Positions 1 through 64,000 of a DNA stretch of 64,000 nt are shown here, in pieces (positions within the stretch are counted from its first letter, which is position 1; each line of letters opens with the position of its first letter). The notes beneath the pieces were generated by a model. That model worked only from the letters and a program-made list of their open reading frames with translations. It did no database searches and had not been told where the DNA came from. Location of the stretch: the NCBI RefSeq assembly GCF_023983475.1, contig NZ_CP092712.1:2790001-2854000 (forward strand). The letters are read 5' to 3'. A program made the position numbers and the translations under genes. This DNA is from Aliivibrio fischeri ATCC 7744 = JCM 18803 = DSM 507 (lineage in GTDB: Bacteria; Pseudomonadota; Gammaproteobacteria; Enterobacterales; Vibrionaceae).

Positions 1-456
<456 letters not shown>

Positions 457-680
457 AAGTTTTTTTGGTTTGTTTCAGCAGAAACAAAGCCGACTCAATG
501 ATTAATACTGATTGTTACATAAAAGTAATTTTGTGTAGTCACTCAGTTCATTGATTATTTGCTTGCTTTCGCAAACAGTGATTATCAACTCACAAGTGCC
601 CACACAGATTGATTTGGTTAAATTGTTAAAGAGCTTTTCTTTCAACGACTTGCGTTTCCGTTTCGTCGTTTGAGGCTGCG
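457..680 (-). promoter_or_regulatory. rrn leader with boxA antitermination element
   Basis: This is the transcribed leader between the rrn promoters and 16S. On the minus strand at 634-623 it carries GCTCTTTAACAA, which matches the E. coli rrn boxA (TGCTCTTTAACA). It is followed by the conserved stretch ending in CTGTGTGGGCAC (about 608-597). By analogy this recruits NusB/S10 antitermination factors and helps form the 16S processing stem. A 64-codon ORF falls here by chance and is not a gene. Confidence 0.85.
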
Positions 681-681
681 T

Positions 682-709
682 ATAATACAGAGCCAAATTA
701 TTAAGTCAA
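682..709 (-). promoter_or_regulatory. rrn promoter, proximal
   Basis: The minus strand has TTGACT (709-704), a 16-bp spacer and TATTAT (687-682). This is a strong sigma70-type promoter directly upstream of the 16S leader, in the position of rrn P2. Confidence 0.75.
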
Positions 710-795
710 GGATTATTTTCAAATTATTTTGAAGTCCTAAAACTCATTGTTCTCATGGCTAAAGTTATTTATCTTTTCCTTGGGAACGGAGGCGC

Positions 796-823
796 ATTAT
801 AGAGAGCTAATTAGGATTGGCAA
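796..823 (-). promoter_or_regulatory. rrn promoter, distal (P1-like)
   Basis: The minus strand has TTGCCA (823-818), a 16-bp spacer and TATAAT (801-796). It is followed by the GC-rich discriminator GCGCCTCC, as in stringently controlled rrn P1 promoters of enterobacteria. AT-rich sequence upstream (about 825-900) could be an UP element. Confidence 0.8.
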
Positions 824-1008
824 GCGATATTTAAAAATAATCATCTAAGTGATTATTTTCTACACAGATCACTTTTTTTCAAACAAACCCCCTACAAGAA
901 ATGAACAATGGCTTAATTAGTTGGCAATTGATACACAATATAAGTAGTATCAATGTGATTTTATTGTTAATTCATCACTTTCCATTTATTTACTAGACCT
1001 TACTTATC

Positions 1009-1491
1009 ATGAAATCTACTAATTCAAACATTGCTATTATTGCTATCGCTGCACTAGGTGCAGGAGCAATCTCTTTATTTCCAACAGTATCTCCGGCTTT
1101 TGCTTTCGCTTTTGGCGCAGTGATTACAGGTTTTACGGTTTTAACTATTAACAAAGCTCCAGCACAATCAAACTCAAATGATTCTGCTGATACTGCTCCA
1201 AACTCAGATCAAGCTAGTACTACATTATATGTGGGTAATTTACCTTATCGTGCAAATGAGTCAGATGTAAAAGAACTCTTTGCTGAATTTGGTGATGTAT
1301 TTGCAGTACGTTTAATGAAAGACAAGCGTACAGGTAAAAGAAGAGGCTTTGGTTTCGTAGTAGTTGCAACAAAAGACGCTGACAACGTTATTGAAAACTT
1401 AAACAATAACGAATTTGATCAGCGAACTCTAAAAGTGCGTATTGCTAATGATCCTAAAACTTCGGGTAACCCAAACACTGAAGAGAACTAA
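1009..1491 (+). CDS. membrane-anchored RRM RNA-binding protein
   Basis: This 160-residue protein has two hydrophobic stretches at its N-terminus (about residues 7-25 and 31-47). A polar linker (50-70) and one RNA-recognition-motif domain (about 72-147) follow. RNP2 is LYVGNL at 73-78 and RNP1 is RGFGFVVV at 112-119. RNP1 has Val where the family usually has an aromatic residue at its last position. The layout suggests an RRM held at the inner membrane and facing the cytoplasm, though the hydrophobic part could also be a hairpin. The gene lies between the rrn promoters and murI, and its 3' end overlaps the 3' end of murI by 38 bp in convergent orientation. The RNA target is unknown. The RRM assignment is firm; the membrane location is inferred. 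Confidence 0.88.
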   Translation: MKSTNSNIAIIAIAALGAGAISLFPTVSPAFAFAFGAVITGFTVLTINKAPAQSNSNDSADTAPNSDQASTTLYVGNLPYRANESDVKELFAEFGDVFAVRLMKDKRTGKRRGFGFVVVATKDADNVIENLNNNEFDQRTLKVRIANDPKTSGNPNTEEN

Positions 1492-2242
1492 AATTTAGTT
1501 CTTTGAATGTATGATTTAGTGCCTCTTCTTTTATAGAGGGGGCACTACAAAATACCTCACCTTCAAAAAGAACTGCACTTTCCACCCCATCCCCATTCAA
1601 TAATTGTTTTACCCTTCTAGCTATTGCCTCTCCAGAATCAATAAGCAATATTTTATTTCCCAGTGCTTTTTTTATTTCATTCTTTAGAAAAGGAAAATGA
1701 GTACAACCTAGAACGATCGTATCTACTTTATTTTGCCAAGGAGATAAAATCTCTTTTAGCTCCGCAATATCTACATCAATTCCGATCATCTTTTCTTCCG
1801 CCATTTCAACCAGTCGCGTTGAGCCTAATAGCTGGACATCAGATATAGGAGCAAAAGATTTGATCAAATCATACGTGTAGCTTCTCTTTACTGTCGCAGG
1901 CGTTGCAAGTAAACCAATCTTATTTGATACCAGAGCTGCGGGTTTGATGGCAGGAACAACACCTACTACAGGTATATCTAATTTATCCCTAAGAGAAGGA
2001 AGTACAACAGTGCTTGCTGTATTACAAGCAATCACAACGATATCGATAGGGAATTTAGAACATAACTTAGAGATAATGTGTGTCGTTCTTTCTATAAGTA
2101 CAGATTCAGTTAGTTCACCATAAGGAAATGCCGCATTATCAAACGCATAAATATACTTAGCTAAAGGTAACTGATATTTAATTTCTTTATATACCGATAA
2201 TCCACCGATACCTGAATCAAAAATCAAAATGTGTTTTGGCAT
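1454..2242 (-). CDS. murI: glutamate racemase
   Basis: This enzyme interconverts L- and D-glutamate in the cytoplasm, supplying D-Glu for peptidoglycan. From the chosen ATG the protein is 262 residues, the usual family length. It shows the FDSGIGGLSV start (Asp9-Ser10) and the two catalytic cysteines in ACNTAS (Cys73) and GCTHFP (Cys179). An in-frame codon 4 residues upstream would add MVSV, but family members start at the MPKH position. It lies 65 bp downstream of the PP-loop gene on the same strand and is probably co-transcribed. Its 3' end overlaps the convergent RRM gene. Confidence 0.97.
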   Translation of the reverse strand: MPKHILIFDSGIGGLSVYKEIKYQLPLAKYIYAFDNAAFPYGELTESVLIERTTHIISKLCSKFPIDIVVIACNTASTVVLPSLRDKLDIPVVGVVPAIKPAALVSNKIGLLATPATVKRSYTYDLIKSFAPISDVQLLGSTRLVEMAEEKMIGIDVDIAELKEILSPWQNKVDTIVLGCTHFPFLKNEIKKALGNKILLIDSGEAIARRVKQLLNGDGVESAVLFEGEVFCSAPSIKEEALNHTFKELNFSSLQCLGYPKF

Positions 2243-2307
2243 AACTGAAACCACAGACTCTATTGTAAGCCGATATAAAAAGATGAGCTCTAATCATACC
2301 TCTTGCA

Positions 2308-2979
2308 CTAGTTTTGTAAAACAGAAGCGTTATAACGAAGATGAGTAAAGCGCTCCTGTTTTTCAATTTGCATCTCAGATAATTGGATTGAACCTTTAAA
2401 ACATGGTGCGCTAACCACTAAAGAATGAAACTCACCGTTTTCTCCGCAAGGATCTACTTCTATTGGTAACTGTGCAATCAATTCTCTTGTGTATACTTTT
2501 CCACAAAACTGATTATCAAGTTGAGTCCCATCAGTTGTAACAAGAATAGTTTTAATACCTAATGAAATAATCTCCTCAGCCAAGTCTCTGCTTGATTGCC
2601 CTATTAAAGGAAAAACACAGTCCCAACCTGCTTTTTCGATATAGCTTTTACGATAATCAACAATGCCATTGCAAAACATGTCACCGAAAGCAACAGAATC
2701 AAACTCAATACCACATTCTTTTAAACCAGTTATGACTAAACTTTGATATTCATTATTAGCAGGGAACACGGTTGGTAATTCGATTGTGATTAATGGCAGA
2801 TCGACTAAATCAGCTTGCATTTGAACAACTGATAATGGAGTTACTTGAAATGGGACTTCATTTGCTACATGTGTCGTATATAAAGCAACAACTTCATAGT
2901 CAGGATTCTCAAACAACCGAATAAGAGTGAGGGTTGAATCCTTTCCTGATGACCAACTAATAATAACTTTCTTTTTCAT
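2308..2979 (-). CDS. DUF71/COG2102 PP-loop ATPase (diphthine-ammonia ligase-like), B12-linked
   Basis: This 223-residue protein belongs to the ATP-pyrophosphatase (PP-loop) superfamily. The nucleotide-binding motif SWSSGKDS is at residues 8-15, and the C-terminal CGENGEFHS motif is typical of DUF71/COG2102. Eukaryotic and archaeal members amidate diphthine, but bacteria lack diphthamide, so the substrate here must differ. Comparative genomics of this family has proposed a role in B12 salvage for a bacterial subgroup. The position fits: it is the gene directly after btuB on the same strand, separated by a hairpin terminator at 2996-3019. Riboswitch-controlled read-through is plausible. The exact reaction is unknown. 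Confidence 0.85.
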   Translation of the reverse strand: MKKKVIISWSSGKDSTLTLIRLFENPDYEVVALYTTHVANEVPFQVTPLSVVQMQADLVDLPLITIELPTVFPANNEYQSLVITGLKECGIEFDSVAFGDMFCNGIVDYRKSYIEKAGWDCVFPLIGQSSRDLAEEIISLGIKTILVTTDGTQLDNQFCGKVYTRELIAQLPIEVDPCGENGEFHSLVVSAPCFKGSIQLSEMQIEKQERFTHLRYNASVLQN

Positions 2980-2995
2980 TCATACCTCTAAATGA

Positions 2996-3019
2996 AAAAC
3001 CGCCAATGAAGGCGGTTTT
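2996..3019 (-). terminator. hairpin between btuB and the PP-loop gene
   Basis: A perfect 9-bp stem (AAAACCGCC/GGCGGTTTT) with a 6-nt loop is followed on the minus strand by a short T run. It lies just after the btuB stop and before the next start, so it may terminate btuB mRNA partially. Confidence 0.75.
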
Positions 3020-3033
3020 GCTAACTCTGCTAT

Positions 3034-4878
3034 TTAGAATCTATATGTTACAGTCCCGTAGTAACTACGCTCTTGCGTGTTATAACCACCCGCTGTTTCA
3101 TATTCTTCATTAAATATATTTGCAATTCGAGCACTCACCGAAAAAGAATCTGTTATAAAATAAGTCCCTGCGAGGTCAAAAAGAGAATATGAATCAAGCA
3201 TATCACCGCCAGAATAATCTAGACGTTCACCTTGATATAAATAGCTTAAATCAAATAAGAAATCATTAACTGCATATGAGCTATTCCATTTACCACTTTT
3301 CTTTGCTCTTCGAGCTAAAACCTCACCAGTATCATCATTTTTAGGATCCATCCAATCAAAACTTAATTGATGGTAAATTGCTCCTGTATTAAAGCTACTG
3401 GATATTTCTATTCCTTCAATTGTTGCTTTATCTACATTCTCACTAGGTGTCCCATAAACAATTAAGTCTGTAATTTTATTTTTATATGCCGCTAAACGAA
3501 TAGTCGCTAAAAAATAATCAACAATAAGTGCAACTTCCATATTTTCCGATTGTTCTGGTTTTAAATTTGGGTTGCCACTATCGCCATAAATAGGATTAGT
3601 TGAATAAAGATCATTAAATGTAGGAGCTCTAAATGCAGTTCCAGAATTAAATGTAAGTTTATAATGTTCTATAACTTGGTAACCAACACCAAATTGCCAC
3701 GTTGTATTATTACCATAACGCTGATTATCATCATTTCGTAAACTAGCTTCTAGCTGGAGGTCATCTTTTTGATAAACTCCCGTTACAAACCCTGCTAAGT
3801 TTGTTCTTGAAGTTTCATCAAACTTTGCAGCGTCTGTTGAATTAGATACATCATCTTTATACCAATCAATGCCACCACCAACATTTAACTCATTAGTTAA
3901 TTGATAAAAACTATTCAAATAAACCGAGTTACGCTGAGTTTCAAAAGTAGCATCAGTATAAACACCAGTCCAAGAACTATAAGAATGTTCATTATTATGA
4001 TCCTGATTAGTGGCTACAACTAATGACGTTACCCACTTATCAGTTTTGTATTCATTACTTAAAGCTACGTTATAATTCTTACTATCTTTAGAAGATGCAG
4101 CTGGATCATAATCAACCGAACCTTCGCTATAATCAATATTTACTCTGCTATTAAATGATTCTGAAAATTTATATGCTAATTCTAAAGATAAGTTATTACT
4201 TTCAAACCCATCATTATCACTATCTTTACTAGGGTCATAATTACTATTCGATTCACTATATGCGGAAAAACCATCTTCTTTTTCTTGGCTTACAGCTACT
4301 TTCACATATAAACTATCGTTTACTTTTGTACTTGTTACTGCACTAAGTTGTTGATATTTATTAGAACCAAGACCACCACTAATTTCAGTATATTCATTAG
4401 TTGTCGATGTAATGATATTAATAACACCGCCGATAGCATCTGCACCATAAATAGCAGTACGAGGACCTCTAATATACTCAACTCTTTCTACACCATTAAG
4501 TGAAATAGCATTAATGGCTGCCACTCCCGAAGTTGCACTTCCTAATCTAACACCATTCATTAGAATTAATACATGATCTGATTCCGTACCACGAATAAAT
4601 AAACTCGTTTTCTGGCCATAGCCACCATTTTTTCCAATTTGAACACCAGGTAATCGGCGAAGAACCTCATCAAGAGATTTAGCTTGCATTGCTTCAATAT
4701 CTTCTTTTGTAACTACTTCTACAGGCGCAATCACATCTTTGGCTGACTGCTCAAATCTGTTCGCAGTAACAACCATGGTTTCATCGGTTTCTGTTGTGGT
4801 ATTTTTAGCAAATACAGGGGGTGTATAGGCGTGTGAAAGCAGCGACACTACAGCTGTCGCTAAGGCAGTTTTTTTCAT
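3034..4878 (-). CDS. btuB: TonB-dependent vitamin B12 outer-membrane receptor
   Basis: This 614-residue outer-membrane transporter takes up cobalamin using TonB energy. A signal peptide (about 1-24) is followed by a TonB-box-like segment (DETMVVTANR, about 32-41). The plug domain runs to about residue 155 (GVQIGKNGGYGQKTSLFIRG; DAIGGVINI). A 22-strand barrel region ends in the C-terminal Phe of TVTYRF, the usual assembly signal. Asp/Asn-rich stretches around SKDSDNDGF resemble the calcium-binding loops of E. coli BtuB. The cobalamin riboswitch upstream (about 4940-5112) supports B12 rather than siderophore transport. Length matches the family (about 610). Confidence 0.96.
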   Translation of the reverse strand: MKKTALATAVVSLLSHAYTPPVFAKNTTTETDETMVVTANRFEQSAKDVIAPVEVVTKEDIEAMQAKSLDEVLRRLPGVQIGKNGGYGQKTSLFIRGTESDHVLILMNGVRLGSATSGVAAINAISLNGVERVEYIRGPRTAIYGADAIGGVINIITSTTNEYTEISGGLGSNKYQQLSAVTSTKVNDSLYVKVAVSQEKEDGFSAYSESNSNYDPSKDSDNDGFESNNLSLELAYKFSESFNSRVNIDYSEGSVDYDPAASSKDSKNYNVALSNEYKTDKWVTSLVVATNQDHNNEHSYSSWTGVYTDATFETQRNSVYLNSFYQLTNELNVGGGIDWYKDDVSNSTDAAKFDETSRTNLAGFVTGVYQKDDLQLEASLRNDDNQRYGNNTTWQFGVGYQVIEHYKLTFNSGTAFRAPTFNDLYSTNPIYGDSGNPNLKPEQSENMEVALIVDYFLATIRLAAYKNKITDLIVYGTPSENVDKATIEGIEISSSFNTGAIYHQLSFDWMDPKNDDTGEVLARRAKKSGKWNSSYAVNDFLFDLSYLYQGERLDYSGGDMLDSYSLFDLAGTYFITDSFSVSARIANIFNEEYETAGGYNTQERSYYGTVTYRF

Positions 4879-4939
4879 TTCCGTTGTTTCCTAAAATCGC
4901 GTTAAGTCCATATAGCAATACGTAATGTATTACTTATTG

Positions 4940-5112
4940 CTGGCAGGTCTTCGGACTTGAGAGCAGTTAACCTAGAGTACTCACTTCCCATTATTTTTCG
5001 ATATCCTTAAAATATCTAAACTTAACAGTGTGAAAAATTGTACCTTCGTTCTCTCTTACCGCTGCGCGTCAGTTCTGGATTTTCACCAGATTCCCTATTC
5101 AGGCTATAATTA
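4940..5112 (-). promoter_or_regulatory. cobalamin (AdoCbl) riboswitch of btuB
   Basis: On the minus strand the leader has a B12-box-like core (GGGAATCTGGTGAAAATCC, 5093-5075), then GACGCGCAGCGGTAA. It ends with the typical AAGTCCGAAGACCTGCCA (4958-4941), close to the 3' part of the E. coli btuB riboswitch. The element ends about 60 nt before the btuB ATG. Binding of cobalamin would hide the ribosome-binding site and shut off btuB. This explains most of the 419-bp gap between btuB and trmA; 5113-5297 shows no other clear element and should hold the divergent promoters. Confidence 0.93.
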
Positions 5113-5297
5113 ATATTAAAAATAGCGCACCAACATGGGCGAAATAGTAGTGACCTACACTATCTTTGTCTAGGTTTATGCGCTCAATATCACGTATTAG
5201 TATTAATTAGTTTCGATCAATAACACACAAATACTGGACAACAGATCTCTATCGCATAAAATCGGCGCTCTTATTTTGAGCAGCGTGAGGCAAGACG

Positions 5298-6404
5298 ATG
5301 ACACAATCAGTCATGAACCCAGAAAATTATCAAGTACAATTAGATGAAAAAGCAGAAGCACTCTCTGCTATGTTTTCTGAATTTAATGTTCCAGAACTGG
5401 AAGTCTTTTCCTCTCCTGCTGAAAACTACCGCATGCGTGCTGAATTTCGTGTGTGGCATGAAGGTGACGAAATGTATTACGTCATGTTCAACCAAGAGAC
5501 CAAAGAAAAATACCGTGTTGATTACTTCTTACCTGCAAGCCGTTTAATTAACGATTTAATGCCATTACTAACAGAAGCAGTAAAAGAAAGTAAAACACTT
5601 CGCTATAAAATGTTCCAAGTGGATTTCTTATCGACGCTTAGTGGCGAAATTTTGGTGTCGATGCTTTATCACCGTCAACTAGATGATGCTTGGAAAGAAG
5701 AAGCGAAAGCATTAAAACAACGTCTGAATGATGAAGGTTTTAACCTAAATATCATTGGTCGTGCACGTAAAATGAAAATCGTTTTAGACCAAGAGTTTGT
5801 TATTGAAAAACTTAAAGTTAATGACGACATCTTAACGTATAAGCAAGTTGAGAATAGCTTTACACAACCAAACGGCATTGTTGCTCAAAAAATGCTGGAA
5901 TGGGCAGTGGATTGTACACAAAACAGTCAAGGCGACCTACTTGAATTATATTGTGGTAACGGTAACTTCTCATTGGCATTAGCGAAAAACTTTGATCGCG
6001 TTCTGGCTACCGAATTAGCAAAACCATCTGTTGATTCTGCTCAATACAACATTGCTGCAAATAACATTGATAATGTACAAATCATTCGAATGTCTGCTGA
6101 AGATTTTACTGATGCTATGGAAGGTAAACGTGAATTTAGACGCTTAAAAGATCAAAATATCGATCTAAAAAGCTATAACTGCAACACTATCTTTGTTGAT
6201 CCACCTCGTTCTGGAATGGATGAAGGGACTTGTAAGATGGTTCAAGGTTACGAGCGTATTATGTACATCTCTTGTAATCCTGAAACGCTAAAAGAAAACT
6301 TAGAAATTTTAAGCCAAACGCACAACATTACGCGTTTTGCTTTATTTGACCAGTTCCCATATACACACCATATGGAAGCAGGCGTTTTCTTAGAAAGAAA
6401 ATAA
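5298..6404 (+). CDS. trmA: tRNA (uracil-54-C5)-methyltransferase
   Basis: This SAM-dependent enzyme makes m5U54 in the T-loop of tRNA. The 368-residue length matches E. coli TrmA. The SAM-binding motif is [15 protein letters not shown] (about 211-225), the DPPRSGMD motif follows, and the catalytic nucleophile Cys is in YISCNPETL. The enzyme lacks the TRAM domain of the RlmC/RlmD relatives, as expected for TrmA. It is convergent with yijD, as in enterobacteria, but an IS element now separates the two. Confidence 0.97.
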
Positions 6405-6412
6405 ACTTAAAA

Positions 6413-6447
6413 AAAAGGCTCAGAGCGTAATGTTCTGAGCCTTTTTT
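6413..6447 (+). terminator. bidirectional terminator after trmA
   Basis: An 8-bp stem GGCTCAGA/TCTGAGCC (6418-6442) is flanked by A7 and T7 runs, so it can act on both strands. It probably once served trmA and the convergent yijD. The IS insertion at 6455 has separated it from yijD. Confidence 0.9.
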
Positions 6448-6495
6448 TATGAACTGTCTCGTCCTGAAATGTGTTTACACATTTAGGACTTTTAT

Positions 6496-6894
6496 ATGAC
6501 AAATCAAGAAAAAACAAAGAATAAGCGAACTCAACGCGATTATTCATTAGGCTTTAAATTGCAGCTTGTTGCCGCTATAGAAAAAGGCGATATGACCTAT
6601 AAGCAAGCTCAAAACATTTATGGCATTCAAGGTCGATCTACCGTACTTACTTGGTTAAGAAAACACGGTAAGATGGACTGGTCTCAATCACCTAAGATTA
6701 TTATGCCTAAATCCCCGAAAGCGAAAGAATCGCCTGCACAAAAAATTAAACGTTTAGAGCGAGAGCTTGATGATGAAAGAATGCGTAATTTATTACTTAA
6801 TGAAGTAGTGAATATCATGGACGCAGAACATGGTGCAGGCCTTAGAAAAAAGTATATTGCCAAGGAGCAAGAAGTCTTCAAAAGCAGAAAATGA
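6496..6894 (+). CDS. IS3-family transposase OrfA (helix-turn-helix)
   Basis: This 132-residue protein is the DNA-binding half of the transposase. The N-terminal HTH region (about 12-65, YSLGFKLQLVAAIEKG and STVLTWLRKHG) is followed by a leucine-zipper-like coiled coil (about 78-110, KIKRLERELDDERMRNLLL). That coiled coil normally mediates OrfA/OrfAB assembly. A ribosome-binding site (AGGA) lies 7 nt before the ATG. The 0-frame slippery heptamer A AAA AAG at 6846-6852 lies near its end, allowing a -1 shift into orfB. The stop TGA overlaps the orfB ATG as ATGA. Confidence 0.93.
   Translation: MTNQEKTKNKRTQRDYSLGFKLQLVAAIEKGDMTYKQAQNIYGIQGRSTVLTWLRKHGKMDWSQSPKIIMPKSPKAKESPAQKIKRLERELDDERMRNLLLNEVVNIMDAEHGAGLRKKYIAKEQEVFKSRK
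6846..6852 (+). other. programmed -1 frameshift site of the IS transposase
   Basis: The heptamer A AAA AAG sits exactly in the X XXY YYZ phase of orfA. In the orfB frame the last stop codon (TAG) is at 6843-6845, immediately before the heptamer. From there the frame is open through orfB. Slippage would therefore give an OrfAB fusion. Confidence 0.85.
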
Positions 6895-7724
6895 TCAGCT
6901 TAGAGCGAGCTAGTCAGCTACTTGGCATTACAAGACAATGTATATACCAACAAGAACGTAGAGCTCTGAAACGTGCCGTTGAACTTTCACCGGTTAAAAA
7001 TATGGTGCAAGAAATTCGTCGATATATGCCTCGTATTGGAGGTAAAAAATTATATTTTTTACTTAAGCCCAAATTCATCACTCATGGCATAAAGTTAGGC
7101 AGAGATAACTTTTTTTCCTATTTAAGAAATGAGTGCTTATTAGTAAAACCTAAACGAAGTTATACAAAAACTACCTATAGTAAGCATTGGATGAAAAAAC
7201 ATCCTAATTTACTTAAAGAAGTAACACCTCAAGCATCTGAAGAGGTTTTTGTTAGTGATATCACTTACGTTCAATCACAAAAAGGTATTCATTATTTATC
7301 TTTAGTAACAGATGCTTATAGTCGAAAGATAATGGGATATGAATTAAGTGATGAAATGAAAGCTACTGATGTAGTCAAAGCTCTTGATATGGCGATAGAT
7401 AGCCGTCAATATCAAAGGAGTACGATTCATCATTCAGACCGAGGATTACAGTATTGTTCAAAGGTTTATCAGGAAAAATTGAATAAAAATGATATTAAGC
7501 CATCAATGACGGATGGTTATGATTGCTATCAAAATGCATTAGCAGAGCGAATAAATGGGATACTTAAACAAGAGTTTCTTTTGTATGACTGTAAAGATTT
7601 AGAGGAGTTAAGGCATTTAGTTGAAGAATCTATTTTTATTTATAATGAAATGCGGCCACATTTAAGCTTGGGAATGAGTACACCAAATCAAGTACACAAA
7701 AAAGCCAAGTGCGTACGCACTTAG
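6891..7724 (+). CDS. IS3-family transposase OrfB (DDE integrase core)
   Basis: This 277-residue catalytic part has an HTH_21-like N-terminus, then an rve integrase core. The DDE residues are Asp in VSDITYVQ, Asp in HHSDRGLQYCS and Glu in NALAERINGILK, with the usual Arg/Lys seven residues after the Glu. It ends with the typical YNEMRPHLSLGMSTP motif. The independent start is the ATG in the ATGA overlap with orfA. The active transposase is probably the frameshifted OrfAB, in which the orfB frame begins at 6846. The stop falls in a palindrome (7707-7722) that may act as terminator. Confidence 0.95.
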   Translation: MISLERASQLLGITRQCIYQQERRALKRAVELSPVKNMVQEIRRYMPRIGGKKLYFLLKPKFITHGIKLGRDNFFSYLRNECLLVKPKRSYTKTTYSKHWMKKHPNLLKEVTPQASEEVFVSDITYVQSQKGIHYLSLVTDAYSRKIMGYELSDEMKATDVVKALDMAIDSRQYQRSTIHHSDRGLQYCSKVYQEKLNKNDIKPSMTDGYDCYQNALAERINGILKQEFLLYDCKDLEELRHLVEESIFIYNEMRPHLSLGMSTPNQVHKKAKCVRT

Positions 7725-7773
7725 CTTTCAATTAAAAATCGTCAACGTATTTTAGGACGAGACAAACGGTTAT

Positions 7774-8148
7774 TTATATTTCTGTGTGAGTATCTTTCTT
7801 TTTCAAAATACCCATTTTCACACCAATCCAAAGTAACAAAGCCAGAGCGACTAAAATCGAAAAGAAATTAGAACCCGCTTCTGGGTATTGTGCTTTTACT
7901 AATGCTGAATGACCAAACAATCCTACAAAAAAACAAGCCACTGCAATAAGCGGAGTATCTTCGCTCACTGGCGGTCGTAAGTATTCTTGATATAAACCTT
8001 GAGCCGCTAGAACCAATGCAATAATCGGAAAAATTGAGAAAGCAACTTCAGTTACTGTTAATCCAACCCAAACGGCATTTAAACAAAGACCTGCCACCAC
8101 TGATAGCGCTAATGTCTTTCGTTCATTTCTACTATTTTCATGTGTCAT
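7774..8148 (-). CDS. yijD: inner-membrane protein YijD (DUF1422)
   Basis: This 124-residue protein has about four hydrophobic segments (roughly 12-30, 37-50, 66-83 and 95-112) and a lysine-rich C-terminus (GILKKKDTHTEI). It matches YijD/DUF1422, whose function is not known. The gene follows fabR by 50 bp on the same strand, as in E. coli fabR-yijD. An IS3-family element has inserted 10 bp after its stop codon and separates it from the former shared terminator. Confidence 0.88.
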   Translation of the reverse strand: MTHENSRNERKTLALSVVAGLCLNAVWVGLTVTEVAFSIFPIIALVLAAQGLYQEYLRPPVSEDTPLIAVACFFVGLFGHSALVKAQYPEAGSNFFSILVALALLLWIGVKMGILKKKDTHTEI

Positions 8149-8198
8149 GTTTTTACCTCATACAGACATTGATTCACTGCGATCAATGCATCTACATT

Positions 8199-8876
8199 CT
8201 ATTTTTCATTTTCTTTACGATACCAATACGCTCCTTTAGAGAGCATTCGTAATTGAAAAATGAGTCGCTCAGATAATTCAGTTCGTGATGCCGAGTCTAA
8301 ATCTAACGCCTCTGCTCCTGAACTAAATACAAGTGTTACCGATGCCTCAGCCTGAACCAATGCTTCTTCACGAGCTACTCCTGTTGTGGCAACTAAATAT
8401 TCGGTAAGTTCCGCAACAAAGTGTTGGATTTCTCTTGCTACCGCAGCACGAAAAGCGGGTGATGTTCCTGAACGTTCACGTAGTAATAAGCGAAAAACGT
8501 TAGGACTTCCCTCAATAAACTCCATGAAAGTTTCAACAGAAGTTCTAATGACACTCCCTTCTACGACTATACGTTGGCGAGCCTGTCTCATTAATTGACG
8601 TAATATCAAACCACCTTCATCTACCAGAGTTAGGCCTAACTCATCCATATCTTTAAAGTGTCGATAAAAAGACGTTGGAGCAATTCCAGCTTCTCGAGTA
8701 ACCTCTCGTAAGCTTAAACTCGTAAAACCTCGCTCGGCACATAATAGGCAAAAAGCAGCATCAATGATGGTTCTTCGAGTTCTTTCTTTTTGTTGAGCAC
8801 GAACGCCTTTTGCACTCACTGGGCGCTTTACTTCTGAGACTGCATTGAGATCATCAGCTTCAAATTCAGGATACAT
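8199..8876 (-). CDS. fabR: TetR-family repressor of unsaturated fatty acid genes
   Basis: In E. coli, FabR represses fabA/fabB in response to the unsaturated-to-saturated acyl ratio. This 225-residue protein has the TetR HTH at about residues 35-80 ([30 protein letters not shown]) with the FabR-typical [12 protein letters not shown] ahead of it. From the first ATG it carries about 24 more N-terminal residues than E. coli FabR. A GTG at residue 14 is a possible alternative start. It is upstream of yijD on the same strand and divergent from sthA. Confidence 0.92.
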
Positions 8877-9110
8877 ATACTTTACCGTTTATTGCGTGAT
8901 TTAATTTAATGGGTATCACAAACTTCCGCCAACCCACATTATCGATTTCTACTTACCTATGTAAATAATGAAATCACTAATACGACAGATTTCCATAAAC
9001 AACGTGATCCTCTCCACTCTATCTTAATCACTTGATTTACCAAACGAATGAAAAGGTTAAAATACTTTTTTAGCAATGTTGCGATATTGATAATAATTAA
9101 GGCGCTAATA

Positions 9111-10526
9111 ATGACTAATTCAACCCCTATACGTTCAACCCATTTTGATGCCATTGTAATTGGTAGTGGCCCAGGTGGAGAAGGGGCTGCAATGGGTCTA
9201 ACTAAAGCCAACTTAAATGTCGCAATTATTGAAAGAGAACCAAGTGTTGGTGGCGGGTGTACACACTGGGGAACCATTCCATCGAAAGCACTGCGTCATG
9301 CGGTTAGTCGTATTATCGAGTTTAACTCAAACCCTCTTTACTGTAAGAATAATACCAGTCTTCATTCTACTTTTTCGGATATTTTAGGTCATGCGAAAAG
9401 TGTAATAGATAAGCAGACTCGTATGAGACAGGGGTTCTACGATCGCAACCAATGTTCTCTCATCTTTGGAGAAGCGAGTTTCGTAGAAAAAAATACTGTT
9501 GCGGTTACAGCAAAAGATGGCTCCATTGAAACCTACACAGCAGATAAATTTATTATTGCTACAGGCTCTCGTCCATATCGTCCTGAAGGTATTAATTTTA
9601 ACCATAGTCGTGTTTATGACAGCGATTCTATCTTATCTCTTAAACACGATCCTCGTCATATCATTATTTACGGTGCCGGTGTCATTGGAAGTGAATACGC
9701 TTCTATTTTTAGAGGACTAGGTGTAAAGGTTGATTTAGTTAATACTCGTGATCGCCTACTTTCCTTTTTAGATAATGAAATGTCAGATGCGCTTTCCTAT
9801 CACTTTTGGAACAGCGGTATCGTCACTCGCAATGATGAAAATTTTGAGCACATCGAAGCAAATGATGATGGTGTAATCATGCATTTAGAATCAGGCAAAA
9901 AAATGAAAGCCGATTGCATACTTTTTGCAAATGGACGAACAGGTAATACGGACAAGCTAAACCTTTCAGCTGTTGGTCTTGAAGCTGATTCCCGTGGTCA
10001 ATTAAAAGTAAATGATAATTACCAAACAGACGTCGAGCACATTTATGCGGTTGGTGATGTGATTGGATACCCAAGCTTAGCCAGTGCAGCTTATGACCAA
10101 GGGCGATTTACCGCTCAAGCCATTACTAAAGGAAAAGCAGAAGCTAGGCTCATCGATCATATTCCTACTGGAATTTACACCATCCCAGAAATTAGCTCTG
10201 TAGGAAAAACGGAACAAGAACTTACCGCAGCAAAAGTACCTTACGAGGTTGGCCGCTCATCATTTAAACATTTAGCACGAGCACAAATTGCAGGTAAAGA
10301 TATCGGTAGCCTAAAAATATTATTCCACCGTGAAACCAAGGAGATATTGGGCATTCATTGCTTTGGCGAACGTGCGGCTGAAATCATTCATATCGGTCAA
10401 GCCATTATGGAGCAAAAAGGCGAAGCCAACACTATTGAGTATTTTGTTAATACCACATTTAACTACCCTACAATGGCAGAAGCTTATCGAGTAGCCGCTC
10501 TCAATGGCCTAAATAGATTATTCTAA
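9111..10526 (+). CDS. sthA: soluble pyridine nucleotide transhydrogenase
   Basis: This FAD enzyme moves reducing equivalents between NADPH and NAD+. The protein is 471 residues from the ATG at 9111. That start has an AAGG upstream and gives the family N-terminus; an upstream in-frame ATG at 9048 would add 21 hydrophobic residues and is unlikely. It shows the [13 protein letters not shown] motif and the transhydrogenase signature [17 protein letters not shown]. One redox cysteine of the disulfide reductases is replaced by Thr there, which separates it from lipoamide dehydrogenase. The NAD(P) motif is [14 protein letters not shown]. It is divergent from fabR, as in E. coli. Confidence 0.96.
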
Positions 10527-10530
10527 TTAC

Positions 10531-10562
10531 AAAAAAGGGCTGCATACTGCAGCCCTTTTTTT
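10531..10562. terminator. bidirectional terminator, sthA/dinF
   Basis: The stem GGGCTGCA/TGCAGCCC with a 3-nt loop has A6 before and T7 after. It serves the convergent sthA and dinF. Confidence 0.93.
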
Positions 10563-10593
10563 GTATAGCGATCAATTAGGTAATGCATTTGGC

Positions 10594-11925
10594 CTATGAT
10601 AGGAAAATTGCTTTTTTCCATTGATAATAGAATGTCACAGCCAAACTCAAACCACGCATTGCCATAAATGAAATCATAGCAGCCCAAAGCGCATGATTTC
10701 CGTTATCTTGCATTAACCACCAAACAGAGAAAAAGGTTATCATTGCGATAAACATGGAGTTTCTCATCTCAGAGCCTTTGGTTGCTCCAACAAAAATACC
10801 ATCCAACAAGAAACACCACATTGATACCAATGGCATAGCAATTAACCAAGGTAAATAAATCAACGCCGTTTTTTGCACATCTTCAATTGAAGATATCACT
10901 GCGATTAACTGATAACCAAATACACCAAATACCAAACTGAGTAAGCTACTTATCACTAAACTCCAAAAAGTCGTACCAATAAGAGAATCCGCTAGCTGAG
11001 TTCTACTTTTTGCTCCAATTGCCTTTCCTACCATTGCCTCCATTGCATAAGCAAACCCATCCATACCATAAGAAATCATCATTAAGAAGCTCATTAATAC
11101 TGCATTTGCAGCAACAATATCTACACCTAATGATGCTCCTTGAAACGTCATAAAAGTAAAGCAAGCTTGTAAACACAGAGAACGTAAGAATATATCTCGA
11201 TTTAAATTCAAGAGACGCTTAAAACCCGATAATAAATCAGATAGAGACATAATAAAGCTAGGTAATACGAGCTTATTACTCTGTTTTAAGACAAACCACA
11301 AACCGATTACTAATGAGGAATAATCGGCAATGACGGAAGCAAGTGCCGCACCTTCAACTTTCCAATGAAAACCAACCACAAATAAAAGATCGAGAATAAT
11401 ATTAATGCTATTGGTTATGATAACCAGCCACATAGGATAACGAGCATTTTGCGTACCCAGTAACCAGCCCATAATAACTAAATTACTTAATGCTGCTGGC
11501 GCACTCCATATACGAATAGAAAAATATTGCTCGGCATAGTGCTTCACTTCAACAGAAGCGTCACTGAATGAAAAAATGATCTGAGAAAGTGGCTGATGAA
11601 AAAGCAGTAAAATAAAAGAGAAGCACAGAGCAAGAAAAATACCTTGAGAAAACGTCTGGCTCAGCGCATTTTTATTTTCTGCACCGTAAGCTTGAGCGGT
11701 TAATCCTGTTGTTGCCATGCGAAGAAAACCCAATAACCAAAACGTCACACTGATCATTGTGCCGCCCACCGCTACACCACCTAAATACCAAGCATGCTCT
11801 AAATGCCCAATAACAGCAGCATCAATCAACCCCAATAGAGGAATGGTAATATTTGATAGCACCATCGGAATGGCTAATGCTAGCACTTGCCGATGTAATG
11901 AAAGGTTTTTTAATGAATTCCACAT
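10594..11925 (-). CDS. dinF: MATE-family efflux transporter DinF
   Basis: This inner-membrane MATE (multi-antimicrobial extrusion) protein has about 12 transmembrane segments and is 443 residues from the ATG. It shows typical MATE sequence: AIPMVLSNITIPLLGLIDAAVIGHL near the start (positions about 15-39) and the second-repeat DGFAYAMEAMVGKAIGAK. An upstream in-frame TTG at 11937 would add MVLP. In E. coli dinF follows lexA and is SOS-controlled. Here a methyltransferase gene lies between lexA and dinF, and I see no SOS box directly ahead of dinF, so SOS control would need read-through. Confidence 0.93.
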   Translation of the reverse strand: MWNSLKNLSLHRQVLALAIPMVLSNITIPLLGLIDAAVIGHLEHAWYLGGVAVGGTMISVTFWLLGFLRMATTGLTAQAYGAENKNALSQTFSQGIFLALCFSFILLLFHQPLSQIIFSFSDASVEVKHYAEQYFSIRIWSAPAALSNLVIMGWLLGTQNARYPMWLVIITNSINIILDLLFVVGFHWKVEGAALASVIADYSSLVIGLWFVLKQSNKLVLPSFIMSLSDLLSGFKRLLNLNRDIFLRSLCLQACFTFMTFQGASLGVDIVAANAVLMSFLMMISYGMDGFAYAMEAMVGKAIGAKSRTQLADSLIGTTFWSLVISSLLSLVFGVFGYQLIAVISSIEDVQKTALIYLPWLIAMPLVSMWCFLLDGIFVGATKGSEMRNSMFIAMITFFSVWWLMQDNGNHALWAAMISFMAMRGLSLAVTFYYQWKKAIFLS

Positions 11926-12050
11926 AGGGAGTACCAATAGAAAAAAGTAGTCACATTATTGCCTACTTTCTTATGATCCTAAACCCTGTACCCTTCAATT
12001 CATACTCTTGTCATTAAATAGAAACACCCATTCAAATAAGACAAGTATCA

Positions 12051-12845
12051 TTACCAATTCATATGGATCAGCAAAGGAGTAACCCGGTGCTTAAATAATG
12101 GGAACTTAACCAACCAACGCTGCCATGACTTCCAACGAGTACAGTTATGCTCTATCGGTGAAGTAACGGATAGATTTTCAATCCATGGTAACCATCCAGT
12201 AAAATCATGTTTAGGTTGATGTAAACCATGTTGGTATTCAGCACTACCAAGCTTTTTTCCTATCATGGTATTGCAGCGATCCCCTGCAACAACGAATAAC
12301 GCTTCTGCATGATTAAAACGACGGCCAAGCAGTTGGATAAATTTAGATAGTTGAGTTTTAGTGCAATCTAACAAAGCTTGCTCACACACAATCATGACAG
12401 GCACATTACTAGGGACAGGAAGCTCATCAATCCAATGCTCGTCACCAACAGAGCCACAACGTAAATAATATCGTTCATTGGTATGGAAGAGTTTTTGGCG
12501 CCAAAGCAAATTTTCATTAATATCAAGTTCAAGCCAATGACAACGTCCATTATCTAAACGATAAAAACGCGTATCTAAGCCTGCGCCAACATTGACAACC
12601 CAGCCAGATGGATTTGATTTTAGAAATTTAGAAACTTGCTGATCACACTGAACCGTCAGTGTCGCATGAAGAAGCTGTTTTTGATCTATATTTCCAGAGA
12701 GACATTCAGCAGAAAGGTGACAGCGCTGACAAGCCGCTGCAGCAATAGGGTCATAAATGAGCCCATTGTCGATCATACTTTCACGGCTTCTTAACCAAAG
12801 AGGTTGTAATAAACGTGAAGGAATTTTATGGCCGAGGTTCGTCAT
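12051..12845 (-). CDS. LCMT-family (TcmP-like) SAM-dependent methyltransferase, iron-regulated
   Basis: This 264-residue class I methyltransferase resembles the leucine-carboxyl-methyltransferase/TcmP group (COG3315). The SAM motif is VVNVGAGLDTRFYRL (about 84-98), the acidic motif LELDINE follows, and CEQALLDCT lies in the core. The start is the third of three clustered ATGs (12854, 12851, 12845), because the AAGG is flush against the first and 9 nt from the third. A 14/15 match to a Fur box lies 30-44 bp upstream, so iron starvation probably induces it. The substrate is unknown. It sits between lexA and dinF, where enterobacteria have no such gene. Confidence 0.85.
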   Translation of the reverse strand: MTNLGHKIPSRLLQPLWLRSRESMIDNGLIYDPIAAAACQRCHLSAECLSGNIDQKQLLHATLTVQCDQQVSKFLKSNPSGWVVNVGAGLDTRFYRLDNGRCHWLELDINENLLWRQKLFHTNERYYLRCGSVGDEHWIDELPVPSNVPVMIVCEQALLDCTKTQLSKFIQLLGRRFNHAEALFVVAGDRCNTMIGKKLGSAEYQHGLHQPKHDFTGWLPWIENLSVTSPIEHNCTRWKSWQRWLVKFPLFKHRVTPLLIHMNW

Positions 12846-12874
12846 TATCATCATCCTTAGTGAATAGGCCTAAA

Positions 12875-12889
12875 TGATAATAACTATCA
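12875..12889 (-). promoter_or_regulatory. Fur box upstream of the methyltransferase
   Basis: TGATAATAACTATCA is a 7-1-7 inverted repeat that matches the Fur consensus TGATAATNATTATCA at all but one position. A weaker Fur-like stretch, GATAATGATGATTAT, lies at 12926-12940 nearer the lexA stop. Confidence 0.75.
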
Positions 12890-12970
12890 TTACCACTTGT
12901 AAAGGTTTATTTCAGCTAAACAAGCGATAATGATGATTATATAATGTCAATCTAGATGATTAGATTGTAA

Positions 12971-13597
12971 TTACATCCAAGTTGTACTTCTGATCACGCC
13001 AACAGCAAGACCTTCAATACTTAAACTTTGAGAGGTTAAATCCACTTCAATTGGTGAAAACTCTTCATTTTCGGCATGAAGAAATACCATAGAGCCTTTA
13101 CGCTCTAAGCGTTTTACCGTTACATCATCATCAACACGCGCAACAACGACTTGGCCATCGCGAACGTCTTGAGTTTTATGAACCGCAAGTAAATCACCAT
13201 CCATAATTCCAATGTCTTTCATGCTTTCGCCGTTCACGCGTAATAAGAAATCAGCTTGTGGCTTAAACATTCCAGGATCAACTTTATAGTGGCTCTCAAC
13301 ATGCTCTTGAGCAAGAATAGGCTCTCCTGCTGCAACTTGACCAATGAGTGGAACACCCAGTTCTTCATCATGATGATCTGCATCTTGCAGTAAAATACGT
13401 ATTCCACGAGATGCACCAGGAATAATTTCTATCACCTGCTTACGAGCTAATGCCTTTAAGTGCTCTTCCGCCGCATTCGCTGAACGAAATCCCAACTCAC
13501 GAGCAATTTCTGCACGTGTTGGTGGCATGCCAGTATCATCAATTTTTGCTTTGATAAGATCAAAGACTTCTTGCTGTCTTGCCGTTAGCGGCTTCAT
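12971..13597 (-). CDS. lexA: SOS-response repressor LexA
   Basis: LexA represses DNA-repair genes and is inactivated by RecA-stimulated self-cleavage. The 208-residue protein has an N-terminal winged HTH (about 28-48, [20 protein letters not shown]). It also has the cleavage site Ala90-Gly91 (VAAGEP), nucleophile Ser125 ([10 protein letters not shown]) and general-base Lys162 (TVKRLER). Two SOS boxes precede it. It is divergent from plsB, which starts 241 bp away. Confidence 0.98.
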
Positions 13598-13604
13598 AAA
13601 TCAC

Positions 13605-13640
13605 CTGTCTGTTTATACAGTTCACTGTGAGTATATACAG
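13605..13640 (-). promoter_or_regulatory. two tandem LexA (SOS) boxes
   Basis: CTGT-N8-ACAG occurs twice: 13605-13620 (spacer CTGTTTAT) and 13625-13640 (spacer GAGTATAT). They are spaced 20 bp apart centre to centre and directly precede the lexA ATG. This gives autoregulation as in E. coli lexA. Confidence 0.95.
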
Positions 13641-13838
13641 CTGTGCTATGCTTTGAAAGACCTATTGATTAAAAATAAGACAAAATCGCTTACTTTTCTG
13701 TCATATGACTCATACAATTGCGGATATTCTGTTCATCCCTATTAAAAGGTTTGACCAGTTCTGCTATTCTTGCCTGAAATTGTAAGCATCTATTATACGG
13801 CCGACTGCTCGGTACATAACTAAGGCGTTATTGTCATT

Positions 13839-16262
13839 ATGTCTACAGGACACACTATTTATCATTCTTTACTAAAGTTACCACTATCGGTAATGGTGAA
13901 GAGTAGCTCGATTCCATCGAATCCTATTGAAGATTTAAACATTGATCTTGAGCGCCCAATTATTTACGCACTACCATTTCGTTCACATGTGGATTTACTT
14001 ACACTACAAAAAAGTGCCCTAGAACTTGGTTTGCCTGACCCTCTATCTCCTATCGAGATTGAAGGCGTAAAATATCCACGCTATGTATTTACTTCTATCG
14101 GACCAAAAATGTTCGATACTGATGACGATCTTCCACAAGAGTCGTTAGACCTATTTAAGATTGTATTAAAGCACCATGCTGATAATCCAGACGCTGATTT
14201 CCAACTGATCCCTACCTCTATTTTGTGGGGAAGAAAGCCAGGTAAAGAAGGTACAAGTAAACCTCACTTAATGCCACTTAACGGACCTCAAAAATTTGTC
14301 ACGTTAATAAAAGCAGGACGAGACTCAACCGTTCGTATTAGCCCAGTGGTATCTTTACGTTACATGGCTGATAACCACGGCTCTGATGAAGCCATTGCAC
14401 ATAAATTAGCGCGTGTTGCAAAAATACACTTTTCTCGCCAAAAATTAGCGGCATCAGGTCCTAACCTACCTAATCGCCAAGCGTTATTTAATCGCTTATT
14501 AAAATCACAAGCGATTGAGAAAGTCATTTTAGAAGAAGCAAAAAGTCGAAATGTCGATGTAGAGAAAGTGCGTAAAGAAGCCATGGGTATCATGGAAGAA
14601 ATCGCTACCAACTTCTCTTATTCTCTAATTAAAAATGGCAACCGTATTTTAAAATGGTTATGGAACCGTTTATATCAGGGATTAAACATCAATAACGCTT
14701 CTACTGTGCGTAAATTAGCACAAGAAGGCCATGAGATTGTTTATGTTCCTTGTCATCGTAGTCACATGGATTACCTACTCCTTTCTTATGTTTTATACCA
14801 TGAAGGTTTAGTTCCACCACATATTGCTGCAGGCATTAACTTAAACTTCTTCCCTGCGGGTCCTATTTTCCGTCGCGGTGGTGCTTTCTTTATTCGTCGT
14901 AGCTTTAAAGGTAATCGCCTGTACTCAACCATCTTCCGTGAATATTTAGCTGAGCTTTTTGCAAAAGGATACTCAGTTGAATACTTCAGTGAAGGTGGAC
15001 GTTCACGTACCGGTCGTTTATTACAAGCGAAAACAGGTATGTTAGCAATGACGGTACAAGCAATGCTACGTGGCTTAAACCGCCCAGTTACCTTAGTACC
15101 TGTTTATATTGGTTATGAACACGTAATGGAAGTAACCACTTACGCAAAAGAGCTGCGTGGTAAACGTAAAGAAAAAGAAAATGCAGGTCAGGTATTACGT
15201 ACACTACGCAAACTACGTAATTTCGGACAAGGTTACGTTAACTTTGGTGAGCCTATCTCATTAAACCATTACTTAAATGAGCATGCTCCAAATTGGTCTG
15301 AATCGATCAACCCGATTGAACCACAGAAACCAGAATGGATGACACCAGTCGTAAACGGCATCGCTAATAAGATGATGACACATATTAATGATGCAGCGGC
15401 AGCTAACGCATTAACATTATGTGCAACCGCTTTACTTGCTGCAAACCAACGAGCACTAAGTAAGGAAGACTTAACTGAACAATTAGATTGTTACCTGCAA
15501 ATTCTACGTAATGTTCCATACTCAGCAACGGCAACTGTTCCAAGTGAAGATGCTGACGCTTTACTAGAACATGCCATTAAGCTGGATAAGTTTGTTATTG
15601 AGAAAGATACGCTAGGTGAGATTGTTTCATTAGATCGTAACCAGTCTCTACTGATGACTTACTATCGAAATAACATTATCCATCTATTTGCACTACCATC
15701 ATTGATTGCAAAACTCGTCGTTCACCATGACACGATTACCGTAGAACAAATTCAGGACCAGATAAAATTAATTTATCCTTTCCTAAAAGCGGAATTGTTC
15801 TTACATTACAAAGAGGAAGAATTGACCTCTATAGTAAATAATCATATTGATGAATTAGTTCAACAAAATCTGATTTTACGTGATGGTGATACACTGCAAC
15901 TGTGTAATGCAAATATTCGCAAATTGCATTTACTTGCTCATACCATTTCAGAAACTCTACAGCGCTATGCTATCGCACTAACGCATCTTCAAGCATCACC
16001 AGATTTGGGCAAAGATGAATTAGAAGAGCAAAGCCAAATCATGGCTCAACGTTTAAGTCGTCTACATGGTATCAACGCACCTGAGTTCTTTGATAAAGGT
16101 GTATTCTGCATTCTGTTTAATACTCTAAAAACAGAAGGATACCTTGATGAAGATGGCGCAGCAGTGTTAAGTAAAGTTGAACCGTTATCGCAAGATATCG
16201 CACACCTTCTTACTCCTGAAATTAAGCTAACGATTCATGCAGTAATGACAAAAGAAGACTAA
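13839..16262 (+). CDS. plsB: glycerol-3-phosphate 1-O-acyltransferase
   Basis: PlsB carries out the first acylation of glycerol-3-phosphate in phospholipid synthesis, at the inner membrane. The 807-residue length is that of the PlsB family. The acyltransferase blocks are clear: block I HRSHMDY with His306 and Asp311 (the same numbers as in E. coli), FFIRRSF, then EGGRSRTGR and VPVYIGYE. It starts with ATG ([12 protein letters not shown]) and has its own terminator. It is divergent from lexA; in E. coli the dgkA gene lies between them. Confidence 0.97.
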
Positions 16263-16287
16263 TTTAACGTCCCTTTCTTTAAATACA

Positions 16288-16326
16288 AAAAAGCCAGTAT
16301 GATATTAGTCATACTGGCTTTTCTTT
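16288..16326 (+). terminator. terminator after plsB
   Basis: The stem AGCCAGTATGA/TCATACTGGCT is preceded by A6 and followed by TTTTCTTTT. Confidence 0.92.
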
Positions 16327-16339
16327 TAAAACAACACTT

Positions 16340-16492
16340 TAAATTAATATCAATCACAGTAAGTAAGTGAGCAGAAATAGCGAAGAAAAAATGCTTGAGA
16401 ACAAGGCAGAATTTTTCGATAAGTAGTTATTCTACAATCAAAAGTTCTAACGTAATTATCGAACATTTTAACAAGCTAGAGCGATCAGTTAT
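16340..16492. repeat. imperfect palindromic intergenic repeat
   Basis: The left half (AAAAAATGCTTGAGAACAAG, 16385-16404, on to CGATAAG) is an imperfect inverted copy of the right half ending CGAACATTTT (16460-16469). The centre is near AGTAGTTATTCTAC (16422-16435). The sequence style is that of a dispersed palindromic repeat known in Aliivibrio and Photobacterium intergenic regions. A similar fragment of its right end (AAGCT...AGAGC.ATCAGT) appears at about 26657-26675. It lies between the convergent plsB and ubiA genes. Confidence 0.65.
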
Positions 16493-16495
16493 TGA

Positions 16496-17359
16496 CTACG
16501 ATTGGTATAACACACTTGCACTGATAGCAATAAAAATCAGTCCACCGACATAGTTATTATTTAAAAACGCTTTAAAGCAAGCTTCCCTTTCACGTCCTTT
16601 TATTAACCATTGCTGATACACAAAAAATCCAGCAGCCGCTAATATTCCCCAATAATAAATACCAGAAAGCGCTAATTGAGAGCCTAATACGATCAATAAT
16701 GCCAATACCGATAACTGCAATAAACCGATAATCGTTTTATCATAGCGTCCAAACAAAATGGCTGTTGATTTAATACCAATCTTTACATCATCATCTCTGT
16801 CCACCATTGCATACTGTGTATCGTAGGCGATCGTCCACAATGCATTAATCACAAACAGTAACCACGCTTCAGGTGGTACCTGATTTGATTCTGCTGCGTA
16901 TGCCATTGGAATTGCCCAGCTAAATGCTAGTCCAAGTACAAACTGAGGGAGATACGTCACTCGTTTCATAAAAGGGTAAGCAATGGCAAGAACAATACCG
17001 ATACCAGATAGCATAATCGTTAAGGTGTTCATGGTTAAAACAAGAAGAAAAGAACACACAACCAAAACAGCAAAAAGAGACAACGCTTCTTTTGAAGAGA
17101 TAACTCCAGAAGGCAATGGACGATTAGCCGTTCGTTTTACATGACCATCCACTTTACGGTCCGCAAAATCATTAATCACGCACCCCGCAGAACGCATAAA
17201 AATTACACCTAATACAAATACAATAAGTACATGCCAATCAGGTAATCCATCGGCTGCTAAAAATAAAGCCCATAATGTTGGCCATAAAAGTAATAGAGAA
17301 CCAATTGGACGATTCATTCGGGTCAATTGCCAAAACGCCTCTGCTTTTGACATATTCAT
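16496..17359 (-). CDS. ubiA: 4-hydroxybenzoate octaprenyltransferase
   Basis: This inner-membrane enzyme attaches the polyprenyl tail to 4-hydroxybenzoate, the second step of ubiquinone synthesis. The 287-residue, multi-span protein carries both Asp-rich motifs of the UbiA family. They are [15 protein letters not shown] (about 63-77) and [16 protein letters not shown]. The start overlaps the ubiC stop (ATGA), so the two genes are translationally coupled. Confidence 0.97.
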
Positions 17360-17898
17360 GATTCCACTTCCTTTGAATAAATGGGTGCTTCTGGTAAAAA
17401 TAACTCTGCAACTAGCATGGGTTTATTATTCATCCATAATCGAGAACGACGAGCAAACAACTCTCCTCTTTCTGTCATTATTTTTCCTACTTGTAATTTA
17501 TCTCTATGTGCACTTTGAGCACTAAATACAGTAATACCTAGAGGTGTATGACCTTGACGAGTTAAATCATGCGGTTGATCTTGCAATGATGATAACGGAA
17601 TTAATGTTCTACCATAAACCCATGACTGCTGATCGCCTTTTAAGATAACTTTTCGACGCAAACACACTTCTCCGCTAAGAAGATCTTTCTCTTCTACGGT
17701 TAATTTATTTGGGTTCACATGGGTATTATCCAATACCGATACCGATAACACATGGCAATGTTGCTCTAAACGACGTGATAGTGAATCTAATCCTAGCAAC
17801 CAATAACGCTGCAGATCGTTACAACACTCAAATGTATCGGCCTCTTGCCACTGCACTCTTTTTAGTACAGAAGCACACCAAGAATTGATATCTGACAT
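17356..17898 (-). CDS. ubiC: chorismate-pyruvate lyase
   Basis: UbiC converts chorismate to 4-hydroxybenzoate plus pyruvate, feeding UbiA. The protein is 180 residues from the ATG ([17 protein letters not shown]). An in-frame GTG at 17919 would add seven residues. Typical features include [13 protein letters not shown] and the C-terminal [19 protein letters not shown]. It is the first gene of a ubiC-ubiA operon, divergent from the FliL-like gene. Confidence 0.93.
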
Positions 17899-18019
17899 AT
17901 TCTCTATAACATCTTTCACATATATTGCTTATATTGAAAGATTGTAGTTAATTTTTTCTCACAACTGCCGACTATTGTATCAAGTAATAAAATAAATTGA
18001 CTGATGAATGGATTAGAAA

Positions 18020-18430
18020 ATGACAAAGAAATCATTATTTGCAGGGTTACTGCTGATTATTAGCCAAATATTCTCCCCTGCGATCCACGCAGAAGAAGAA
18101 GTCGCTCCTCAAATGGGCTACTTTACACTGGCACCAGATTTAACAACGAATTTTGTAACAACAGGAAAAAAGCTAGGTTACATCCAAATTCGAGTAGATA
18201 TTCTTGTTGCAGATAACCGAGATTTACCGCAATTAGAGCGTCACAACCCACAGATCCGAAACGCATTAGTTGAAGTATTAGGACAACAACCAGAACAAAG
18301 AATTAAATCCCTTGCGGGTCGTGAAGAAATTAGAAAAGAGTGTTTAACTGCAATTAATGAACTGTTGCTTGCAGAGACAGGAAAAACGTTAGCCGTTGAT
18401 TTACTGTTTACCAAATACATCTACCAATAA
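18020..18430 (+). CDS. FliL-domain periplasmic protein
   Basis: This 136-residue protein has a cleavable-looking signal peptide (about 1-24, ending AIHA before EEE). A FliL-like domain follows (YFTLAPDLTTNFV ... GYIQIRVDILVA ... GREEIRKECLTAINELL). FliL proteins associate with the flagellar stator. This copy lies outside any flagellar cluster and has a signal peptide instead of the N-terminal anchor of true FliL, so a motor role is uncertain. It has its own terminator and is divergent from ubiC. Confidence 0.78.
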   Translation: MTKKSLFAGLLLIISQIFSPAIHAEEEVAPQMGYFTLAPDLTTNFVTTGKKLGYIQIRVDILVADNRDLPQLERHNPQIRNALVEVLGQQPEQRIKSLAGREEIRKECLTAINELLLAETGKTLAVDLLFTKYIYQ

Positions 18431-18474
18431 CCATTTTGGTACCAGATATTTTCATTTATCTGTGTCGATATAAA

Positions 18475-18512
18475 ATGAGCGAGGTAATCATTACCTCGCT
18501 CATTTTTTTTAA
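18475..18512. terminator. bidirectional terminator, FliL-like/glpG
   Basis: A 13-bp perfect stem ATGAGCGAGGTAA/TTACCTCGCTCAT with a 3-nt loop is followed by T8. The T run reaches the glpG stop codon. Confidence 0.92.
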
Positions 18513-19351
18513 CTCAATGAAGATCTTTTAAAGCGACTATCAATACCTGCAATCACACATCCCGTAATTAAACCGGCTAAATGTGCAGTATTTGCAATAG
18601 CCATAAAAGGTTGGACATAACCAAGAACTAGCCAAACAAGCATAAAACCAACTATCGGTTTAGAAACTGAAACGCCTCTCTCTGGCGCTAGCCAGCCAAT
18701 AAACCAAGAATAACCAAGTAGCGCATACACCACACCAGATAGCCCACCAAAATTAGCACCTTCTACCCAGAACTGACCTAAACCAGAAAACAGTGCAGAA
18801 AATAAAAACAGTTGTACTAACTTAGTGCGACCTAATCGTAATTCAATATCCCCACCTAACTGCCACCACCACAACAAGTTAAAAATTATGTGTGTCGCAG
18901 AAAAGTGCAGCAATGCATGTGAGAACCAGCGCCATACTTCAACACTTTGTCCTTGATAGGCAGGAAAGTGTAATGCTTGGAAAATAGAGTTATTCCAACC
19001 TAATTGCTGCAAAGCAAAAATCACAATACACACAAGCATAATCGACAACGTAAAGATCCCGGCTTTCGCTTTGATCATTTTGATGAGATTAGGCGAACCA
19101 TATGCAAATTTTGCCGTTCGTGTATCCGCCATATCCCATGATGCTGATTGGTATTTAACATCATTAGGATTACGTAAAAATGCCTGTAATTCTGATTCAA
19201 CTTCCAGTAAATAAGCATCATCAGAAACAACCCACAAAGCAAACTGCCCATCTCCTTCAGGCATCATTCTGATATCGATATGTCTTGATGCCATATAATC
19301 AATAAATGCCTGTCCTGCTCTGGGGTTTGATAATGCGATTAATCTTTGCAT
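18509..19351 (-). CDS. glpG: rhomboid intramembrane serine protease GlpG
   Basis: GlpG cleaves membrane proteins within the bilayer. The 280-residue protein has an N-terminal cytoplasmic domain (about 1-90), then six transmembrane segments. The catalytic Ser is in GGLSGVVYALLGY and the His in ANTAHLAGLITG. The WWQLGGDIELRLG loop is typical. It lies 6 bp after glpE on the same strand, as in E. coli, but no glpR follows. Confidence 0.96.
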   Translation of the reverse strand: MQRLIALSNPRAGQAFIDYMASRHIDIRMMPEGDGQFALWVVSDDAYLLEVESELQAFLRNPNDVKYQSASWDMADTRTAKFAYGSPNLIKMIKAKAGIFTLSIMLVCIVIFALQQLGWNNSIFQALHFPAYQGQSVEVWRWFSHALLHFSATHIIFNLLWWWQLGGDIELRLGRTKLVQLFLFSALFSGLGQFWVEGANFGGLSGVVYALLGYSWFIGWLAPERGVSVSKPIVGFMLVWLVLGYVQPFMAIANTAHLAGLITGCVIAGIDSRFKRSSLS

Positions 19352-19357
19352 ATGCTT

Positions 19358-19681
19358 TTATTTCTCCACAGGTAACCCTGCTTTATGCCAACCTTCAAAT
19401 CCACCATCAACACTATAAACTTCTTCATAACCTTGATTCACTAAATACTGAGCTGCACCTTGGCTACTATGTCCGTGATAGCACATAACCAACACCGGCT
19501 GTTCAAAATCAACCTCATTCATTAATTCAACGATCGTGTCGTTCGTTAAATGAAATGCATTTTCTACATGCCCTCTAATGAAGGATTGTGGATCCCTAAT
19601 ATCTACCAATACAGCATTAAGATCTTGCTGCTTTAACTTTTCCTGAGCGTCTACTACTGATATATGTTGAAACTGATCCAT
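19358..19681 (-). CDS. glpE: thiosulfate sulfurtransferase GlpE (single-domain rhodanese)
   Basis: GlpE transfers sulfur from thiosulfate to cyanide or thioredoxin in vitro. It is a 107-residue single rhodanese domain with active-site Cys67 in VMCYHGHSS. It has the family motifs [15 protein letters not shown] and [12 protein letters not shown]. It is first in the glpE-glpG pair. Its upstream region (19682-20159) is described separately. Confidence 0.95.
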
Positions 19682-20105
19682 TATGAGCCTTTCTCTCTAT
19701 TTTTTATTTATTGTACTCTCGATTAACCACAAGAAAAACACAGAGTACGTAAGGGTTAAACAAAGTTATCCACATAGTTATTATCCACACATTTTTTTAG
19801 GCTATTTTTAGTTGTTTAATTTTTACTCACCTGTGGAGAAAGCTGTGAATTACGTTGATAAAGTAGTTTATGAAAAAGTGATCCACTACATGTAGTGAAG
19901 ATCCTTTTTAAAGTGTGGATATAAATTCTGTTGCTAAGCTATCGTGTTATCTAGGTTTTACTAAATTCAATCAAGATCTAAACAGATAACTCCCTACTTA
20001 TACACAAGATATTTTTATTATAATCCATCGAATTAATCAAACTCTTGATCATACCAATACGGTTAGATTAGATATTCCACTCAATTACTGACGTTTCTAT
20101 AGGTA
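19682..20105. other. non-coding region upstream of glpE with DnaA-box-like sites and a palindrome
   Basis: No credible gene is seen. There are two perfect DnaA-box-like TTATCCACA sequences (19766-19774 and 19781-19789). An inverted near-match TGTGGATAT lies at 19914-19922. A perfect 14-bp palindrome CACTACATGTAGTG is at 19884-19897. The region should hold the glpE promoter. Whether DnaA binds is unknown. The sequence near 20050 (CATACCAATACGGTTAGATT) resembles the edge of a Vibrionaceae dispersed repeat. Confidence 0.5.
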
Positions 20106-20106
20106 T

Positions 20107-20141
20107 AAAAAAAGGCTGAACTCTTTCAAGTTCAGCCTTCT
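20107..20141 (-). terminator. terminator after rpoH
   Basis: The stem AAGGCTGAACT/AGTTCAGCCTT with a 6-nt loop is followed on the minus strand by a T-rich run. Confidence 0.9.
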
Positions 20142-20159
20142 TTAAAATTCTTATTGTAA

Positions 20160-21020
20160 TTAAAGAACGTCGCCAACGGCATCCTTCAATTTTTTCATCG
20201 CATTCTTCTCAAGTTGACGAATACGCTCCGCCGATACTTGATAAGTATCCGCTAACTCTTGCAGTGTCGCTTTCTCATCAGCTAACCAACGAGATTGAAC
20301 AATATGCTGACTACGCTCATCTAACGTCGCAATCGCATTTGCTAAACGATTATTTGTATAATCTTCCCAGTTATCTTCTTCTAAAGAGTAAGCAACATCT
20401 GATTGCTTATCTTCTAGATAGTAAACTGGTGCAGTAAACGCCATATCACGGTCGTCATCTTCTGCAGGAGCTTCAAACGTTGAGTCTTGAGCAGCAAGTC
20501 GTGCTTCCATCTCTCTAACTTCAGACGGTGCAACACCAAGATCTTTTGCAACCGCTTCAACTTCACCGTTGTTAAACCAACCTAAACGTTTTTTATTCTT
20601 TCTTAAATTAAAAAACAATTTACGTTGTGCTTTGGTCGTTGCTACCTTCACAATACGCCAGTTTCTTAATACGTATTCATGAATTTCAGCTTTAATCCAG
20701 TGCACAGCAAAAGACACCAAACGCACACCCACTTCAGGGTTAAAACGTTTTACTGCTTTCATTAAGCCTACGTTACCTTCTTGAATAAGATCCGCCAAAG
20801 GTAGACCGTAACCTGAATAACCACGGGCAACATGTACGACGAAACGAAGATGAGATAAGATCAGCTCTTTCGCTGCCTCTATTTCTTCTTTGTAGTGTAA
20901 ACGCTCCGCTAGCTCACGTTCCTCTGCCACAGTTAACATTGGGTAACTATTAACAGATCGTAGATAGCTATCGATACTATCTTGTGAAACGACAGCCATT
21001 GAATACATTTCTTTCGACAT
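20160..21020 (-). CDS. rpoH: RNA polymerase sigma-32 factor (heat shock)
   Basis: RpoH directs RNA polymerase to heat-shock promoters. The 286-residue protein has region 2 ([20 protein letters not shown]), the RpoH box in the [15 protein letters not shown] segment and the region 4.2 HTH ([27 protein letters not shown], about 252-278). It is downstream of ftsX, as in E. coli, but the terminator at 21168-21203 and a 215-bp gap imply its own promoter. The gap may also hold the temperature-sensitive leader, which I cannot fold here. Confidence 0.98.
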
Positions 21021-21167
21021 TCAAATCCCCATTTATATCTTGGTATTACTTAACTTAACCTTGCAATAATGTACTTAAAGTAAACAGACTGCAAGTGAAA
21101 GGCGGAAAATTATCCACACTTTATTGACTAATTTCTGTTAAGTAAGTTCAGTTTTTAACAAAACAAA

Positions 21168-21203
21168 AACAAAAAAGCCGCTAATTCAATCAATTAGCGG
21201 CTT
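21168..21203 (-). terminator. terminator after ftsX
   Basis: The stem GCCGCTAATT/AATTAGCGGC with a 5-nt loop is followed on the minus strand by T6 and further T runs. Confidence 0.92.
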
Positions 21204-21235
21204 AAGATCTTATTTAAAACAAAGATCGTTTTCTT

Positions 21236-22189
21236 TTATACCGGTTCAATTTCTTTTAAATGACGCAACACTGAAATTCGAGCCGCTAGTAGACCTAAAA
21301 ATGACGATAACATAAGCAATAGCAAACTCTCATCCCACGTTAAACCAACTAAACGAAAGATACTATCGTAAAGTACAGCCACATTATCTACCGCTCCATT
21401 TAGAGTAACCGTAATAATTGCAGTTAATAGCCAAGCAACAAAACCACCTAATAGACCAAACCACATACCCGTGTATAAATAAGGGCGTAAGATAAAAGTA
21501 TTGGTTGCACCAACTAATTTCATTACTTGGATTTCATCTTTTTGCTCTAATACATTAAAACGTAATGTATTACCTACAATCAAAAAGACAGCAACAAACA
21601 TTAGAATAGCCAATGTCGTTGCGACTACGACAGCTACGTGTTTAATGGCATCCAATCGAGCTAACCAATCATCATCCAAACGAACTTCGTTTACATAAGA
21701 TTGCTGCTTCAAACGATTAACGAGCTGGTTTACTTGTTCTGTACCTTGCCACTCTGTTTTTGGTGAAACAATTAACACGGCAGGTAGCGGATTGCTATCT
21801 AATAGTGTTAGTGCTTGCTCAAAACCTGAATGCTCACTCAGCTCTTTTAACCCCTCTTGTGGAGAGATGTATTGAACAGCTTCAATCTCTTTCCAGCGTT
21901 CTAGCTCGCTCTTTAAGGTTTGAACTTTCGTTTCTGCAACATCTTGTTGTAAGTACAAACTGACTTGCGAAGGCGCTTGCCATTTTGAAGCGACAATCGT
22001 TAAGTTTTTACCAATTAAGTACATACTTGAAGGTAAGGTTAATGACATAGCAATCACCGCTAATGTCAGCATATTACCTAAAGGACGACGTAATAGTTCT
22101 TGAAAAGAAAGCTTGGCTTGTTTTTTATGAGTAGCCCAGAAACCGTCATTTGATGCACCTTGAGTATTTTTAGGTTTACGCTTAGCCAT
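21236..22189 (-). CDS. ftsX: cell-division ABC transporter permease FtsX
   Basis: With FtsE, FtsX activates septal peptidoglycan hydrolysis through periplasmic partners. The protein is 317 residues from the ATG at 22189 (MAKRKPKN), which overlaps the end of ftsE by 8 bp. A longer in-frame start at 22252 lies inside ftsE and is unlikely. There is a basic cytoplasmic N-terminus, one membrane segment near 45-65, a periplasmic domain (about 70-180) and three C-terminal segments (VVVATTLAILMFVAVFLIVGN and on). It is third in the ftsY-ftsE-ftsX operon. Confidence 0.96.
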   Translation of the reverse strand: MAKRKPKNTQGASNDGFWATHKKQAKLSFQELLRRPLGNMLTLAVIAMSLTLPSSMYLIGKNLTIVASKWQAPSQVSLYLQQDVAETKVQTLKSELERWKEIEAVQYISPQEGLKELSEHSGFEQALTLLDSNPLPAVLIVSPKTEWQGTEQVNQLVNRLKQQSYVNEVRLDDDWLARLDAIKHVAVVVATTLAILMFVAVFLIVGNTLRFNVLEQKDEIQVMKLVGATNTFILRPYLYTGMWFGLLGGFVAWLLTAIITVTLNGAVDNVAVLYDSIFRLVGLTWDESLLLLMLSSFLGLLAARISVLRHLKEIEPV

Positions 22190-22850
22190 GATCAGCAACC
22201 TCGCGTAAACACCCTTGGTGTAAATCAAAACGACGGTACTTATTACCACCAATTAATGATAAATCATGAGAAGCCATTAATACGCTTACTCCCACACGAT
22301 TAAATTCAGCAAAAAGATTAAACACCTGACGAGATAACTGTGGATCTAAGTTACCTGTCGGTTCATCAGCCAATAACAACATAGGTTTATTTACAACCGC
22401 ACGAGCAATACCCACACGTTGTTGTTCACCACCAGACAATTGCATAGGGTAACTTTTTGCTTTATCTAATAACCCAGTTTTATCTAATGCTGCCGAGACT
22501 CGGCGCTTAATATCATTTTCTCGTACTGATTCAACACGCATTGGTAATGCAACATTATCGAAAACAGTACGATTCATCAGTAATTTATGATCTTGAAAAA
22601 CGATACCGATATTACGACGTAAAAATGGAATATCTTGATTCGAAATTTTTGTAATATCATGACCATTAAATAAGATCTTGCCATCACTTGGACGTTCAAT
22701 TGCACAGATCAGTTTCAACAACGTACTTTTACCAGCCCCTGAATGACCACTCAAAAAAGCCATTTCACCTCTATTTAAATGAAAATTTACTTTTTGTAAT
22801 GCTGGACGACCACCTCGATAGGCTTTCGACACTTGCTGAAATCGAATCAC
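22182..22850 (-). CDS. ftsE: cell-division ATP-binding protein FtsE
   Basis: This ABC ATPase partners FtsX at the division site. The 222-residue protein has Walker A GHSGAGKST (about 35-43), the signature LSGGEQQRVGIARA, Walker B LLLADEPTG and the switch His in MASHD. Spacing to ftsY is 3 bp, and it overlaps ftsX. Confidence 0.97.
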   Translation of the reverse strand: MIRFQQVSKAYRGGRPALQKVNFHLNRGEMAFLSGHSGAGKSTLLKLICAIERPSDGKILFNGHDITKISNQDIPFLRRNIGIVFQDHKLLMNRTVFDNVALPMRVESVRENDIKRRVSAALDKTGLLDKAKSYPMQLSGGEQQRVGIARAVVNKPMLLLADEPTGNLDPQLSRQVFNLFAEFNRVGVSVLMASHDLSLIGGNKYRRFDLHQGCLREVADHG

Positions 22851-22853
22851 GCG

Positions 22854-24092
22854 CTATTCCTCACGACTAAATAATGCTTCAATAAAATCTTGCGCCACAA
22901 ATGGACGTAAATCATCAATGCCTTCACCAACACCGATAAAACGGATTGGAATTTGGAATTGATCCGCAATAGAGAAAATAACACCACCTTTTGCTGTACC
23001 GTCCAATTTCGTTAATGTAATTCCAGTTACTGGAGCAACATCACTGAACAATTTAGCTTGGCTAATGGCATTTTGGCCCGTACCCGCATCTAAAGTTAAC
23101 ATGATCTCATGCGGTGCTGATGGGTCAATTTTCTTCATTACACGAACAATTTTACGCAATTCCTCCATTAAGTTACTCTTATTTTGGAGACGACCTGCAG
23201 TATCAGCAATAACAACATCAACTTTACGTGCTCGTGCAGCTTCAATCGCATCATAAATAACAGACGCACTATCAGCTCCAGTATGTTGAGCAATAACAGG
23301 AACATCATTACGCTGACCCCAAACCTGAAGTTGCTCAACAGCCGCTGCACGGAACGTATCGCCCGCCGCCAACATGACCGACTTACCTTCATTTTGGAAT
23401 TGTTTTGCTAACTTACCGATCGTTGTTGTTTTACCAACACCATTTACGCCAACCATTAAAATCACGTGTGGCATATTTTTTTCATCAATTTCCAGAGGTT
23501 GTTCAACTTTAGCTAAGATTTCAGCCATTTCTTCTTTTAGTAAACCATATAATGCTTCACCATCTTTAAGATCTTGCTTACTCGCTTTTTCAGTTAGACT
23601 ATCAATAATTCTAACTGTCGTGTCCATTCCCACATCGGCAATTAATAACTGCTCTTCAAGCTCTTCAAACAGTTCATCATCAATTTTTTTACCGCTAAAT
23701 AAACCAAAGAATCCTGCACCAATATTCTCTTTTGTGCGTTGCAAACTACGCTTTAAGCGAGCAAAGAAGCTTTCGGTTGGTTTTTCTTGAACTTCTTCGA
23801 CTTTAATTACAGGCTCAGCCTCTAATTCCGCTTCAGGTTCTTTCTCAGTAACAACTTCTTCCGCTTCTGTCGTTTCTTCAGCTTGTACCGTTACTTTCTC
23901 ACTTTCTTTAGGCTGTTCAAGCTCTGCATCTTCCACTACACTCTCTACGGCACTATCATCTTTAGATGGAGCCTGAGAAAGCGTTTCTGCATTTTCTTCT
24001 ACTGATTGTTGTTCTACTGCTGGTTGTTCGGCTTTTTCTTCATCACCAAAACCTAACCAAGACAATAATCCGCGTTTCTTTTTGCCTGTCAT
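22854..24092 (-). CDS. ftsY: signal recognition particle receptor FtsY
   Basis: FtsY receives SRP-ribosome complexes at the inner membrane. The 412-residue protein starts with a basic patch (MTGKKKRGLLSWLGFG), then a long acidic A domain rich in Glu (about 18-105). The NG GTPase domain follows: GVNGVGKTTTIGKLA, DTFRAAAVEQL, DTAGR and TKLDGTAKGG. It is the first gene of the ftsYEX operon and is divergent from rsmD. Confidence 0.97.
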   Translation of the reverse strand: MTGKKKRGLLSWLGFGDEEKAEQPAVEQQSVEENAETLSQAPSKDDSAVESVVEDAELEQPKESEKVTVQAEETTEAEEVVTEKEPEAELEAEPVIKVEEVQEKPTESFFARLKRSLQRTKENIGAGFFGLFSGKKIDDELFEELEEQLLIADVGMDTTVRIIDSLTEKASKQDLKDGEALYGLLKEEMAEILAKVEQPLEIDEKNMPHVILMVGVNGVGKTTTIGKLAKQFQNEGKSVMLAAGDTFRAAAVEQLQVWGQRNDVPVIAQHTGADSASVIYDAIEAARARKVDVVIADTAGRLQNKSNLMEELRKIVRVMKKIDPSAPHEIMLTLDAGTGQNAISQAKLFSDVAPVTGITLTKLDGTAKGGVIFSIADQFQIPIRFIGVGEGIDDLRPFVAQDFIEALFSREE

Positions 24093-24162
24093 TGGGAAAT
24101 CCTAGAATTAAATTGGTACAATTTTCTCGTATACTATCACTTTCTGAGCGGTCAAAAAATCT

Positions 24163-24765
24163 ATGGTTAAACGTAAACAACACTCACCTCGCACTTCTGG
24201 CACAAATGGTCGCTCAGGAAGCATTCGTATTATCAGTGGACGCTGGCGCGGACGCAAACTTCCAGTACATGATGCAGAAGGGTTACGACCAACCACGGAC
24301 CGTGTAAAAGAGACTGTTTTTAACTGGTTAGCACCTGATATTCCTCGAGCTCGTTGTTTGGATCTTTTTTCTGGTAGCGGCGGTTTAGGTTTTGAAGCCG
24401 CTTCTCGTGGTGCTGAACACGTCGTAATGCTTGAGTTAAATAAACAAGCTCATGCACAACTTAAACAAAATGCAGAGAGTTTAAAAGCAGATAATATCGA
24501 AATTCATCATACCGATGCATTGACGTTTTTAAATCAAGCTGCAACTCCATTTGATGTTGTCTTTATTGATCCTCCATTTAGAAAAGATTTATTAGAAGAA
24601 ACCTTAACAAAATTAGAAAATAATGGATGGTTAGCGGCAAACGCTATGATATACATTGAAGCAGAAAAAGAGTTAAGCTCATTGCCTGTTCCTGCCCATT
24701 GGCATCTAAGCAAAGACAAAACCGCAGGACAAGTTACCTTCAAATTATATGAAAGAGAGGAATAG
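24163..24765 (+). CDS. rsmD: 16S rRNA (guanine-966-N2)-methyltransferase
   Basis: RsmD methylates G966 of 16S rRNA with SAM. The 200-residue protein shows the RsmD N-terminus (RIISGRWRGRKLPV), the SAM motif DLFSGSGGLGFEAASRGA and the catalytic DPPF (VVFIDPPF). It is divergent from ftsY, as in E. coli. Its stop TAG directly abuts the next ATG. Confidence 0.96.
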   Translation: MVKRKQHSPRTSGTNGRSGSIRIISGRWRGRKLPVHDAEGLRPTTDRVKETVFNWLAPDIPRARCLDLFSGSGGLGFEAASRGAEHVVMLELNKQAHAQLKQNAESLKADNIEIHHTDALTFLNQAATPFDVVFIDPPFRKDLLEETLTKLENNGWLAANAMIYIEAEKELSSLPVPAHWHLSKDKTAGQVTFKLYEREE

Positions 24766-25032
24766 ATGAAAGGATTGATCATTCTTGCTAAAGCGGCCAT
24801 TGCCTTTGTGTGGTTTATTTTAATTTTAAATTTCTTTATGCCATTTCCAGGTAAAGCAGCCATTGCTCTTTACATCATGACTGCATTTTTATTTATGATG
24901 CATGGTTTGCAGATGCTTATCTTTATTGGCGCTTTTGGCGATAAAATATCAATGAGCCGTTGGGAAAAGTGGTCAATACTCATCTTTGGTGTATTTGCTT
25001 TATTAGACATCAGAAAAAAACACATGATGTAA
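24766..25032 (+). CDS. yhhL: DUF1145 inner-membrane protein YhhL
   Basis: This 88-residue protein has three hydrophobic segments (about 5-25, 32-50 and 66-80) and a basic tail (DIRKKHMM). Sequence and position directly after rsmD match YhhL/DUF1145. The function is not known. The ATG follows the rsmD stop with no gap, so translation is probably coupled. Confidence 0.85.
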   Translation: MKGLIILAKAAIAFVWFILILNFFMPFPGKAAIALYIMTAFLFMMHGLQMLIFIGAFGDKISMSRWEKWSILIFGVFALLDIRKKHMM

Positions 25033-25054
25033 AACACCCACTATAAATAGATTA

Positions 25055-25086
25055 TTTTAAAAGGAGCGCTCAGCTCCTTTTTTTAT
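25055..25086 (+). terminator. terminator after yhhL
   Basis: The stem AAGGAGC/GCTCCTT is followed by T7. Confidence 0.85.
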
Positions 25087-25176
25087 ACTACGACTCCACC
25101 TCTTCAACTCATTTTTAATGGGTATCTATGCTACCATTGCCGATATTCTTCTGAACTTTAATCTTGGTACACATTT

Positions 25177-25770
25177 ATGGATACGCTTTCTGCCGCTGTC
25201 ATGCTTTTTCTAATAATGGACCCTATGGGTAACTTACCTGTATTTACAGCCATTCTTAAACACGTAGAAAAAAAGCGTAGACGTATAATTTTAATCAGAG
25301 AGCTACTTATTGCCTTGGCAATTATGATGGCATTTCTGTTTATGGGGGAGCAAATCCTGAATTTCTTAAGCCTTAAAAAAGAAGCGGTATCTATTTCTGG
25401 TGCCATTATCTTATTCTTAATTGGCTTAAAAATGATTTTCCCACCAGAGGGAGGATTAGGAGCAAGTTTAGGTGCTGGCGATGAACCTTTAATTGTACCA
25501 CTTGCAATCCCTATGATTGCTGGTCCTTCAATTCTTGCTACATTATTACTTTTAGCTCACCAAGAGCCAGATCGTATGCTTGATTGGAGCCTTGCTTTAT
25601 TAGGTGCATGGTCAGCAACAACTGTTATTTTAATGTTTTCTGAAATATTCCAACGCGTGGTTGGTGAGAAAGGGTTAGCAGCAATAGAACGCTTAATGGG
25701 TATGCTATTACTTATGATATCGGTACAAATGTTCTTAGACGGCATCATGAGCTACTTCAGCCATATTTAA
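25177..25770 (+). CDS. yhgN: MarC-family membrane protein (YhgN-like)
   Basis: This 197-residue integral membrane protein has about six hydrophobic segments and belongs to the UPF0056/MarC family. It shows the DPMGNLPVF motif early (about 12-20) and PLAIPMIAGPSILATLLLL in the second repeat. The family is widespread and has no established transport substrate. The closest match by memory is YhgN. It stands alone between two terminators. Confidence 0.87.
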   Translation: MDTLSAAVMLFLIMDPMGNLPVFTAILKHVEKKRRRIILIRELLIALAIMMAFLFMGEQILNFLSLKKEAVSISGAIILFLIGLKMIFPPEGGLGASLGAGDEPLIVPLAIPMIAGPSILATLLLLAHQEPDRMLDWSLALLGAWSATTVILMFSEIFQRVVGEKGLAAIERLMGMLLLMISVQMFLDGIMSYFSHI

Positions 25771-25787
25771 TCTAAACCATCACTTTC

Positions 25788-25824
25788 AAATAAAAAGGTC
25801 GCTATATGCGACCTTTTTATTTAC
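25788..25824. terminator. bidirectional terminator, yhgN/yecH
   Basis: The stem AAAAAGGTCGC/GCGACCTTTTT (one mispair possible) is flanked by A/T runs on both sides. Confidence 0.88.
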
Positions 25825-25834
25825 ACCAATATAA

Positions 25835-26077
25835 TTAATGGTGACACATGCGCTCAGGGTTTGCTGTAAGCCCTTCTTCCGTTGCGACAATCTTCTTTTT
25901 AGATAGTAAAAAATCAAGCAACTCAGCCAACGTTAAATCTTGTTGGCTACAAGTATGAAAACAAACCTCAGAACCAAATTCACTCTCTATTTTCTCTTCC
26001 AATTGAGCGCGTGGTAACGGCTCTTTAGAATCAATAAGAATATTTAAAACAACATGACCATGGATATCTTGTTTCAT
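25835..26077 (-). CDS. yecH: YecH family protein (DUF2492)
   Basis: This 80-residue protein closely follows E. coli YecH in layout: IHGHVVLNILI near the start, FHTCSQQDLTLAELLDFLLSKKK in the middle and a Cys-His-His end (RMCHH). The conserved His and Cys residues suggest metal binding, but no function is established. It is convergent with yhgN. Confidence 0.85.
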   Translation of the reverse strand: MKQDIHGHVVLNILIDSKEPLPRAQLEEKIESEFGSEVCFHTCSQQDLTLAELLDFLLSKKKIVATEEGLTANPERMCHH

Positions 26078-26747
26078 TTCACTTTCTCATCATTTATTAA
26101 AGACCGTCTTAGCATACCAGATAACAACGGTTAGCTTTATGCTTTCTATTTTTATCGATAAATAGCTCATAGAAAGCAATAGTAAGCCAAAACAACTAAA
26201 AGAATAGCCCATATTAAAAAAGACTATTTTATCGACAAGATAAAAAACATAAAAACAAAAGATAAAACACAATAAATACAACAAGTTAAACGATGTATAT
26301 ATTAATTTTTCATATATATAAAAGTAACTTATAACCAGTGTAATATGATTTTTTATTAGAAAAATATGCTCTTTAGAATCTAATGATATAAAAGTCACTT
26401 AAAAGCCGATCATATTGAAGCAATAAAAAAGGCAAAATTGAAAGTAGAGCAAGATATCGCACCTAAACTCTAAAATCACAACTAAAATAGGTGATTAATA
26501 AACAAACCATAAAAAACCCAATTAAAACAAACAAAATCAACAACTTAAATCAAGTTAACATGAATTAAACACAAAAAACCACAATAACAACAGACAAAAA
26601 CACACCTTAACCAAGGAGGTAATGGGCACTATTGTCATAGAAAAGTTATTTTTTTAAGCTTTAGAGCAATCAGTGCTTGATCAATAACCAAAAACGGTGT
26701 TATTCTATTTGTCAAGCAATGATAGATGACATTAGAGGAGCATAGTA
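26078..26747. other. AT-rich gap with G-poor tract, gene remnant and perfect Shine-Dalgarno
   Basis: No established gene is recognised. A GTG-started 102-codon minus-strand ORF (26090-26398) is very rich in Phe/Tyr/Ile/Leu and has no good ribosome-binding site, so it may be chance. Positions 26470-26612 on the plus strand have almost no G and are mostly A and C. They are followed by a perfect AAGGAGGT (26613-26620) with only an 11-codon ORF after it. A possible promoter for the small gene at 26748 is TTGATC (26677-26682), an 18-bp spacer and TATTCT (26701-26706). Confidence 0.5.
26402..26473 (+). pseudogene. possible 3' remnant of a coding sequence
   Basis: One plus-strand frame closed upstream by TGA at 26384 reads KADHIEAIKKAKLKVEQDI followed by APKL and a stop at 26471-26473. 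The stretch is charged and helical, unlike the AT-rich translation around it. It looks like the C-terminus of a lost protein. No start or upstream part is visible. Low confidence. Confidence 0.3.
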
Positions 26748-26828
26748 ATGATTACTTCATCGCAAAAACAAGGACTTATGATGATCGCAGTAGTTGTTGG
26801 ACTAATGACTCTGCCAATGATGTACTAA
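26748..26828 (+). CDS. 26-residue putative membrane miniprotein
   Basis: The ORF starts at ATG 26748, 7 nt after a good ribosome-binding site (AGAGGAG, 26734-26740). It encodes MITSSQKQGLM, then a hydrophobic stretch MIAVVVGLMTLPMMY and stop. A strong terminator follows 30 bp later, and a possible sigma70 promoter lies upstream. The polar N-terminus and single hydrophobic helix are typical of regulatory small membrane proteins in enterobacteria, but I do not recognise this family. The small size makes chance possible; the site arrangement argues for a real gene. Confidence 0.55.
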   Translation: MITSSQKQGLMMIAVVVGLMTLPMMY

Positions 26829-26851
26829 TCTACATTCAAATAAGTTCATAT

Positions 26852-26886
26852 AAAAAAACGGACGCAAATGCGTCCGTTTTTTTATA
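26852..26886. terminator. bidirectional terminator
   Basis: The stem AACGGACGCA/TGCGTCCGTT with a 2-nt loop is flanked by A7 and T7. It serves the small ORF at 26748 and the convergent DUF4145 gene. Confidence 0.92.
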
Positions 26887-26901
26887 TCTAAAATATAGCG
26901 C

Positions 26902-27267
26902 TTAAAATAAATGCTTAATATTTTCCCAATGAATCATATAGATAGCTAAAGATATCAAGGTAGCAATCAATACGATCCCCCCCACCAATTTCCATAAAAA
27001 ACGACTGGCTCTTGGGGTCAAAATATCATTCATTTCTTTACACGTAGCTTTGAAAGCGGATTTATCTTCTAACTTATACCCTTCTTCGTGCACAACTTTG
27101 TTTCGCATAGTTGCAATAAAGCGTAATTTCTTAATCACTTCATGAGGAAGACGCTCCTCACAACTACTAATAAGCTGATGAAGTCCTTTTCCTTCTGCGT
27201 GATAATGTGTCTTTAATAAAGATTCAATTTTACGACTTTGCTTCACAACAAGATCAATATCAGACAT
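26902..27267 (-). CDS. DUF4145-like protein with C-terminal membrane anchor
   Basis: This 121-residue protein has a helical N-terminal domain (about 1-85) with the HEVIKKLRFIATMRNKVVHEEG stretch. That stretch resembles the HEPN/DUF4145 type of fold (RNxxxH-like RNKVVH). One C-terminal transmembrane segment follows (about 93-113, LVGGIVLIATLISLAIYMI). HEPN domains often bind or cut RNA, but the R-N-K-V-V-H match alone does not show activity. It is a single gene with its own terminator; the next gene is divergent 298 bp away. Confidence 0.7.
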   Translation of the reverse strand: MSDIDLVVKQSRKIESLLKTHYHAEGKGLHQLISSCEERLPHEVIKKLRFIATMRNKVVHEEGYKLEDKSAFKATCKEMNDILTPRASRFLWKLVGGIVLIATLISLAIYMIHWENIKHLF

Positions 27268-27565
27268 ATCACTCTCCTAATCTTTGACTCTGAAATCTCT
27301 TTCTACTTTATACCATGCAAATGCGAGTTTCTCTTTCTGATCCTTCAGATTATTATCTTTAGTACACAGTAAAATAATAGGGGATAATTTTAAGATAATG
27401 TTCGAGCTAGATCTCAGTTCGTCTCTTGATTTCTACTTCTAAAGAAAAGATACATAAAATAACTAGAAAACCCGCACAAACTCGATAAATACTCCTTATC
27501 TATCTTTCTATAAAGAGTAGAATAATGATGAACTTATGTATTTACTTGCACGTTTAAGGAAAATC

Positions 27566-27898
27566 ATGCCTGTTACTTATATTATTTTGTTACTTATTTT
27601 TATTTTTGCTGCGGCATTTTTATTTAAACGCTTCCAAAGCAAATATATCTTAGGAGAAAATGCCCCTGAGATGACGGCCGAAGTAACTATTTTAGATAAG
27701 CAAATAGTTGAAATCCCAGACACTCAACCCGGAGAAGAAGATCAGGAATTTTGGATTTATGTACAAAAAGGACGATTTGGACCAAAACGAGAATTTGAAG
27801 TCGGCGTCCATTATTTTCATGCTCTAAATCCAGGAGATAAAGGTATAATGACTTATCAAGGGCGTAAATTTCATCACTTTGCCTTAAAGCGAGATTAA
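27566..27898 (+). CDS. yhhM: DUF2500 membrane protein YhhM
   Basis: This protein of 110 residues has one N-terminal membrane segment (VTYIILLLIFIFAAAFLF) and a soluble beta-rich domain. That domain ends in GDKGIMTYQGRKFHHFAL, matching DUF2500/YhhM. The ATG at 27566 is preferred over one at 27536 because AAGGA lies just ahead of it. The function is not known. recG follows after 21 bp and is probably co-transcribed. The 298-bp gap upstream (27268-27565) shows no clear element beyond expected promoters. Confidence 0.83.
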   Translation: MPVTYIILLLIFIFAAAFLFKRFQSKYILGENAPEMTAEVTILDKQIVEIPDTQPGEEDQEFWIYVQKGRFGPKREFEVGVHYFHALNPGDKGIMTYQGRKFHHFALKRD

Positions 27899-27919
27899 AG
27901 AAATACTAGGGAACCACTT

Positions 27920-30001
27920 ATGACCAATACCATGCTTTCTGCCATTCCATTAACCTCTCTTGCTGGTGTGGGAGCAAAAGTCGCAGAAAAGCTCGAAAAA
28001 ATAGGATTGGTCTCCATTCAAGATTTACTTTTCCACCTCCCATTACGCTATGAAGATCGAACACGTGTATATCCAATGGCACGTGTTCACTCTGGTTTGT
28101 TTGCCGCAGTGCAAGGCAAAGTCATGTCTTGCGATATGCAATTTGGCAAAAGAAAAATGTTACTGGTAAAAATCAGTGATGGAAACGGCACTATTACCCT
28201 ACGCTTTTTTAATTTTAATGCGGGCATGAAAAACAGCTTTAGCGAAGGCAAACTCGTTCATGCTTATGGCGAAATTAAACGTGGAGGCAGTGGTTTAGAA
28301 ATTGTTCATCCTGAATATCAATTTCATGTGCCATCCCAGCCACTTGAAATTGAAGCAAGCTTAACGCCTGTCTACCCAACAACGGACGGATTACGTCAAA
28401 ATACATTACGTAGCCTAACTGACCAAGCCTTAGAGTTATTAGATAAAGCTGCGGTTACTGAGCTTTTACCACAAGGTTTATACAATAACCAAATTACCCT
28501 TAATCAAGCGCTTCATATTATTCATCGTCCAGATCCATCGATAAATCTTGATGCATTTGATGAAGGCAAACACCCTGCTCAACAACGCCTCATTATGGAA
28601 GAGTTGTTGGCTCAAAATTTATCTATGTTGTCTGTTCGCAGTAAAGGACAACAAGAAGATGCATTACCCTTAGCAACACTGACTAATTTAAAGCAACAGC
28701 TCTTAGCGCAACTTCCTTTTACACCCACGAACGCACAACAACGTGTGGTTACCGAAATCGAGCAAGATTTAGCAAAACCTCACCCAATGATGCGCTTAGT
28801 ACAAGGTGATGTAGGTTCAGGTAAAACCTTAGTTGCAGCATTAGCAGCGGTACAGGCTATTGAACATGGCTATCAAGTCGCTTTAATGGCTCCGACGGAA
28901 TTACTCGCAGAACAACACGCCGCTAACTTTGCACATTGGTTTGAATCGATGGGAATTACTGTTGGTTGGCTTGCAGGTAAACTAACAGGTAAAGCGAAAG
29001 AAAAAGAATTAGAACGCATAGCCAGTGGCGAGGCGAAAATGATAGTGGGTACTCACGCACTGTTTCAACAAAATGTAGAGTTCCATCATCTTGCTCTGGT
29101 TATTATTGATGAACAACATCGTTTTGGTGTTGATCAACGCTTAGAACTGCGTGAAAAAGGCCAAAAAAATGGAGCCTATCCACATCAATTAATCATGACA
29201 GCGACACCGATACCTAGAACGCTAGCCATGACGGCTTATGCTGACTTAGAAACCTCTGTTATTGATGAGCTTCCTCCGGGTAGAACACCGATTCAAACGA
29301 TAGCGGTTCCTGATACACGTCGTGATGAGATAGTAAACAAAGTTCGTAGTGCGTGTATGAACGATGGTAGACAAGCCTACTGGGTTTGTACTCTTATTGA
29401 TGATTCCGAAGTATTAGAAGCCCAAGCCGCTTCAGACACCGCAGAAGCGTTACGCCTACAACTACCCGAACTAAACATTGGTTTAGTGCACGGCAGAATG
29501 AAACCAAAAGAAAAACAGCAAATAATGCAGGAATTTAAAGAAGGGAACCTGCATTTGTTAGTGGCTACTACGGTTATCGAAGTGGGGGTAGATGTGCCTA
29601 ACTCAAGTTTAATGATCATTGAGAACCCTGAGCGCTTAGGGTTAGCACAACTGCACCAATTACGTGGGCGTGTGGGTCGAGGTTCTGTTGCAAGTCACTG
29701 TGTACTCTTATATCACTCGCCATTATCAAAGACCGCACAAAAACGCTTAAGTGTTTTACGAGAGAGTAATGATGGCTTTGTGATTGCCCAACGTGATTTA
29801 GAAATTCGAGGGCCAGGTGAATTGCTTGGAACCAAGCAAACGGGGTTGGCTGACTTTAAAATTGCTGATTTAGTTCGAGACCAACACTTAATACCAGAAG
29901 TACAGCGCATTGCTCGTCACCTACATGATAACTACCCACAAAATGCGAAAGCCATTATTTTACGTTGGTTAGGGGAACGAGACATTTACTCGAATGCGTA
30001 A
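27920..30001 (+). CDS. recG: ATP-dependent DNA helicase RecG
   Basis: RecG remodels stalled replication forks and Holliday junctions. The 693-residue length matches the family. An N-terminal wedge (OB-fold) domain precedes the helicase core. The core has Walker A GDVGSGKT (about 298-305), the DEQH box, TATPIPRTLAMT, and motifs V/VI in TTVIEVGVDVPN and QLHQLRGRVGRG. A TRG-type segment follows. Confidence 0.98.
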   Translation: MTNTMLSAIPLTSLAGVGAKVAEKLEKIGLVSIQDLLFHLPLRYEDRTRVYPMARVHSGLFAAVQGKVMSCDMQFGKRKMLLVKISDGNGTITLRFFNFNAGMKNSFSEGKLVHAYGEIKRGGSGLEIVHPEYQFHVPSQPLEIEASLTPVYPTTDGLRQNTLRSLTDQALELLDKAAVTELLPQGLYNNQITLNQALHIIHRPDPSINLDAFDEGKHPAQQRLIMEELLAQNLSMLSVRSKGQQEDALPLATLTNLKQQLLAQLPFTPTNAQQRVVTEIEQDLAKPHPMMRLVQGDVGSGKTLVAALAAVQAIEHGYQVALMAPTELLAEQHAANFAHWFESMGITVGWLAGKLTGKAKEKELERIASGEAKMIVGTHALFQQNVEFHHLALVIIDEQHRFGVDQRLELREKGQKNGAYPHQLIMTATPIPRTLAMTAYADLETSVIDELPPGRTPIQTIAVPDTRRDEIVNKVRSACMNDGRQAYWVCTLIDDSEVLEAQAASDTAEALRLQLPELNIGLVHGRMKPKEKQQIMQEFKEGNLHLLVATTVIEVGVDVPNSSLMIIENPERLGLAQLHQLRGRVGRGSVASHCVLLYHSPLSKTAQKRLSVLRESNDGFVIAQRDLEIRGPGELLGTKQTGLADFKIADLVRDQHLIPEVQRIARHLHDNYPQNAKAIILRWLGERDIYSNA

Positions 30002-30028
30002 ATAATTCCCTTCTCATAAATAGCAGAT

Positions 30029-30064
30029 ACAAAAAAGGTGAGTAACTACTCACCTTTTCTTTAT
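30029..30064. terminator. bidirectional terminator, recG/nfuA
   Basis: The stem AAAAGGTGAG/CTCACCTTTT is flanked by A and T runs between convergent genes. Confidence 0.88.
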
Positions 30065-30081
30065 TGCGATTAAACTTACAA

Positions 30082-30666
30082 TTAGTAGTAAGAGTGCTCA
30101 CCACGATCATGCTCAGTTAAATCTTTAACTGCTGTTAATTCGCCTTCGAATTGAACCAATAGTTCTTTTTCGATGCCTTCTTTTAGTGTCACATCAACCA
30201 TTGAACAACCATTACAACCACCACCGAACTGAACGATAGCAACACCTTCATCGTTAATTTCCATCAGGCTAACATGGCCACCGTGACCAGCTAATTGTGG
30301 GTTAACTTGAGTTTGAATTGCGTATTCAACACGTTCAAATAATGGTGCATCATCGGCTACTTTACGCATTTTCGCATTAGGTGCTTTAAGAGTAAGCTGA
30401 GAACCCATCTTGTCAGTAACATAATCAATGTCAGCATCTTCAAGGAATGGTAGGCTTAACTCATCAACGTATGCTGATAATTTTTCAAACTTCAGCTCAG
30501 TATCATTCGCTTCTACTGCTTCTGGTGGACAGTAAGATACGCCACACTCTGCGTTTTGAGTACCCGGATTAACCACGAATACACGGATGTTTGTCCCTTC
30601 TGGCTGCTGTGCTAGAAGTTTTGCAAAATGCTCTTGGGCACTTTCAGTAATATTGATTGAAGACAC
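30082..30666 (-). CDS. nfuA: Fe-S biogenesis protein NfuA
   Basis: NfuA carries iron-sulfur clusters to target proteins, especially under oxidative stress or iron limitation. The 194-residue protein joins a degenerate A-type domain (about 1-95) to a NifU-like domain with the cluster-binding CNGCSM motif ([19 protein letters not shown]). It has a single-gene transcript ending at the terminator shared with recG. Confidence 0.96.
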
Positions 30667-30784
30667 AAGTAATACCTGACTAATTTAGTATGATTAAGGA
30701 TTGTACTCTGAAAAGAAATAATTTTCGAGTATCGTAGTCAAATTATAGCAATCTTAATAATCAATTTATCAAGATTTGGTCTAA

Positions 30785-31603
30785 TTATTTACATGTAAGA
30801 ATTTTATTCCACGGTAAATTTTCGTCACCGAGAACAATAAAATTCGGATTTTCTAATGACTCTCGTTCATTATAAGACAGTGGTTCAAGCTCTGTAGATA
30901 AGATGCGACCTCCCGCCTCTTGAACAATACACTGCGTTGCTGCGGTATCCCATTCACCAGTTGGACCTAATCGTAAATAACAATCCACTGCACCTTCTGC
31001 GACCAAACAGGCTTTAAGCGCAGCTGACCCCAATGGAACCAAATTGTAATTCCAATCAGAGCTCATACAACGTGTTATGTTATTGATATCTTGACGTCGA
31101 CTGATCGCTATCGCAATTGGCTGTTTTTCATCTTCATGCTTTAACGTGCTAATACGAACACTTTCATCCATATCAGGAATTTTCCACGCCCCTTTCCCTT
31201 CATAAGCGTAGTATGTAACACCTGAAACAGGACCATACACAACCCCCATTACCGGACGATTATTTTCAACTAAAGCAATAATCGTAGCAAAATCACCACT
31301 GCGCGCGATGAACTCTTGCGTACCATCAAGAGGGTCAACGAGCCAATAACGTTCCCATTGAGCTCGTTGCTCTAAAGATATCCCTGCATCTTCTTCAGAA
31401 AGGATAGGAATATCTGGTGTTAATTGAGAAAGTTTTTCGATAATTAATTTATGAGCGGCAAGATCGGCACTGGTCACTGGAGTTTCATCTGATTTAATGA
31501 ACTCTTCGAAATCTCCTTTCTCGTATATATCGAGAATAAGTTGACCCGATGCACGTGCAATATTGATCACCTCAGGGATAAGGTGAGAAAGTGTAGAATC
31601 CAT
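30785..31603 (-). CDS. cysQ: 3'(2'),5'-bisphosphate nucleotidase CysQ
   Basis: CysQ removes the 3'-phosphate from PAP/PAPS, controlling sulfur assimilation intermediates. The protein is 272 residues from the second Met. It has the Mg-binding inositol-monophosphatase motifs: LSEEDA, WLVDPLDGTQEF and GEWDTAATQCIV. It lies directly after nudE (3-5 bp). Confidence 0.95.
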   Translation of the reverse strand: MDSTLSHLIPEVINIARASGQLILDIYEKGDFEEFIKSDETPVTSADLAAHKLIIEKLSQLTPDIPILSEEDAGISLEQRAQWERYWLVDPLDGTQEFIARSGDFATIIALVENNRPVMGVVYGPVSGVTYYAYEGKGAWKIPDMDESVRISTLKHEDEKQPIAIAISRRQDINNITRCMSSDWNYNLVPLGSAALKACLVAEGAVDCYLRLGPTGEWDTAATQCIVQEAGGRILSTELEPLSYNERESLENPNFIVLGDENLPWNKILTCK

Positions 31604-31608
31604 CAATA

Positions 31609-32160
31609 TTACTCCTTAGCTAAAAATTGTTGAGCAAGTAATAGTGCGGTAATGCATCTTGCCTCTGAAAAATCAAGATGATGTAATAACTCAGATGCTT
31701 GAGCTAAAGGCCAGCGAACCACATCTAAAGGTTCAGGCTCATCACCTTCTAATCGCTCTGGATATAAATCTTGAGCCAGAATTAATGTCATTTTGCTTGA
31801 GAAATAAGAAGGGGCTAATACAATTTCTTTCAATGGTGTGAGTACTTTTGCACCAAAACCAATCTCTTCTTTTAGTTCTCGATTTGCCGCTTCTAACGGG
31901 GTCTCTCCTGGATCAATCAATCCTTTTGGAAAACCAAGCTCGTAACTTTCGGTTCCAACAGCATATTCACGAACCAAAAGTAAATCACCTTGCTCTGTTA
32001 CAGGCACCATCATGACAGCATGACGACCGCTTGGTTTCATTCGTTCATAGGTACGTTCTACACCATTAGAAAAGCGCAAATCAACCGATTCAATACAGAA
32101 TAGGTTGGATTTGGCTTCAACGCGTGTATCCAAAATCGTTGGCAACTGTTTTTTAGCCAT
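31609..32160 (-). CDS. nudE: ADP compounds hydrolase NudE (Nudix)
   Basis: NudE hydrolyses ADP-ribose, Ap3A and NADH-type compounds. The 183-residue protein has the Nudix box G-x5-E-x7-REUxEExGU, running GLIDPGETPLEAANREL then KEEIGF. It begins 10 bp after the epsN stop and may share the eps transcript; cysQ follows closely. Confidence 0.94.
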   Translation of the reverse strand: MAKKQLPTILDTRVEAKSNLFCIESVDLRFSNGVERTYERMKPSGRHAVMMVPVTEQGDLLLVREYAVGTESYELGFPKGLIDPGETPLEAANRELKEEIGFGAKVLTPLKEIVLAPSYFSSKMTLILAQDLYPERLEGDEPEPLDVVRWPLAQASELLHHLDFSEARCITALLLAQQFLAKE

Positions 32161-32170
32161 CGTTTTTCCT

Positions 32171-32932
32171 TTATAGACGTCCTGAGTATGTCACTCTATA
32201 TTGCCCTTTTGCATCCGGCTTGCCTACCCATTTTAACTGACTTCTTAAACTTGAAGGAAAATTCGCTTCAGGTTTAAACCAACCACTTACTTGATAAGAA
32301 CGATTTGGATTAAGGGTAACATCAAATTGACTCGCGACATCTTTTGATGATTGTTTACTCACGACACTAATTTTGCTGTCATTACAAGTGACATCAGCAA
32401 TCACTGTTTCAGGGTCAATATTACCTAATGGTGAAACTACCTTGCCACTAGACCACACCACTTCACCGATTGCTTGTTTACACCAAGGCTGACCTTGTTG
32501 ATAAGATTTCACACTGATCTCTGCTTGGCCTTGTAATGAGATAGGAACCGCCATCGGCAAATGTTTCATTGCATTTGCTATCGGGAAAGAAAGTACTAAA
32601 TTCTCAGCATAAGCCCCCATAGATACGCTATAACCAACCGTGCCTTTTCCACGTAAATCTAATTCACTACCACGACCAAAACGCACATCAAATACAGCAT
32701 GACCTTTAAGAATGGCAAGTGGATCAATTACCCATTGAACTTGGCCATAGTTCATTCGTTGAAAGGATAATGAATCAACTTGTCCTTTCCATGGTGTTCC
32801 TGAAAGTCCGGTTAACTCTAATCCTCTTACTTTAGGGGCTTGCTCTACAACCCACTGAATTGGGATATGTAATAACGCACTAAAAGTAAAAAAAGTAGAA
32901 AATACGGTCGCGATTAATAACTTAAACTTCAT
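32171..32932 (-). CDS. epsN: type II secretion system protein N
   Basis: This 253-residue protein has an N-terminal membrane anchor (about 1-22) and a periplasmic domain. It matches GspN/EpsN (QWVVEQAPKVRGLELTGLSG; repeated LDLRGKGTV-type strands). GspN is present in some T2SS operons and is not always essential; its role is unclear. It is the last eps gene, and its start overlaps the epsM stop (ATGA). Confidence 0.93.
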   Translation of the reverse strand: MKFKLLIATVFSTFFTFSALLHIPIQWVVEQAPKVRGLELTGLSGTPWKGQVDSLSFQRMNYGQVQWVIDPLAILKGHAVFDVRFGRGSELDLRGKGTVGYSVSMGAYAENLVLSFPIANAMKHLPMAVPISLQGQAEISVKSYQQGQPWCKQAIGEVVWSSGKVVSPLGNIDPETVIADVTCNDSKISVVSKQSSKDVASQFDVTLNPNRSYQVSGWFKPEANFPSSLRSQLKWVGKPDAKGQYRVTYSGRL

Positions 32933-33420
32933 GATGCCTCTCGAGTTAATTGAAGACGGTTCACTTCAACCACGCCTTCCACATCAGTTTTATTTAAATC
33001 TAAAAATTGTACATTTATTCCTTGAGAATCGCGTAAAAATGCCAACCAATTAACCAAAGAATTAAAAGGTAAAGGTTTTACCCACACTTGCATTTGTTCG
33101 CCACGAGGTTGCATACGAATCAACTCAATTTTAAATTGACGAGTACTGCTTGGTATCACCTGATTCATTGGACGAATTGCAGATTGTGAGCTAGAAGATG
33201 CCCCGCCTCTTAATGTAATGATCGTATCAGCTTTTTTCTGCACCCACGCTAATAAGTTACGTTCATTATTAATTCGATTTTGAGCAAGTTCTGCACGGTC
33301 ATTTAATGGTTTTATTCCCCCCCAGTAAATAACCGCGATCAACAGTGCCACACCACCGCCAGCAACCAATATACGTTCACGTGGAGAGATACTTTGCCAC
33401 CATGCCATAAATGCTTTCAT
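32929..33420 (-). CDS. epsM: type II secretion system protein M
   Basis: EpsM is an inner-membrane platform protein that pairs with EpsL. The 163-residue protein has a short cytoplasmic start (WWQSISPRERIL), one transmembrane segment (about 17-34) and a periplasmic ferredoxin-like domain. It abuts epsL with a 1-bp overlap of stop and start codons and overlaps epsN by 4 bp. Confidence 0.95.
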   Translation of the reverse strand: MKAFMAWWQSISPRERILVAGGGVALLIAVIYWGGIKPLNDRAELAQNRINNERNLLAWVQKKADTIITLRGGASSSSQSAIRPMNQVIPSSTRQFKIELIRMQPRGEQMQVWVKPLPFNSLVNWLAFLRDSQGINVQFLDLNKTDVEGVVEVNRLQLTREAS

Positions 33421-34673
33421 TATTGTCTCCTAATGATAATGGCACCAAAGACTTGGCCGTCATTCTTATTCAATTGACCTTGCTCTACTTCAAATTTAGT
33501 TCCTAGTTCTGAAGTCAACTTCTCAAAATATGGGAAATCAGAAGCACTGGCTTGAAGTCGAATTTCATTACGCTTGCCATCAAATTTTAGGCTTTGTAAT
33601 TTAACTTGAGGAACCTTTGATAAATAAGGTGATATCTCTGCCATCCAAGCTAACAAATCATGTCCGCCAGCACCACCTTGTAAACGAGCTTCTTCATTTT
33701 TCATTTGAGATTTTAAATAGCTCGCCGTTGGTATTTTTCGCTTATTAGGGAAAATATCTCGAAAAATACGCTCGCTTTCTGCATGCAAAGCCAAACTGTG
33801 TTGTTCTAATTTTTGTACTTCAGAAACGTGTTGAGCAACAAAAGCAACCATCACAAGACCAAGAGACAGAATCACTTTTTGCCATACTCGCCAATGCTTT
33901 CTCCATGAAGATTGCGGACGATATGGACCATTTAGCACGTTTACTTTTGAAGACAACAATCCTTCAGCTAATAATTGCATCACAAGTTCAGGGGATTCAA
34001 GGCTGACCTTAGTCCCTGCGACTTCCATCTCACATTCAGAATAGCTATGAAGAATAAAAGGCATTGGTGATGATTCAGCATCTTCATCGCTTTCTGAATC
34101 TTCATATTTGGTTTCAGCACGCTCAACGATACCCGTCAATAACATGGATACCCACTCAGATTCAGCTACTGCACCTTGGTATTCATGATGACGAATAAGC
34201 CATTGTTGACCCAATTGAACCATACTCGCACCATCATCATGAAATGGTAAAGCCAATACGTCAGGCATGAATCGTTTGGTTTGGATCCCTGCATCGCTCA
34301 GTTGCTCTAACCACATGGCCATTTTGTTATGTTCAACAATAGCTACTTGAGCGGACTTGCTGTCTTTTTTCAAAATAACCATATGAAGATCATCAACATC
34401 TTGTGCTAAATCATCTTCAATAATAAACGGTAGCATCGATGAAAACTGACGAGTTGCCCCTTCAGGTATTGCAACCTCACGCAATAACACATCACTGCTT
34501 GGTAAAAGCACAGACACCATGCGTTGTTCACTGTATGACGACAACGAAGGTAATTCTTCAGACGAACTTAACTCACCTGAAGCAATCACTTCTTTATTTT
34601 CTGGAGACCAGACTATCCATTGAATGGGATCTGATGGTTGACTATTCAACCGTATTATCAGATGTTCGCTCAC
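33420..34673 (-). CDS. epsL: type II secretion system protein L
   Basis: EpsL links the cytoplasmic ATPase EpsE to the inner-membrane platform. The 417-residue protein has an actin-like cytoplasmic domain (about 1-245), one membrane segment (about 267-283, [17 protein letters not shown]) and a periplasmic ferredoxin-like domain at the end. Its start overlaps epsK by 32 bp. Confidence 0.95.
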
Positions 34674-35676
34674 TCATTCCTCCATATTGGCGACGGATAA
34701 CGTTCACCACTTTCTTATCACTGCTATGCAATAAAGAACGCACACGTACGCGCGAATCTTCTACTAATACTTGAGCATCTAACTCAAAAAACTGACTATC
34801 TACGGATAAATAATCTTTTGCTTGTTTACGAACTTTTTCTTCAACTCGGCTAATTGGTCCTTCAGCAAGAAAATCATCAACCGAATCCCACCCATCAAAT
34901 GGACGATCTTCTAATACACTTCTTGCGTCACTTTCACTTAAATTTGGAGAAAATAGCGCAACCAATATCTTGGCATTTTCTGGTGCTAAGGTATTTACAT
35001 TTAAGTACCAATTACCACTTGGTATCGCACAAACTAGTGGAGATATTTTTTCAACGACTTCAGCCGTAACGCCATTAACGGCACGTAACTCACTGGCATC
35101 GCCCATCCAACCATTTGGCGCTAAATACGCTGGTTTAAACGATTGATAAGTACTGTCTTCAACGCCTACCATTGAGCGTACAACATCATCAGGATCTAGA
35201 TATTCCCATGTGGAGTCAGCAATCACTTCAGCAAGATAATTATCCACCTCAACTGATTCTAATAAGTTCATCCATACACTCACCAAAAAAGGACGTTTGG
35301 ATGAATCATTACTGGCTTCAATACTGCTTAGTGCATTTAAGTTAAAGCAAGCTTGTTTGTCTTTTACACCACCATAAGCTTCACCATAATCAAGTGGATA
35401 AGTGGTTTCCTCGGTTGCCCACGCTTGGCTTAAATTAATTTTATTTCCATCTTTGTAGGCTTCTTCTATTCCGGTTTTTGCTAAGGCTTCAACACCAATA
35501 GAGTACCAATACGCTTGCTGATGATTTAACTGATTCTGAGCTCGATGAAATTGAAGAAATAATCGTTCTGACATTTGGGCTGCAATGGTGGTCATAATGG
35601 CTAAAAGCAGCAGTACCACGATCAATGCAACGCCTTTATTATTTTTAAAATGGGAAATCACGCCTACCTTTCTCAT
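34642..35676 (-). CDS. epsK: type II secretion minor pseudopilin K
   Basis: EpsK is thought to cap the tip of the pseudopilus with I and J. The 344-residue protein has a prepilin signal cut after Gly ([15 protein letters not shown]). Position +5 is Val instead of the conserved Glu, the known peculiarity of GspK that fits its tip position. A large periplasmic domain contains the alpha-helical insert and an Asp-rich region (DPDDVV). It abuts epsJ with a 1-bp overlap. Confidence 0.95.
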
Positions 35677-36350
35677 TAGCCACGATCCTCTTTTGAATCA
35701 TCACTATTTTGATTCACGTTATTATCCAGCTTAAATCCCGGAGTAAGGTAAACACGCTCAACGTCACCATAATCTTTAAACGTGAGTATCATTTTAATGG
35801 CATTGGGTAATTGATTTTTCATTTCCCATTTTTTTAGCCACTTTTTACCGTCATAAAATTCAAATTTTAGCTCTTCGATACCGTCAATAAGCGGAGTAAT
35901 TACCGCTTCCTGACCAACAGGCGTATCTGGGTATCGCCACCATAATCGCTCTAATTTATTCTCAATAACTCGATAGCCAACTTTAGTAATTTCACCACGA
36001 GGAAAAGCTTGCTGTGGATTTTTCCAACCAAGGCGTACAAACAAAATGGCTTGGAATTCAGAATCAAGGAAATACTCTCCCGATTTCAATAAAGCTTCCG
36101 ACGCTTTTTCACCGCCAGTTCGAAATGGGCGAGCGACAATTTGTCGAAAATCGTTATCAAGAAAAACCAAACTGCGTTGCAGTTGTTTAATGCGCTCACT
36201 TTTTTCTAATGATTGTTCATTACTGCGTTGCACTTGATTCACCACTTGATACGCGGCAAAACTCAAGGTCGCAAATACAGCAATAGCCACCATCACTTCA
36301 ATCAGTGTGAATCCTTTTGAAAAAGGATGAGAAGAATTACGGCGCAACAT
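35676..36350 (-). CDS. epsJ: type II secretion minor pseudopilin J
   Basis: The 224-residue protein has the prepilin motif [17 protein letters not shown] with Glu at +5 and a long beta-rich C-terminal domain typical of GspJ. It forms the I-J-K tip complex. The start overlaps epsI by 14 bp. Confidence 0.95.
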
Positions 36351-36714
36351 AGGTTCGTACCGTTATTAAAGGGGATTCTTGATCTTTTGTGGTCGACACA
36401 GAGACATCCACAGACTTTAAAATATCAGACGTTGTTTTTACTGGAGCAATTGTCCAATACCATGTTTGTCCTGCCAGCTCTGTCTCTCCCTTCTTCTTCG
36501 TTGTCGGTGGTTTATCTAACATCATTAATGCCATTTGGTTATCCACCACAATGCTTGCAAAGGTTTTTTCTTCTAAATAACTTAATGTATTTATATGCTG
36601 AGTCACCGAGCGCAGCACACTTAGGGCTGCGGTAGCAAAAATAGCAAGCGCAACTAATACTTCAAGTAATGTCATGCCTTTATAAGAGGTTCGCTGATAT
36701 TTCTTATTCCTCAT
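36337..36714 (-). CDS. epsI: type II secretion minor pseudopilin I
   Basis: The protein is 125 residues from the ATG giving MRNKKYQRTSYKG. The prepilin cut site is KG/MTLLEVLVALAIFA with Glu at +5. An in-frame start seven codons upstream (36735) lies deeper inside epsH and is less likely. It nucleates the pseudopilus tip with J and K. Confidence 0.94.
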   Translation of the reverse strand: MRNKKYQRTSYKGMTLLEVLVALAIFATAALSVLRSVTQHINTLSYLEEKTFASIVVDNQMALMMLDKPPTTKKKGETELAGQTWYWTIAPVKTTSDILKSVDVSVSTTKDQESPLITVRTYVAP

Positions 36715-37303
36715 CACGTTCCTCTCCCGGAGCAAATAACTTAATCACCCCTGACTCTTCAACGCGAATAAGCCATGACTTATCATCAAGGTTTCCACGA
36801 GCACCTTGCGGAGATAAGCGAAACGAAAAAGGAGTCACTTCACCACTTGAAAGCACCATGACTTGAGGAGGTGTTGGCTTTTTATCTTTTTCGACATCCG
36901 CAAACATCTCTTCATCAAATAAAGAGCCCGGCTCAAATAGTCGCTCATCATCTGCCCAAGCTGAACCACCAAGCGTCATATCAAACTCTAGCGACTCTTC
37001 CATTTTCACTTCTGTAAAAAAGCGGCTTTTCTCAATTGGCTGCCAGCCATCTACCATTAATTGCATAAAGCGATATTCTTGTCGCTCTTGATTAAAGTAA
37101 ATGCCGTAATCCATCCCATTGAGCAAAGCATCCTCATTAAGGAGTTGAACAAGTTGATAAAAACGTGAGGCTTCTTCTTCCAGCTGGTCATCCTGATTAT
37201 CAGGAAGGCTCATGATAACGGCCATCGCACTGAGCGATAGCAGCACCAATACCAACATTATTTCGATCAGGGTAAACCCAACCTCACGTTTTATTTTCAT
37301 CAT
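36704..37303 (-). CDS. epsH: type II secretion minor pseudopilin H
   Basis: The 199-residue protein has the prepilin motif VG/FTLIEIMLVLVLLS and a GspH-type C-terminal domain. It lies 19 bp after epsG and overlaps epsI. It joins the tip complex to the EpsG shaft. Confidence 0.95.
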   Translation of the reverse strand: MMKIKREVGFTLIEIMLVLVLLSLSAMAVIMSLPDNQDDQLEEEASRFYQLVQLLNEDALLNGMDYGIYFNQERQEYRFMQLMVDGWQPIEKSRFFTEVKMEESLEFDMTLGGSAWADDERLFEPGSLFDEEMFADVEKDKKPTPPQVMVLSSGEVTPFSFRLSPQGARGNLDDKSWLIRVEESGVIKLFAPGEERDEE

Positions 37304-37322
37304 TGTTCTTATTTATGAAGAC

Positions 37323-37775
37323 TTATTGAAAGTCTTGCATGTTCCAGTTACCAATATCCGCATTCGCACCTTCACCACCTTCTTGGCCATCAGCACCTAA
37401 TGTGAAGATATCGATAGTACCGTTATCACCAGGGCTTAGGTATTGGTACTCATTACCCCATGGGTCATTTGGTAAACGACGAATGTAACCGTCTGCACGG
37501 TAATTACGAGGCTCTGGAGTTGCTGTTGGTTTTGAAACTAGAGCTTCTAAACCTTGGTCTGTCGTTGGATATACGCTGTTATCTAGCTTGTACATATCCA
37601 ATGAGTTTTCTAGTGCAACAATATCTGTGATCGCTTTTTGCTGATCGGCTTTCTCTTTGTTACCAAGTAGATTTGGAACCACTAAGCTCGCTAACACACC
37701 AAGAATTACAATCACGACCATTACTTCTAACAGTGTAAAGCCGCCTTGTTTACGTTGAGCTGAATTGACTTGCAT
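37323..37775 (-). CDS. epsG: type II secretion major pseudopilin G
   Basis: EpsG is the main shaft subunit of the pseudopilus. The 150-residue protein has the cut site GG/FTLLEVMVVIVILG. The typical C-terminal calcium-site region includes DPWGNEYQYLSPG and FTLGADGQEGG. A 62-bp gap with a small hairpin separates it from epsF, the largest gap in the operon. This may help raise its expression. Confidence 0.97.
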   Translation of the reverse strand: MQVNSAQRKQGGFTLLEVMVVIVILGVLASLVVPNLLGNKEKADQQKAITDIVALENSLDMYKLDNSVYPTTDQGLEALVSKPTATPEPRNYRADGYIRRLPNDPWGNEYQYLSPGDNGTIDIFTLGADGQEGGEGANADIGNWNMQDFQ

Positions 37776-37837
37776 GGAATAACTCCTAACGTTAAAAATT
37801 CATATAAGATAAAAGAAAAGGTAGATAGCAGTGAATG

Positions 37838-39052
37838 CTACCCAACCAAATTGTTTAATTCGATTATTGGCATCAATGTCGCAACAACAATGAAGAGAAC
37901 AATACCAGCCATAAAGACAATCAATAACGGTTCAAAAATCCCTAGAGCCATATTAACTAAGGATTCAAAATCTCGGTCTTGATTATCCGCAGAACGCGTT
38001 AGCATTTGCTCTAACTCGCCACTTTGTTCACCACTGGCAATCATGTGTAACATCATTGGGGGAAACAGTTTTGTTTTTTCAAGAGAGACTCGTAAACTTG
38101 CACCCTCTCGAACATTATCTGCCGCTTCTAATACTTGTTGCTTAAAGTAGGTATTACTCATTACATCAGCAGCGACTTTCATACCATCAAGCAAAGGAAT
38201 TGCACTTGATGTACAAATAGATAATGTGCGAGCAAAACGAGAGGTATTTAACCCTCGAACTACCTTACCAATAACAGGGAGCTGTAAGATTTTTTTATCC
38301 CATGCTAAGCGTAAATGCGGTTTTGTAAGTAACCACTTCACACCAGCAATAAAAACAATTACAACCACAACAACCAACAATCCCCAATGAACAACAAAGT
38401 TACTGGCTGCCAATAAGACTTCAGTAACCGTTGGAAGTCCTTGTCCCATTTGCACAAATTGATCAACAATTTTGGGAACTACCGTTGCTAACAAGAATGA
38501 AATTACAGCAATAGCAATCAGAGTGAGCATGATAGGATAAATCATCGCTTGCTGTAATTTACTGCGCATCTTCTGGCGGTTTTCAGCGTAATCCGCTAAG
38601 CGATTTAATACCGTATCTAAATGACCAGATTTTTCACCCGCAGCTACCATTGAACAAAACAGATCATCAAATACATGAGGATAATCCGCAAAACTCTCAG
38701 CAAGAGGATAACCTTCAATAACCCGCGAACGCACCCCCATCATCATGCTACGGATATGCGCTTTTTCACCCTGCTCTGCTACCGCTTTTAAACTCTCTTC
38801 AAGTGGCATCCCGGCTTGAACTAAGGTGGCCAATTGACGAGTGATCAATGATAAATCGTTAACACTGATCCCACGTTTAAAACTCAATCCTTGCGATGCA
38901 CTTTTTTGCTGCTTAGATTTAGTTTCAATGACTTCTACAGGGATCAGACCTTGCTCTTTTAATCGCTGGCGAACTTGGCGGGCGTTATCTCCCTCCATGA
39001 CGCCTTTTTTCTGTTTCCCTTTTTCTAACGCTTTATATTCAAACGCCGCCAT
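37838..39052 (-). CDS. epsF: type II secretion inner-membrane protein F
   Basis: EpsF is the polytopic platform protein. The 404-residue protein has two homologous T2SSF domains (about 70-190 and 270-395), each with GMPLEESL / AIPLLDGM type motifs. Membrane segments lie at about 170, 220 and 375. It starts immediately after the epsE stop. Confidence 0.96.
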   Translation of the reverse strand: MAAFEYKALEKGKQKKGVMEGDNARQVRQRLKEQGLIPVEVIETKSKQQKSASQGLSFKRGISVNDLSLITRQLATLVQAGMPLEESLKAVAEQGEKAHIRSMMMGVRSRVIEGYPLAESFADYPHVFDDLFCSMVAAGEKSGHLDTVLNRLADYAENRQKMRSKLQQAMIYPIMLTLIAIAVISFLLATVVPKIVDQFVQMGQGLPTVTEVLLAASNFVVHWGLLVVVVVIVFIAGVKWLLTKPHLRLAWDKKILQLPVIGKVVRGLNTSRFARTLSICTSSAIPLLDGMKVAADVMSNTYFKQQVLEAADNVREGASLRVSLEKTKLFPPMMLHMIASGEQSGELEQMLTRSADNQDRDFESLVNMALGIFEPLLIVFMAGIVLFIVVATLMPIIELNNLVG

Positions 39053-40552
39053 CTATCCTTCCCGAGTGACTCGCATCACCTCTTCTAATGTGGTTATTCC
39101 TTTTTGTACTTTTAATAAGCCGTCTTGTTGAATACTGCGAGTCGACTTTCTTACTTCTTTTTCTATCGCTTGTTCACCCACTTCTTTGTGGATCAACTCT
39201 TGTACTTTTTCATTCACAACTAAAAGTTCATGAATACCCGTACGACCACGATAGCCTTTACCATTACAGTGCTCACAACCAATTGGTTTATATAGCGTTA
39301 ACTCGTCACTTGCTGAAAGAGAGAACAATTTCTTCTGCTCCTCATCAGCTTGATACGCTTCTTTACATTCACCACACAGAGTTCTAACCAGACGTTGTGC
39401 AAGCACCCCAAGTAGTGAAGATGAAATTAGGAAAGGTTCAATGCCCATATCTCGAAGACGAGTAATCGCACCTACCGCAGTATTGGTGTGCAGTGTAGAC
39501 ATTACCAAGTGACCGGTTAATGAAGCTTGAACGGCAATTTCTGCGGTTTCTAAATCACGGATCTCACCGATCATCACCACATCAGGATCTTGACGAAGAA
39601 TGGCACGTAAACCACGGGCAAACGTCATGTCTACTTTTGGATTTACTTGTGTTTGGCCAATGCCATCAATATCAAATTCGATAGGGTCTTCAACGGTTAA
39701 AATATTGGATTGAGAGCTGTCTAGTTCACCTAACCCTGCATACAAGGTCGTTGATTTACCAGAACCGGTTGGGCCAGTAACCAAAATAATGCCATGTGGA
39801 CGCTTGATAATATGCTGAAAGTTTTTATGGTTTTCAGCCGACATGCCTAAACTGTTTAAATCCAGTCGAGTTGCGTTCTTATCCAACAAACGCATTACCA
39901 CGCGCTCACCATGTGATGACGGCATGGTTGATACACGCACATCAACAGCGCGACCACCAATGCGCAATGAAATACGACCATCTTGTGGGACTCGTTTTTC
40001 AGCGATGTCCAATTTCGACATCACTTTTACACGAGACACCAATAATGGCGCTAACTTACGGCTTGGGCTTAATACATCACGCAACACGCCATCGACACGG
40101 AAACGAATCGACAATACTTTCTCAAACGTTTCAATATGAATATCCGATGCCCCCTCTTTAATCGCTTCACCTAGCATGGCATTGATTAATTTAATGATCG
40201 GCGCATCATCTTCTGATTCTAATAAATCATCATTATTTGGTAACTCTTCAGCTAATGAAAAGAAATCGTCACTGTCTGCACCGATATCTTCCATTAACTG
40301 TTGAGCTTCTGATGAGTTACGTTGATATACCTGAGTTAACTTAGTATCGAACTCATCTTTGGTTAACTGAATTAATGAAAAACTAGATTGGCAAACACGG
40401 CGGATCTCACACAGCACCATAGATGAAGGGGGCGATACATAGTACAGCACCCATCCATGAACACTTGATTCAATGACTACCGAATGCCTTTTTGCAAATG
40501 AAAAAAGCAAACGAAGTACAGCGTTAGATTCAGGAAATAATGTATCCGCCAT
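39053..40552 (-). CDS. epsE: type II secretion ATPase E
   Basis: EpsE is the cytoplasmic motor for pseudopilus assembly. The 499-residue protein has an N-terminal EpsL-binding domain. Walker A is [12 protein letters not shown] (about 260-271), followed by the Asp box, the His box ([15 protein letters not shown]) and a Walker B-like [14 protein letters not shown] tetracysteine zinc site reads CGEC and CEHC. It overlaps the epsD stop by 1 bp. Confidence 0.97.
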
Positions 40553-42588
40553 TATTTTTCCTTTTTCTCGTTATCATCAAATTGCTCAGAAAATGCTTGG
40601 ATCTCTGCTGGATGATTTAATTCTTTACCAAATTTAGGTAATACTGGAATATTCGCATCATCCATCAGTTTTAGGCCTTTTTCTGCGTTATATAACTGCT
40701 CTGCTCGAATGTAGTTATATTTACGCTGAGTGATACCATCCGCTGTCATTCCATTACGAATAATGGTTGGCTTAATGAATACCATTAGGTTTTTCTTCTC
40801 AACCTGAGTACTGGTTGATTTGAATAGATACCCCAACACAGGGATGTCACCTAGGAACGGAACTTTTGATTCGCTTTCCATTGCTCGCTCATCGATCAAA
40901 CCACCTAATACCAGCATTTGACCATCTTGTACCATTACCGAAGTATTAAGTTGACGTTTTGCAAAACGCACATCCACAGCACCGTTGGCACCTAACACGT
41001 TAGATACTTCTTGTTCGATATCTAAACGAACAGAATCACCTTCGTTAATTTGTGGTACCACTTTTAGTTTTATACCCACTTCTTTACGATCAACGGTTTG
41101 GAATGGGTTTTCATTGTTTGAACCCGATGTTGAACCTGTTAATACCGGTACTTCTTCACCCACAATGAATGACGCTTCGCCATTATCCATCACAGTGATG
41201 CTTGGAGATGAAAGAATGTTTGAATTAGAGTCGGTAGATACTGCTGTAACTAACGCCGCCCAGTCGCCCATCATAATGCTTACTGCTGCACCTTGAACAC
41301 CACCAAGAGCACCAGCTAGTGCATCATAGCTACCTTCTTCTGTAATATCTTTATAACCAGTTTGATTACCTGCTGAGTCATAAATTTTTTCAGTCGTTGT
41401 AGAACCTTTCGCTTCTTCCAAACCAACCATGGTGGCGCCAATTGACGCCCCTGTATTGCTGTATTGGATCATCGCACCAGTTTCTAGATTGCCCCACTGA
41501 ACGCCTAAATTAACGCCATCACCTTCTGCTAATTCAACGATTAAAGCCTCAATCAATACTTGAGCACGACGGATATCCAACTGAGCAATCACATCTTTCA
41601 TTGCTCGCATTACATCAGGCGGTGCAGTGATTACTAGTGAGTTCGTATCAACGTGTGCAGAAATCATCACATCATTGCGATTTTGTGAACTGCTTTTTTG
41701 CTTAGAGCCCCCACTTGCCGATAAGTTATCTGACACACCTTTTAATACATCAACCAAATCTTCGGCTTTAGCGTAACGTAAATAGATGACCTGATTATTA
41801 CCTTTGGTCGCCATCTCAACATCAAGCTGCTTGATTAGTTTCTTCAGACGATTACGCACTTTTGGATCACCCGAAATTAAAATCGAGTTAGTACGCTCAT
41901 CCGCAACCAATTTAGGTTGTAAGAATGCAGGGGTATTTTTGGCATCTGTGGTTTTATTTAGAGCATCAACAATGCGCACCATTTCTGCTGCTGATGCATT
42001 ATCTAACTCCACCACTTCGACTTCTTTATCACCAGCACGGTCAACACGTTCGATAATCTCAGCTAAACGGTTAACTACCGCCGCACGACCTGTGATCATA
42101 ATAATATTGGCAGGGTCGTAGTGAACCACGTTACCTGCACCCGCATTATCATTAAGTTGACGAAGCAAAGGAGAAAGCTCACGAACAGACACATTACGTA
42201 CAGCGATAACTCTCGTAATCACCGCATCGCCTTTCACTTGATCTTTTGCACCAAGAACAGGAACCGCCGATGTTTTCGCGTCTTTGTCTTTAATGACTTT
42301 TAAAATACCAGAGTCCATCTCAACCACAGCGTATCCATATACTTCAAGTACGCTAAGGAAGAATTGGTAATATTGCTCTTCATTTAATAAATCATAACTA
42401 CGAACGTCGACTTTCCCACGCACAGATGGATCAACAATGATGGTCTTTTCTAAGTTACGACCAACAATATTGATAAACTCTTGAATGTCTGTCCCTTTAA
42501 AACTGGCACTAAAGTCATTTGCAATTGCTGATGTCCACATCATGCTGCTTGCAAGTAATAAGGCTCCCTTGCCCATCCACTTTTTCAC
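40552..42588 (-). CDS. epsD: type II secretion secretin D
   Basis: EpsD forms the outer-membrane channel. The 678-residue protein has a signal peptide (about 1-24, ending AIA), N0-N3 domains (about 27-320) and the secretin core ([47 protein letters not shown]). A C-terminal S domain (about 610-678) normally binds a pilotin. No pilotin gene is seen next to it. Confidence 0.97.
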
Positions 42589-42620
42589 AATACACCCTTA
42601 TTCATTCTCATCTTCTCAAG

Positions 42621-43517
42621 CTACAAGCCAACAAAGATGTCATATAATTGTCCATTACGCAGGACAGTTAAGTTTAATTCCGTCATTTCTGACATATTTT
42701 TCCACAATGAGCTCATTGCAGCAGGATCGGTTAAATCAACCCCATTTAAACTGGTTGCGATATCACCCGGTTTTAAACCAACCGAATCAAATAGCTTACG
42801 GTCTTTACCTGGATTAACTCGATATCCTTTAATTTTTCCATTTTCGTTCACCTGAGAAAGGCGAATGTATTTCAAAACAGATTGTGGATTTTGCGCCATT
42901 TCTTTACGGATTTTATCCAACTCATCTTGATTCGAATTTTGACGATTATTTCCTAATACGGTTCCAGAACTGCCCGTTATATTTCTTTCAGTAGAAATTT
43001 TGGTGTATTCAACACCTTCAAGCATCAGCGTTTCATCTCGACCATTGTTAGAGATAATGATGCGATCTGCACTTATCGCTTTAACACTTGCACGAGTACC
43101 ATCAATGGTTTCATTGATCCCATACGTATTTTGCTTACCACGATTAGCTATCACAGCAAGACTTAGTGATGGTTCAGAACTAGCAACCACACCTGATAAC
43201 GTTAAATTTAAACGCGTTTTAGGTGCATCTTTCACTTCAACCGCTTTTGGTTGATCAACTTTGTTCTCTGCATTAAAACGACCAAACACTTGGCTATTAA
43301 GCAGTTCAGAAAGCGAATCTTTACCTTGTTTTCCTTGAGATACAGCAACCGCCACTGTTTTAGGCGTCCACTTAGATACAGACGTTTGTGGGGCTAGCAT
43401 AGACCAAAAAAGAGAGCCACAAATCCACGCAAACCAAGCAACGAGAATTACCGTCAAACTCTTTGCTATTGTTGATTGATATATCGACCAATATTGAGAA
43501 ATCTTCTCTATTTTCAT
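42621..43517 (-). CDS. epsC: type II secretion protein C
   Basis: EpsC couples the inner-membrane platform to the secretin and helps select substrates. The protein is 298 residues from MKIEKIS. One membrane segment lies at about 19-40, then the HR domain (LNLTLSGVVASSEPSLSLAVI), and a C-terminal PDZ domain (GYRVNPGKDRKLFDSVGLKPGD). It is the first gene of the eps operon. The 291-bp gap to hslR should carry both divergent promoters; I see no firm regulatory site there. gspA, gspB and the prepilin peptidase gene are absent from the cluster. Confidence 0.95.
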   Translation of the reverse strand: MKIEKISQYWSIYQSTIAKSLTVILVAWFAWICGSLFWSMLAPQTSVSKWTPKTVAVAVSQGKQGKDSLSELLNSQVFGRFNAENKVDQPKAVEVKDAPKTRLNLTLSGVVASSEPSLSLAVIANRGKQNTYGINETIDGTRASVKAISADRIIISNNGRDETLMLEGVEYTKISTERNITGSSGTVLGNNRQNSNQDELDKIRKEMAQNPQSVLKYIRLSQVNENGKIKGYRVNPGKDRKLFDSVGLKPGDIATSLNGVDLTDPAAMSSLWKNMSEMTELNLTVLRNGQLYDIFVGL

Positions 43518-43808
43518 ATTAGTTATCATTTGGATCCTACGTTTCCTTTCCCATCGTCATAAAATGATTAAATGTCTGATTTTATATTTATTATAAGAGA
43601 ACAGCACAGCTTTGCCGTTATTGACGGTATTTTCTTAAATTACTCGCAGACATATCACGAAATTACATAAATAAAGCACCGTATTAGAGCATTATTTCTC
43701 ATTAATGACTCTAATTAGATACGATTTTTGATTAATTCCCCTCAAAAGATTGAAAAAAAGATTCCAGCCACCATTTAAGAAGCAGAGATATGACATTAGG
43801 TAGACATC

Positions 43809-44210
43809 ATGAGTTCAAAATCAAACACTGCAGAGGGTGTAAGACTCGATAAATGGCTCTGGGCAGCTCGTTTTTATAAAACACGCTCAATTGCTCGCAA
43901 CATGGTTGATGGCGGTAAAGTTCAATATAATGGACAGCGCTCAAAACCAAGTAAGATTGTGGAAGTAGGCGCTGAAATAAAGCTGCGCCAAGGAAACAAT
44001 GAAGAGATCACGGTGATCATCGAGATCGTTTCCGATCAACGCCGCGGAGCACCTATTGCACAAACTCTTTACAAAGAAACACAAAACAGTATTAAGCACC
44101 GTGAAGAAAATGCGCAATTACGCAAACTCAATTCACTTGGTAGCCCACGACCAGATAAACGTCCGGATAAAAAACAACGACGCGATATCATGAAGTTTAA
44201 GCACCAATAA
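43809..44210 (+). CDS. hslR: ribosome-associated heat-shock protein Hsp15
   Basis: Hsp15 rescues blocked 50S subunits carrying nascent chains. The 133-residue protein has an N-terminal S4 RNA-binding domain (VRLDKWLWAARFYKTRSIA at about 11-29) and a basic C-terminal tail (RPDKKQRRDIMKFKHQ). It is followed 92 bp later by hslO, the usual pair. Confidence 0.95.
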   Translation: MSSKSNTAEGVRLDKWLWAARFYKTRSIARNMVDGGKVQYNGQRSKPSKIVEVGAEIKLRQGNNEEITVIIEIVSDQRRGAPIAQTLYKETQNSIKHREENAQLRKLNSLGSPRPDKRPDKKQRRDIMKFKHQ

Positions 44211-44302
44211 ATACGCTTTTCTGTCTCATACCTTATTTATACTGGTTGTCTCCGCTATACTATGAGTAACGACAACCCTTAATACAATTGCTGGAGTATT
44301 TC

Positions 44303-45178
44303 ATGGCAAATAACACATTGCATCGTTACCTATTTGAAGATTTATCTGTTCGTGGTGAATTAGTTCAACTAGATGATGCTTACCAACAAATCATTTCTAG
44401 CAAGGAATACCCAAAACCAGTTCAAAATCTATTGGGTGAGCTATTAGTTGCAACCACACTATTAACTGCAACATTGAAATTTGAAGGTTCTATTACCCTT
44501 CAACTTCAAGGTGACGGTCCAGTTTCTCTTGCAGTAATTAACGGCGATAACAACCAAAAAGTACGCGGTGTTGCTCGTTTTGAAGGTGATATTGCTGAAG
44601 ATGCAACGTTGCACCAACTAATGGGTCGCGGCTACCTAGTTATCACTATCACACCAAAAGATGGTGAGCGTTACCAAGGTGTTGTTGCTCTTGAAGGTGA
44701 AAATCTAGCACAATGTTTTGAAGGTTACTTCGAGCGTTCTGAGCAACTAAAAACTCGTCTATGGTTACGTCTAGGTGAATATGAAGGCAAACCTCACGCA
44801 GCTGGTATGTTACTGCAAGTAATGCCTGATGGTACTGGTTCTGAAAATGACTTCGAACATTTAGAACAACTAACAGACACCATTAAAAATGAAGAGCTGT
44901 TTGGTTTACCTGCTGAAGACGTACTTTACCGTCTATATAACCAAGATAAAGTTCAACTGTTTGAACCTCAAGACGTTGAGTTCTTCTGTGGTTGTTCACG
45001 TGAACGTAGCGGCGGTGCAATCGTAACGATTGATCGCGCTGAAGTTGATGACATCATTAAAACAGAAGGGAAAATTTCTCTTCACTGTGACTATTGTGGC
45101 ACAAGCTACGATTTCGACAGTATTGATGTTGCAAACCTATTTGAACAAGCAACAAGCGGCAACGATACAGTACATTAA
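44303..45178 (+). CDS. hslO: redox-regulated chaperone Hsp33
   Basis: Hsp33 is a holdase switched on by oxidation. The protein is 291 residues from the ATG with GGAG ahead; an upstream TTG at 44288 is unlikely. The zinc-binding redox switch is CGC ([12 protein letters not shown]) plus CDYC near the C-terminus, matching CxC-x(27-32)-CxxC. It has its own terminator. Confidence 0.97.
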
Positions 45179-45209
45179 TTTACTGCATAGAATAAGTTGC
45201 AAAACTGTT

Positions 45210-45243
45210 ACAAAAGCCAGCCGTTAGGTTGGCTTTTTTTATA
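45210..45243 (+). terminator. terminator after hslO
   Basis: The stem AAAGCCAGCC/GGTTGGCTTT (one G-T pair) is followed by T7. Confidence 0.9.
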
Positions 45244-45514
45244 ACTAAATTTGATATAAACCACACTTTTAATTCCACTTATCCACACTTAATTTTGATT
45301 AAATAATAATCAATTACATCTAGCGCAATCGATTTTATTAAGAGTAGAATAGAGCTATTGCTATTTTGTGATGGCGATAAAATAACCACTACCACTTTAT
45401 GGTTATTTTGTGATTCATCTCCCTGTTTTCAATTTGCCGCGTTGTTAGCATGATTAGCAGAATACAAATAATTAGAAATATTAAAATCCCTACAAAATCC
45501 TCTAAGGAGCACCT
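45244..45514 (+). promoter_or_regulatory. pckA upstream region with direct and inverted repeats
   Basis: TATTTTGTGAT occurs twice on the plus strand (45362-45372 and 45404-45414), 42 bp apart. Between them is a 10-bp inverted repeat AAAATAACCA/TGGTTATTTT (45379-45388 and 45400-45409). TGTGAT is the left half of a CRP site, but the right halves do not fit well. This is the likely pckA control region. A ribosome-binding site AAGGAG is at 45503-45508. Confidence 0.45.
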
Positions 45515-47137
45515 ATGACTGTTATGGAACACAAGAAGGCTGCACTACTCGATCTAACTCAATATGGTCTTACTGGGGTTACAGACGTACTACGTAATCC
45601 AAGCTATGAGCAACTATTTGAAGAAGAGACACGTCCAGATTTAGAAGGTTATGAGCGTGGTGTAATGACAGAGCTTGGCTCAGTTGCGGTAGATACTGGT
45701 ATATTTACTGGTCGTTCACCAAAAGATAAATACATCGTAAAAGATGACACTACCAAAGATACGCTATGGTGGTCAGATCAAGGAAAGAACGACAACAAAG
45801 CTATCACGCCAGCAGTTTGGGATGATCTAAAGTCGCTAGTTACAACACAACTATCGGGTAAACGCTTATTTGTTATTGATGGTTTCTGTGGTGCCAACCC
45901 AGATACTCGTTTAAACGTTCGCATCATTACAGAAGTAGCATGGCAAGCACACTTTGTGAAAAACATGTTCATTCGTCCAACAGAAGCAGAACTTGAAAAC
46001 TTCGAGCCTGATTTCGTGGTAATGAATGGAGCAAAAGCAACTAACCCTAATTACGAAAAGCACGGATTAAATTCTGAAAACTTCGTTGCTTTCAATTTAA
46101 CAGAACGCGTTCAAATCATCGGTGGTACTTGGTACGGCGGTGAAATGAAAAAAGGTATGTTCGCAATGATGAACTACCTACTTCCACTTAAAGGCATTGC
46201 TTCAATGCACTGTTCAGCTAACGTCGGTGAAAAAGGCGATGTTGCGGTATTCTTTGGTTTATCAGGAACAGGTAAAACTACGCTTTCAACCGATCCTAAA
46301 CGTCAACTTATTGGTGATGATGAGCACGGTTGGGACGACGATGGTATCTTCAACTTTGAAGGTGGCTGTTACGCTAAAACCATTCGTCTTTCAAAAGAAG
46401 CTGAGCCAGATATTTATAACGCAATCCGCCGTGATGCGTTGTTAGAAAACGTTACTGTACGTAGCGACAGCTCTATTGATTTTAATGATGGTTCTAAAAC
46501 AGAAAACACTCGTGTTTCTTACCCTATCTATCATATCGATAACATCGTTAAACCAGTTTCAAAAGCTGGCCACGCTAAAAAAGTCATCTTCTTAACAGCG
46601 GATGCATTTGGTGTCCTACCACCAGTAGCGAAACTCACACCAGAACAAACTAAGTATCACTTCCTATCAGGTTTTACCGCAAAACTTGCAGGTACTGAAC
46701 GTGGTATTACAGAACCAACACCAACTTTCTCTGCTGCATTTGGTGCTGCGTTCTTAACGCTTCACCCAACACAATATGCAGAAGTACTGGTTAAACGTAT
46801 GGAAGCTGCAGGCGCTGAAGCTTACATCGTAAACACAGGTTGGAATGGCACAGGAAAACGTATTTCAATTCAAGATACACGTGGCATTATTGATGCGATT
46901 TTAGATGGTTCAATTGACCAAGCTAAAACCAAAAATATCCCTGTATTTAACTTAGAAGTACCGACATCTCTACCTGGTGTTGATGCCTCTATTCTTGACC
47001 CTCGTGACACCTATACTGACCCACTACAGTGGGATAGCAAAGCGGAAGATTTAGCGCAACGCTTTATCAAAAACTTCGCTCAATACACAGATAACGAAGA
47101 AGGAAAAGCGTTAGTTAAAGCGGGTCCTCAGCTATAA
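45515..47137 (+). CDS. pckA: phosphoenolpyruvate carboxykinase (ATP)
   Basis: PckA converts oxaloacetate to phosphoenolpyruvate, the first step of gluconeogenesis. The 540-residue length matches the ATP-dependent family. It shows the kinase-1a P-loop [13 protein letters not shown] (about 246-258), the kinase-2 motif [23 protein letters not shown] and the substrate loop [12 protein letters not shown]. It stands alone with its own terminator. Confidence 0.98.
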
Positions 47138-47161
47138 CCTACGCCTGATTACTAATAAAAA

Positions 47162-47198
47162 CCAAGCCCTTCTCTCCTTATGAGAAGGGCTTTTTTAT
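47162..47198 (+). terminator. terminator after pckA
   Basis: The stem AAGCCCTTCTC/GAGAAGGGCTT with a 7-nt loop is followed by T6. Confidence 0.93.
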
Positions 47199-47319
47199 AC
47201 CCTTAGCTCAAGAACGCAATAAAGACTGGAGATCATAAGGATTATTGAACACGATCACTTGATTGAAAGGCGTTTTTACTCCACTCTTTCTATTCATCTT
47301 TCTTTTATTGGAGTTAACA

Positions 47320-49278
47320 ATGTACACCACACTGAAAAGCCTAGGCTGGCTTATCACTTTCTGTTTGCTGCTTGTGGTCGCATTCTTAGCCTTATTACAT
47401 ACTCCTTATGCACAACCCGTGCTTAATCCTTTGGTTCAAAAACTCTCTCATCAGAAGATTTCTTTTGGAGAACTTAATTATTCAATTCAATCACCGCTGC
47501 ATTTAACTCTGTCAGATGTGAGTATTGAATCAGAAAAAAATATTAATATTCAGCAAGTTGATTTTTGGTTATCTCAACACCCTATTCAAAATAATAAATT
47601 GGCATTTGATAGTGTAAAAATCGACGGAATTAGCTTACAAACAGGATTACCTAACACTCAACAATTGGATTGGCTTTCTATTGCACAACTGAGTATTTCC
47701 AATTTAGATTTTGCTGACGATGGATTGGTTATCCGTGAAGCACAAGTTCAACTCAGTAACTGGTCAATTAATAAAACCAAAACGCTACCTTTTGAAGGTG
47801 AATTCCAGTTTTCAACACAACAACTATATTGGCAATCAGAAGCTCTAGATGATGTGCTCATTGATGGCTACTACTCACAAGATTACACCGCACTAGATGG
47901 CATATCACTCACTTGGCGTGGGAGTACCATTACTGCGCAAGCTGAGTTAAAAGAAAACAAATTATGGGTTATCCCACAATTTACGCTACGTCGATTTAAT
48001 TTAGAGTCAGATAATGCTGACATCATTGGGAAGCCGTTGCAGTGGCTATCAGAGCAACACTTTACGTATCAATTCAAGCGTATCGATTTATTAAATATCA
48101 ATTTAGAATTACCTCAGATAGTAACAAACGATCTCAGTCTATCGGCTGAAAATATTTTACTTCCTTACGATCTCTGGGAGCAGACTAACGCCAATATTTC
48201 CCTTAATGCTGACAGCATAGTGTGGAATGAAACCATGATTGAAAAACCGATCATGGATGTCACTTTAAATAAAAAAGAAGCCAATATTGAAAACCTGTCT
48301 TTTGATATTTTTAATGGCAACATTCAGCTTTCAGGTGACTTATCACCTCATAAAATCAATCTAAAATCGTTAACGGTTAGTCAGATAAGATGGTTAATTG
48401 ACAACAAAGATACAGACTCAATCGTTGAATATATCAAGCAACTTGAGCAAGTTAAGATCGATAACGTCGACATCAACAATGTGCAAGTAATACAGCCTGA
48501 GGGGAAATACCCATATCAAGTTTCAGGGTTGAATGCTGAAGGTCATGATCTTGATTTATTAAAATATTACCAATGGGGATTATGGGATGGAAAACTCTCT
48601 TTAAGCGCTTCAAATGCCAGTTTTAATTATTTATTAACGCAACAAATGTTGATTGAGATGAATACTGAAAATGGACTTTGGACTGTTGAACGAGCGCTTT
48701 TCCCACTAGCTGAAGGGCTATTTGGCTTTAGCGGCAGCTTAAATTTAACTCAAGATAGTCAGCCTTGGCAGGTAGAAGCGTACGGTGACGGTTTGCCAAT
48801 TAGTTATCTAACCAGTTTATTCCCTCATGCTGTTCCACTGGATGGTATGGCTGAATTTACTTTTAATGGCAGTGGCCTTGCAGCTAATCGTGACAGCTTT
48901 AATTACAGTTTTAATGGTGATTTAAATATCATTCCAAGAGAGATGGTGACCACTCAAACAGCGAAAGAATTATGGCAATATAAATTAGGTTTGGTTCCTG
49001 ATACAGAGCAACCCGATAATGCAGTCAAAGAACCTAAAACAAAGCAAGCATCTTATCCAATTCATGTTGAGCCAATTCATATTTCAGCCAACCGTGGACG
49101 TATTACAATCAAACCGATCACGATTACCGGTGATGGCTTTAGTTATAACATTGAAGGGGATTACGACTTGGTTAATCCAGAGAAAGCAGAAACGATTACA
49201 TCAATAACACAAGAGTGTCACCAACTGGTTCAGAAGCTCTTTTCAGATACTGTGCAAATGATTAATTACTGTCAGTAA
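47320..49278 (+). CDS. asmA: AsmA-family membrane protein
   Basis: The protein is 652 residues from the ATG at 47320, which follows GGAG and gives a proper N-terminal anchor (LGWLITFCLLLVVAFLALLH). The AsmA N-terminal domain follows (PLVQKLSHQKISFGELNYS), then repeated beta strands, and an AsmA_2-like C-terminal part (GLFGFSGSLNLTQDSQPWQ; LDGMAEFTFNGSGLA). AsmA-like proteins belong to the bridge-forming group linked to phospholipid transport and outer-membrane assembly. Which paralogue this is cannot be fixed here. The longer in-frame start at 47263 is not favoured. Confidence 0.85.
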   Translation: MYTTLKSLGWLITFCLLLVVAFLALLHTPYAQPVLNPLVQKLSHQKISFGELNYSIQSPLHLTLSDVSIESEKNINIQQVDFWLSQHPIQNNKLAFDSVKIDGISLQTGLPNTQQLDWLSIAQLSISNLDFADDGLVIREAQVQLSNWSINKTKTLPFEGEFQFSTQQLYWQSEALDDVLIDGYYSQDYTALDGISLTWRGSTITAQAELKENKLWVIPQFTLRRFNLESDNADIIGKPLQWLSEQHFTYQFKRIDLLNINLELPQIVTNDLSLSAENILLPYDLWEQTNANISLNADSIVWNETMIEKPIMDVTLNKKEANIENLSFDIFNGNIQLSGDLSPHKINLKSLTVSQIRWLIDNKDTDSIVEYIKQLEQVKIDNVDINNVQVIQPEGKYPYQVSGLNAEGHDLDLLKYYQWGLWDGKLSLSASNASFNYLLTQQMLIEMNTENGLWTVERALFPLAEGLFGFSGSLNLTQDSQPWQVEAYGDGLPISYLTSLFPHAVPLDGMAEFTFNGSGLAANRDSFNYSFNGDLNIIPREMVTTQTAKELWQYKLGLVPDTEQPDNAVKEPKTKQASYPIHVEPIHISANRGRITIKPITITGDGFSYNIEGDYDLVNPEKAETITSITQECHQLVQKLFSDTVQMINYCQ

Positions 49279-49280
49279 AT

Positions 49281-49321
49281 CAAAAAAACGCCCCATAAAT
49301 CACTTATGGGACGTTTTTATT
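49281..49321. terminator. terminator between asmA and the EAL-HDOD gene
   Basis: An A7 run, the stem AACG-CCCCATAA / TTATGGG-ACGTT and T5 form a hairpin between convergent genes. Confidence 0.85.
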
Positions 49322-49343
49322 TAAACATAATGAAATTGAAAAA

Positions 49344-50561
49344 CTATTTAGACAAAATACTCTGATACCACTTAACGGCTTCTTGATAGGTAGATTCAAC
49401 AGTTTTTGCAGAGAACCCAAGTTGTCGACTCAACTTATCAATATTTTCCCAATTACCAGTATCGATGTTTTCATACAACTCCAGCATTGACCCTAATAAT
49501 CCCTCACGGATCAAAATGGCTTTCTCAATGTCTTGGCTCAAAGATAGCTGTACTAATACATCATCTAATTTCTTATCCAATAACGCATCAAGTAAAGAGA
49601 ACAATCCAACAATAAACGCTTGTTGGCCTGGCGTTCCATTTTGACAACGATAAATCATCAACTCACAGAACCGGCCTTTCACCAATGATTGCTTATACAG
49701 CTCTTTGGGTTTATTTATCGCCGCATGCGCTGTAGCAATTAAGGTCACGAACATTTTTATCTGCTCTTCTCCTAAATACACTAACGCTTGCTTAAACGAT
49801 GAAATTGGATTTTCTAATCGAACTGCTGCCGTATTTACAAACTTCAACAACTGGTACGACAGAGACACATCTTGAGAAATCAATTGCTCAATTCGAGTGA
49901 AGTCGACCTCTTCACGACACACCTCTTGAAAAAGTTGTACCGTTAACAACTCTTCAGGTTTTACGACTCGATTTTTAATGATTTCAGGCTTACTAAAGAA
50001 ATACCCTTGGAAGAAATGAAAACCGACATCTAAAGCTTGCTGAAACTCTTCATTCGTTTCTACTCGTTCAGCTAAATAATGACGCTTACAACCTTGGCGT
50101 TTACGCTGCTTAACATAAGCACACGCTCTCTCAAGACCCAGCTGCATAATATCTAACTTAACGATATGAGAATAAGGAAGGAATCGATCCCACTCAGGGT
50201 CTAAACTAAAATCATCAAGCGCAATCACATACCCCATTCTGTGCAAATGTTTAATCGCACTAAATAGCTCATCGTTTGGGGTACAGGTTTCAAGAACCTC
50301 AATGACAATCTTCTTTTTAGGAAATGCCGTTGGAACGAGTGAAATTAATGACTCTTGTGGGAAATTAATGAAACTACGAGGAGACTCTAAAGCAGGGTTA
50401 TTTCCCGTTGCCATAAAGTTTTCAACCAACAATCGACACGTTGCTTGATTGGCTTCCATATCAGGAAACGCATTGCTTGCACCGTCGCGAAAAAGCAGTT
50501 CATATCCTATAGTCTGTTTTTTTCGATTAAGTATCGGTTGTCTGGCAACGTATGCATACAT
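49344..50561 (-). CDS. cdgJ: EAL-HDOD protein (CdgJ-like c-di-GMP signalling)
   Basis: This 405-residue protein has an N-terminal EAL domain (about 1-200) and a C-terminal HDOD domain (about 200-390). Key EAL residues are mostly present: Glu in YELLFRD, Asn in FINFP, Glu in VIEVLE, DD in ALDDFSLD, Lys in VKLDI, Glu in AERVET and Gln in FFQGYFFSKP. The loop after DDF (SLD for GTG) departs from active phosphodiesterases, so activity is open. The neighbourhood (pldB, yigL, xerC) and domain order match V. cholerae CdgJ, which affects motility. The orthology is inferred, not searched. Confidence 0.85.
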   Translation of the reverse strand: MYAYVARQPILNRKKQTIGYELLFRDGASNAFPDMEANQATCRLLVENFMATGNNPALESPRSFINFPQESLISLVPTAFPKKKIVIEVLETCTPNDELFSAIKHLHRMGYVIALDDFSLDPEWDRFLPYSHIVKLDIMQLGLERACAYVKQRKRQGCKRHYLAERVETNEEFQQALDVGFHFFQGYFFSKPEIIKNRVVKPEELLTVQLFQEVCREEVDFTRIEQLISQDVSLSYQLLKFVNTAAVRLENPISSFKQALVYLGEEQIKMFVTLIATAHAAINKPKELYKQSLVKGRFCELMIYRCQNGTPGQQAFIVGLFSLLDALLDKKLDDVLVQLSLSQDIEKAILIREGLLGSMLELYENIDTGNWENIDKLSRQLGFSAKTVESTYQEAVKWYQSILSK

Positions 50562-50809
50562 AACTTTAAAGCGGTATCCTGTAAAAATATATCGGGATGA
50601 TAAATGATTATATCGGCAATTTCTTTATGAACTTGAGATGTATCAACACATTCCTTAATGATTTGAAGGACATCTTAGTCGAAACACACAATAAAAAAAA
50701 TGCTCTTGCTTAAGAAGTATGCAAGAACTTACCAAAATATGATACGAAGTTAACTTATGTCATTATAATAACAGCATCGATTTCACTTATTCGTTATTCA
50801 GAGAGTCCA

Positions 50810-51778
50810 ATGAAAGCAGCGACCTTTACTCAAGAAACGCATTACCTTGAAACCATGAAAAACCAAGTAGCCCCTTTTTGGGAGAAACGCCAACACGGTT
50901 TTTATCAAGGAGAAAAGGAAACACAACTTCATTGGGTTAGCTTTACCAGCCCTGCTCACACCAAAGCGATCATGGTTGTTAACGGACGAATTGAAAGCGT
51001 CTATAAATATCAAGAGCTGTTTTATGATTTATTCTGCCAAGGCTATGATATTTATTCTTTCGATCACCGTGGCCAAGGTCTGTCCGATCGCCTAACGGAT
51101 AATAATGATATTGGTCATATTGAAGACTTTAATGATTACGTTCTGGATTTAAATAGCCTAACTCAATCATTAATCACACCAGAGCATTACCAAGACTGCT
51201 ATCTACTCGGCCATTCAATGGGAGGGGCAATTGCAACTCAATACGTTGAAACTCACTCTCACCCCTACACCGCTTTAGCATTAAGTGCTCCAATGCATGG
51301 TATTCATATGCAACCTTGGCTAAAGCCCATTGCAAACCCAATTAGTCGCTACTTAAGTTTATGGTCAAAACAGCCTTCTTACGCCTTAGGTCAAGCGCCA
51401 TATCATGCAAAACCATTTTTAGATAATGCGCTCACTACTTGTGAAATTCGCTATCAGTGGTTTAGAGAGCTCTATGACACCAAACCAGAATTGCAGATCG
51501 GTGGTCCAAGCAATCATTGGGTTAATCAGGGATTAAAAGGGGCAAAGCTGTGTGTTGACCAAGCAGCACAATGCACGCTTCCAACCTTATTACTTCAAGG
51601 TGAAAAAGACCAAATCGTTGATAATAACGCGCATGTGAAGTTTCAGAAAAAAGCACCAGATTGCCAATTAATAACCATTTCTGATGCTAAACATGAATTG
51701 CTGTTTGAGACGGATGAATGCCGCAACCAAGCATTAGTTGCTATCATTGATTTTTTCCAACAACACTCTCACGTGTGA
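50810..51778 (+). CDS. pldB: lysophospholipase L2
   Basis: This alpha/beta hydrolase deacylates lysophospholipids and is placed at the inner membrane in E. coli. The 322-residue protein has the FDHRGQGLSDR motif (about 84-94), the nucleophile elbow GHSMGG (Ser about 138), and the catalytic Asp and His near GEKDQIVD and AKHELLFE. It is followed by yigL 167 bp later, as in E. coli. Confidence 0.93.
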   Translation: MKAATFTQETHYLETMKNQVAPFWEKRQHGFYQGEKETQLHWVSFTSPAHTKAIMVVNGRIESVYKYQELFYDLFCQGYDIYSFDHRGQGLSDRLTDNNDIGHIEDFNDYVLDLNSLTQSLITPEHYQDCYLLGHSMGGAIATQYVETHSHPYTALALSAPMHGIHMQPWLKPIANPISRYLSLWSKQPSYALGQAPYHAKPFLDNALTTCEIRYQWFRELYDTKPELQIGGPSNHWVNQGLKGAKLCVDQAAQCTLPTLLLQGEKDQIVDNNAHVKFQKKAPDCQLITISDAKHELLFETDECRNQALVAIIDFFQQHSHV

Positions 51779-51787
51779 TGCTCTGCT

Positions 51788-51840
51788 AAAAAGTAAAAAG
51801 AGGAAAGATAAGAAGTGTAATCTTTACCCTCTTTTTTACT
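51788..51840 (+). terminator. terminator after pldB
   Basis: The imperfect stem AAAGAGGAAAGAT/ATCTTTACCCTCTTT is followed by T5. Confidence 0.7.
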
Positions 51841-51945
51841 TATAAAGTGACGTAAACTTAGCCTCATTAAACTGAATTCTAATTTTATACTGATGCCGTT
51901 AATTGAATGTTCTATTTACTGGCATTGGTATTCTCATGAGGCTTT

Positions 51946-52743
51946 ATGATTACCATTGTTGCATCGGATCTTGACGGTACCCTTCTTACTCCAGAGCACA
52001 AAGTTGCTGACTTCACGAAAAAAACACTGAACAAATTACACCAGCAAAATTTAACCTTTATTTTTGCAACGGGTCGCCATCATATTGATGTTGGTAATAT
52101 TCGCAGTGATGTGGGTATTCCGGCTTATATGATCACATCTAATGGTGCTCGAGTTCATGATGCTGATGATAATTTAATTTACAGCAAAAATGTTCCAGAA
52201 ACGTTAGTGCCTCAGGTTATCGACCTACTAAAAAATGATGACCAACTGACAATTCATATGTACTCAGATACGCAATGGTTCATTAATGCTGAAGATGAGA
52301 GCTTAAAAGAATTTCATGACAACGGCTTCACCTACACGGTATTCGATGTAAATAACCCACCAGTAGACGATATTGCTAAAGTCTTTGTGACCATGCCTGA
52401 ACACGAGTATTTAGTGCAATATGAAGAGCAATTAAAAGCACAGTTTGGCGATCAACTGATGGTGGCTTTCTCTACGCCTTGGTGTTTAGAAATCATGGCA
52501 GCTGAAGTATCAAAAGGGGCAGCACTAGAGGCGGTGGCTAAATTACTTGGTAAGACATTAGAAAACTGCATCGCATTTGGTGACGGCATGAATGACTACG
52601 AAATGTTGAGCATGGCTGGCAAAGGGATTGTGATGGGTACATCGCATGAGAAAGTAAAAAAAGCACTACCAAATAATGAAGTAATTGGTTCTTCAGCTGA
52701 CGAAGCCGTTGCTCATTACCTAGAGAATTTATTGCTTAAATAA
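51946..52743 (+). CDS. yigL: HAD-family sugar/pyridoxal phosphatase YigL
   Basis: The 265-residue Cof-type HAD phosphatase has motif I DLDGTLL (Asp10, Asp12), motif II ITSNGA, a conserved Lys in AAEVSKG and motif III FGDGMNDYEML. E. coli YigL acts on pyridoxal phosphate and sugar phosphates. Its place after pldB supports the name. A 14-bp perfect inverted repeat (52751-52781) follows without a T run. Confidence 0.92.
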   Translation: MITIVASDLDGTLLTPEHKVADFTKKTLNKLHQQNLTFIFATGRHHIDVGNIRSDVGIPAYMITSNGARVHDADDNLIYSKNVPETLVPQVIDLLKNDDQLTIHMYSDTQWFINAEDESLKEFHDNGFTYTVFDVNNPPVDDIAKVFVTMPEHEYLVQYEEQLKAQFGDQLMVAFSTPWCLEIMAAEVSKGAALEAVAKLLGKTLENCIAFGDGMNDYEMLSMAGKGIVMGTSHEKVKKALPNNEVIGSSADEAVAHYLENLLLK

Positions 52744-52750
52744 GCTTTTT

Positions 52751-52781
52751 CACTATTTGGCCTATCATAGGCCAAATAGTG
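52751..52781. repeat. perfect 14-bp inverted repeat after yigL
   Basis: CACTATTTGGCCTA and its complement TAGGCCAAATAGTG are separated by 3 nt. Neither strand has a T run after it, so it is either a non-canonical terminator or an mRNA 3'-end stabiliser. Confidence 0.75.
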
Positions 52782-52818
52782 AATATCATTGTAATGGCTT
52801 TTAAAATCAATGAATTAA

Positions 52819-52847
52819 AAAAAACAGAGAGTTCTCTGGCTTTTTTG
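52819..52847. terminator. terminator after xerC
   Basis: The hairpin CAGAGA-GT-TCTCTG (52827-52840) is flanked by A8 on the left and T6 on the right. It terminates xerC on the minus strand and perhaps yigL on the plus strand. Confidence 0.75.
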
Positions 52848-52859
52848 TATCATACGATT

Positions 52860-53771
52860 CTATTTTTTCTTCGCTCTAGGATGCGCTTGGTCATACGCTT
52901 GAGCAAGGTGTTGAAAATCTAAATGGGTATAGATTTGAGTAGTAGAAATATTTTCGTGCCCAAGCAGTTCTTGTACCGCACGTAAATTACCACTGGATTC
53001 CAACATATGTGTCGCAAAGGAGTGACGCAATTTATGTGGGCTAATGTGGCTATTTACCCCTTGTTTTAATCCCCATTCAGCCATGCGTTTTTGTACATTT
53101 CGATGAGAAATACGCACACCTAACTTAGAAACAAACAATCCTTTTTCTTCGGGTTTTGCTAATTGATTTCGCACTCGTAACCAATGCCCTAACCACTCTT
53201 TCGCTTGGCCTGAAAAGGGTACTTTACGCTCTTTATCACCTTTACCAATGACACGTAATTCACCTTGACGTAATTGAATATCACGAACATCAATGCTGAC
53301 CAATTCCGCCAAACGTAAACCGGCACCATACATTAATTCCATGATAGCGCGATCACGAATAGACAATGGGTCATCTTCGTTTACTTCAAGTAATTGCCCC
53401 ATCTCATCTACATCAATATTTTTAGGCAAAGGACGAGATTTACGAGGTGCAGACACCCCTTTAGCAGGGTTAGCCGTCAACACATTACGTAAGACTAAAA
53501 AATCAAAGAAACTACGCAGAGAAGATAAACGCGTAGATAAACTGCTCGCTTTTAATCCTTCACGCATTCCTTTACTGGTCACTTGTCTCACCCATCCAGC
53601 ATCAACGTCTTGCCAAGATTCAACGCCTAGCTCAACAAGTTGTTCCGCTATGGTCGTCAATTGACGTTTATAATTACGTTGGGTATAGATACTGAGTCCT
53701 TTCTCATTGCGCAAGAACTCATAAAAGGCATCAAGATGCTTTGAAAATTGAACCGGTAAAACATCACTCAT
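52860..53771 (-). CDS. xerC: tyrosine recombinase XerC
   Basis: With XerD, XerC resolves chromosome dimers at dif. The 303-residue protein has a SAM-like core-binding domain (about 8-95) and catalytic residues Arg (GAGLRLAEL), Lys (IGKGDKERKV), His-x-x-Arg (HKLRHSFATH), His (LGHENISTT) and Tyr (QIYTH). It is last in the lptM-lysA-dapF-DUF484-xerC operon; its start overlaps DUF484 by 8 bp. Confidence 0.98.
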   Translation of the reverse strand: MSDVLPVQFSKHLDAFYEFLRNEKGLSIYTQRNYKRQLTTIAEQLVELGVESWQDVDAGWVRQVTSKGMREGLKASSLSTRLSSLRSFFDFLVLRNVLTANPAKGVSAPRKSRPLPKNIDVDEMGQLLEVNEDDPLSIRDRAIMELMYGAGLRLAELVSIDVRDIQLRQGELRVIGKGDKERKVPFSGQAKEWLGHWLRVRNQLAKPEEKGLFVSKLGVRISHRNVQKRMAEWGLKQGVNSHISPHKLRHSFATHMLESSGNLRAVQELLGHENISTTQIYTHLDFQHLAQAYDQAHPRAKKK

Positions 53772-54468
53772 TATCTAACTTCGACCATTGAGTTAATAAA
53801 TAATGAAACACACTCACTAATTGCTCTAAAAACAGTGTGCCCATATTCGGTTGGAAATGTCCGCCATCACGACTAGCAAATGCAATGATACCCATAGGCT
53901 TTGATGATGCACCTAAAGGTAAAATAGCAAAAGAGCCTAAATCAGAACTTGATAAATCCAACCCTCCATACGCAAAAAGACTATCGCGGTCTGTTTTACG
54001 TAATCGCCCTAAATAAGCGGAATGCCCATTCAAGAATTTCTTCACAAAATTATCTAGTGCACTTTGCTCGACATGATATTTAGGGTGAGAATGTTCAACA
54101 ATTTTAATGTGTGCGGTTAAGTTAAGTTCAATGGCTTTTTTTTCAATAATAGCCACAGCTTGAGAGAAGTTTTCGCTCAATAACAATTGTTTTTGAATAC
54201 TTGAAAACTCATGAAACAAACGATCATTTTGTGCCGCTAACGACATCAATTGCGTAATTTCTTCTTCTAACTCACCAATACGACCACGCAATTTATTAAC
54301 CTGAACCTCAACTAACGAAACCACCCCACGCTCAGGTGTATCCACCTTAATTCGATTCAATAACTCAGGATGTTTTTGAAAGAAATCAGGGTGATCCGTT
54401 AAAAACTGAGCCACAATATCTTCTGTTAGCTCAGTTGGCTCTATGTATTCTTGTTGCTTCTCAATCAT
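53764..54468 (-). CDS. DUF484 protein (YigA-like)
   Basis: The protein is 234 residues from the ATG at 54468, which overlaps the dapF stop as ATGA. A longer ORF start at 54540 lies inside dapF and is rejected. It has an N-terminal helical segment ([23 protein letters not shown]), a short coiled coil (about 57-90, [20 protein letters not shown]) and a GAF-like C-terminal domain. The function is not established. The conserved position between dapF and xerC is seen in many gammaproteobacteria. Confidence 0.9.
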
Positions 54469-55295
54469 ATTGATAGTTGACCATCGTATACGTGTGTTGC
54501 TGGGCCTGTCATAAATAATGGTTTTCCTGGTCCTTGCCATACGATGTGCAAATCACCACCAGGTAAAGACACTTTCACTTCTTCACCCAATAATTCTTGC
54601 ATAATACCGACAGCAACCGCACCACAAGCACCGCTACCACAAGCTTGAGTTTCACCAGCACCACGTTCATAAACGCGTAATTTCACTTCATTTGGTGAGA
54701 TGATTTGCATAAATCCAGCATTTACACGTTCAGGAAAGCGTTCATGGCTTTCCACTAACGGTCCATACTTATCAACATCATAAGCATCAACATCATCTAC
54801 GACAGTCACACAGTGAGGATTTCCCATGCTGACTGCGCCACTGAATAAGGTTTTATCATCAACACGCAATAAATAGGTTTTTTCAGCTTGCGTTGCTTTA
54901 AATGGAATCTTATTTGGCTCAAATACAGGCTCACCCATGTTCACCGTAATTTGATCATCATCTTCCACTTTTAAAATCATTTTGCCTTTCTTAGTACTGA
55001 CCGAAATGCTGGTTTTATTGGTTAACCCTTTCATTCGTACAAATCGAGCGAAACAACGTGCACCATTACCACACTGCTCTACTTCCGATCCGTCAGCATT
55101 AAAAATTCGGTAATGAAAATCCGTTTCAGGATCATAAGGGGCTTCAACCACCAATAACTGATCAAATCCAATACCACGATGGCGATCAGCCAAACGACGG
55201 ATCAGGTCTGGAGAAAAGAAAATATTCTGTGTCAGACAGTCAACAACCATAAAGTCGTTGCCTAGCCCGTGCATTTTAGAAAAATGAAAGTGCAT
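54465..55295 (-). CDS. dapF: diaminopimelate epimerase
   Basis: DapF converts LL-DAP to meso-DAP for lysine and peptidoglycan. The protein is 276 residues from the ATG that gives [19 protein letters not shown]. The in-frame start 16 codons upstream is not used by the family. The two catalytic cysteines are in EQCGNGARC and [10 protein letters not shown]. It is downstream of lysA across a terminator hairpin. Confidence 0.97.
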
Positions 55296-55333
55296 AGTTG
55301 TTCTTCTTATGTATGTTTTCTTTCTTGGCTGAA

Positions 55334-55370
55334 AAAAGAGCAAGCATGCTTAGCACCTTGCTCTTAAATA
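55334..55370 (-). terminator. terminator between lysA and dapF
   Basis: The stem AAGAGCAAG/CTTGCTCTT with a 12-nt loop is followed on the minus strand by T6. It may limit but not abolish read-through into dapF. Confidence 0.85.
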
Positions 55371-55376
55371 ATATTT

Positions 55377-56636
55377 TTAGTTGGGTAAAATCGCTTCCAG
55401 TTCCCACAATGAGCTTAGCTCTTCACGCTTACGAACAAGGTGAACGTCCCCGCCATCCACCATAATCTCTGCCGCTCGGCAACGTGTATTATAGTTGGAT
55501 GACATTACAAACCCATAAGCACCTGATGAGCGAACGGCCAGTAAATCATTCGCTTCTAATACCAATGCTCGATCTTTCCCAAGGAAATCACCGGTTTCGC
55601 AAATAGGACCAACAAGATCGTAATTTTGAGCGTCACCCTCACGAGGTACAACAGGAACAATATCTTGCCACGCTTGATAAAGAGCAGGACGCATTAGATC
55701 GTTCATTGCTGCATCAATAATCGCAAAGTTTTTATGCTCAGTGTGTTTTAAAAACTCAACTTTAGTAACTAGGATACCTGCATTTGCAGCAATAGCACGT
55801 CCCGGCTCAAAAATAAGTTCTAAATCTTGATGTTCCGCTAGTCTGCCTAATAATGCGGTCGCATATTCAGAAGGTTGTGGCGGTAATTCATCACGATAAA
55901 CCACACCAAGACCACCACCAACATCAAGGTGACGAATATTGACGCCTTGTGCTTTTAAATCATCGATCAACGCTAGCAAACGATCCGTTGCATCAATAAA
56001 CGGTTCAATATCGGTTAATTGAGAGCCGATATGACAGTCGATACCTTGAACATCTAAATTTGGCAGGCTTTGAGCAAATTTATACACTTCAGGAGCACGA
56101 TCAAACGCAATACCAAATTTGTTATCACGCAACCCTGTAGATATATATGGGTGTGTTTTTGCATCAACATCTGGATTAATACGTAAAGAAATAGGCGCAA
56201 TAACCCCCATTTCAGCCGCAACGGCATTTAGGCGTTCAAGCTCTGGCTCTGATTCAACATTAAAGCATTTAATTTTTAGCTCTAATGCACGACGCATTTC
56301 ATCAGCCGTTTTACCTACACCAGAAAAAACAACTTTAGTTGGATCGCCACCTGCGGCAACAACGCGCTCTAATTCACCTTGAGAAACAATATCAAACCCT
56401 GAACCTAGACGAGCAAGTGCGTTTAACACACCGATATTTGAGTTCGCTTTTACGGCATAACACACAAGATGAGGGTGATTACCTACAGAGTTATCAAATG
56501 CTTTCCAGTGGCGCTCTAGTGTCGCACGAGAATACACGTATAAAGGTGTGCCGAATTGCTCAGCTAACTGTGTAATAGGCAGCTCTTCCGCCCAAAGTTG
56601 TCCATCATCTTTATAATTGAAATAATCCAATGTCAT
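55377..56636 (-). CDS. lysA: diaminopimelate decarboxylase
   Basis: This PLP enzyme makes L-lysine from meso-DAP. The 419-residue protein has the PLP Lys in CYAVKANSN (about residue 63), the glycine loop DVGGGLG, the EPGRAI motif and the substrate motif CETGDFLG. It is upstream of dapF and downstream of lptM. Confidence 0.97.
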   Translation of the reverse strand: MTLDYFNYKDDGQLWAEELPITQLAEQFGTPLYVYSRATLERHWKAFDNSVGNHPHLVCYAVKANSNIGVLNALARLGSGFDIVSQGELERVVAAGGDPTKVVFSGVGKTADEMRRALELKIKCFNVESEPELERLNAVAAEMGVIAPISLRINPDVDAKTHPYISTGLRDNKFGIAFDRAPEVYKFAQSLPNLDVQGIDCHIGSQLTDIEPFIDATDRLLALIDDLKAQGVNIRHLDVGGGLGVVYRDELPPQPSEYATALLGRLAEHQDLELIFEPGRAIAANAGILVTKVEFLKHTEHKNFAIIDAAMNDLMRPALYQAWQDIVPVVPREGDAQNYDLVGPICETGDFLGKDRALVLEANDLLAVRSSGAYGFVMSSNYNTRCRAAEIMVDGGDVHLVRKREELSSLWELEAILPN

Positions 56637-56692
56637 CTTCCTTGTCTAGTTTTCGTTGTTCTGTTTATCGATTTATCCGCGAGAGTTATTGA

Positions 56693-56812
56693 CTACTCTG
56701 CCGCTTCTGTTTGTGGTGCTTCATCTGCAGGCATGTACAACGGACCAGTTTGGCCACAACCAGCTAAAGTAAGAAGGCTCAATAGCATTAATGCCATCAC
56801 TCTTTTGTGCAT
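56693..56812 (-). CDS. lptM: LPS-assembly lipoprotein LptM (YifL)
   Basis: This 39-residue lipoprotein precursor has a lipobox LAGC (Cys at residue 19) and the conserved mature start CGQTGPLYMP. LptM helps LptD mature and form its disulfides in E. coli. Its place before lysA/dapF and divergent from cyaY is the conserved one. It is too short for most ORF searches. Confidence 0.93.
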   Translation of the reverse strand: MHKRVMALMLLSLLTLAGCGQTGPLYMPADEAPQTEAAE

Positions 56813-56893
56813 AAGATTTTACCATTAGTGTTAATATCTACTGATGCTCTCTATAATCGCACCACAGCCAAGAAAAGCAATAGGATAAACAAG

Positions 56894-57208
56894 ATGAATA
56901 ACACTGAATTTCACGAACTAGTCGATGAAAAACTGCAATTACTCGAAGATATGATTGATGATTCGGGTGCTGATATTGAACCTGTTATCACAGGAAACGT
57001 ATTAACGCTGGAATTTGAAAATCGCAGCCAAATCGTCATTAACAAACAAGAACCAATGCACGAAATTTGGTTAGCTTCAAAATCGGGTGGCTTCCACTTC
57101 TCTTATGTTGATGAAAAATGGACATGTTCTAAAACGGGCATGGAGTTTATCGAGATGGTAAAAGAAGAGTGTCAGAAGCACGCCGATGAAGAGATTGAGT
57201 GGGTTTAA
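56894..57208 (+). CDS. cyaY: frataxin-like iron-sulfur protein CyaY
   Basis: CyaY binds iron and IscS and tunes Fe-S cluster assembly. The 104-residue protein begins MNNTEFHELVDEKL and has an acidic first helix (LEDMIDDSGADIE), with the typical beta-sheet motifs NKQEPMHEIWLASKSGGFHF. A longer in-frame reading from 56807 is not real. It is divergent from lptM. Confidence 0.96.
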   Translation: MNNTEFHELVDEKLQLLEDMIDDSGADIEPVITGNVLTLEFENRSQIVINKQEPMHEIWLASKSGGFHFSYVDEKWTCSKTGMEFIEMVKEECQKHADEEIEWV

Positions 57209-57213
57209 TTTCT

Positions 57214-57354
57214 CGATACGCTATCGCTGACTATAACGCTTCGCTTCTATAAGAGCAGAAAAACGGCAACTGGATAAATTACTTATCCATACGGACCATT
57301 TCCTGCTCTTATAGAAGCGAAGCGTCTAGTTTCTAATTAGCGCTAGCGTATGGT
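57214..57354. repeat. long cruciform-like palindrome between cyaY and prlC
   Basis: There are perfect 23-bp arms: ACGCTTCGCTTCTATAAGAG plus CAG (57236-57258), and the complement at 57303-57325. Inside is a second hairpin, TGGATAA/TTATCCA. Outside, the arms continue imperfectly (ATACGCTATCGCTG against CGCTAGCGTAT), reaching within a few bp of both genes. It is probably a dispersed palindromic repeat and may act as terminator for both convergent genes. Confidence 0.9.
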
Positions 57355-57355
57355 T

Positions 57356-59398
57356 TTATTTACCAATTCCTGCGTGACGCAGCATCGCATCCACTTGCGG
57401 CTCACGACCACGGAAACGCTTGAACAACTCCATCGGTTCTTCACTGCCACCCATTTCCAAAATATTATTTAAGAAACTTTGACCAGTCTCGGTATTAAAA
57501 ATACCTTCCTCTTCAAAACGAGAGAACGCATCAGCTGATAATACTTCTGCCCATAGGTAGCTGTAATAACCTGCACTGTAACCGCCCGCAAAAATATGAC
57601 CAAAGCTGTGAGAGAAACGGTTCCACTCAACGCTTGGTAATACCGCTACTTTCGCTTTCACTTCCGCTAGCGTTTCCAGTACTCGACCGCCTAGCTCTGG
57701 GTCAAAATTAGTGTGCAGTGTAAAATCAAACAAACCAAACTCTAACTGACGTAAAATAAACATCGCTGATTGGAAGTTTTTCGCCGCAAGCATTTTATCT
57801 AGCATCTCTTTTGGTAGTGGCTCACCCGTCTCATAGTGACCAGAAATAAACGCCAATGCTTCTTCTTCATAACACCAGTTTTCTAAGAACTGGCTTGGCA
57901 ATTCAACCGCATCCCAAGGCACGCCATTGATACCAGACACTGACGCCACATCAATTTGAGTTAGCATGTGGTGAATACCGTGACCAAATTCGTGGAATAA
58001 CGTCACCACTTCATCGTGAGTAAACAGTGCAGGTTTGCCACCGACAGGTTTATTAAAGTTACAGGTTAGATAAGCAACGGGAGTCTGTAGTTCGCCTTCT
58101 TGAGTCAAACGACGTACACGACACTCATCCATCCATGCGCCACCGCGCTTATGCTCACGAGCATACAAATCAAGGTAGAAGCTGCCGCGTAGTGTGTTCG
58201 TTGAATCAAAGATATCAAAGAAACGCACTGATTCATGCCATACATCCACACCTTCACGCTCAACCACTGTCATACCAAACAGACGGTTTAATACTTCAAA
58301 TAGGCCAGATACGGCTTTTGATTCAGGGAAGTAAGGGCGAAGCTCTTCATCAGAAATTTGATACAGCTTTTGCTTTAACTTTTCAGAGTAGTAAGTGATG
58401 TCCCACAGATCTAGCTCATCAATACCAAACTCTTCTTTTACAAACGCTTTTAACTCTTCAACTTCACGCTCACCTTGAGGTTTTGCTTTTGTTGCTAGGT
58501 CATTTAAAAAGCCAAGTACTTGAGTTGGGCTTTCTGCCATTTTGGTTGCCAATGATTTATCACTGTATGAGCCAAAACCAAGTAGACGAGCGATTTCATG
58601 ACGAAGTTGTAATTCTTCTTCCATGATTGCGCTATTGTCCCACTTACCTGCATTTGGACCACGATCCGATGCACGAGTCACGAACGCTTCATAAATTTCT
58701 TTACGTAATGGTTTGTTATCACAGTACGTCATTACAGGTAAGTAAGATGGCATTTCTAACGTAAGTAACCAGCCATCCAATTCTTTTGCTTCAGCCGCGG
58801 CTTTTGCTGCCGCCATTGCAGACTCAGGTAAACCTGATAACTCTTTTTCGTCCGTAATGTGTTTTGACCAACCCATAGTTGCATCAAGCACATTGTTGCT
58901 GAAGTTTGAGCTTAGCTCAGAGCTACGTTTACTGATCTCGCCGTAACGCTTTTGTTGATCAGCCGGTAAACTAATACCTGATAAGTCAAAATCACGCAGT
59001 TCATCAATGATGGTTTTTTGTTGAGCTTGAGATAGGCTTGTAAACGCCTCGCTCTCTTTAATGGATTTATACGCTTCGTACAATCCTTTGTGTTGACCAA
59101 CCCAAGTGCCATATTCAGATAACTCAGGTAAACACGCTTCATAAGCTTCACGCCATGCTTCGCTGTTTTTTACTGAATTTAAATGGCTTACTGGTGACCA
59201 AATACGGCTAAGACGATCATCCGTTTCCGCTAAAGGAACAATAATGCTTTCCCAGCTAGGAGTTACGTCAGAAGCTAATACTTCTTCAATTTTTGCACGG
59301 CAATCAGCAATCGCTTGTTCTACAGCAGGCTGAATATGCTCAGGCTTAATTTGAGAAAATGGAGGTAAATCGGTGAAGGTCAGTAGCGGGTTAGACAT
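57356..59398 (-). CDS. prlC: oligopeptidase A (M3 zinc metallopeptidase)
   Basis: PrlC degrades short peptides, including cleaved signal peptides, in the cytoplasm. The protein is 680 residues from the ATG giving MSNPLLTF. The ATG two codons upstream abuts the ribosome-binding site AAGGA and is too close. Zinc motif HEFGH is in TLFHEFGHGIHHML with the distal Glu downstream. It is convergent with cyaY across the palindrome and divergent from rlmJ. Confidence 0.96.
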   Translation of the reverse strand: MSNPLLTFTDLPPFSQIKPEHIQPAVEQAIADCRAKIEEVLASDVTPSWESIIVPLAETDDRLSRIWSPVSHLNSVKNSEAWREAYEACLPELSEYGTWVGQHKGLYEAYKSIKESEAFTSLSQAQQKTIIDELRDFDLSGISLPADQQKRYGEISKRSSELSSNFSNNVLDATMGWSKHITDEKELSGLPESAMAAAKAAAEAKELDGWLLTLEMPSYLPVMTYCDNKPLRKEIYEAFVTRASDRGPNAGKWDNSAIMEEELQLRHEIARLLGFGSYSDKSLATKMAESPTQVLGFLNDLATKAKPQGEREVEELKAFVKEEFGIDELDLWDITYYSEKLKQKLYQISDEELRPYFPESKAVSGLFEVLNRLFGMTVVEREGVDVWHESVRFFDIFDSTNTLRGSFYLDLYAREHKRGGAWMDECRVRRLTQEGELQTPVAYLTCNFNKPVGGKPALFTHDEVVTLFHEFGHGIHHMLTQIDVASVSGINGVPWDAVELPSQFLENWCYEEEALAFISGHYETGEPLPKEMLDKMLAAKNFQSAMFILRQLEFGLFDFTLHTNFDPELGGRVLETLAEVKAKVAVLPSVEWNRFSHSFGHIFAGGYSAGYYSYLWAEVLSADAFSRFEEEGIFNTETGQSFLNNILEMGGSEEPMELFKRFRGREPQVDAMLRHAGIGK

Positions 59399-59550
59399 AT
59401 TCATTCCTTTTTATTTCTTATTCGATTTGATGTCACTATGTAGATAAGATGGTGCTTAATTGACTAAATTTCAATGGCTGATGCAAGAGTACACACATTG
59501 AGCCACAAACTTGGGTATAATATTCCCATTCCAATAGTGAGAGTTCATCC

Positions 59551-60390
59551 ATGTTAAGTTACCGTCACAGTTTTCATGCAGGCAACCATGCCGATGTGGT
59601 TAAACACATTGTACAAAGCCTTATCCTTAATTCATTAACTCAAAAAGATAAGCCATTTGTTTATCATGACACCCACTCAGGTGTTGGCCGTTACGACTTA
59701 ACGCATGAATGGTCTGAAAAAACAGGTGAATACAAACAAGGTATCGCACGTATCTGGGAGCAAGCGAATCTTCCAGAAGAAATCACCAGCTACCTTGATG
59801 CTATCAAAGCCTTAAATGACGGCGAAGAGCTGCGTTACTACCCAGGCTCTCCTCGTGTTGGCCGTGCACACTTGCGTCGCCAAGACCGTATGGTACTGAC
59901 GGAACTTCACCCTTCAGATTACCCACTGCTTGAACAAGAGTTTCATCGTGATCGCCAAGTGTCTATTTATAAAGAAGACGGCTTTGCGCGACTAAAAGCA
60001 AGTCTTCCGCCAAAAGAGCGCAGAGGATTAGTCTTAATCGACCCACCTTATGAGCTTGCAAAAGAATATCGCGATGTAGTTACTGCTATTGGCCAAAGTC
60101 ATAAGCGTTGGGCTACGGGTATTTATGCGATTTGGTATCCTGTGGTAAATCGCCACGATATCGACGATATGATCAACGGATTAAAAAAATTAGACATTCG
60201 TAACATTCTGCAAATTGAATTAGGTGTATCACCAGATACCAACGAGCGTGGCATGACAGCATCAGGCATGATCGTGATTAACCCACCTTGGAAGCTAGAA
60301 AGCCAAATGAACGATATTTTGCCTTCCTTAAAAGAAGCGATTGCACCAGCAACCGGTCACTTCAAAGTAGAGTGGATTGTTCCGGAATAA
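59551..60390 (+). CDS. rlmJ: 23S rRNA (adenine-2030-N6)-methyltransferase
   Basis: RlmJ methylates A2030 of 23S rRNA. The 279-residue protein starts with the family signature MLSYRHSFHAGNHADVVKH and has the catalytic motif DPPY (VLIDPPYELAKEY). It is divergent from prlC, the usual neighbour. Confidence 0.96.
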   Translation: MLSYRHSFHAGNHADVVKHIVQSLILNSLTQKDKPFVYHDTHSGVGRYDLTHEWSEKTGEYKQGIARIWEQANLPEEITSYLDAIKALNDGEELRYYPGSPRVGRAHLRRQDRMVLTELHPSDYPLLEQEFHRDRQVSIYKEDGFARLKASLPPKERRGLVLIDPPYELAKEYRDVVTAIGQSHKRWATGIYAIWYPVVNRHDIDDMINGLKKLDIRNILQIELGVSPDTNERGMTASGMIVINPPWKLESQMNDILPSLKEAIAPATGHFKVEWIVPE

Positions 60391-60519
60391 GGTCTAAAAG
60401 ATCTAAGGGTTCAGATCGGTCGCAAGCTCCCTCAAAGGATTCAGGAAAAAGATAGCATTGCTCAGTTTTATCTCCTTCCTGAAACCTGCAAGCGAAGCGA
60501 CCTGAAACCTAGTAGACCT
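60391..60519. repeat. imperfect palindromic element between rlmJ and gor
   Basis: Outer arms GGTCTAAAAGATCTAAGGGT (from 60391) and the imperfect complement ending CCTAGTAGACC (60507-60517) pair, including GGTCGC/GCGACC. Inner arms TTCAGGAAAAAGAT (60440-60453) and ATCTCCTTCCTGAA (60470-60483) also pair. It is about 129 bp and directly follows the rlmJ stop. It shares AAGCGAAGCG with the palindrome at 57214-57354. Confidence 0.75.
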
Positions 60520-60653
60520 TGAAGCTCTTATACCTTGAAAAAATAAAATTTGGTCGCATTTCATACATAGTAAATAAAAAGAATTAATACCAATGTAATA
60601 AATTAGATGAAGATAATTATTAGAATTGGTTAACACTTATTGGAGAGAAAGTA

Positions 60654-62012
60654 ATGACTACGCATTTTGATTATATCTGTATCGGCGGTGGTTCAGGCGG
60701 TATCGCATCTGCAAACCGTGCATCAATGTACGGTGCAAAAGTGGCACTGATCGAAGCTCAAGATCTTGGCGGTACGTGTGTAAACGTAGGGTGTGTACCT
60801 AAAAAAGTAATGTGGCACGGTGCTCAAGTTGCTGAAGCCATTAATCTATACGCTGAAGATTACGGCTTTGATGTAGAGCTAAAAGACTTCAAATGGAACA
60901 AGATGATTGAAAGTCGCCAAGCTTACATTGGCCGCATTCATGAATCTTACGATCGCGTACTTGGTAATAACAAAGTAAACGTAATCAAAGGCTTTGCAAA
61001 GTTTGTTGATGCAAAAACCGTTGAAGTAAACGGTGAGCACTACACAGCGGATCATATTCTTATTGCCGTTGGCGGTCGTCCAACCATTCCAAATATCCCT
61101 GGTGCAGAATACGGTATTGATTCAAACGGTTTCTTTGAACTGACTGAACAACCAAAACGCGTTGCAGTTATTGGTGCAGGTTACATTGCTGTAGAAATCG
61201 CAGGCGTTCTTCACTCTCTAGGTACAGAAACTCACCTATTCTGCCGTAAAGAATCACCACTACGTAGCTTTGACCCAATGATCATCGATACGCTAGTTGA
61301 AGTAATGAATACCGAAGGCCCAACACTTCATACTCACTCGGTACCAAAAGAAGTAGTTAAAAAAGCAGACGGCAGCCTAACGCTTCACCTAGAAAACGGT
61401 AATACACAAAACGTTGATACGCTAATTTGGGCTATCGGTCGTCACCCAGCAACGGACGCTATCAATCTTGATAAAACGGGTGTTGCGACGAACGATCGCG
61501 GTTACATCAAAGTGGATGAATACCAAGAAACAAACGTGAAAGGCATCTACTGTGTTGGTGACATCATGGAAGGCGGCATTGAGCTGACTCCTGTTGCGGT
61601 TAAAGCAGGTCGTCAACTTTCAGAACGTTTATTCAATGGCAAAACCAATGCAAAAATGGACTACGATTTAGTTCCTACGGTTGTATTTAGCCACCCACCA
61701 ATTGGTACGATTGGCTTAACAGAGCAAGAAGCTGACGAACAATACGGCAAAGAGAACGTGAAAGTGTACACATCAGGCTTTACTGCAATGTACACAGCGG
61801 TCACTAAGCACCGTCAACCTTGTAAGATGAAACTAGTATGTGCAGGCGAAGACGAGAAAGTCGTTGGTCTACACGGTATCGGTTTCACGGTTGATGAAAT
61901 GATCCAAGGTTTTGCAGTAGCAATGAAGATGGGCGCAACTAAGGCTGATTTCGATGCCGTTGTGGCTATCCACCCGACAGGTTCTGAAGAATTTGTTACT
62001 ATGACACGTTAA
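60654..62012 (+). CDS. gor: glutathione reductase
   Basis: Gor reduces glutathione disulfide with NADPH. The 452-residue protein has the FAD motif GGGSGG, redox-active disulfide [13 protein letters not shown] (about 41-53), the NADPH motif [13 protein letters not shown] followed by Arg for the phosphate, and the C-terminal HPTGSEEF with the catalytic His. A good ribosome-binding site (GGAGAG) precedes the ATG. It ends 95 bp before the recombinase genes and is the last core gene in the window. Confidence 0.97.
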
Positions 62013-62059
62013 TGTAGAAATACATAAAATACACGTTTGTAAATCTGGAAAATAAAAAT

Positions 62060-62090
62060 TCACTGACTATGCTGTATGTATCGTCAGTGA
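62060..62090. repeat. inverted repeat ahead of the recombinase genes
   Basis: TCACTGAC (62060-62067) and GTCAGTGA (62083-62090) are perfect inverted copies with a 15-nt spacer, 18 bp before the recombinase ATG. It could be an operator, a recombinase binding site or a weak gor terminator. Confidence 0.6.
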
Positions 62091-62107
62091 TATTTTCTAG
62101 GTGAGCA

Positions 62108-63433
62108 ATGACTTTATTAATCCAATCCAGTGATGTTTTTAAGAAAACAGAACTACACATCAAAAATGATGGTTCTTACCATTGCACTCCATTCAAAGGG
62201 AATATTGGTTCTCTTCCGACTCTATTTAATCAAGATGGAGAATTTCTTCACGAGCCAAATAGCTACCTCTTTTATCTTAAAGCCATTAAAGGCGCTAAAG
62301 ACCTAAATCCATGCTCTCAGGCTTTACTAAAATACTATCAATTTCTAGAAGTCGAACAATTAAAGTGGGATCACTTTCCCCCAATCAAAAGACTAAAGCC
62401 TACTTATCAATTTCGTTCATACTTACTCAAGTCGATTAAATCTAGAGAATTAGCACATAGCACTGCTAATCACTATATGAATCACATCAAGAATTATTAT
62501 CTATGGGCTATGAGCGAAGGATATCTAAAAATTAAAAGGGAACAAGAAGCTCCATTTAAAATAGAATTAATTAACGTTAATAACCTAGGAATGTTGGCAC
62601 ATATCAAACCAGTGTTTACAGTCGAAAGTAGTGATCTTCGAATCAAAGTACCTAGAGATAGCACCTCAAAAAATATTCGCCCTCTCTCTCCTTTAACTCA
62701 AAATTCACTTGATTTATTAATATACTCTCTACCCTATGCTTCAGAAGAATTGAGACTACAAGTACTACTTTCTATAGACACAGGAATGCGAGTTGAAGAA
62801 GTTAGTACATTCACCCTAGATGCATTACACACCGCAACTCCCATAGCTGAGAGTCAGCACCGTTATGAAATAACCTTGTGCCCTCAAGCCACTGGAGTTC
62901 AAACTAAATTCGATAAACAAAGACGTATTGAAATCTCTGTCGATTTACTTCAAGCCTTGCGTAAATACCAAGCGTCTGAGCGCAGGTTAATTAGAGCCAA
63001 TAAATTATATACAAAAATAAAGCAACTTAGCGTCAATGAAGTATTACTAAATAATAAAACTATAGCAATTCTAGAACAATGTAGACGCCACGAACCTTTA
63101 TTTATCAGCCAACAAGGTAACCCTGTTACAAGTGAGACAGTAAAAGCCAGATGGTCTGAATTAAGAATTCATATTCAACAAATAAATGAAACATTCAAAT
63201 ACCGATTTCACGATCTTAGAGCGACTTACGGAACATATCGACTAAATGATTTATTAGAGGCTAACTTAGGAACGATAGAGTCCTTAGAGCTTCTTATGGG
63301 ATGGATGGGACATAAAAACGAAAGCACCACTTGGAAGTATCTGCGTTTCCTCAAGCGAAAAGAAATATTCAAGGTAAAATTTGGTATTTTAGATTCTATC
63401 ATGCACGAAGCTATAGGTGATGAATATGAATAA
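62108..63433 (+). CDS. tyrosine recombinase/integrase (first of a tandem set)
   Basis: The 441-residue protein has an N-terminal SAM-like core-binding region (about 60-165) and a C-terminal catalytic domain (about 195-425). The catalytic set is complete: Arg228 (DTGMRVEEVS), a likely Lys near 275, His368 and Arg371 (HDLRATYGT), His402 (GWMGHKNESTT) and Tyr411 (WKYLRFLK). The next ORF starts inside its last codons (8-bp overlap), so the two are translationally coupled. Such tandem recombinase operons mark RIT, Tn554-like and Vibrio strand-biased integrative elements. It sits just after gor and transcribes away from it, consistent with an element boundary at 62013-62107. Confidence 0.9.
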   Translation: MTLLIQSSDVFKKTELHIKNDGSYHCTPFKGNIGSLPTLFNQDGEFLHEPNSYLFYLKAIKGAKDLNPCSQALLKYYQFLEVEQLKWDHFPPIKRLKPTYQFRSYLLKSIKSRELAHSTANHYMNHIKNYYLWAMSEGYLKIKREQEAPFKIELINVNNLGMLAHIKPVFTVESSDLRIKVPRDSTSKNIRPLSPLTQNSLDLLIYSLPYASEELRLQVLLSIDTGMRVEEVSTFTLDALHTATPIAESQHRYEITLCPQATGVQTKFDKQRRIEISVDLLQALRKYQASERRLIRANKLYTKIKQLSVNEVLLNNKTIAILEQCRRHEPLFISQQGNPVTSETVKARWSELRIHIQQINETFKYRFHDLRATYGTYRLNDLLEANLGTIESLELLMGWMGHKNESTTWKYLRFLKRKEIFKVKFGILDSIMHEAIGDEYE

Positions 63434-64000
63434 AGTGACTTACCTAAGTGGATGGGATAAGGACTTATATTTTTTAATGGATGTTAGTAACAATCGGTAT
63501 TGTGATTTCAATCGATTATTCTATAAAGGAGTCCCTACCACCAAAAGTTTACACAAAAAAAATACCTTCAAGCCAGCGAATCGAGACAACTTTATTTTTC
63601 AACTCATAGAAGAGTATGAACAAAAAAAAGAAGAAGGAGTTTCAGATAGTACACTTTATCACTTGTTTTATAGCATAACTAATTACATAAAATGGTGTGA
63701 TAGCGAATGCATCAATCCATTCAATAAAAATTCTATAGAAAGCCATTTTCAGTATCTTTTCGAGCAAGTGAGGCTTGGTGACCTAAAAAATACAAGCTAC
63801 AACCGAAAAAGGTCTAATCTGTTAGTTATTTTTCGCGATTACCTCGACCTACCTGCCAACTGGTTTCGAGATATACCATCAGTTGGTCGAGATCAACTGG
63901 AACCGTTCGAAGCATATACGAGAAGTGATTTAAATCAACTTCTTCCATTTTTAAGGCAACTTTTTAATCAGACCTCTAAACAATTCCTTAAAAACCCCAA
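63426..64000 (+). CDS. second recombinase-like protein, N-terminal part (cut by window edge)
   Basis: The ORF opens with ATG at 63426 inside the end of the first recombinase gene and stays open for 191 codons to the window end. It starts MNKVTYLSGWDKDLYFLMD. The segment SDSTLYHLFYSITNYIKWC, followed by a basic NTSYNRKRSNLLVIFRDYL stretch, is typical of the SAM-like core-binding domain of tyrosine recombinases. No catalytic residues can be seen because the C-terminus is missing. It might be a catalytically dead recombinase-fold partner, as found in some tandem sets. Confidence 0.75.
   Translation, partial: MNKVTYLSGWDKDLYFLMDVSNNRYCDFNRLFYKGVPTTKSLHKKNTFKPANRDNFIFQLIEEYEQKKEEGVSDSTLYHLFYSITNYIKWCDSECINPFNKNSIESHFQYLFEQVRLGDLKNTSYNRKRSNLLVIFRDYLDLPANWFRDIPSVGRDQLEPFEAYTRSDLNQLLPFLRQLFNQTSKQFLKNP

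Follow-up and report, generated by a model that had tools for sequence, protein, structure and literature searches.

The window analysed here (the whole stretch of 64,000 bp, G000:C1:2790001-2854000, from the genome G000) holds a tyrosine recombinase gene behind gor, the gene for glutathione reductase, at its right end. What has entered the chromosome at this position, where does it begin, and what has become of the end of gor? A first-pass annotation took the region for part of a mobile element with a non-tRNA target, and the target proves to be the end of gor. The features of the locus are as follows.

60654..62012, + strand: gor ORF as found; the final 16 nt (61997-62012) belong to the element
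61991..61996, + strand: 6-bp fingerprint ATTTGT, the central 6 bp of the gor attB, adjoining motif C
61997..62017, + strand: left terminal motif C, TACTATGACACGTTAATGTAG, encoding a replacement gor ending and stop
62060..62090, + strand: conserved hairpin (fold z -3.06) between the new gor stop and intA
62108..63433, + strand: intA, ordinary tyrosine recombinase, 441 aa (Pfam Phage_integrase, E 3.8e-10)
63426..64000, + strand: tfp, start of a 586-aa ORF (589 aa from an upstream GTG), truncated by the edge of the window
Outside the window, L003:11187-13235: intB (ORF 3), second recombinase, 682 aa
Outside the window, right of intB: srap, 152 aa
Outside the window: right end C', an imperfect inverted repeat of motif C, ending in GTA

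Boundaries and core genes of the element

The stretch 62000-64000 is present twice in the genome with 100% identity, in the window and on a second contig (chromosome 2). A comparison of 58 kb around each copy gives a single gapless identical block of 15,418 bp, from window position 61996. The element itself is 15,417 bp long; it begins with TAC at window 61997 and ends with GTA at G000:C1:2867413, and the extra T at the left edge of the block reads as chance sharing. The second copy is located at G000:C2:187894-203310. The imperfect inverted ends are TACTATGACACGTTAATG and TACTGTCACAGGTAAGTT. The boundary had been expected in the 95-bp gap behind gor (62013-62107). It lies instead inside the gor ORF, as the copies are identical from 61996 and motif C starts at 61997.

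The gene order at the left end of the element is intA-tfp-intB-srap, the four-gene core described for the strand-biased circularizing integrative elements (SEs) of Vibrio (PMC10214605). The intA gene starts 95 bp past the gor stop (62012) and encodes the complete tyrosine recombinase that the first-pass annotation had recognized. With the ATG at 63426 taken as its start, the second ORF shares 8 bp with intA; it leaves the window, also as annotated. The reading of these two ORFs as tandem recombinases needs correction, however: ORF 2 is Tfp, and the second recombinase is IntB. A profile search of both proteins, proposed at the time, returned Phage_integrase for IntA and only a SAM-like N-domain match below the Pfam cut-off for Tfp (E 2.6e-5, 25 bits against 27). 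Extension to the right revealed both the third ORF of the recombinase operon and the cargo predicted on that side.

Residues R228, H368, R371, H402 and Y411 of IntA and R328, H468, R471, H495 and Y504 of the long IntB are kept in all 23 sequences compared (22 relatives, out of 36 fetched loci, plus the element of the window); from their motif context they are probably the catalytic positions. The conserved residues of Tfp in the same 23 sequences, compared by eye, include no complete R-H-R-Y arrangement. IntB has no Pfam match at E 0.1 and no match in the phage collection.

The element resembles SE-6945 and SE-6283 in gene order, in the R-H-R-Y residues of IntA and IntB, in the C/C' repeats, the GTA end and the 6-bp rule (see below), and in having a Vibrionaceae host (PMC9345347, PMC10214605). 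Its size is close to the published median for the class, 15.7 kb (PMC10214605, PMC9345347). On the other hand, in a comparison that covers the SE-6945 proteins, IntB shares only 25% identity with that of SE-6945 (from pSEA1) over the 388 aligned positions (E 2e-26). The insertion sites differ as well: SE-6945 is described at yjjNt, insJ and the yaaA promoter, whereas SE-6283 interrupts bcp and brings a complete bcp copy with it (PMC9345347, PMC10214605). Here the site is gor, and the tip of the element replaces only the last gor codons.

Two copies and their 6-bp footprints

The gor copy and the chromosome-2 copy coexist in G000. Their outer flanks are unrelated, and identity halts at the SE termini. 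The chromosome-2 copy sits in a TRAP-transporter gene. When its flanks are joined, with the 6 bp AAAGTT, they form one open frame of 427 residues (a TRAP permease, by eye), and the second copy therefore breaks a gene.

In published SEs, the left 6 bp of the donor end up to the right of the new copy (PMC9345347, PMC10214605). The gor copy has ATTTGT on its left and GTGCTT on its right; the chromosome-2 copy has AAAGTT on its left and ATTTGT on its right. By the published rule, the shared ATTTGT would make gor the donor and chromosome 2 the daughter; the other two 6-mers, GTGCTT and AAAGTT, differ. G000 is the one genome with both of two copies placed, and the direction is read from that single pair; a set 6-mer is expected by chance in about 1 of 4096 cases, by our estimate perhaps a few times more often in AT-rich DNA. 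By the same rule, the gor copy itself would have come from an unseen donor with GTGCTT on its left, a 6-mer that is absent among the other copies whose left 6-mer was read. A second donor-daughter link is possible between a plasmid copy in V. alginolyticus (L094), with ACGCAT on its right, and the near-identical copy L071 (G231:C3), with ACGCAT on both sides.

The comparison of footprints, an already published method (PMC10782965), was extended to the relatives. A gor-type 6-mer was defined as RTTYGT, a pattern that by estimate about 0.1% of random 6-mers fit. Such a right footprint is found in 5 of 24 gor copies (L063, L064, L070, L084 and L118), or 6 of 25 if L101 is counted, a copy with its left end beyond the contig. 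It is also found in six non-gor copies, those on chromosome 2, V. anguillarum p292, pMAO6, pSNUTY2, pMT14 and a Salmonella IncC plasmid, which gives 6 of 10, or 6 of 14 with the four umuC-type copies. The contrast between 5/24 and 6/10 gives a Fisher P of 0.045, and that between 5/24 and 6/14 a P of 0.27; these statistics are weak, and related copies are not independent. The pMT14 copy is ambiguous, with GTTTGT on both sides, and its neighbor L063 could thus stem from either kind of donor.

These counts leave out L085 (register one base off, GTTTGT plus one A), L127 (left flank not gor, although the right flank resembles the gor tail; footprint AGCCAA), and the loci without a placed right end: L054, L057, L065, L073-L075, L078, L082, L086, L098, L099, L104, L106, L108, L109, L112-L114, L116, L117, L119, L121, L122, L124-L126, L128-L130 and L146. 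The right ends of L092, L093, L096, L097 and L145 were set by a looser pattern and are less sure.

Read with the SE rule, the footprints suggest that gor was the donor of several plasmid copies, and some other site that of most of the 24 gor copies. The five gor copies with a gor-type footprint indicate that gor-to-gor copying, or donors with a like 6-mer, also occur. Since an occupied gor should refuse a second copy, an alternation between plasmids and gor fits the footprints, though it is not proven by them.

Similar right footprints were observed at six of the gor copies of a second clade (L076-L083), namely TGTGAT, TGATGA, TATGAG, TATGAC, TGATGC and AATGGA. TATGAG is reported for SE-Pda04Ya311 as well (PMC10782965), and a common non-gor donor site is possible.

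Could the same observations have a different source? A cut-and-paste integrase island of the ICE or IME kind, placed by chance after gor, would have an ordinary tyrosine recombinase such as IntA and would prefer a site, as seen here. It would not explain the SE four-gene core, the different 6-mers on the two sides (ATTTGT and GTGCTT) with no shared att repeat, or an identical second copy that coexists with the one at gor, and no mobilization gene is found among the Pfam matches of the element's proteins; we consider such an island very improbable. A RIT or Tn554-type element is more improbable still. Several recombinase-like genes in tandem would suit either, and Tn554 shows a similar 6-bp behavior (PMC10214605). 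The RIT archetype, however, has three tyrosine recombinases, all with the catalytic tyrosine, and Tn554 has TnpA, TnpB and TnpC without a counterpart of Tfp (PMC10214605), while the element here has a Tfp, and one in which no complete set is seen. Among the three families named by the first-pass annotation, the SEs of Vibrio are therefore retained and the other two are set aside. The 100% identity of the two copies would also follow from a recent homologous duplication, in place of transposition. This has an equally slight chance of being correct, given that the identity stops at the SE termini, the outer flanks are unrelated, and the chromosome-2 flanks join into an open frame.

Islands in tRNA genes likewise replace the 3' end of their target gene, and islands that replace a 3' end typically have a long duplicated att site. 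SGI1 at trmE is a further island that enters the 3' end of a gene (PMC8409611). In comparison, the element at gor shows the marks of SE copying, with a 6-bp spacer and a coding tip, and has no long duplicated att site.

The end of gor and its recurrence as an insertion site

The C-terminus of Gor is EEFVTMTR in the window and EEFVTMR in the native protein, the tip encoding VTMTR* against VTMR*. In G057, with a gor that is 97% identical, the site is empty and reads GAAGAATTTGT-AACGATGCGATAGTCT. The window reads GAAGAATTTGT, the element, GTGCTT and AACGATGCGATAGTCT, so that the right flank resumes the native tail AACGATGCGATAG as in G057. The gor stretch was found in 13 of 14 same-genus genomes (that of the window counted). 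In 11 of the 12 others the gor end is uninterrupted (VTMR*) and runs into like sequence, over the 40 nt read; the remaining one, G053, also ends in VTMR*, but has a different insert behind it. No IntB match at E<=1e-10 is present among the 13 other genomes of the genus. In this comparison with empty sites, suggested by the first-pass annotation, the outcome that it had named as refuting, the same two genes after gor in all Aliivibrio and no empty sites, did not occur.

The insert in G053 (G053:C1:2923550-2927475; L043/L052/L087) is about 3.9 kb long and lies between two gor tails. Its ORFs look secreted, by eye. The end of gor may be a hotspot for more than SEs.

The gor frame closes soon after the junction in every gor copy with a readable left end, 25 in Vibrionaceae and 10 outside the family. 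In all 24 gor copies with both ends placed, GT followed by motif C encodes VTM (or VTL), with the stop reached within five residues: VTMTR*, VTMTG*, VTMRG*, VTM* or VTLR*. The control, GT followed by C' in reverse complement, never encodes VTM (0 of 24) and meets a stop that early in 4 of 24. Beyond the right end, the leftover native tail encodes VTMR* in all 24 copies, a count that is partly built in, since right ends were located by demanding a gor-like tail or a C'-like motif; the contrast between C and C' is free of this bias.

Motif C might resemble the gor tail through the constraint on a recombinase site alone, with no selection to restore gor. Motif C must pair with the gor attB, and TAC and some further positions are common to C, C' and attB, so recombinase binding could account for part of the likeness. 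But C' works as a core site for the same enzymes without an ATG, and in 20 of 24 copies without an early stop, and tips with different letters (TACCATGTAG, TACCCTTAGGTAG and TACTATGACACGTTAA) all close the frame at once. The coding property of C therefore looks selected, with a possible contribution from core-site likeness, and we regard site constraint alone as unlikely, though a serious alternative.

A conserved hairpin is located between the new gor stop and intA. Five of its pairs show two-sided changes in a set of 18 sequences, pair 26-44 alone in nine of them. The set consists of the window and 17 of 28 relatives, all within the window's clade; the 11 omitted include near-duplicates and Buttiauxella, judged too different to align. 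The hairpin is followed by TTTTTTT in Motilimonas and by TTTTTTTT in Buttiauxella. In the window the tail is ATATTTTC, with a poor T-run, and a scan with a terminator consensus calls no canonical terminator in the window, the hairpin included. For these two reasons a terminator role is stated conditionally: the hairpin may be a terminator- or attenuator-like structure that stands in for the gor terminator, displaced 15 kb downstream.

IntB matches at E<=1e-10 are present in 80 of 296 Vibrionaceae genomes. From the strongest of these, 34 loci were fetched, to which the two of G000 were added (36 in total); the unfetched include several further draft-genome copies, some fragments and weaker matches. 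The left flank is unreadable in two (L074 and L078, which start at or inside the element). The gene directly upstream is gor in 25 of the other 34, a share that holds for strong matches only. Of these 25, 16 belong to the window's clade and 9 to a clade with IntB about 30-34% identical. A scan for Srap across 84,980 species, with one genome per species, yielded 32 loci, about half of them apparently in the same genomes as in the IntB search. Outside Vibrionaceae, the left flank could be read in 12 loci, and gor is upstream in 10 of them: four in Shewanella, two in Aeromonas, and one each in Motilimonas, Arsukibacterium, Pseudidiomarina (counted although motif C itself was not located there) and Buttiauxella. 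The exceptions are L106 (Shewanella) and L127 (Proteus); L126 is unreadable.

In a tree of IntB with 57 rows, gor residents (34) are interleaved with other residents (23). There are 14 label changes, at least 13 of them forced by strong branches, and 11 of 500 shuffles were as low. Copies at gor occur in both deep clades, and SE-6945 and a second SE core of pMT14 fall outside. The tree carries a long-branch warning; a single gor-targeting origin is thus plausible, but not established. The IntB of that pMT14 core is 60% identical to that of the pSEA1 SE, and its tree label (SEpMT14_rraBtype) is unchecked, so that it need not be the published rraB/traN element.

IntB relatives at E<=1e-20 are found on 60 plasmid records, 50 of them typed conjugative, and twelve plasmids were fetched to read the element ends. 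One plasmid subclade sits at the start of umuC-like genes, where the joined flanks give MFALVDA..FYCSAEQVF frames (L071, L094 and L097; gene name by eye). Among the umuC-type copies (L094, L071, L097 and L115), IntB is near-identical in L094 and L071, and L115 is placed by flank likeness only. Plasmid pAQU1 holds a gor-type SE remnant (L147 12001-13379) with the 3' part of intB and a 152-aa srap-sized gene, next to the same neighbor genes where pMT14 has the full core. SE-Pda04Ya311 and SE-VpaV493, to which our element is likened by description, are similar in that they represent SEs on chromosomes and pAQU-type plasmids, and footprints served there to recognize separate events; their sites, in contrast to gor, are near traN and in rraB (PMC10782965).

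SEs in gor are mentioned neither in the main texts of PMC10214605 and PMC9345347 (terms gor and reductase), whose supplements with further termini may hold them, nor in the titles of the literature listed. The term glutathione is absent from the main texts of PMC10214605 and PMC10782965. The class is known, while its gor-mending lineage and the cycle outlined below are largely what we infer.

Taken together, the observations are best explained, with a probability of about 0.9, by SE copying with gor as the donor, a tip that mends gor, and excursions once gor is full. By analogy with published SEs, IntA, Tfp, IntB and Srap would copy one strand of the element together with its left 6 bp into a circle, the donor staying in place; the circle would then insert at a new site, with the 6 donor bp on the right. 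At gor, the element would enter behind the codons for HPTGSEEFV, motif C would supply a near-native ending and a stop codon, and the hairpin may replace the displaced terminator, so insertion should cost the host little. With gor occupied, new copies would have to go elsewhere, to chromosome 2 here and to plasmids in other strains, and plasmids could bring the element into cells whose gor is vacant.

A broader proposal, which we put forward tentatively and at somewhat less than even odds, is that gor is the ancestral home of a gammaproteobacterial SE lineage (IntB pairs down to about 30-34% identity) with a 3'-repair cassette of coding tip, stop and hairpin terminator. Footprints would be a one-step memory of the previous residence in a two-phase cycle, silent in gor, with excursions to plasmids or other sites once it is full and a return, in a new host, to a gor that is vacant. 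If this is true, the lineage would enter a widely conserved core gene and repair it, and its 6-bp scars would tell where a copy resided before; SE movement could then be traced from genome sequence alone and the copy-out model tested.

Cargo and neighboring islands

The cargo encodes a 265-aa protein (no Pfam match at E 0.1), a DEAD/ResIII helicase, a 180-aa protein, an Xre-type HTH protein, a RES-domain protein with a HEPN/RES N-domain match below the cut-off, an AAA ATPase (best PADLOC model Ppl, partial), a HATPase protein and a response regulator with a TCAD9 match. These look like candidate conflict or defense genes; no complete known defense system and no resistance gene is recognized among the Pfam and PADLOC matches. 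The module of helicase, 180-aa protein and HTH protein was considered as a replication helper of the SE and rejected: helicase matches at E<=1e-60 occur in at least 108 of 296 family genomes, and four same-genus genomes (G010, G024, G044 and G065) have a helicase match without an IntB match.

To the right of the element (G000:C1 about 2867508-2870740; L003+L004 23509-26740) there is a 3.2-kb insert that is absent from G057 and flanked by two copies of the gor terminator sequence. It encodes a DNA methyltransferase, a GmrSD_N protein (best PADLOC models NsnA and PD-T4-2_A) and a HEPN protein. The right flank holds candidate defense genes, as does the cargo.

A second duplicated island of 21,676 bp, 100% identical, is present once on each chromosome (G000:C1:1741140-1762815 and G000:C2:737834-759509). 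It contains a helicase gene with an internal TAG and, by eye, TrlF-like and type I restriction-like genes. Its end block has ORFs of 457, 198, 814 and 784 aa; the first matches Pfam Phage_integrase, and the other three have no Pfam match above the cut-off. This island is possibly another family of copying elements.
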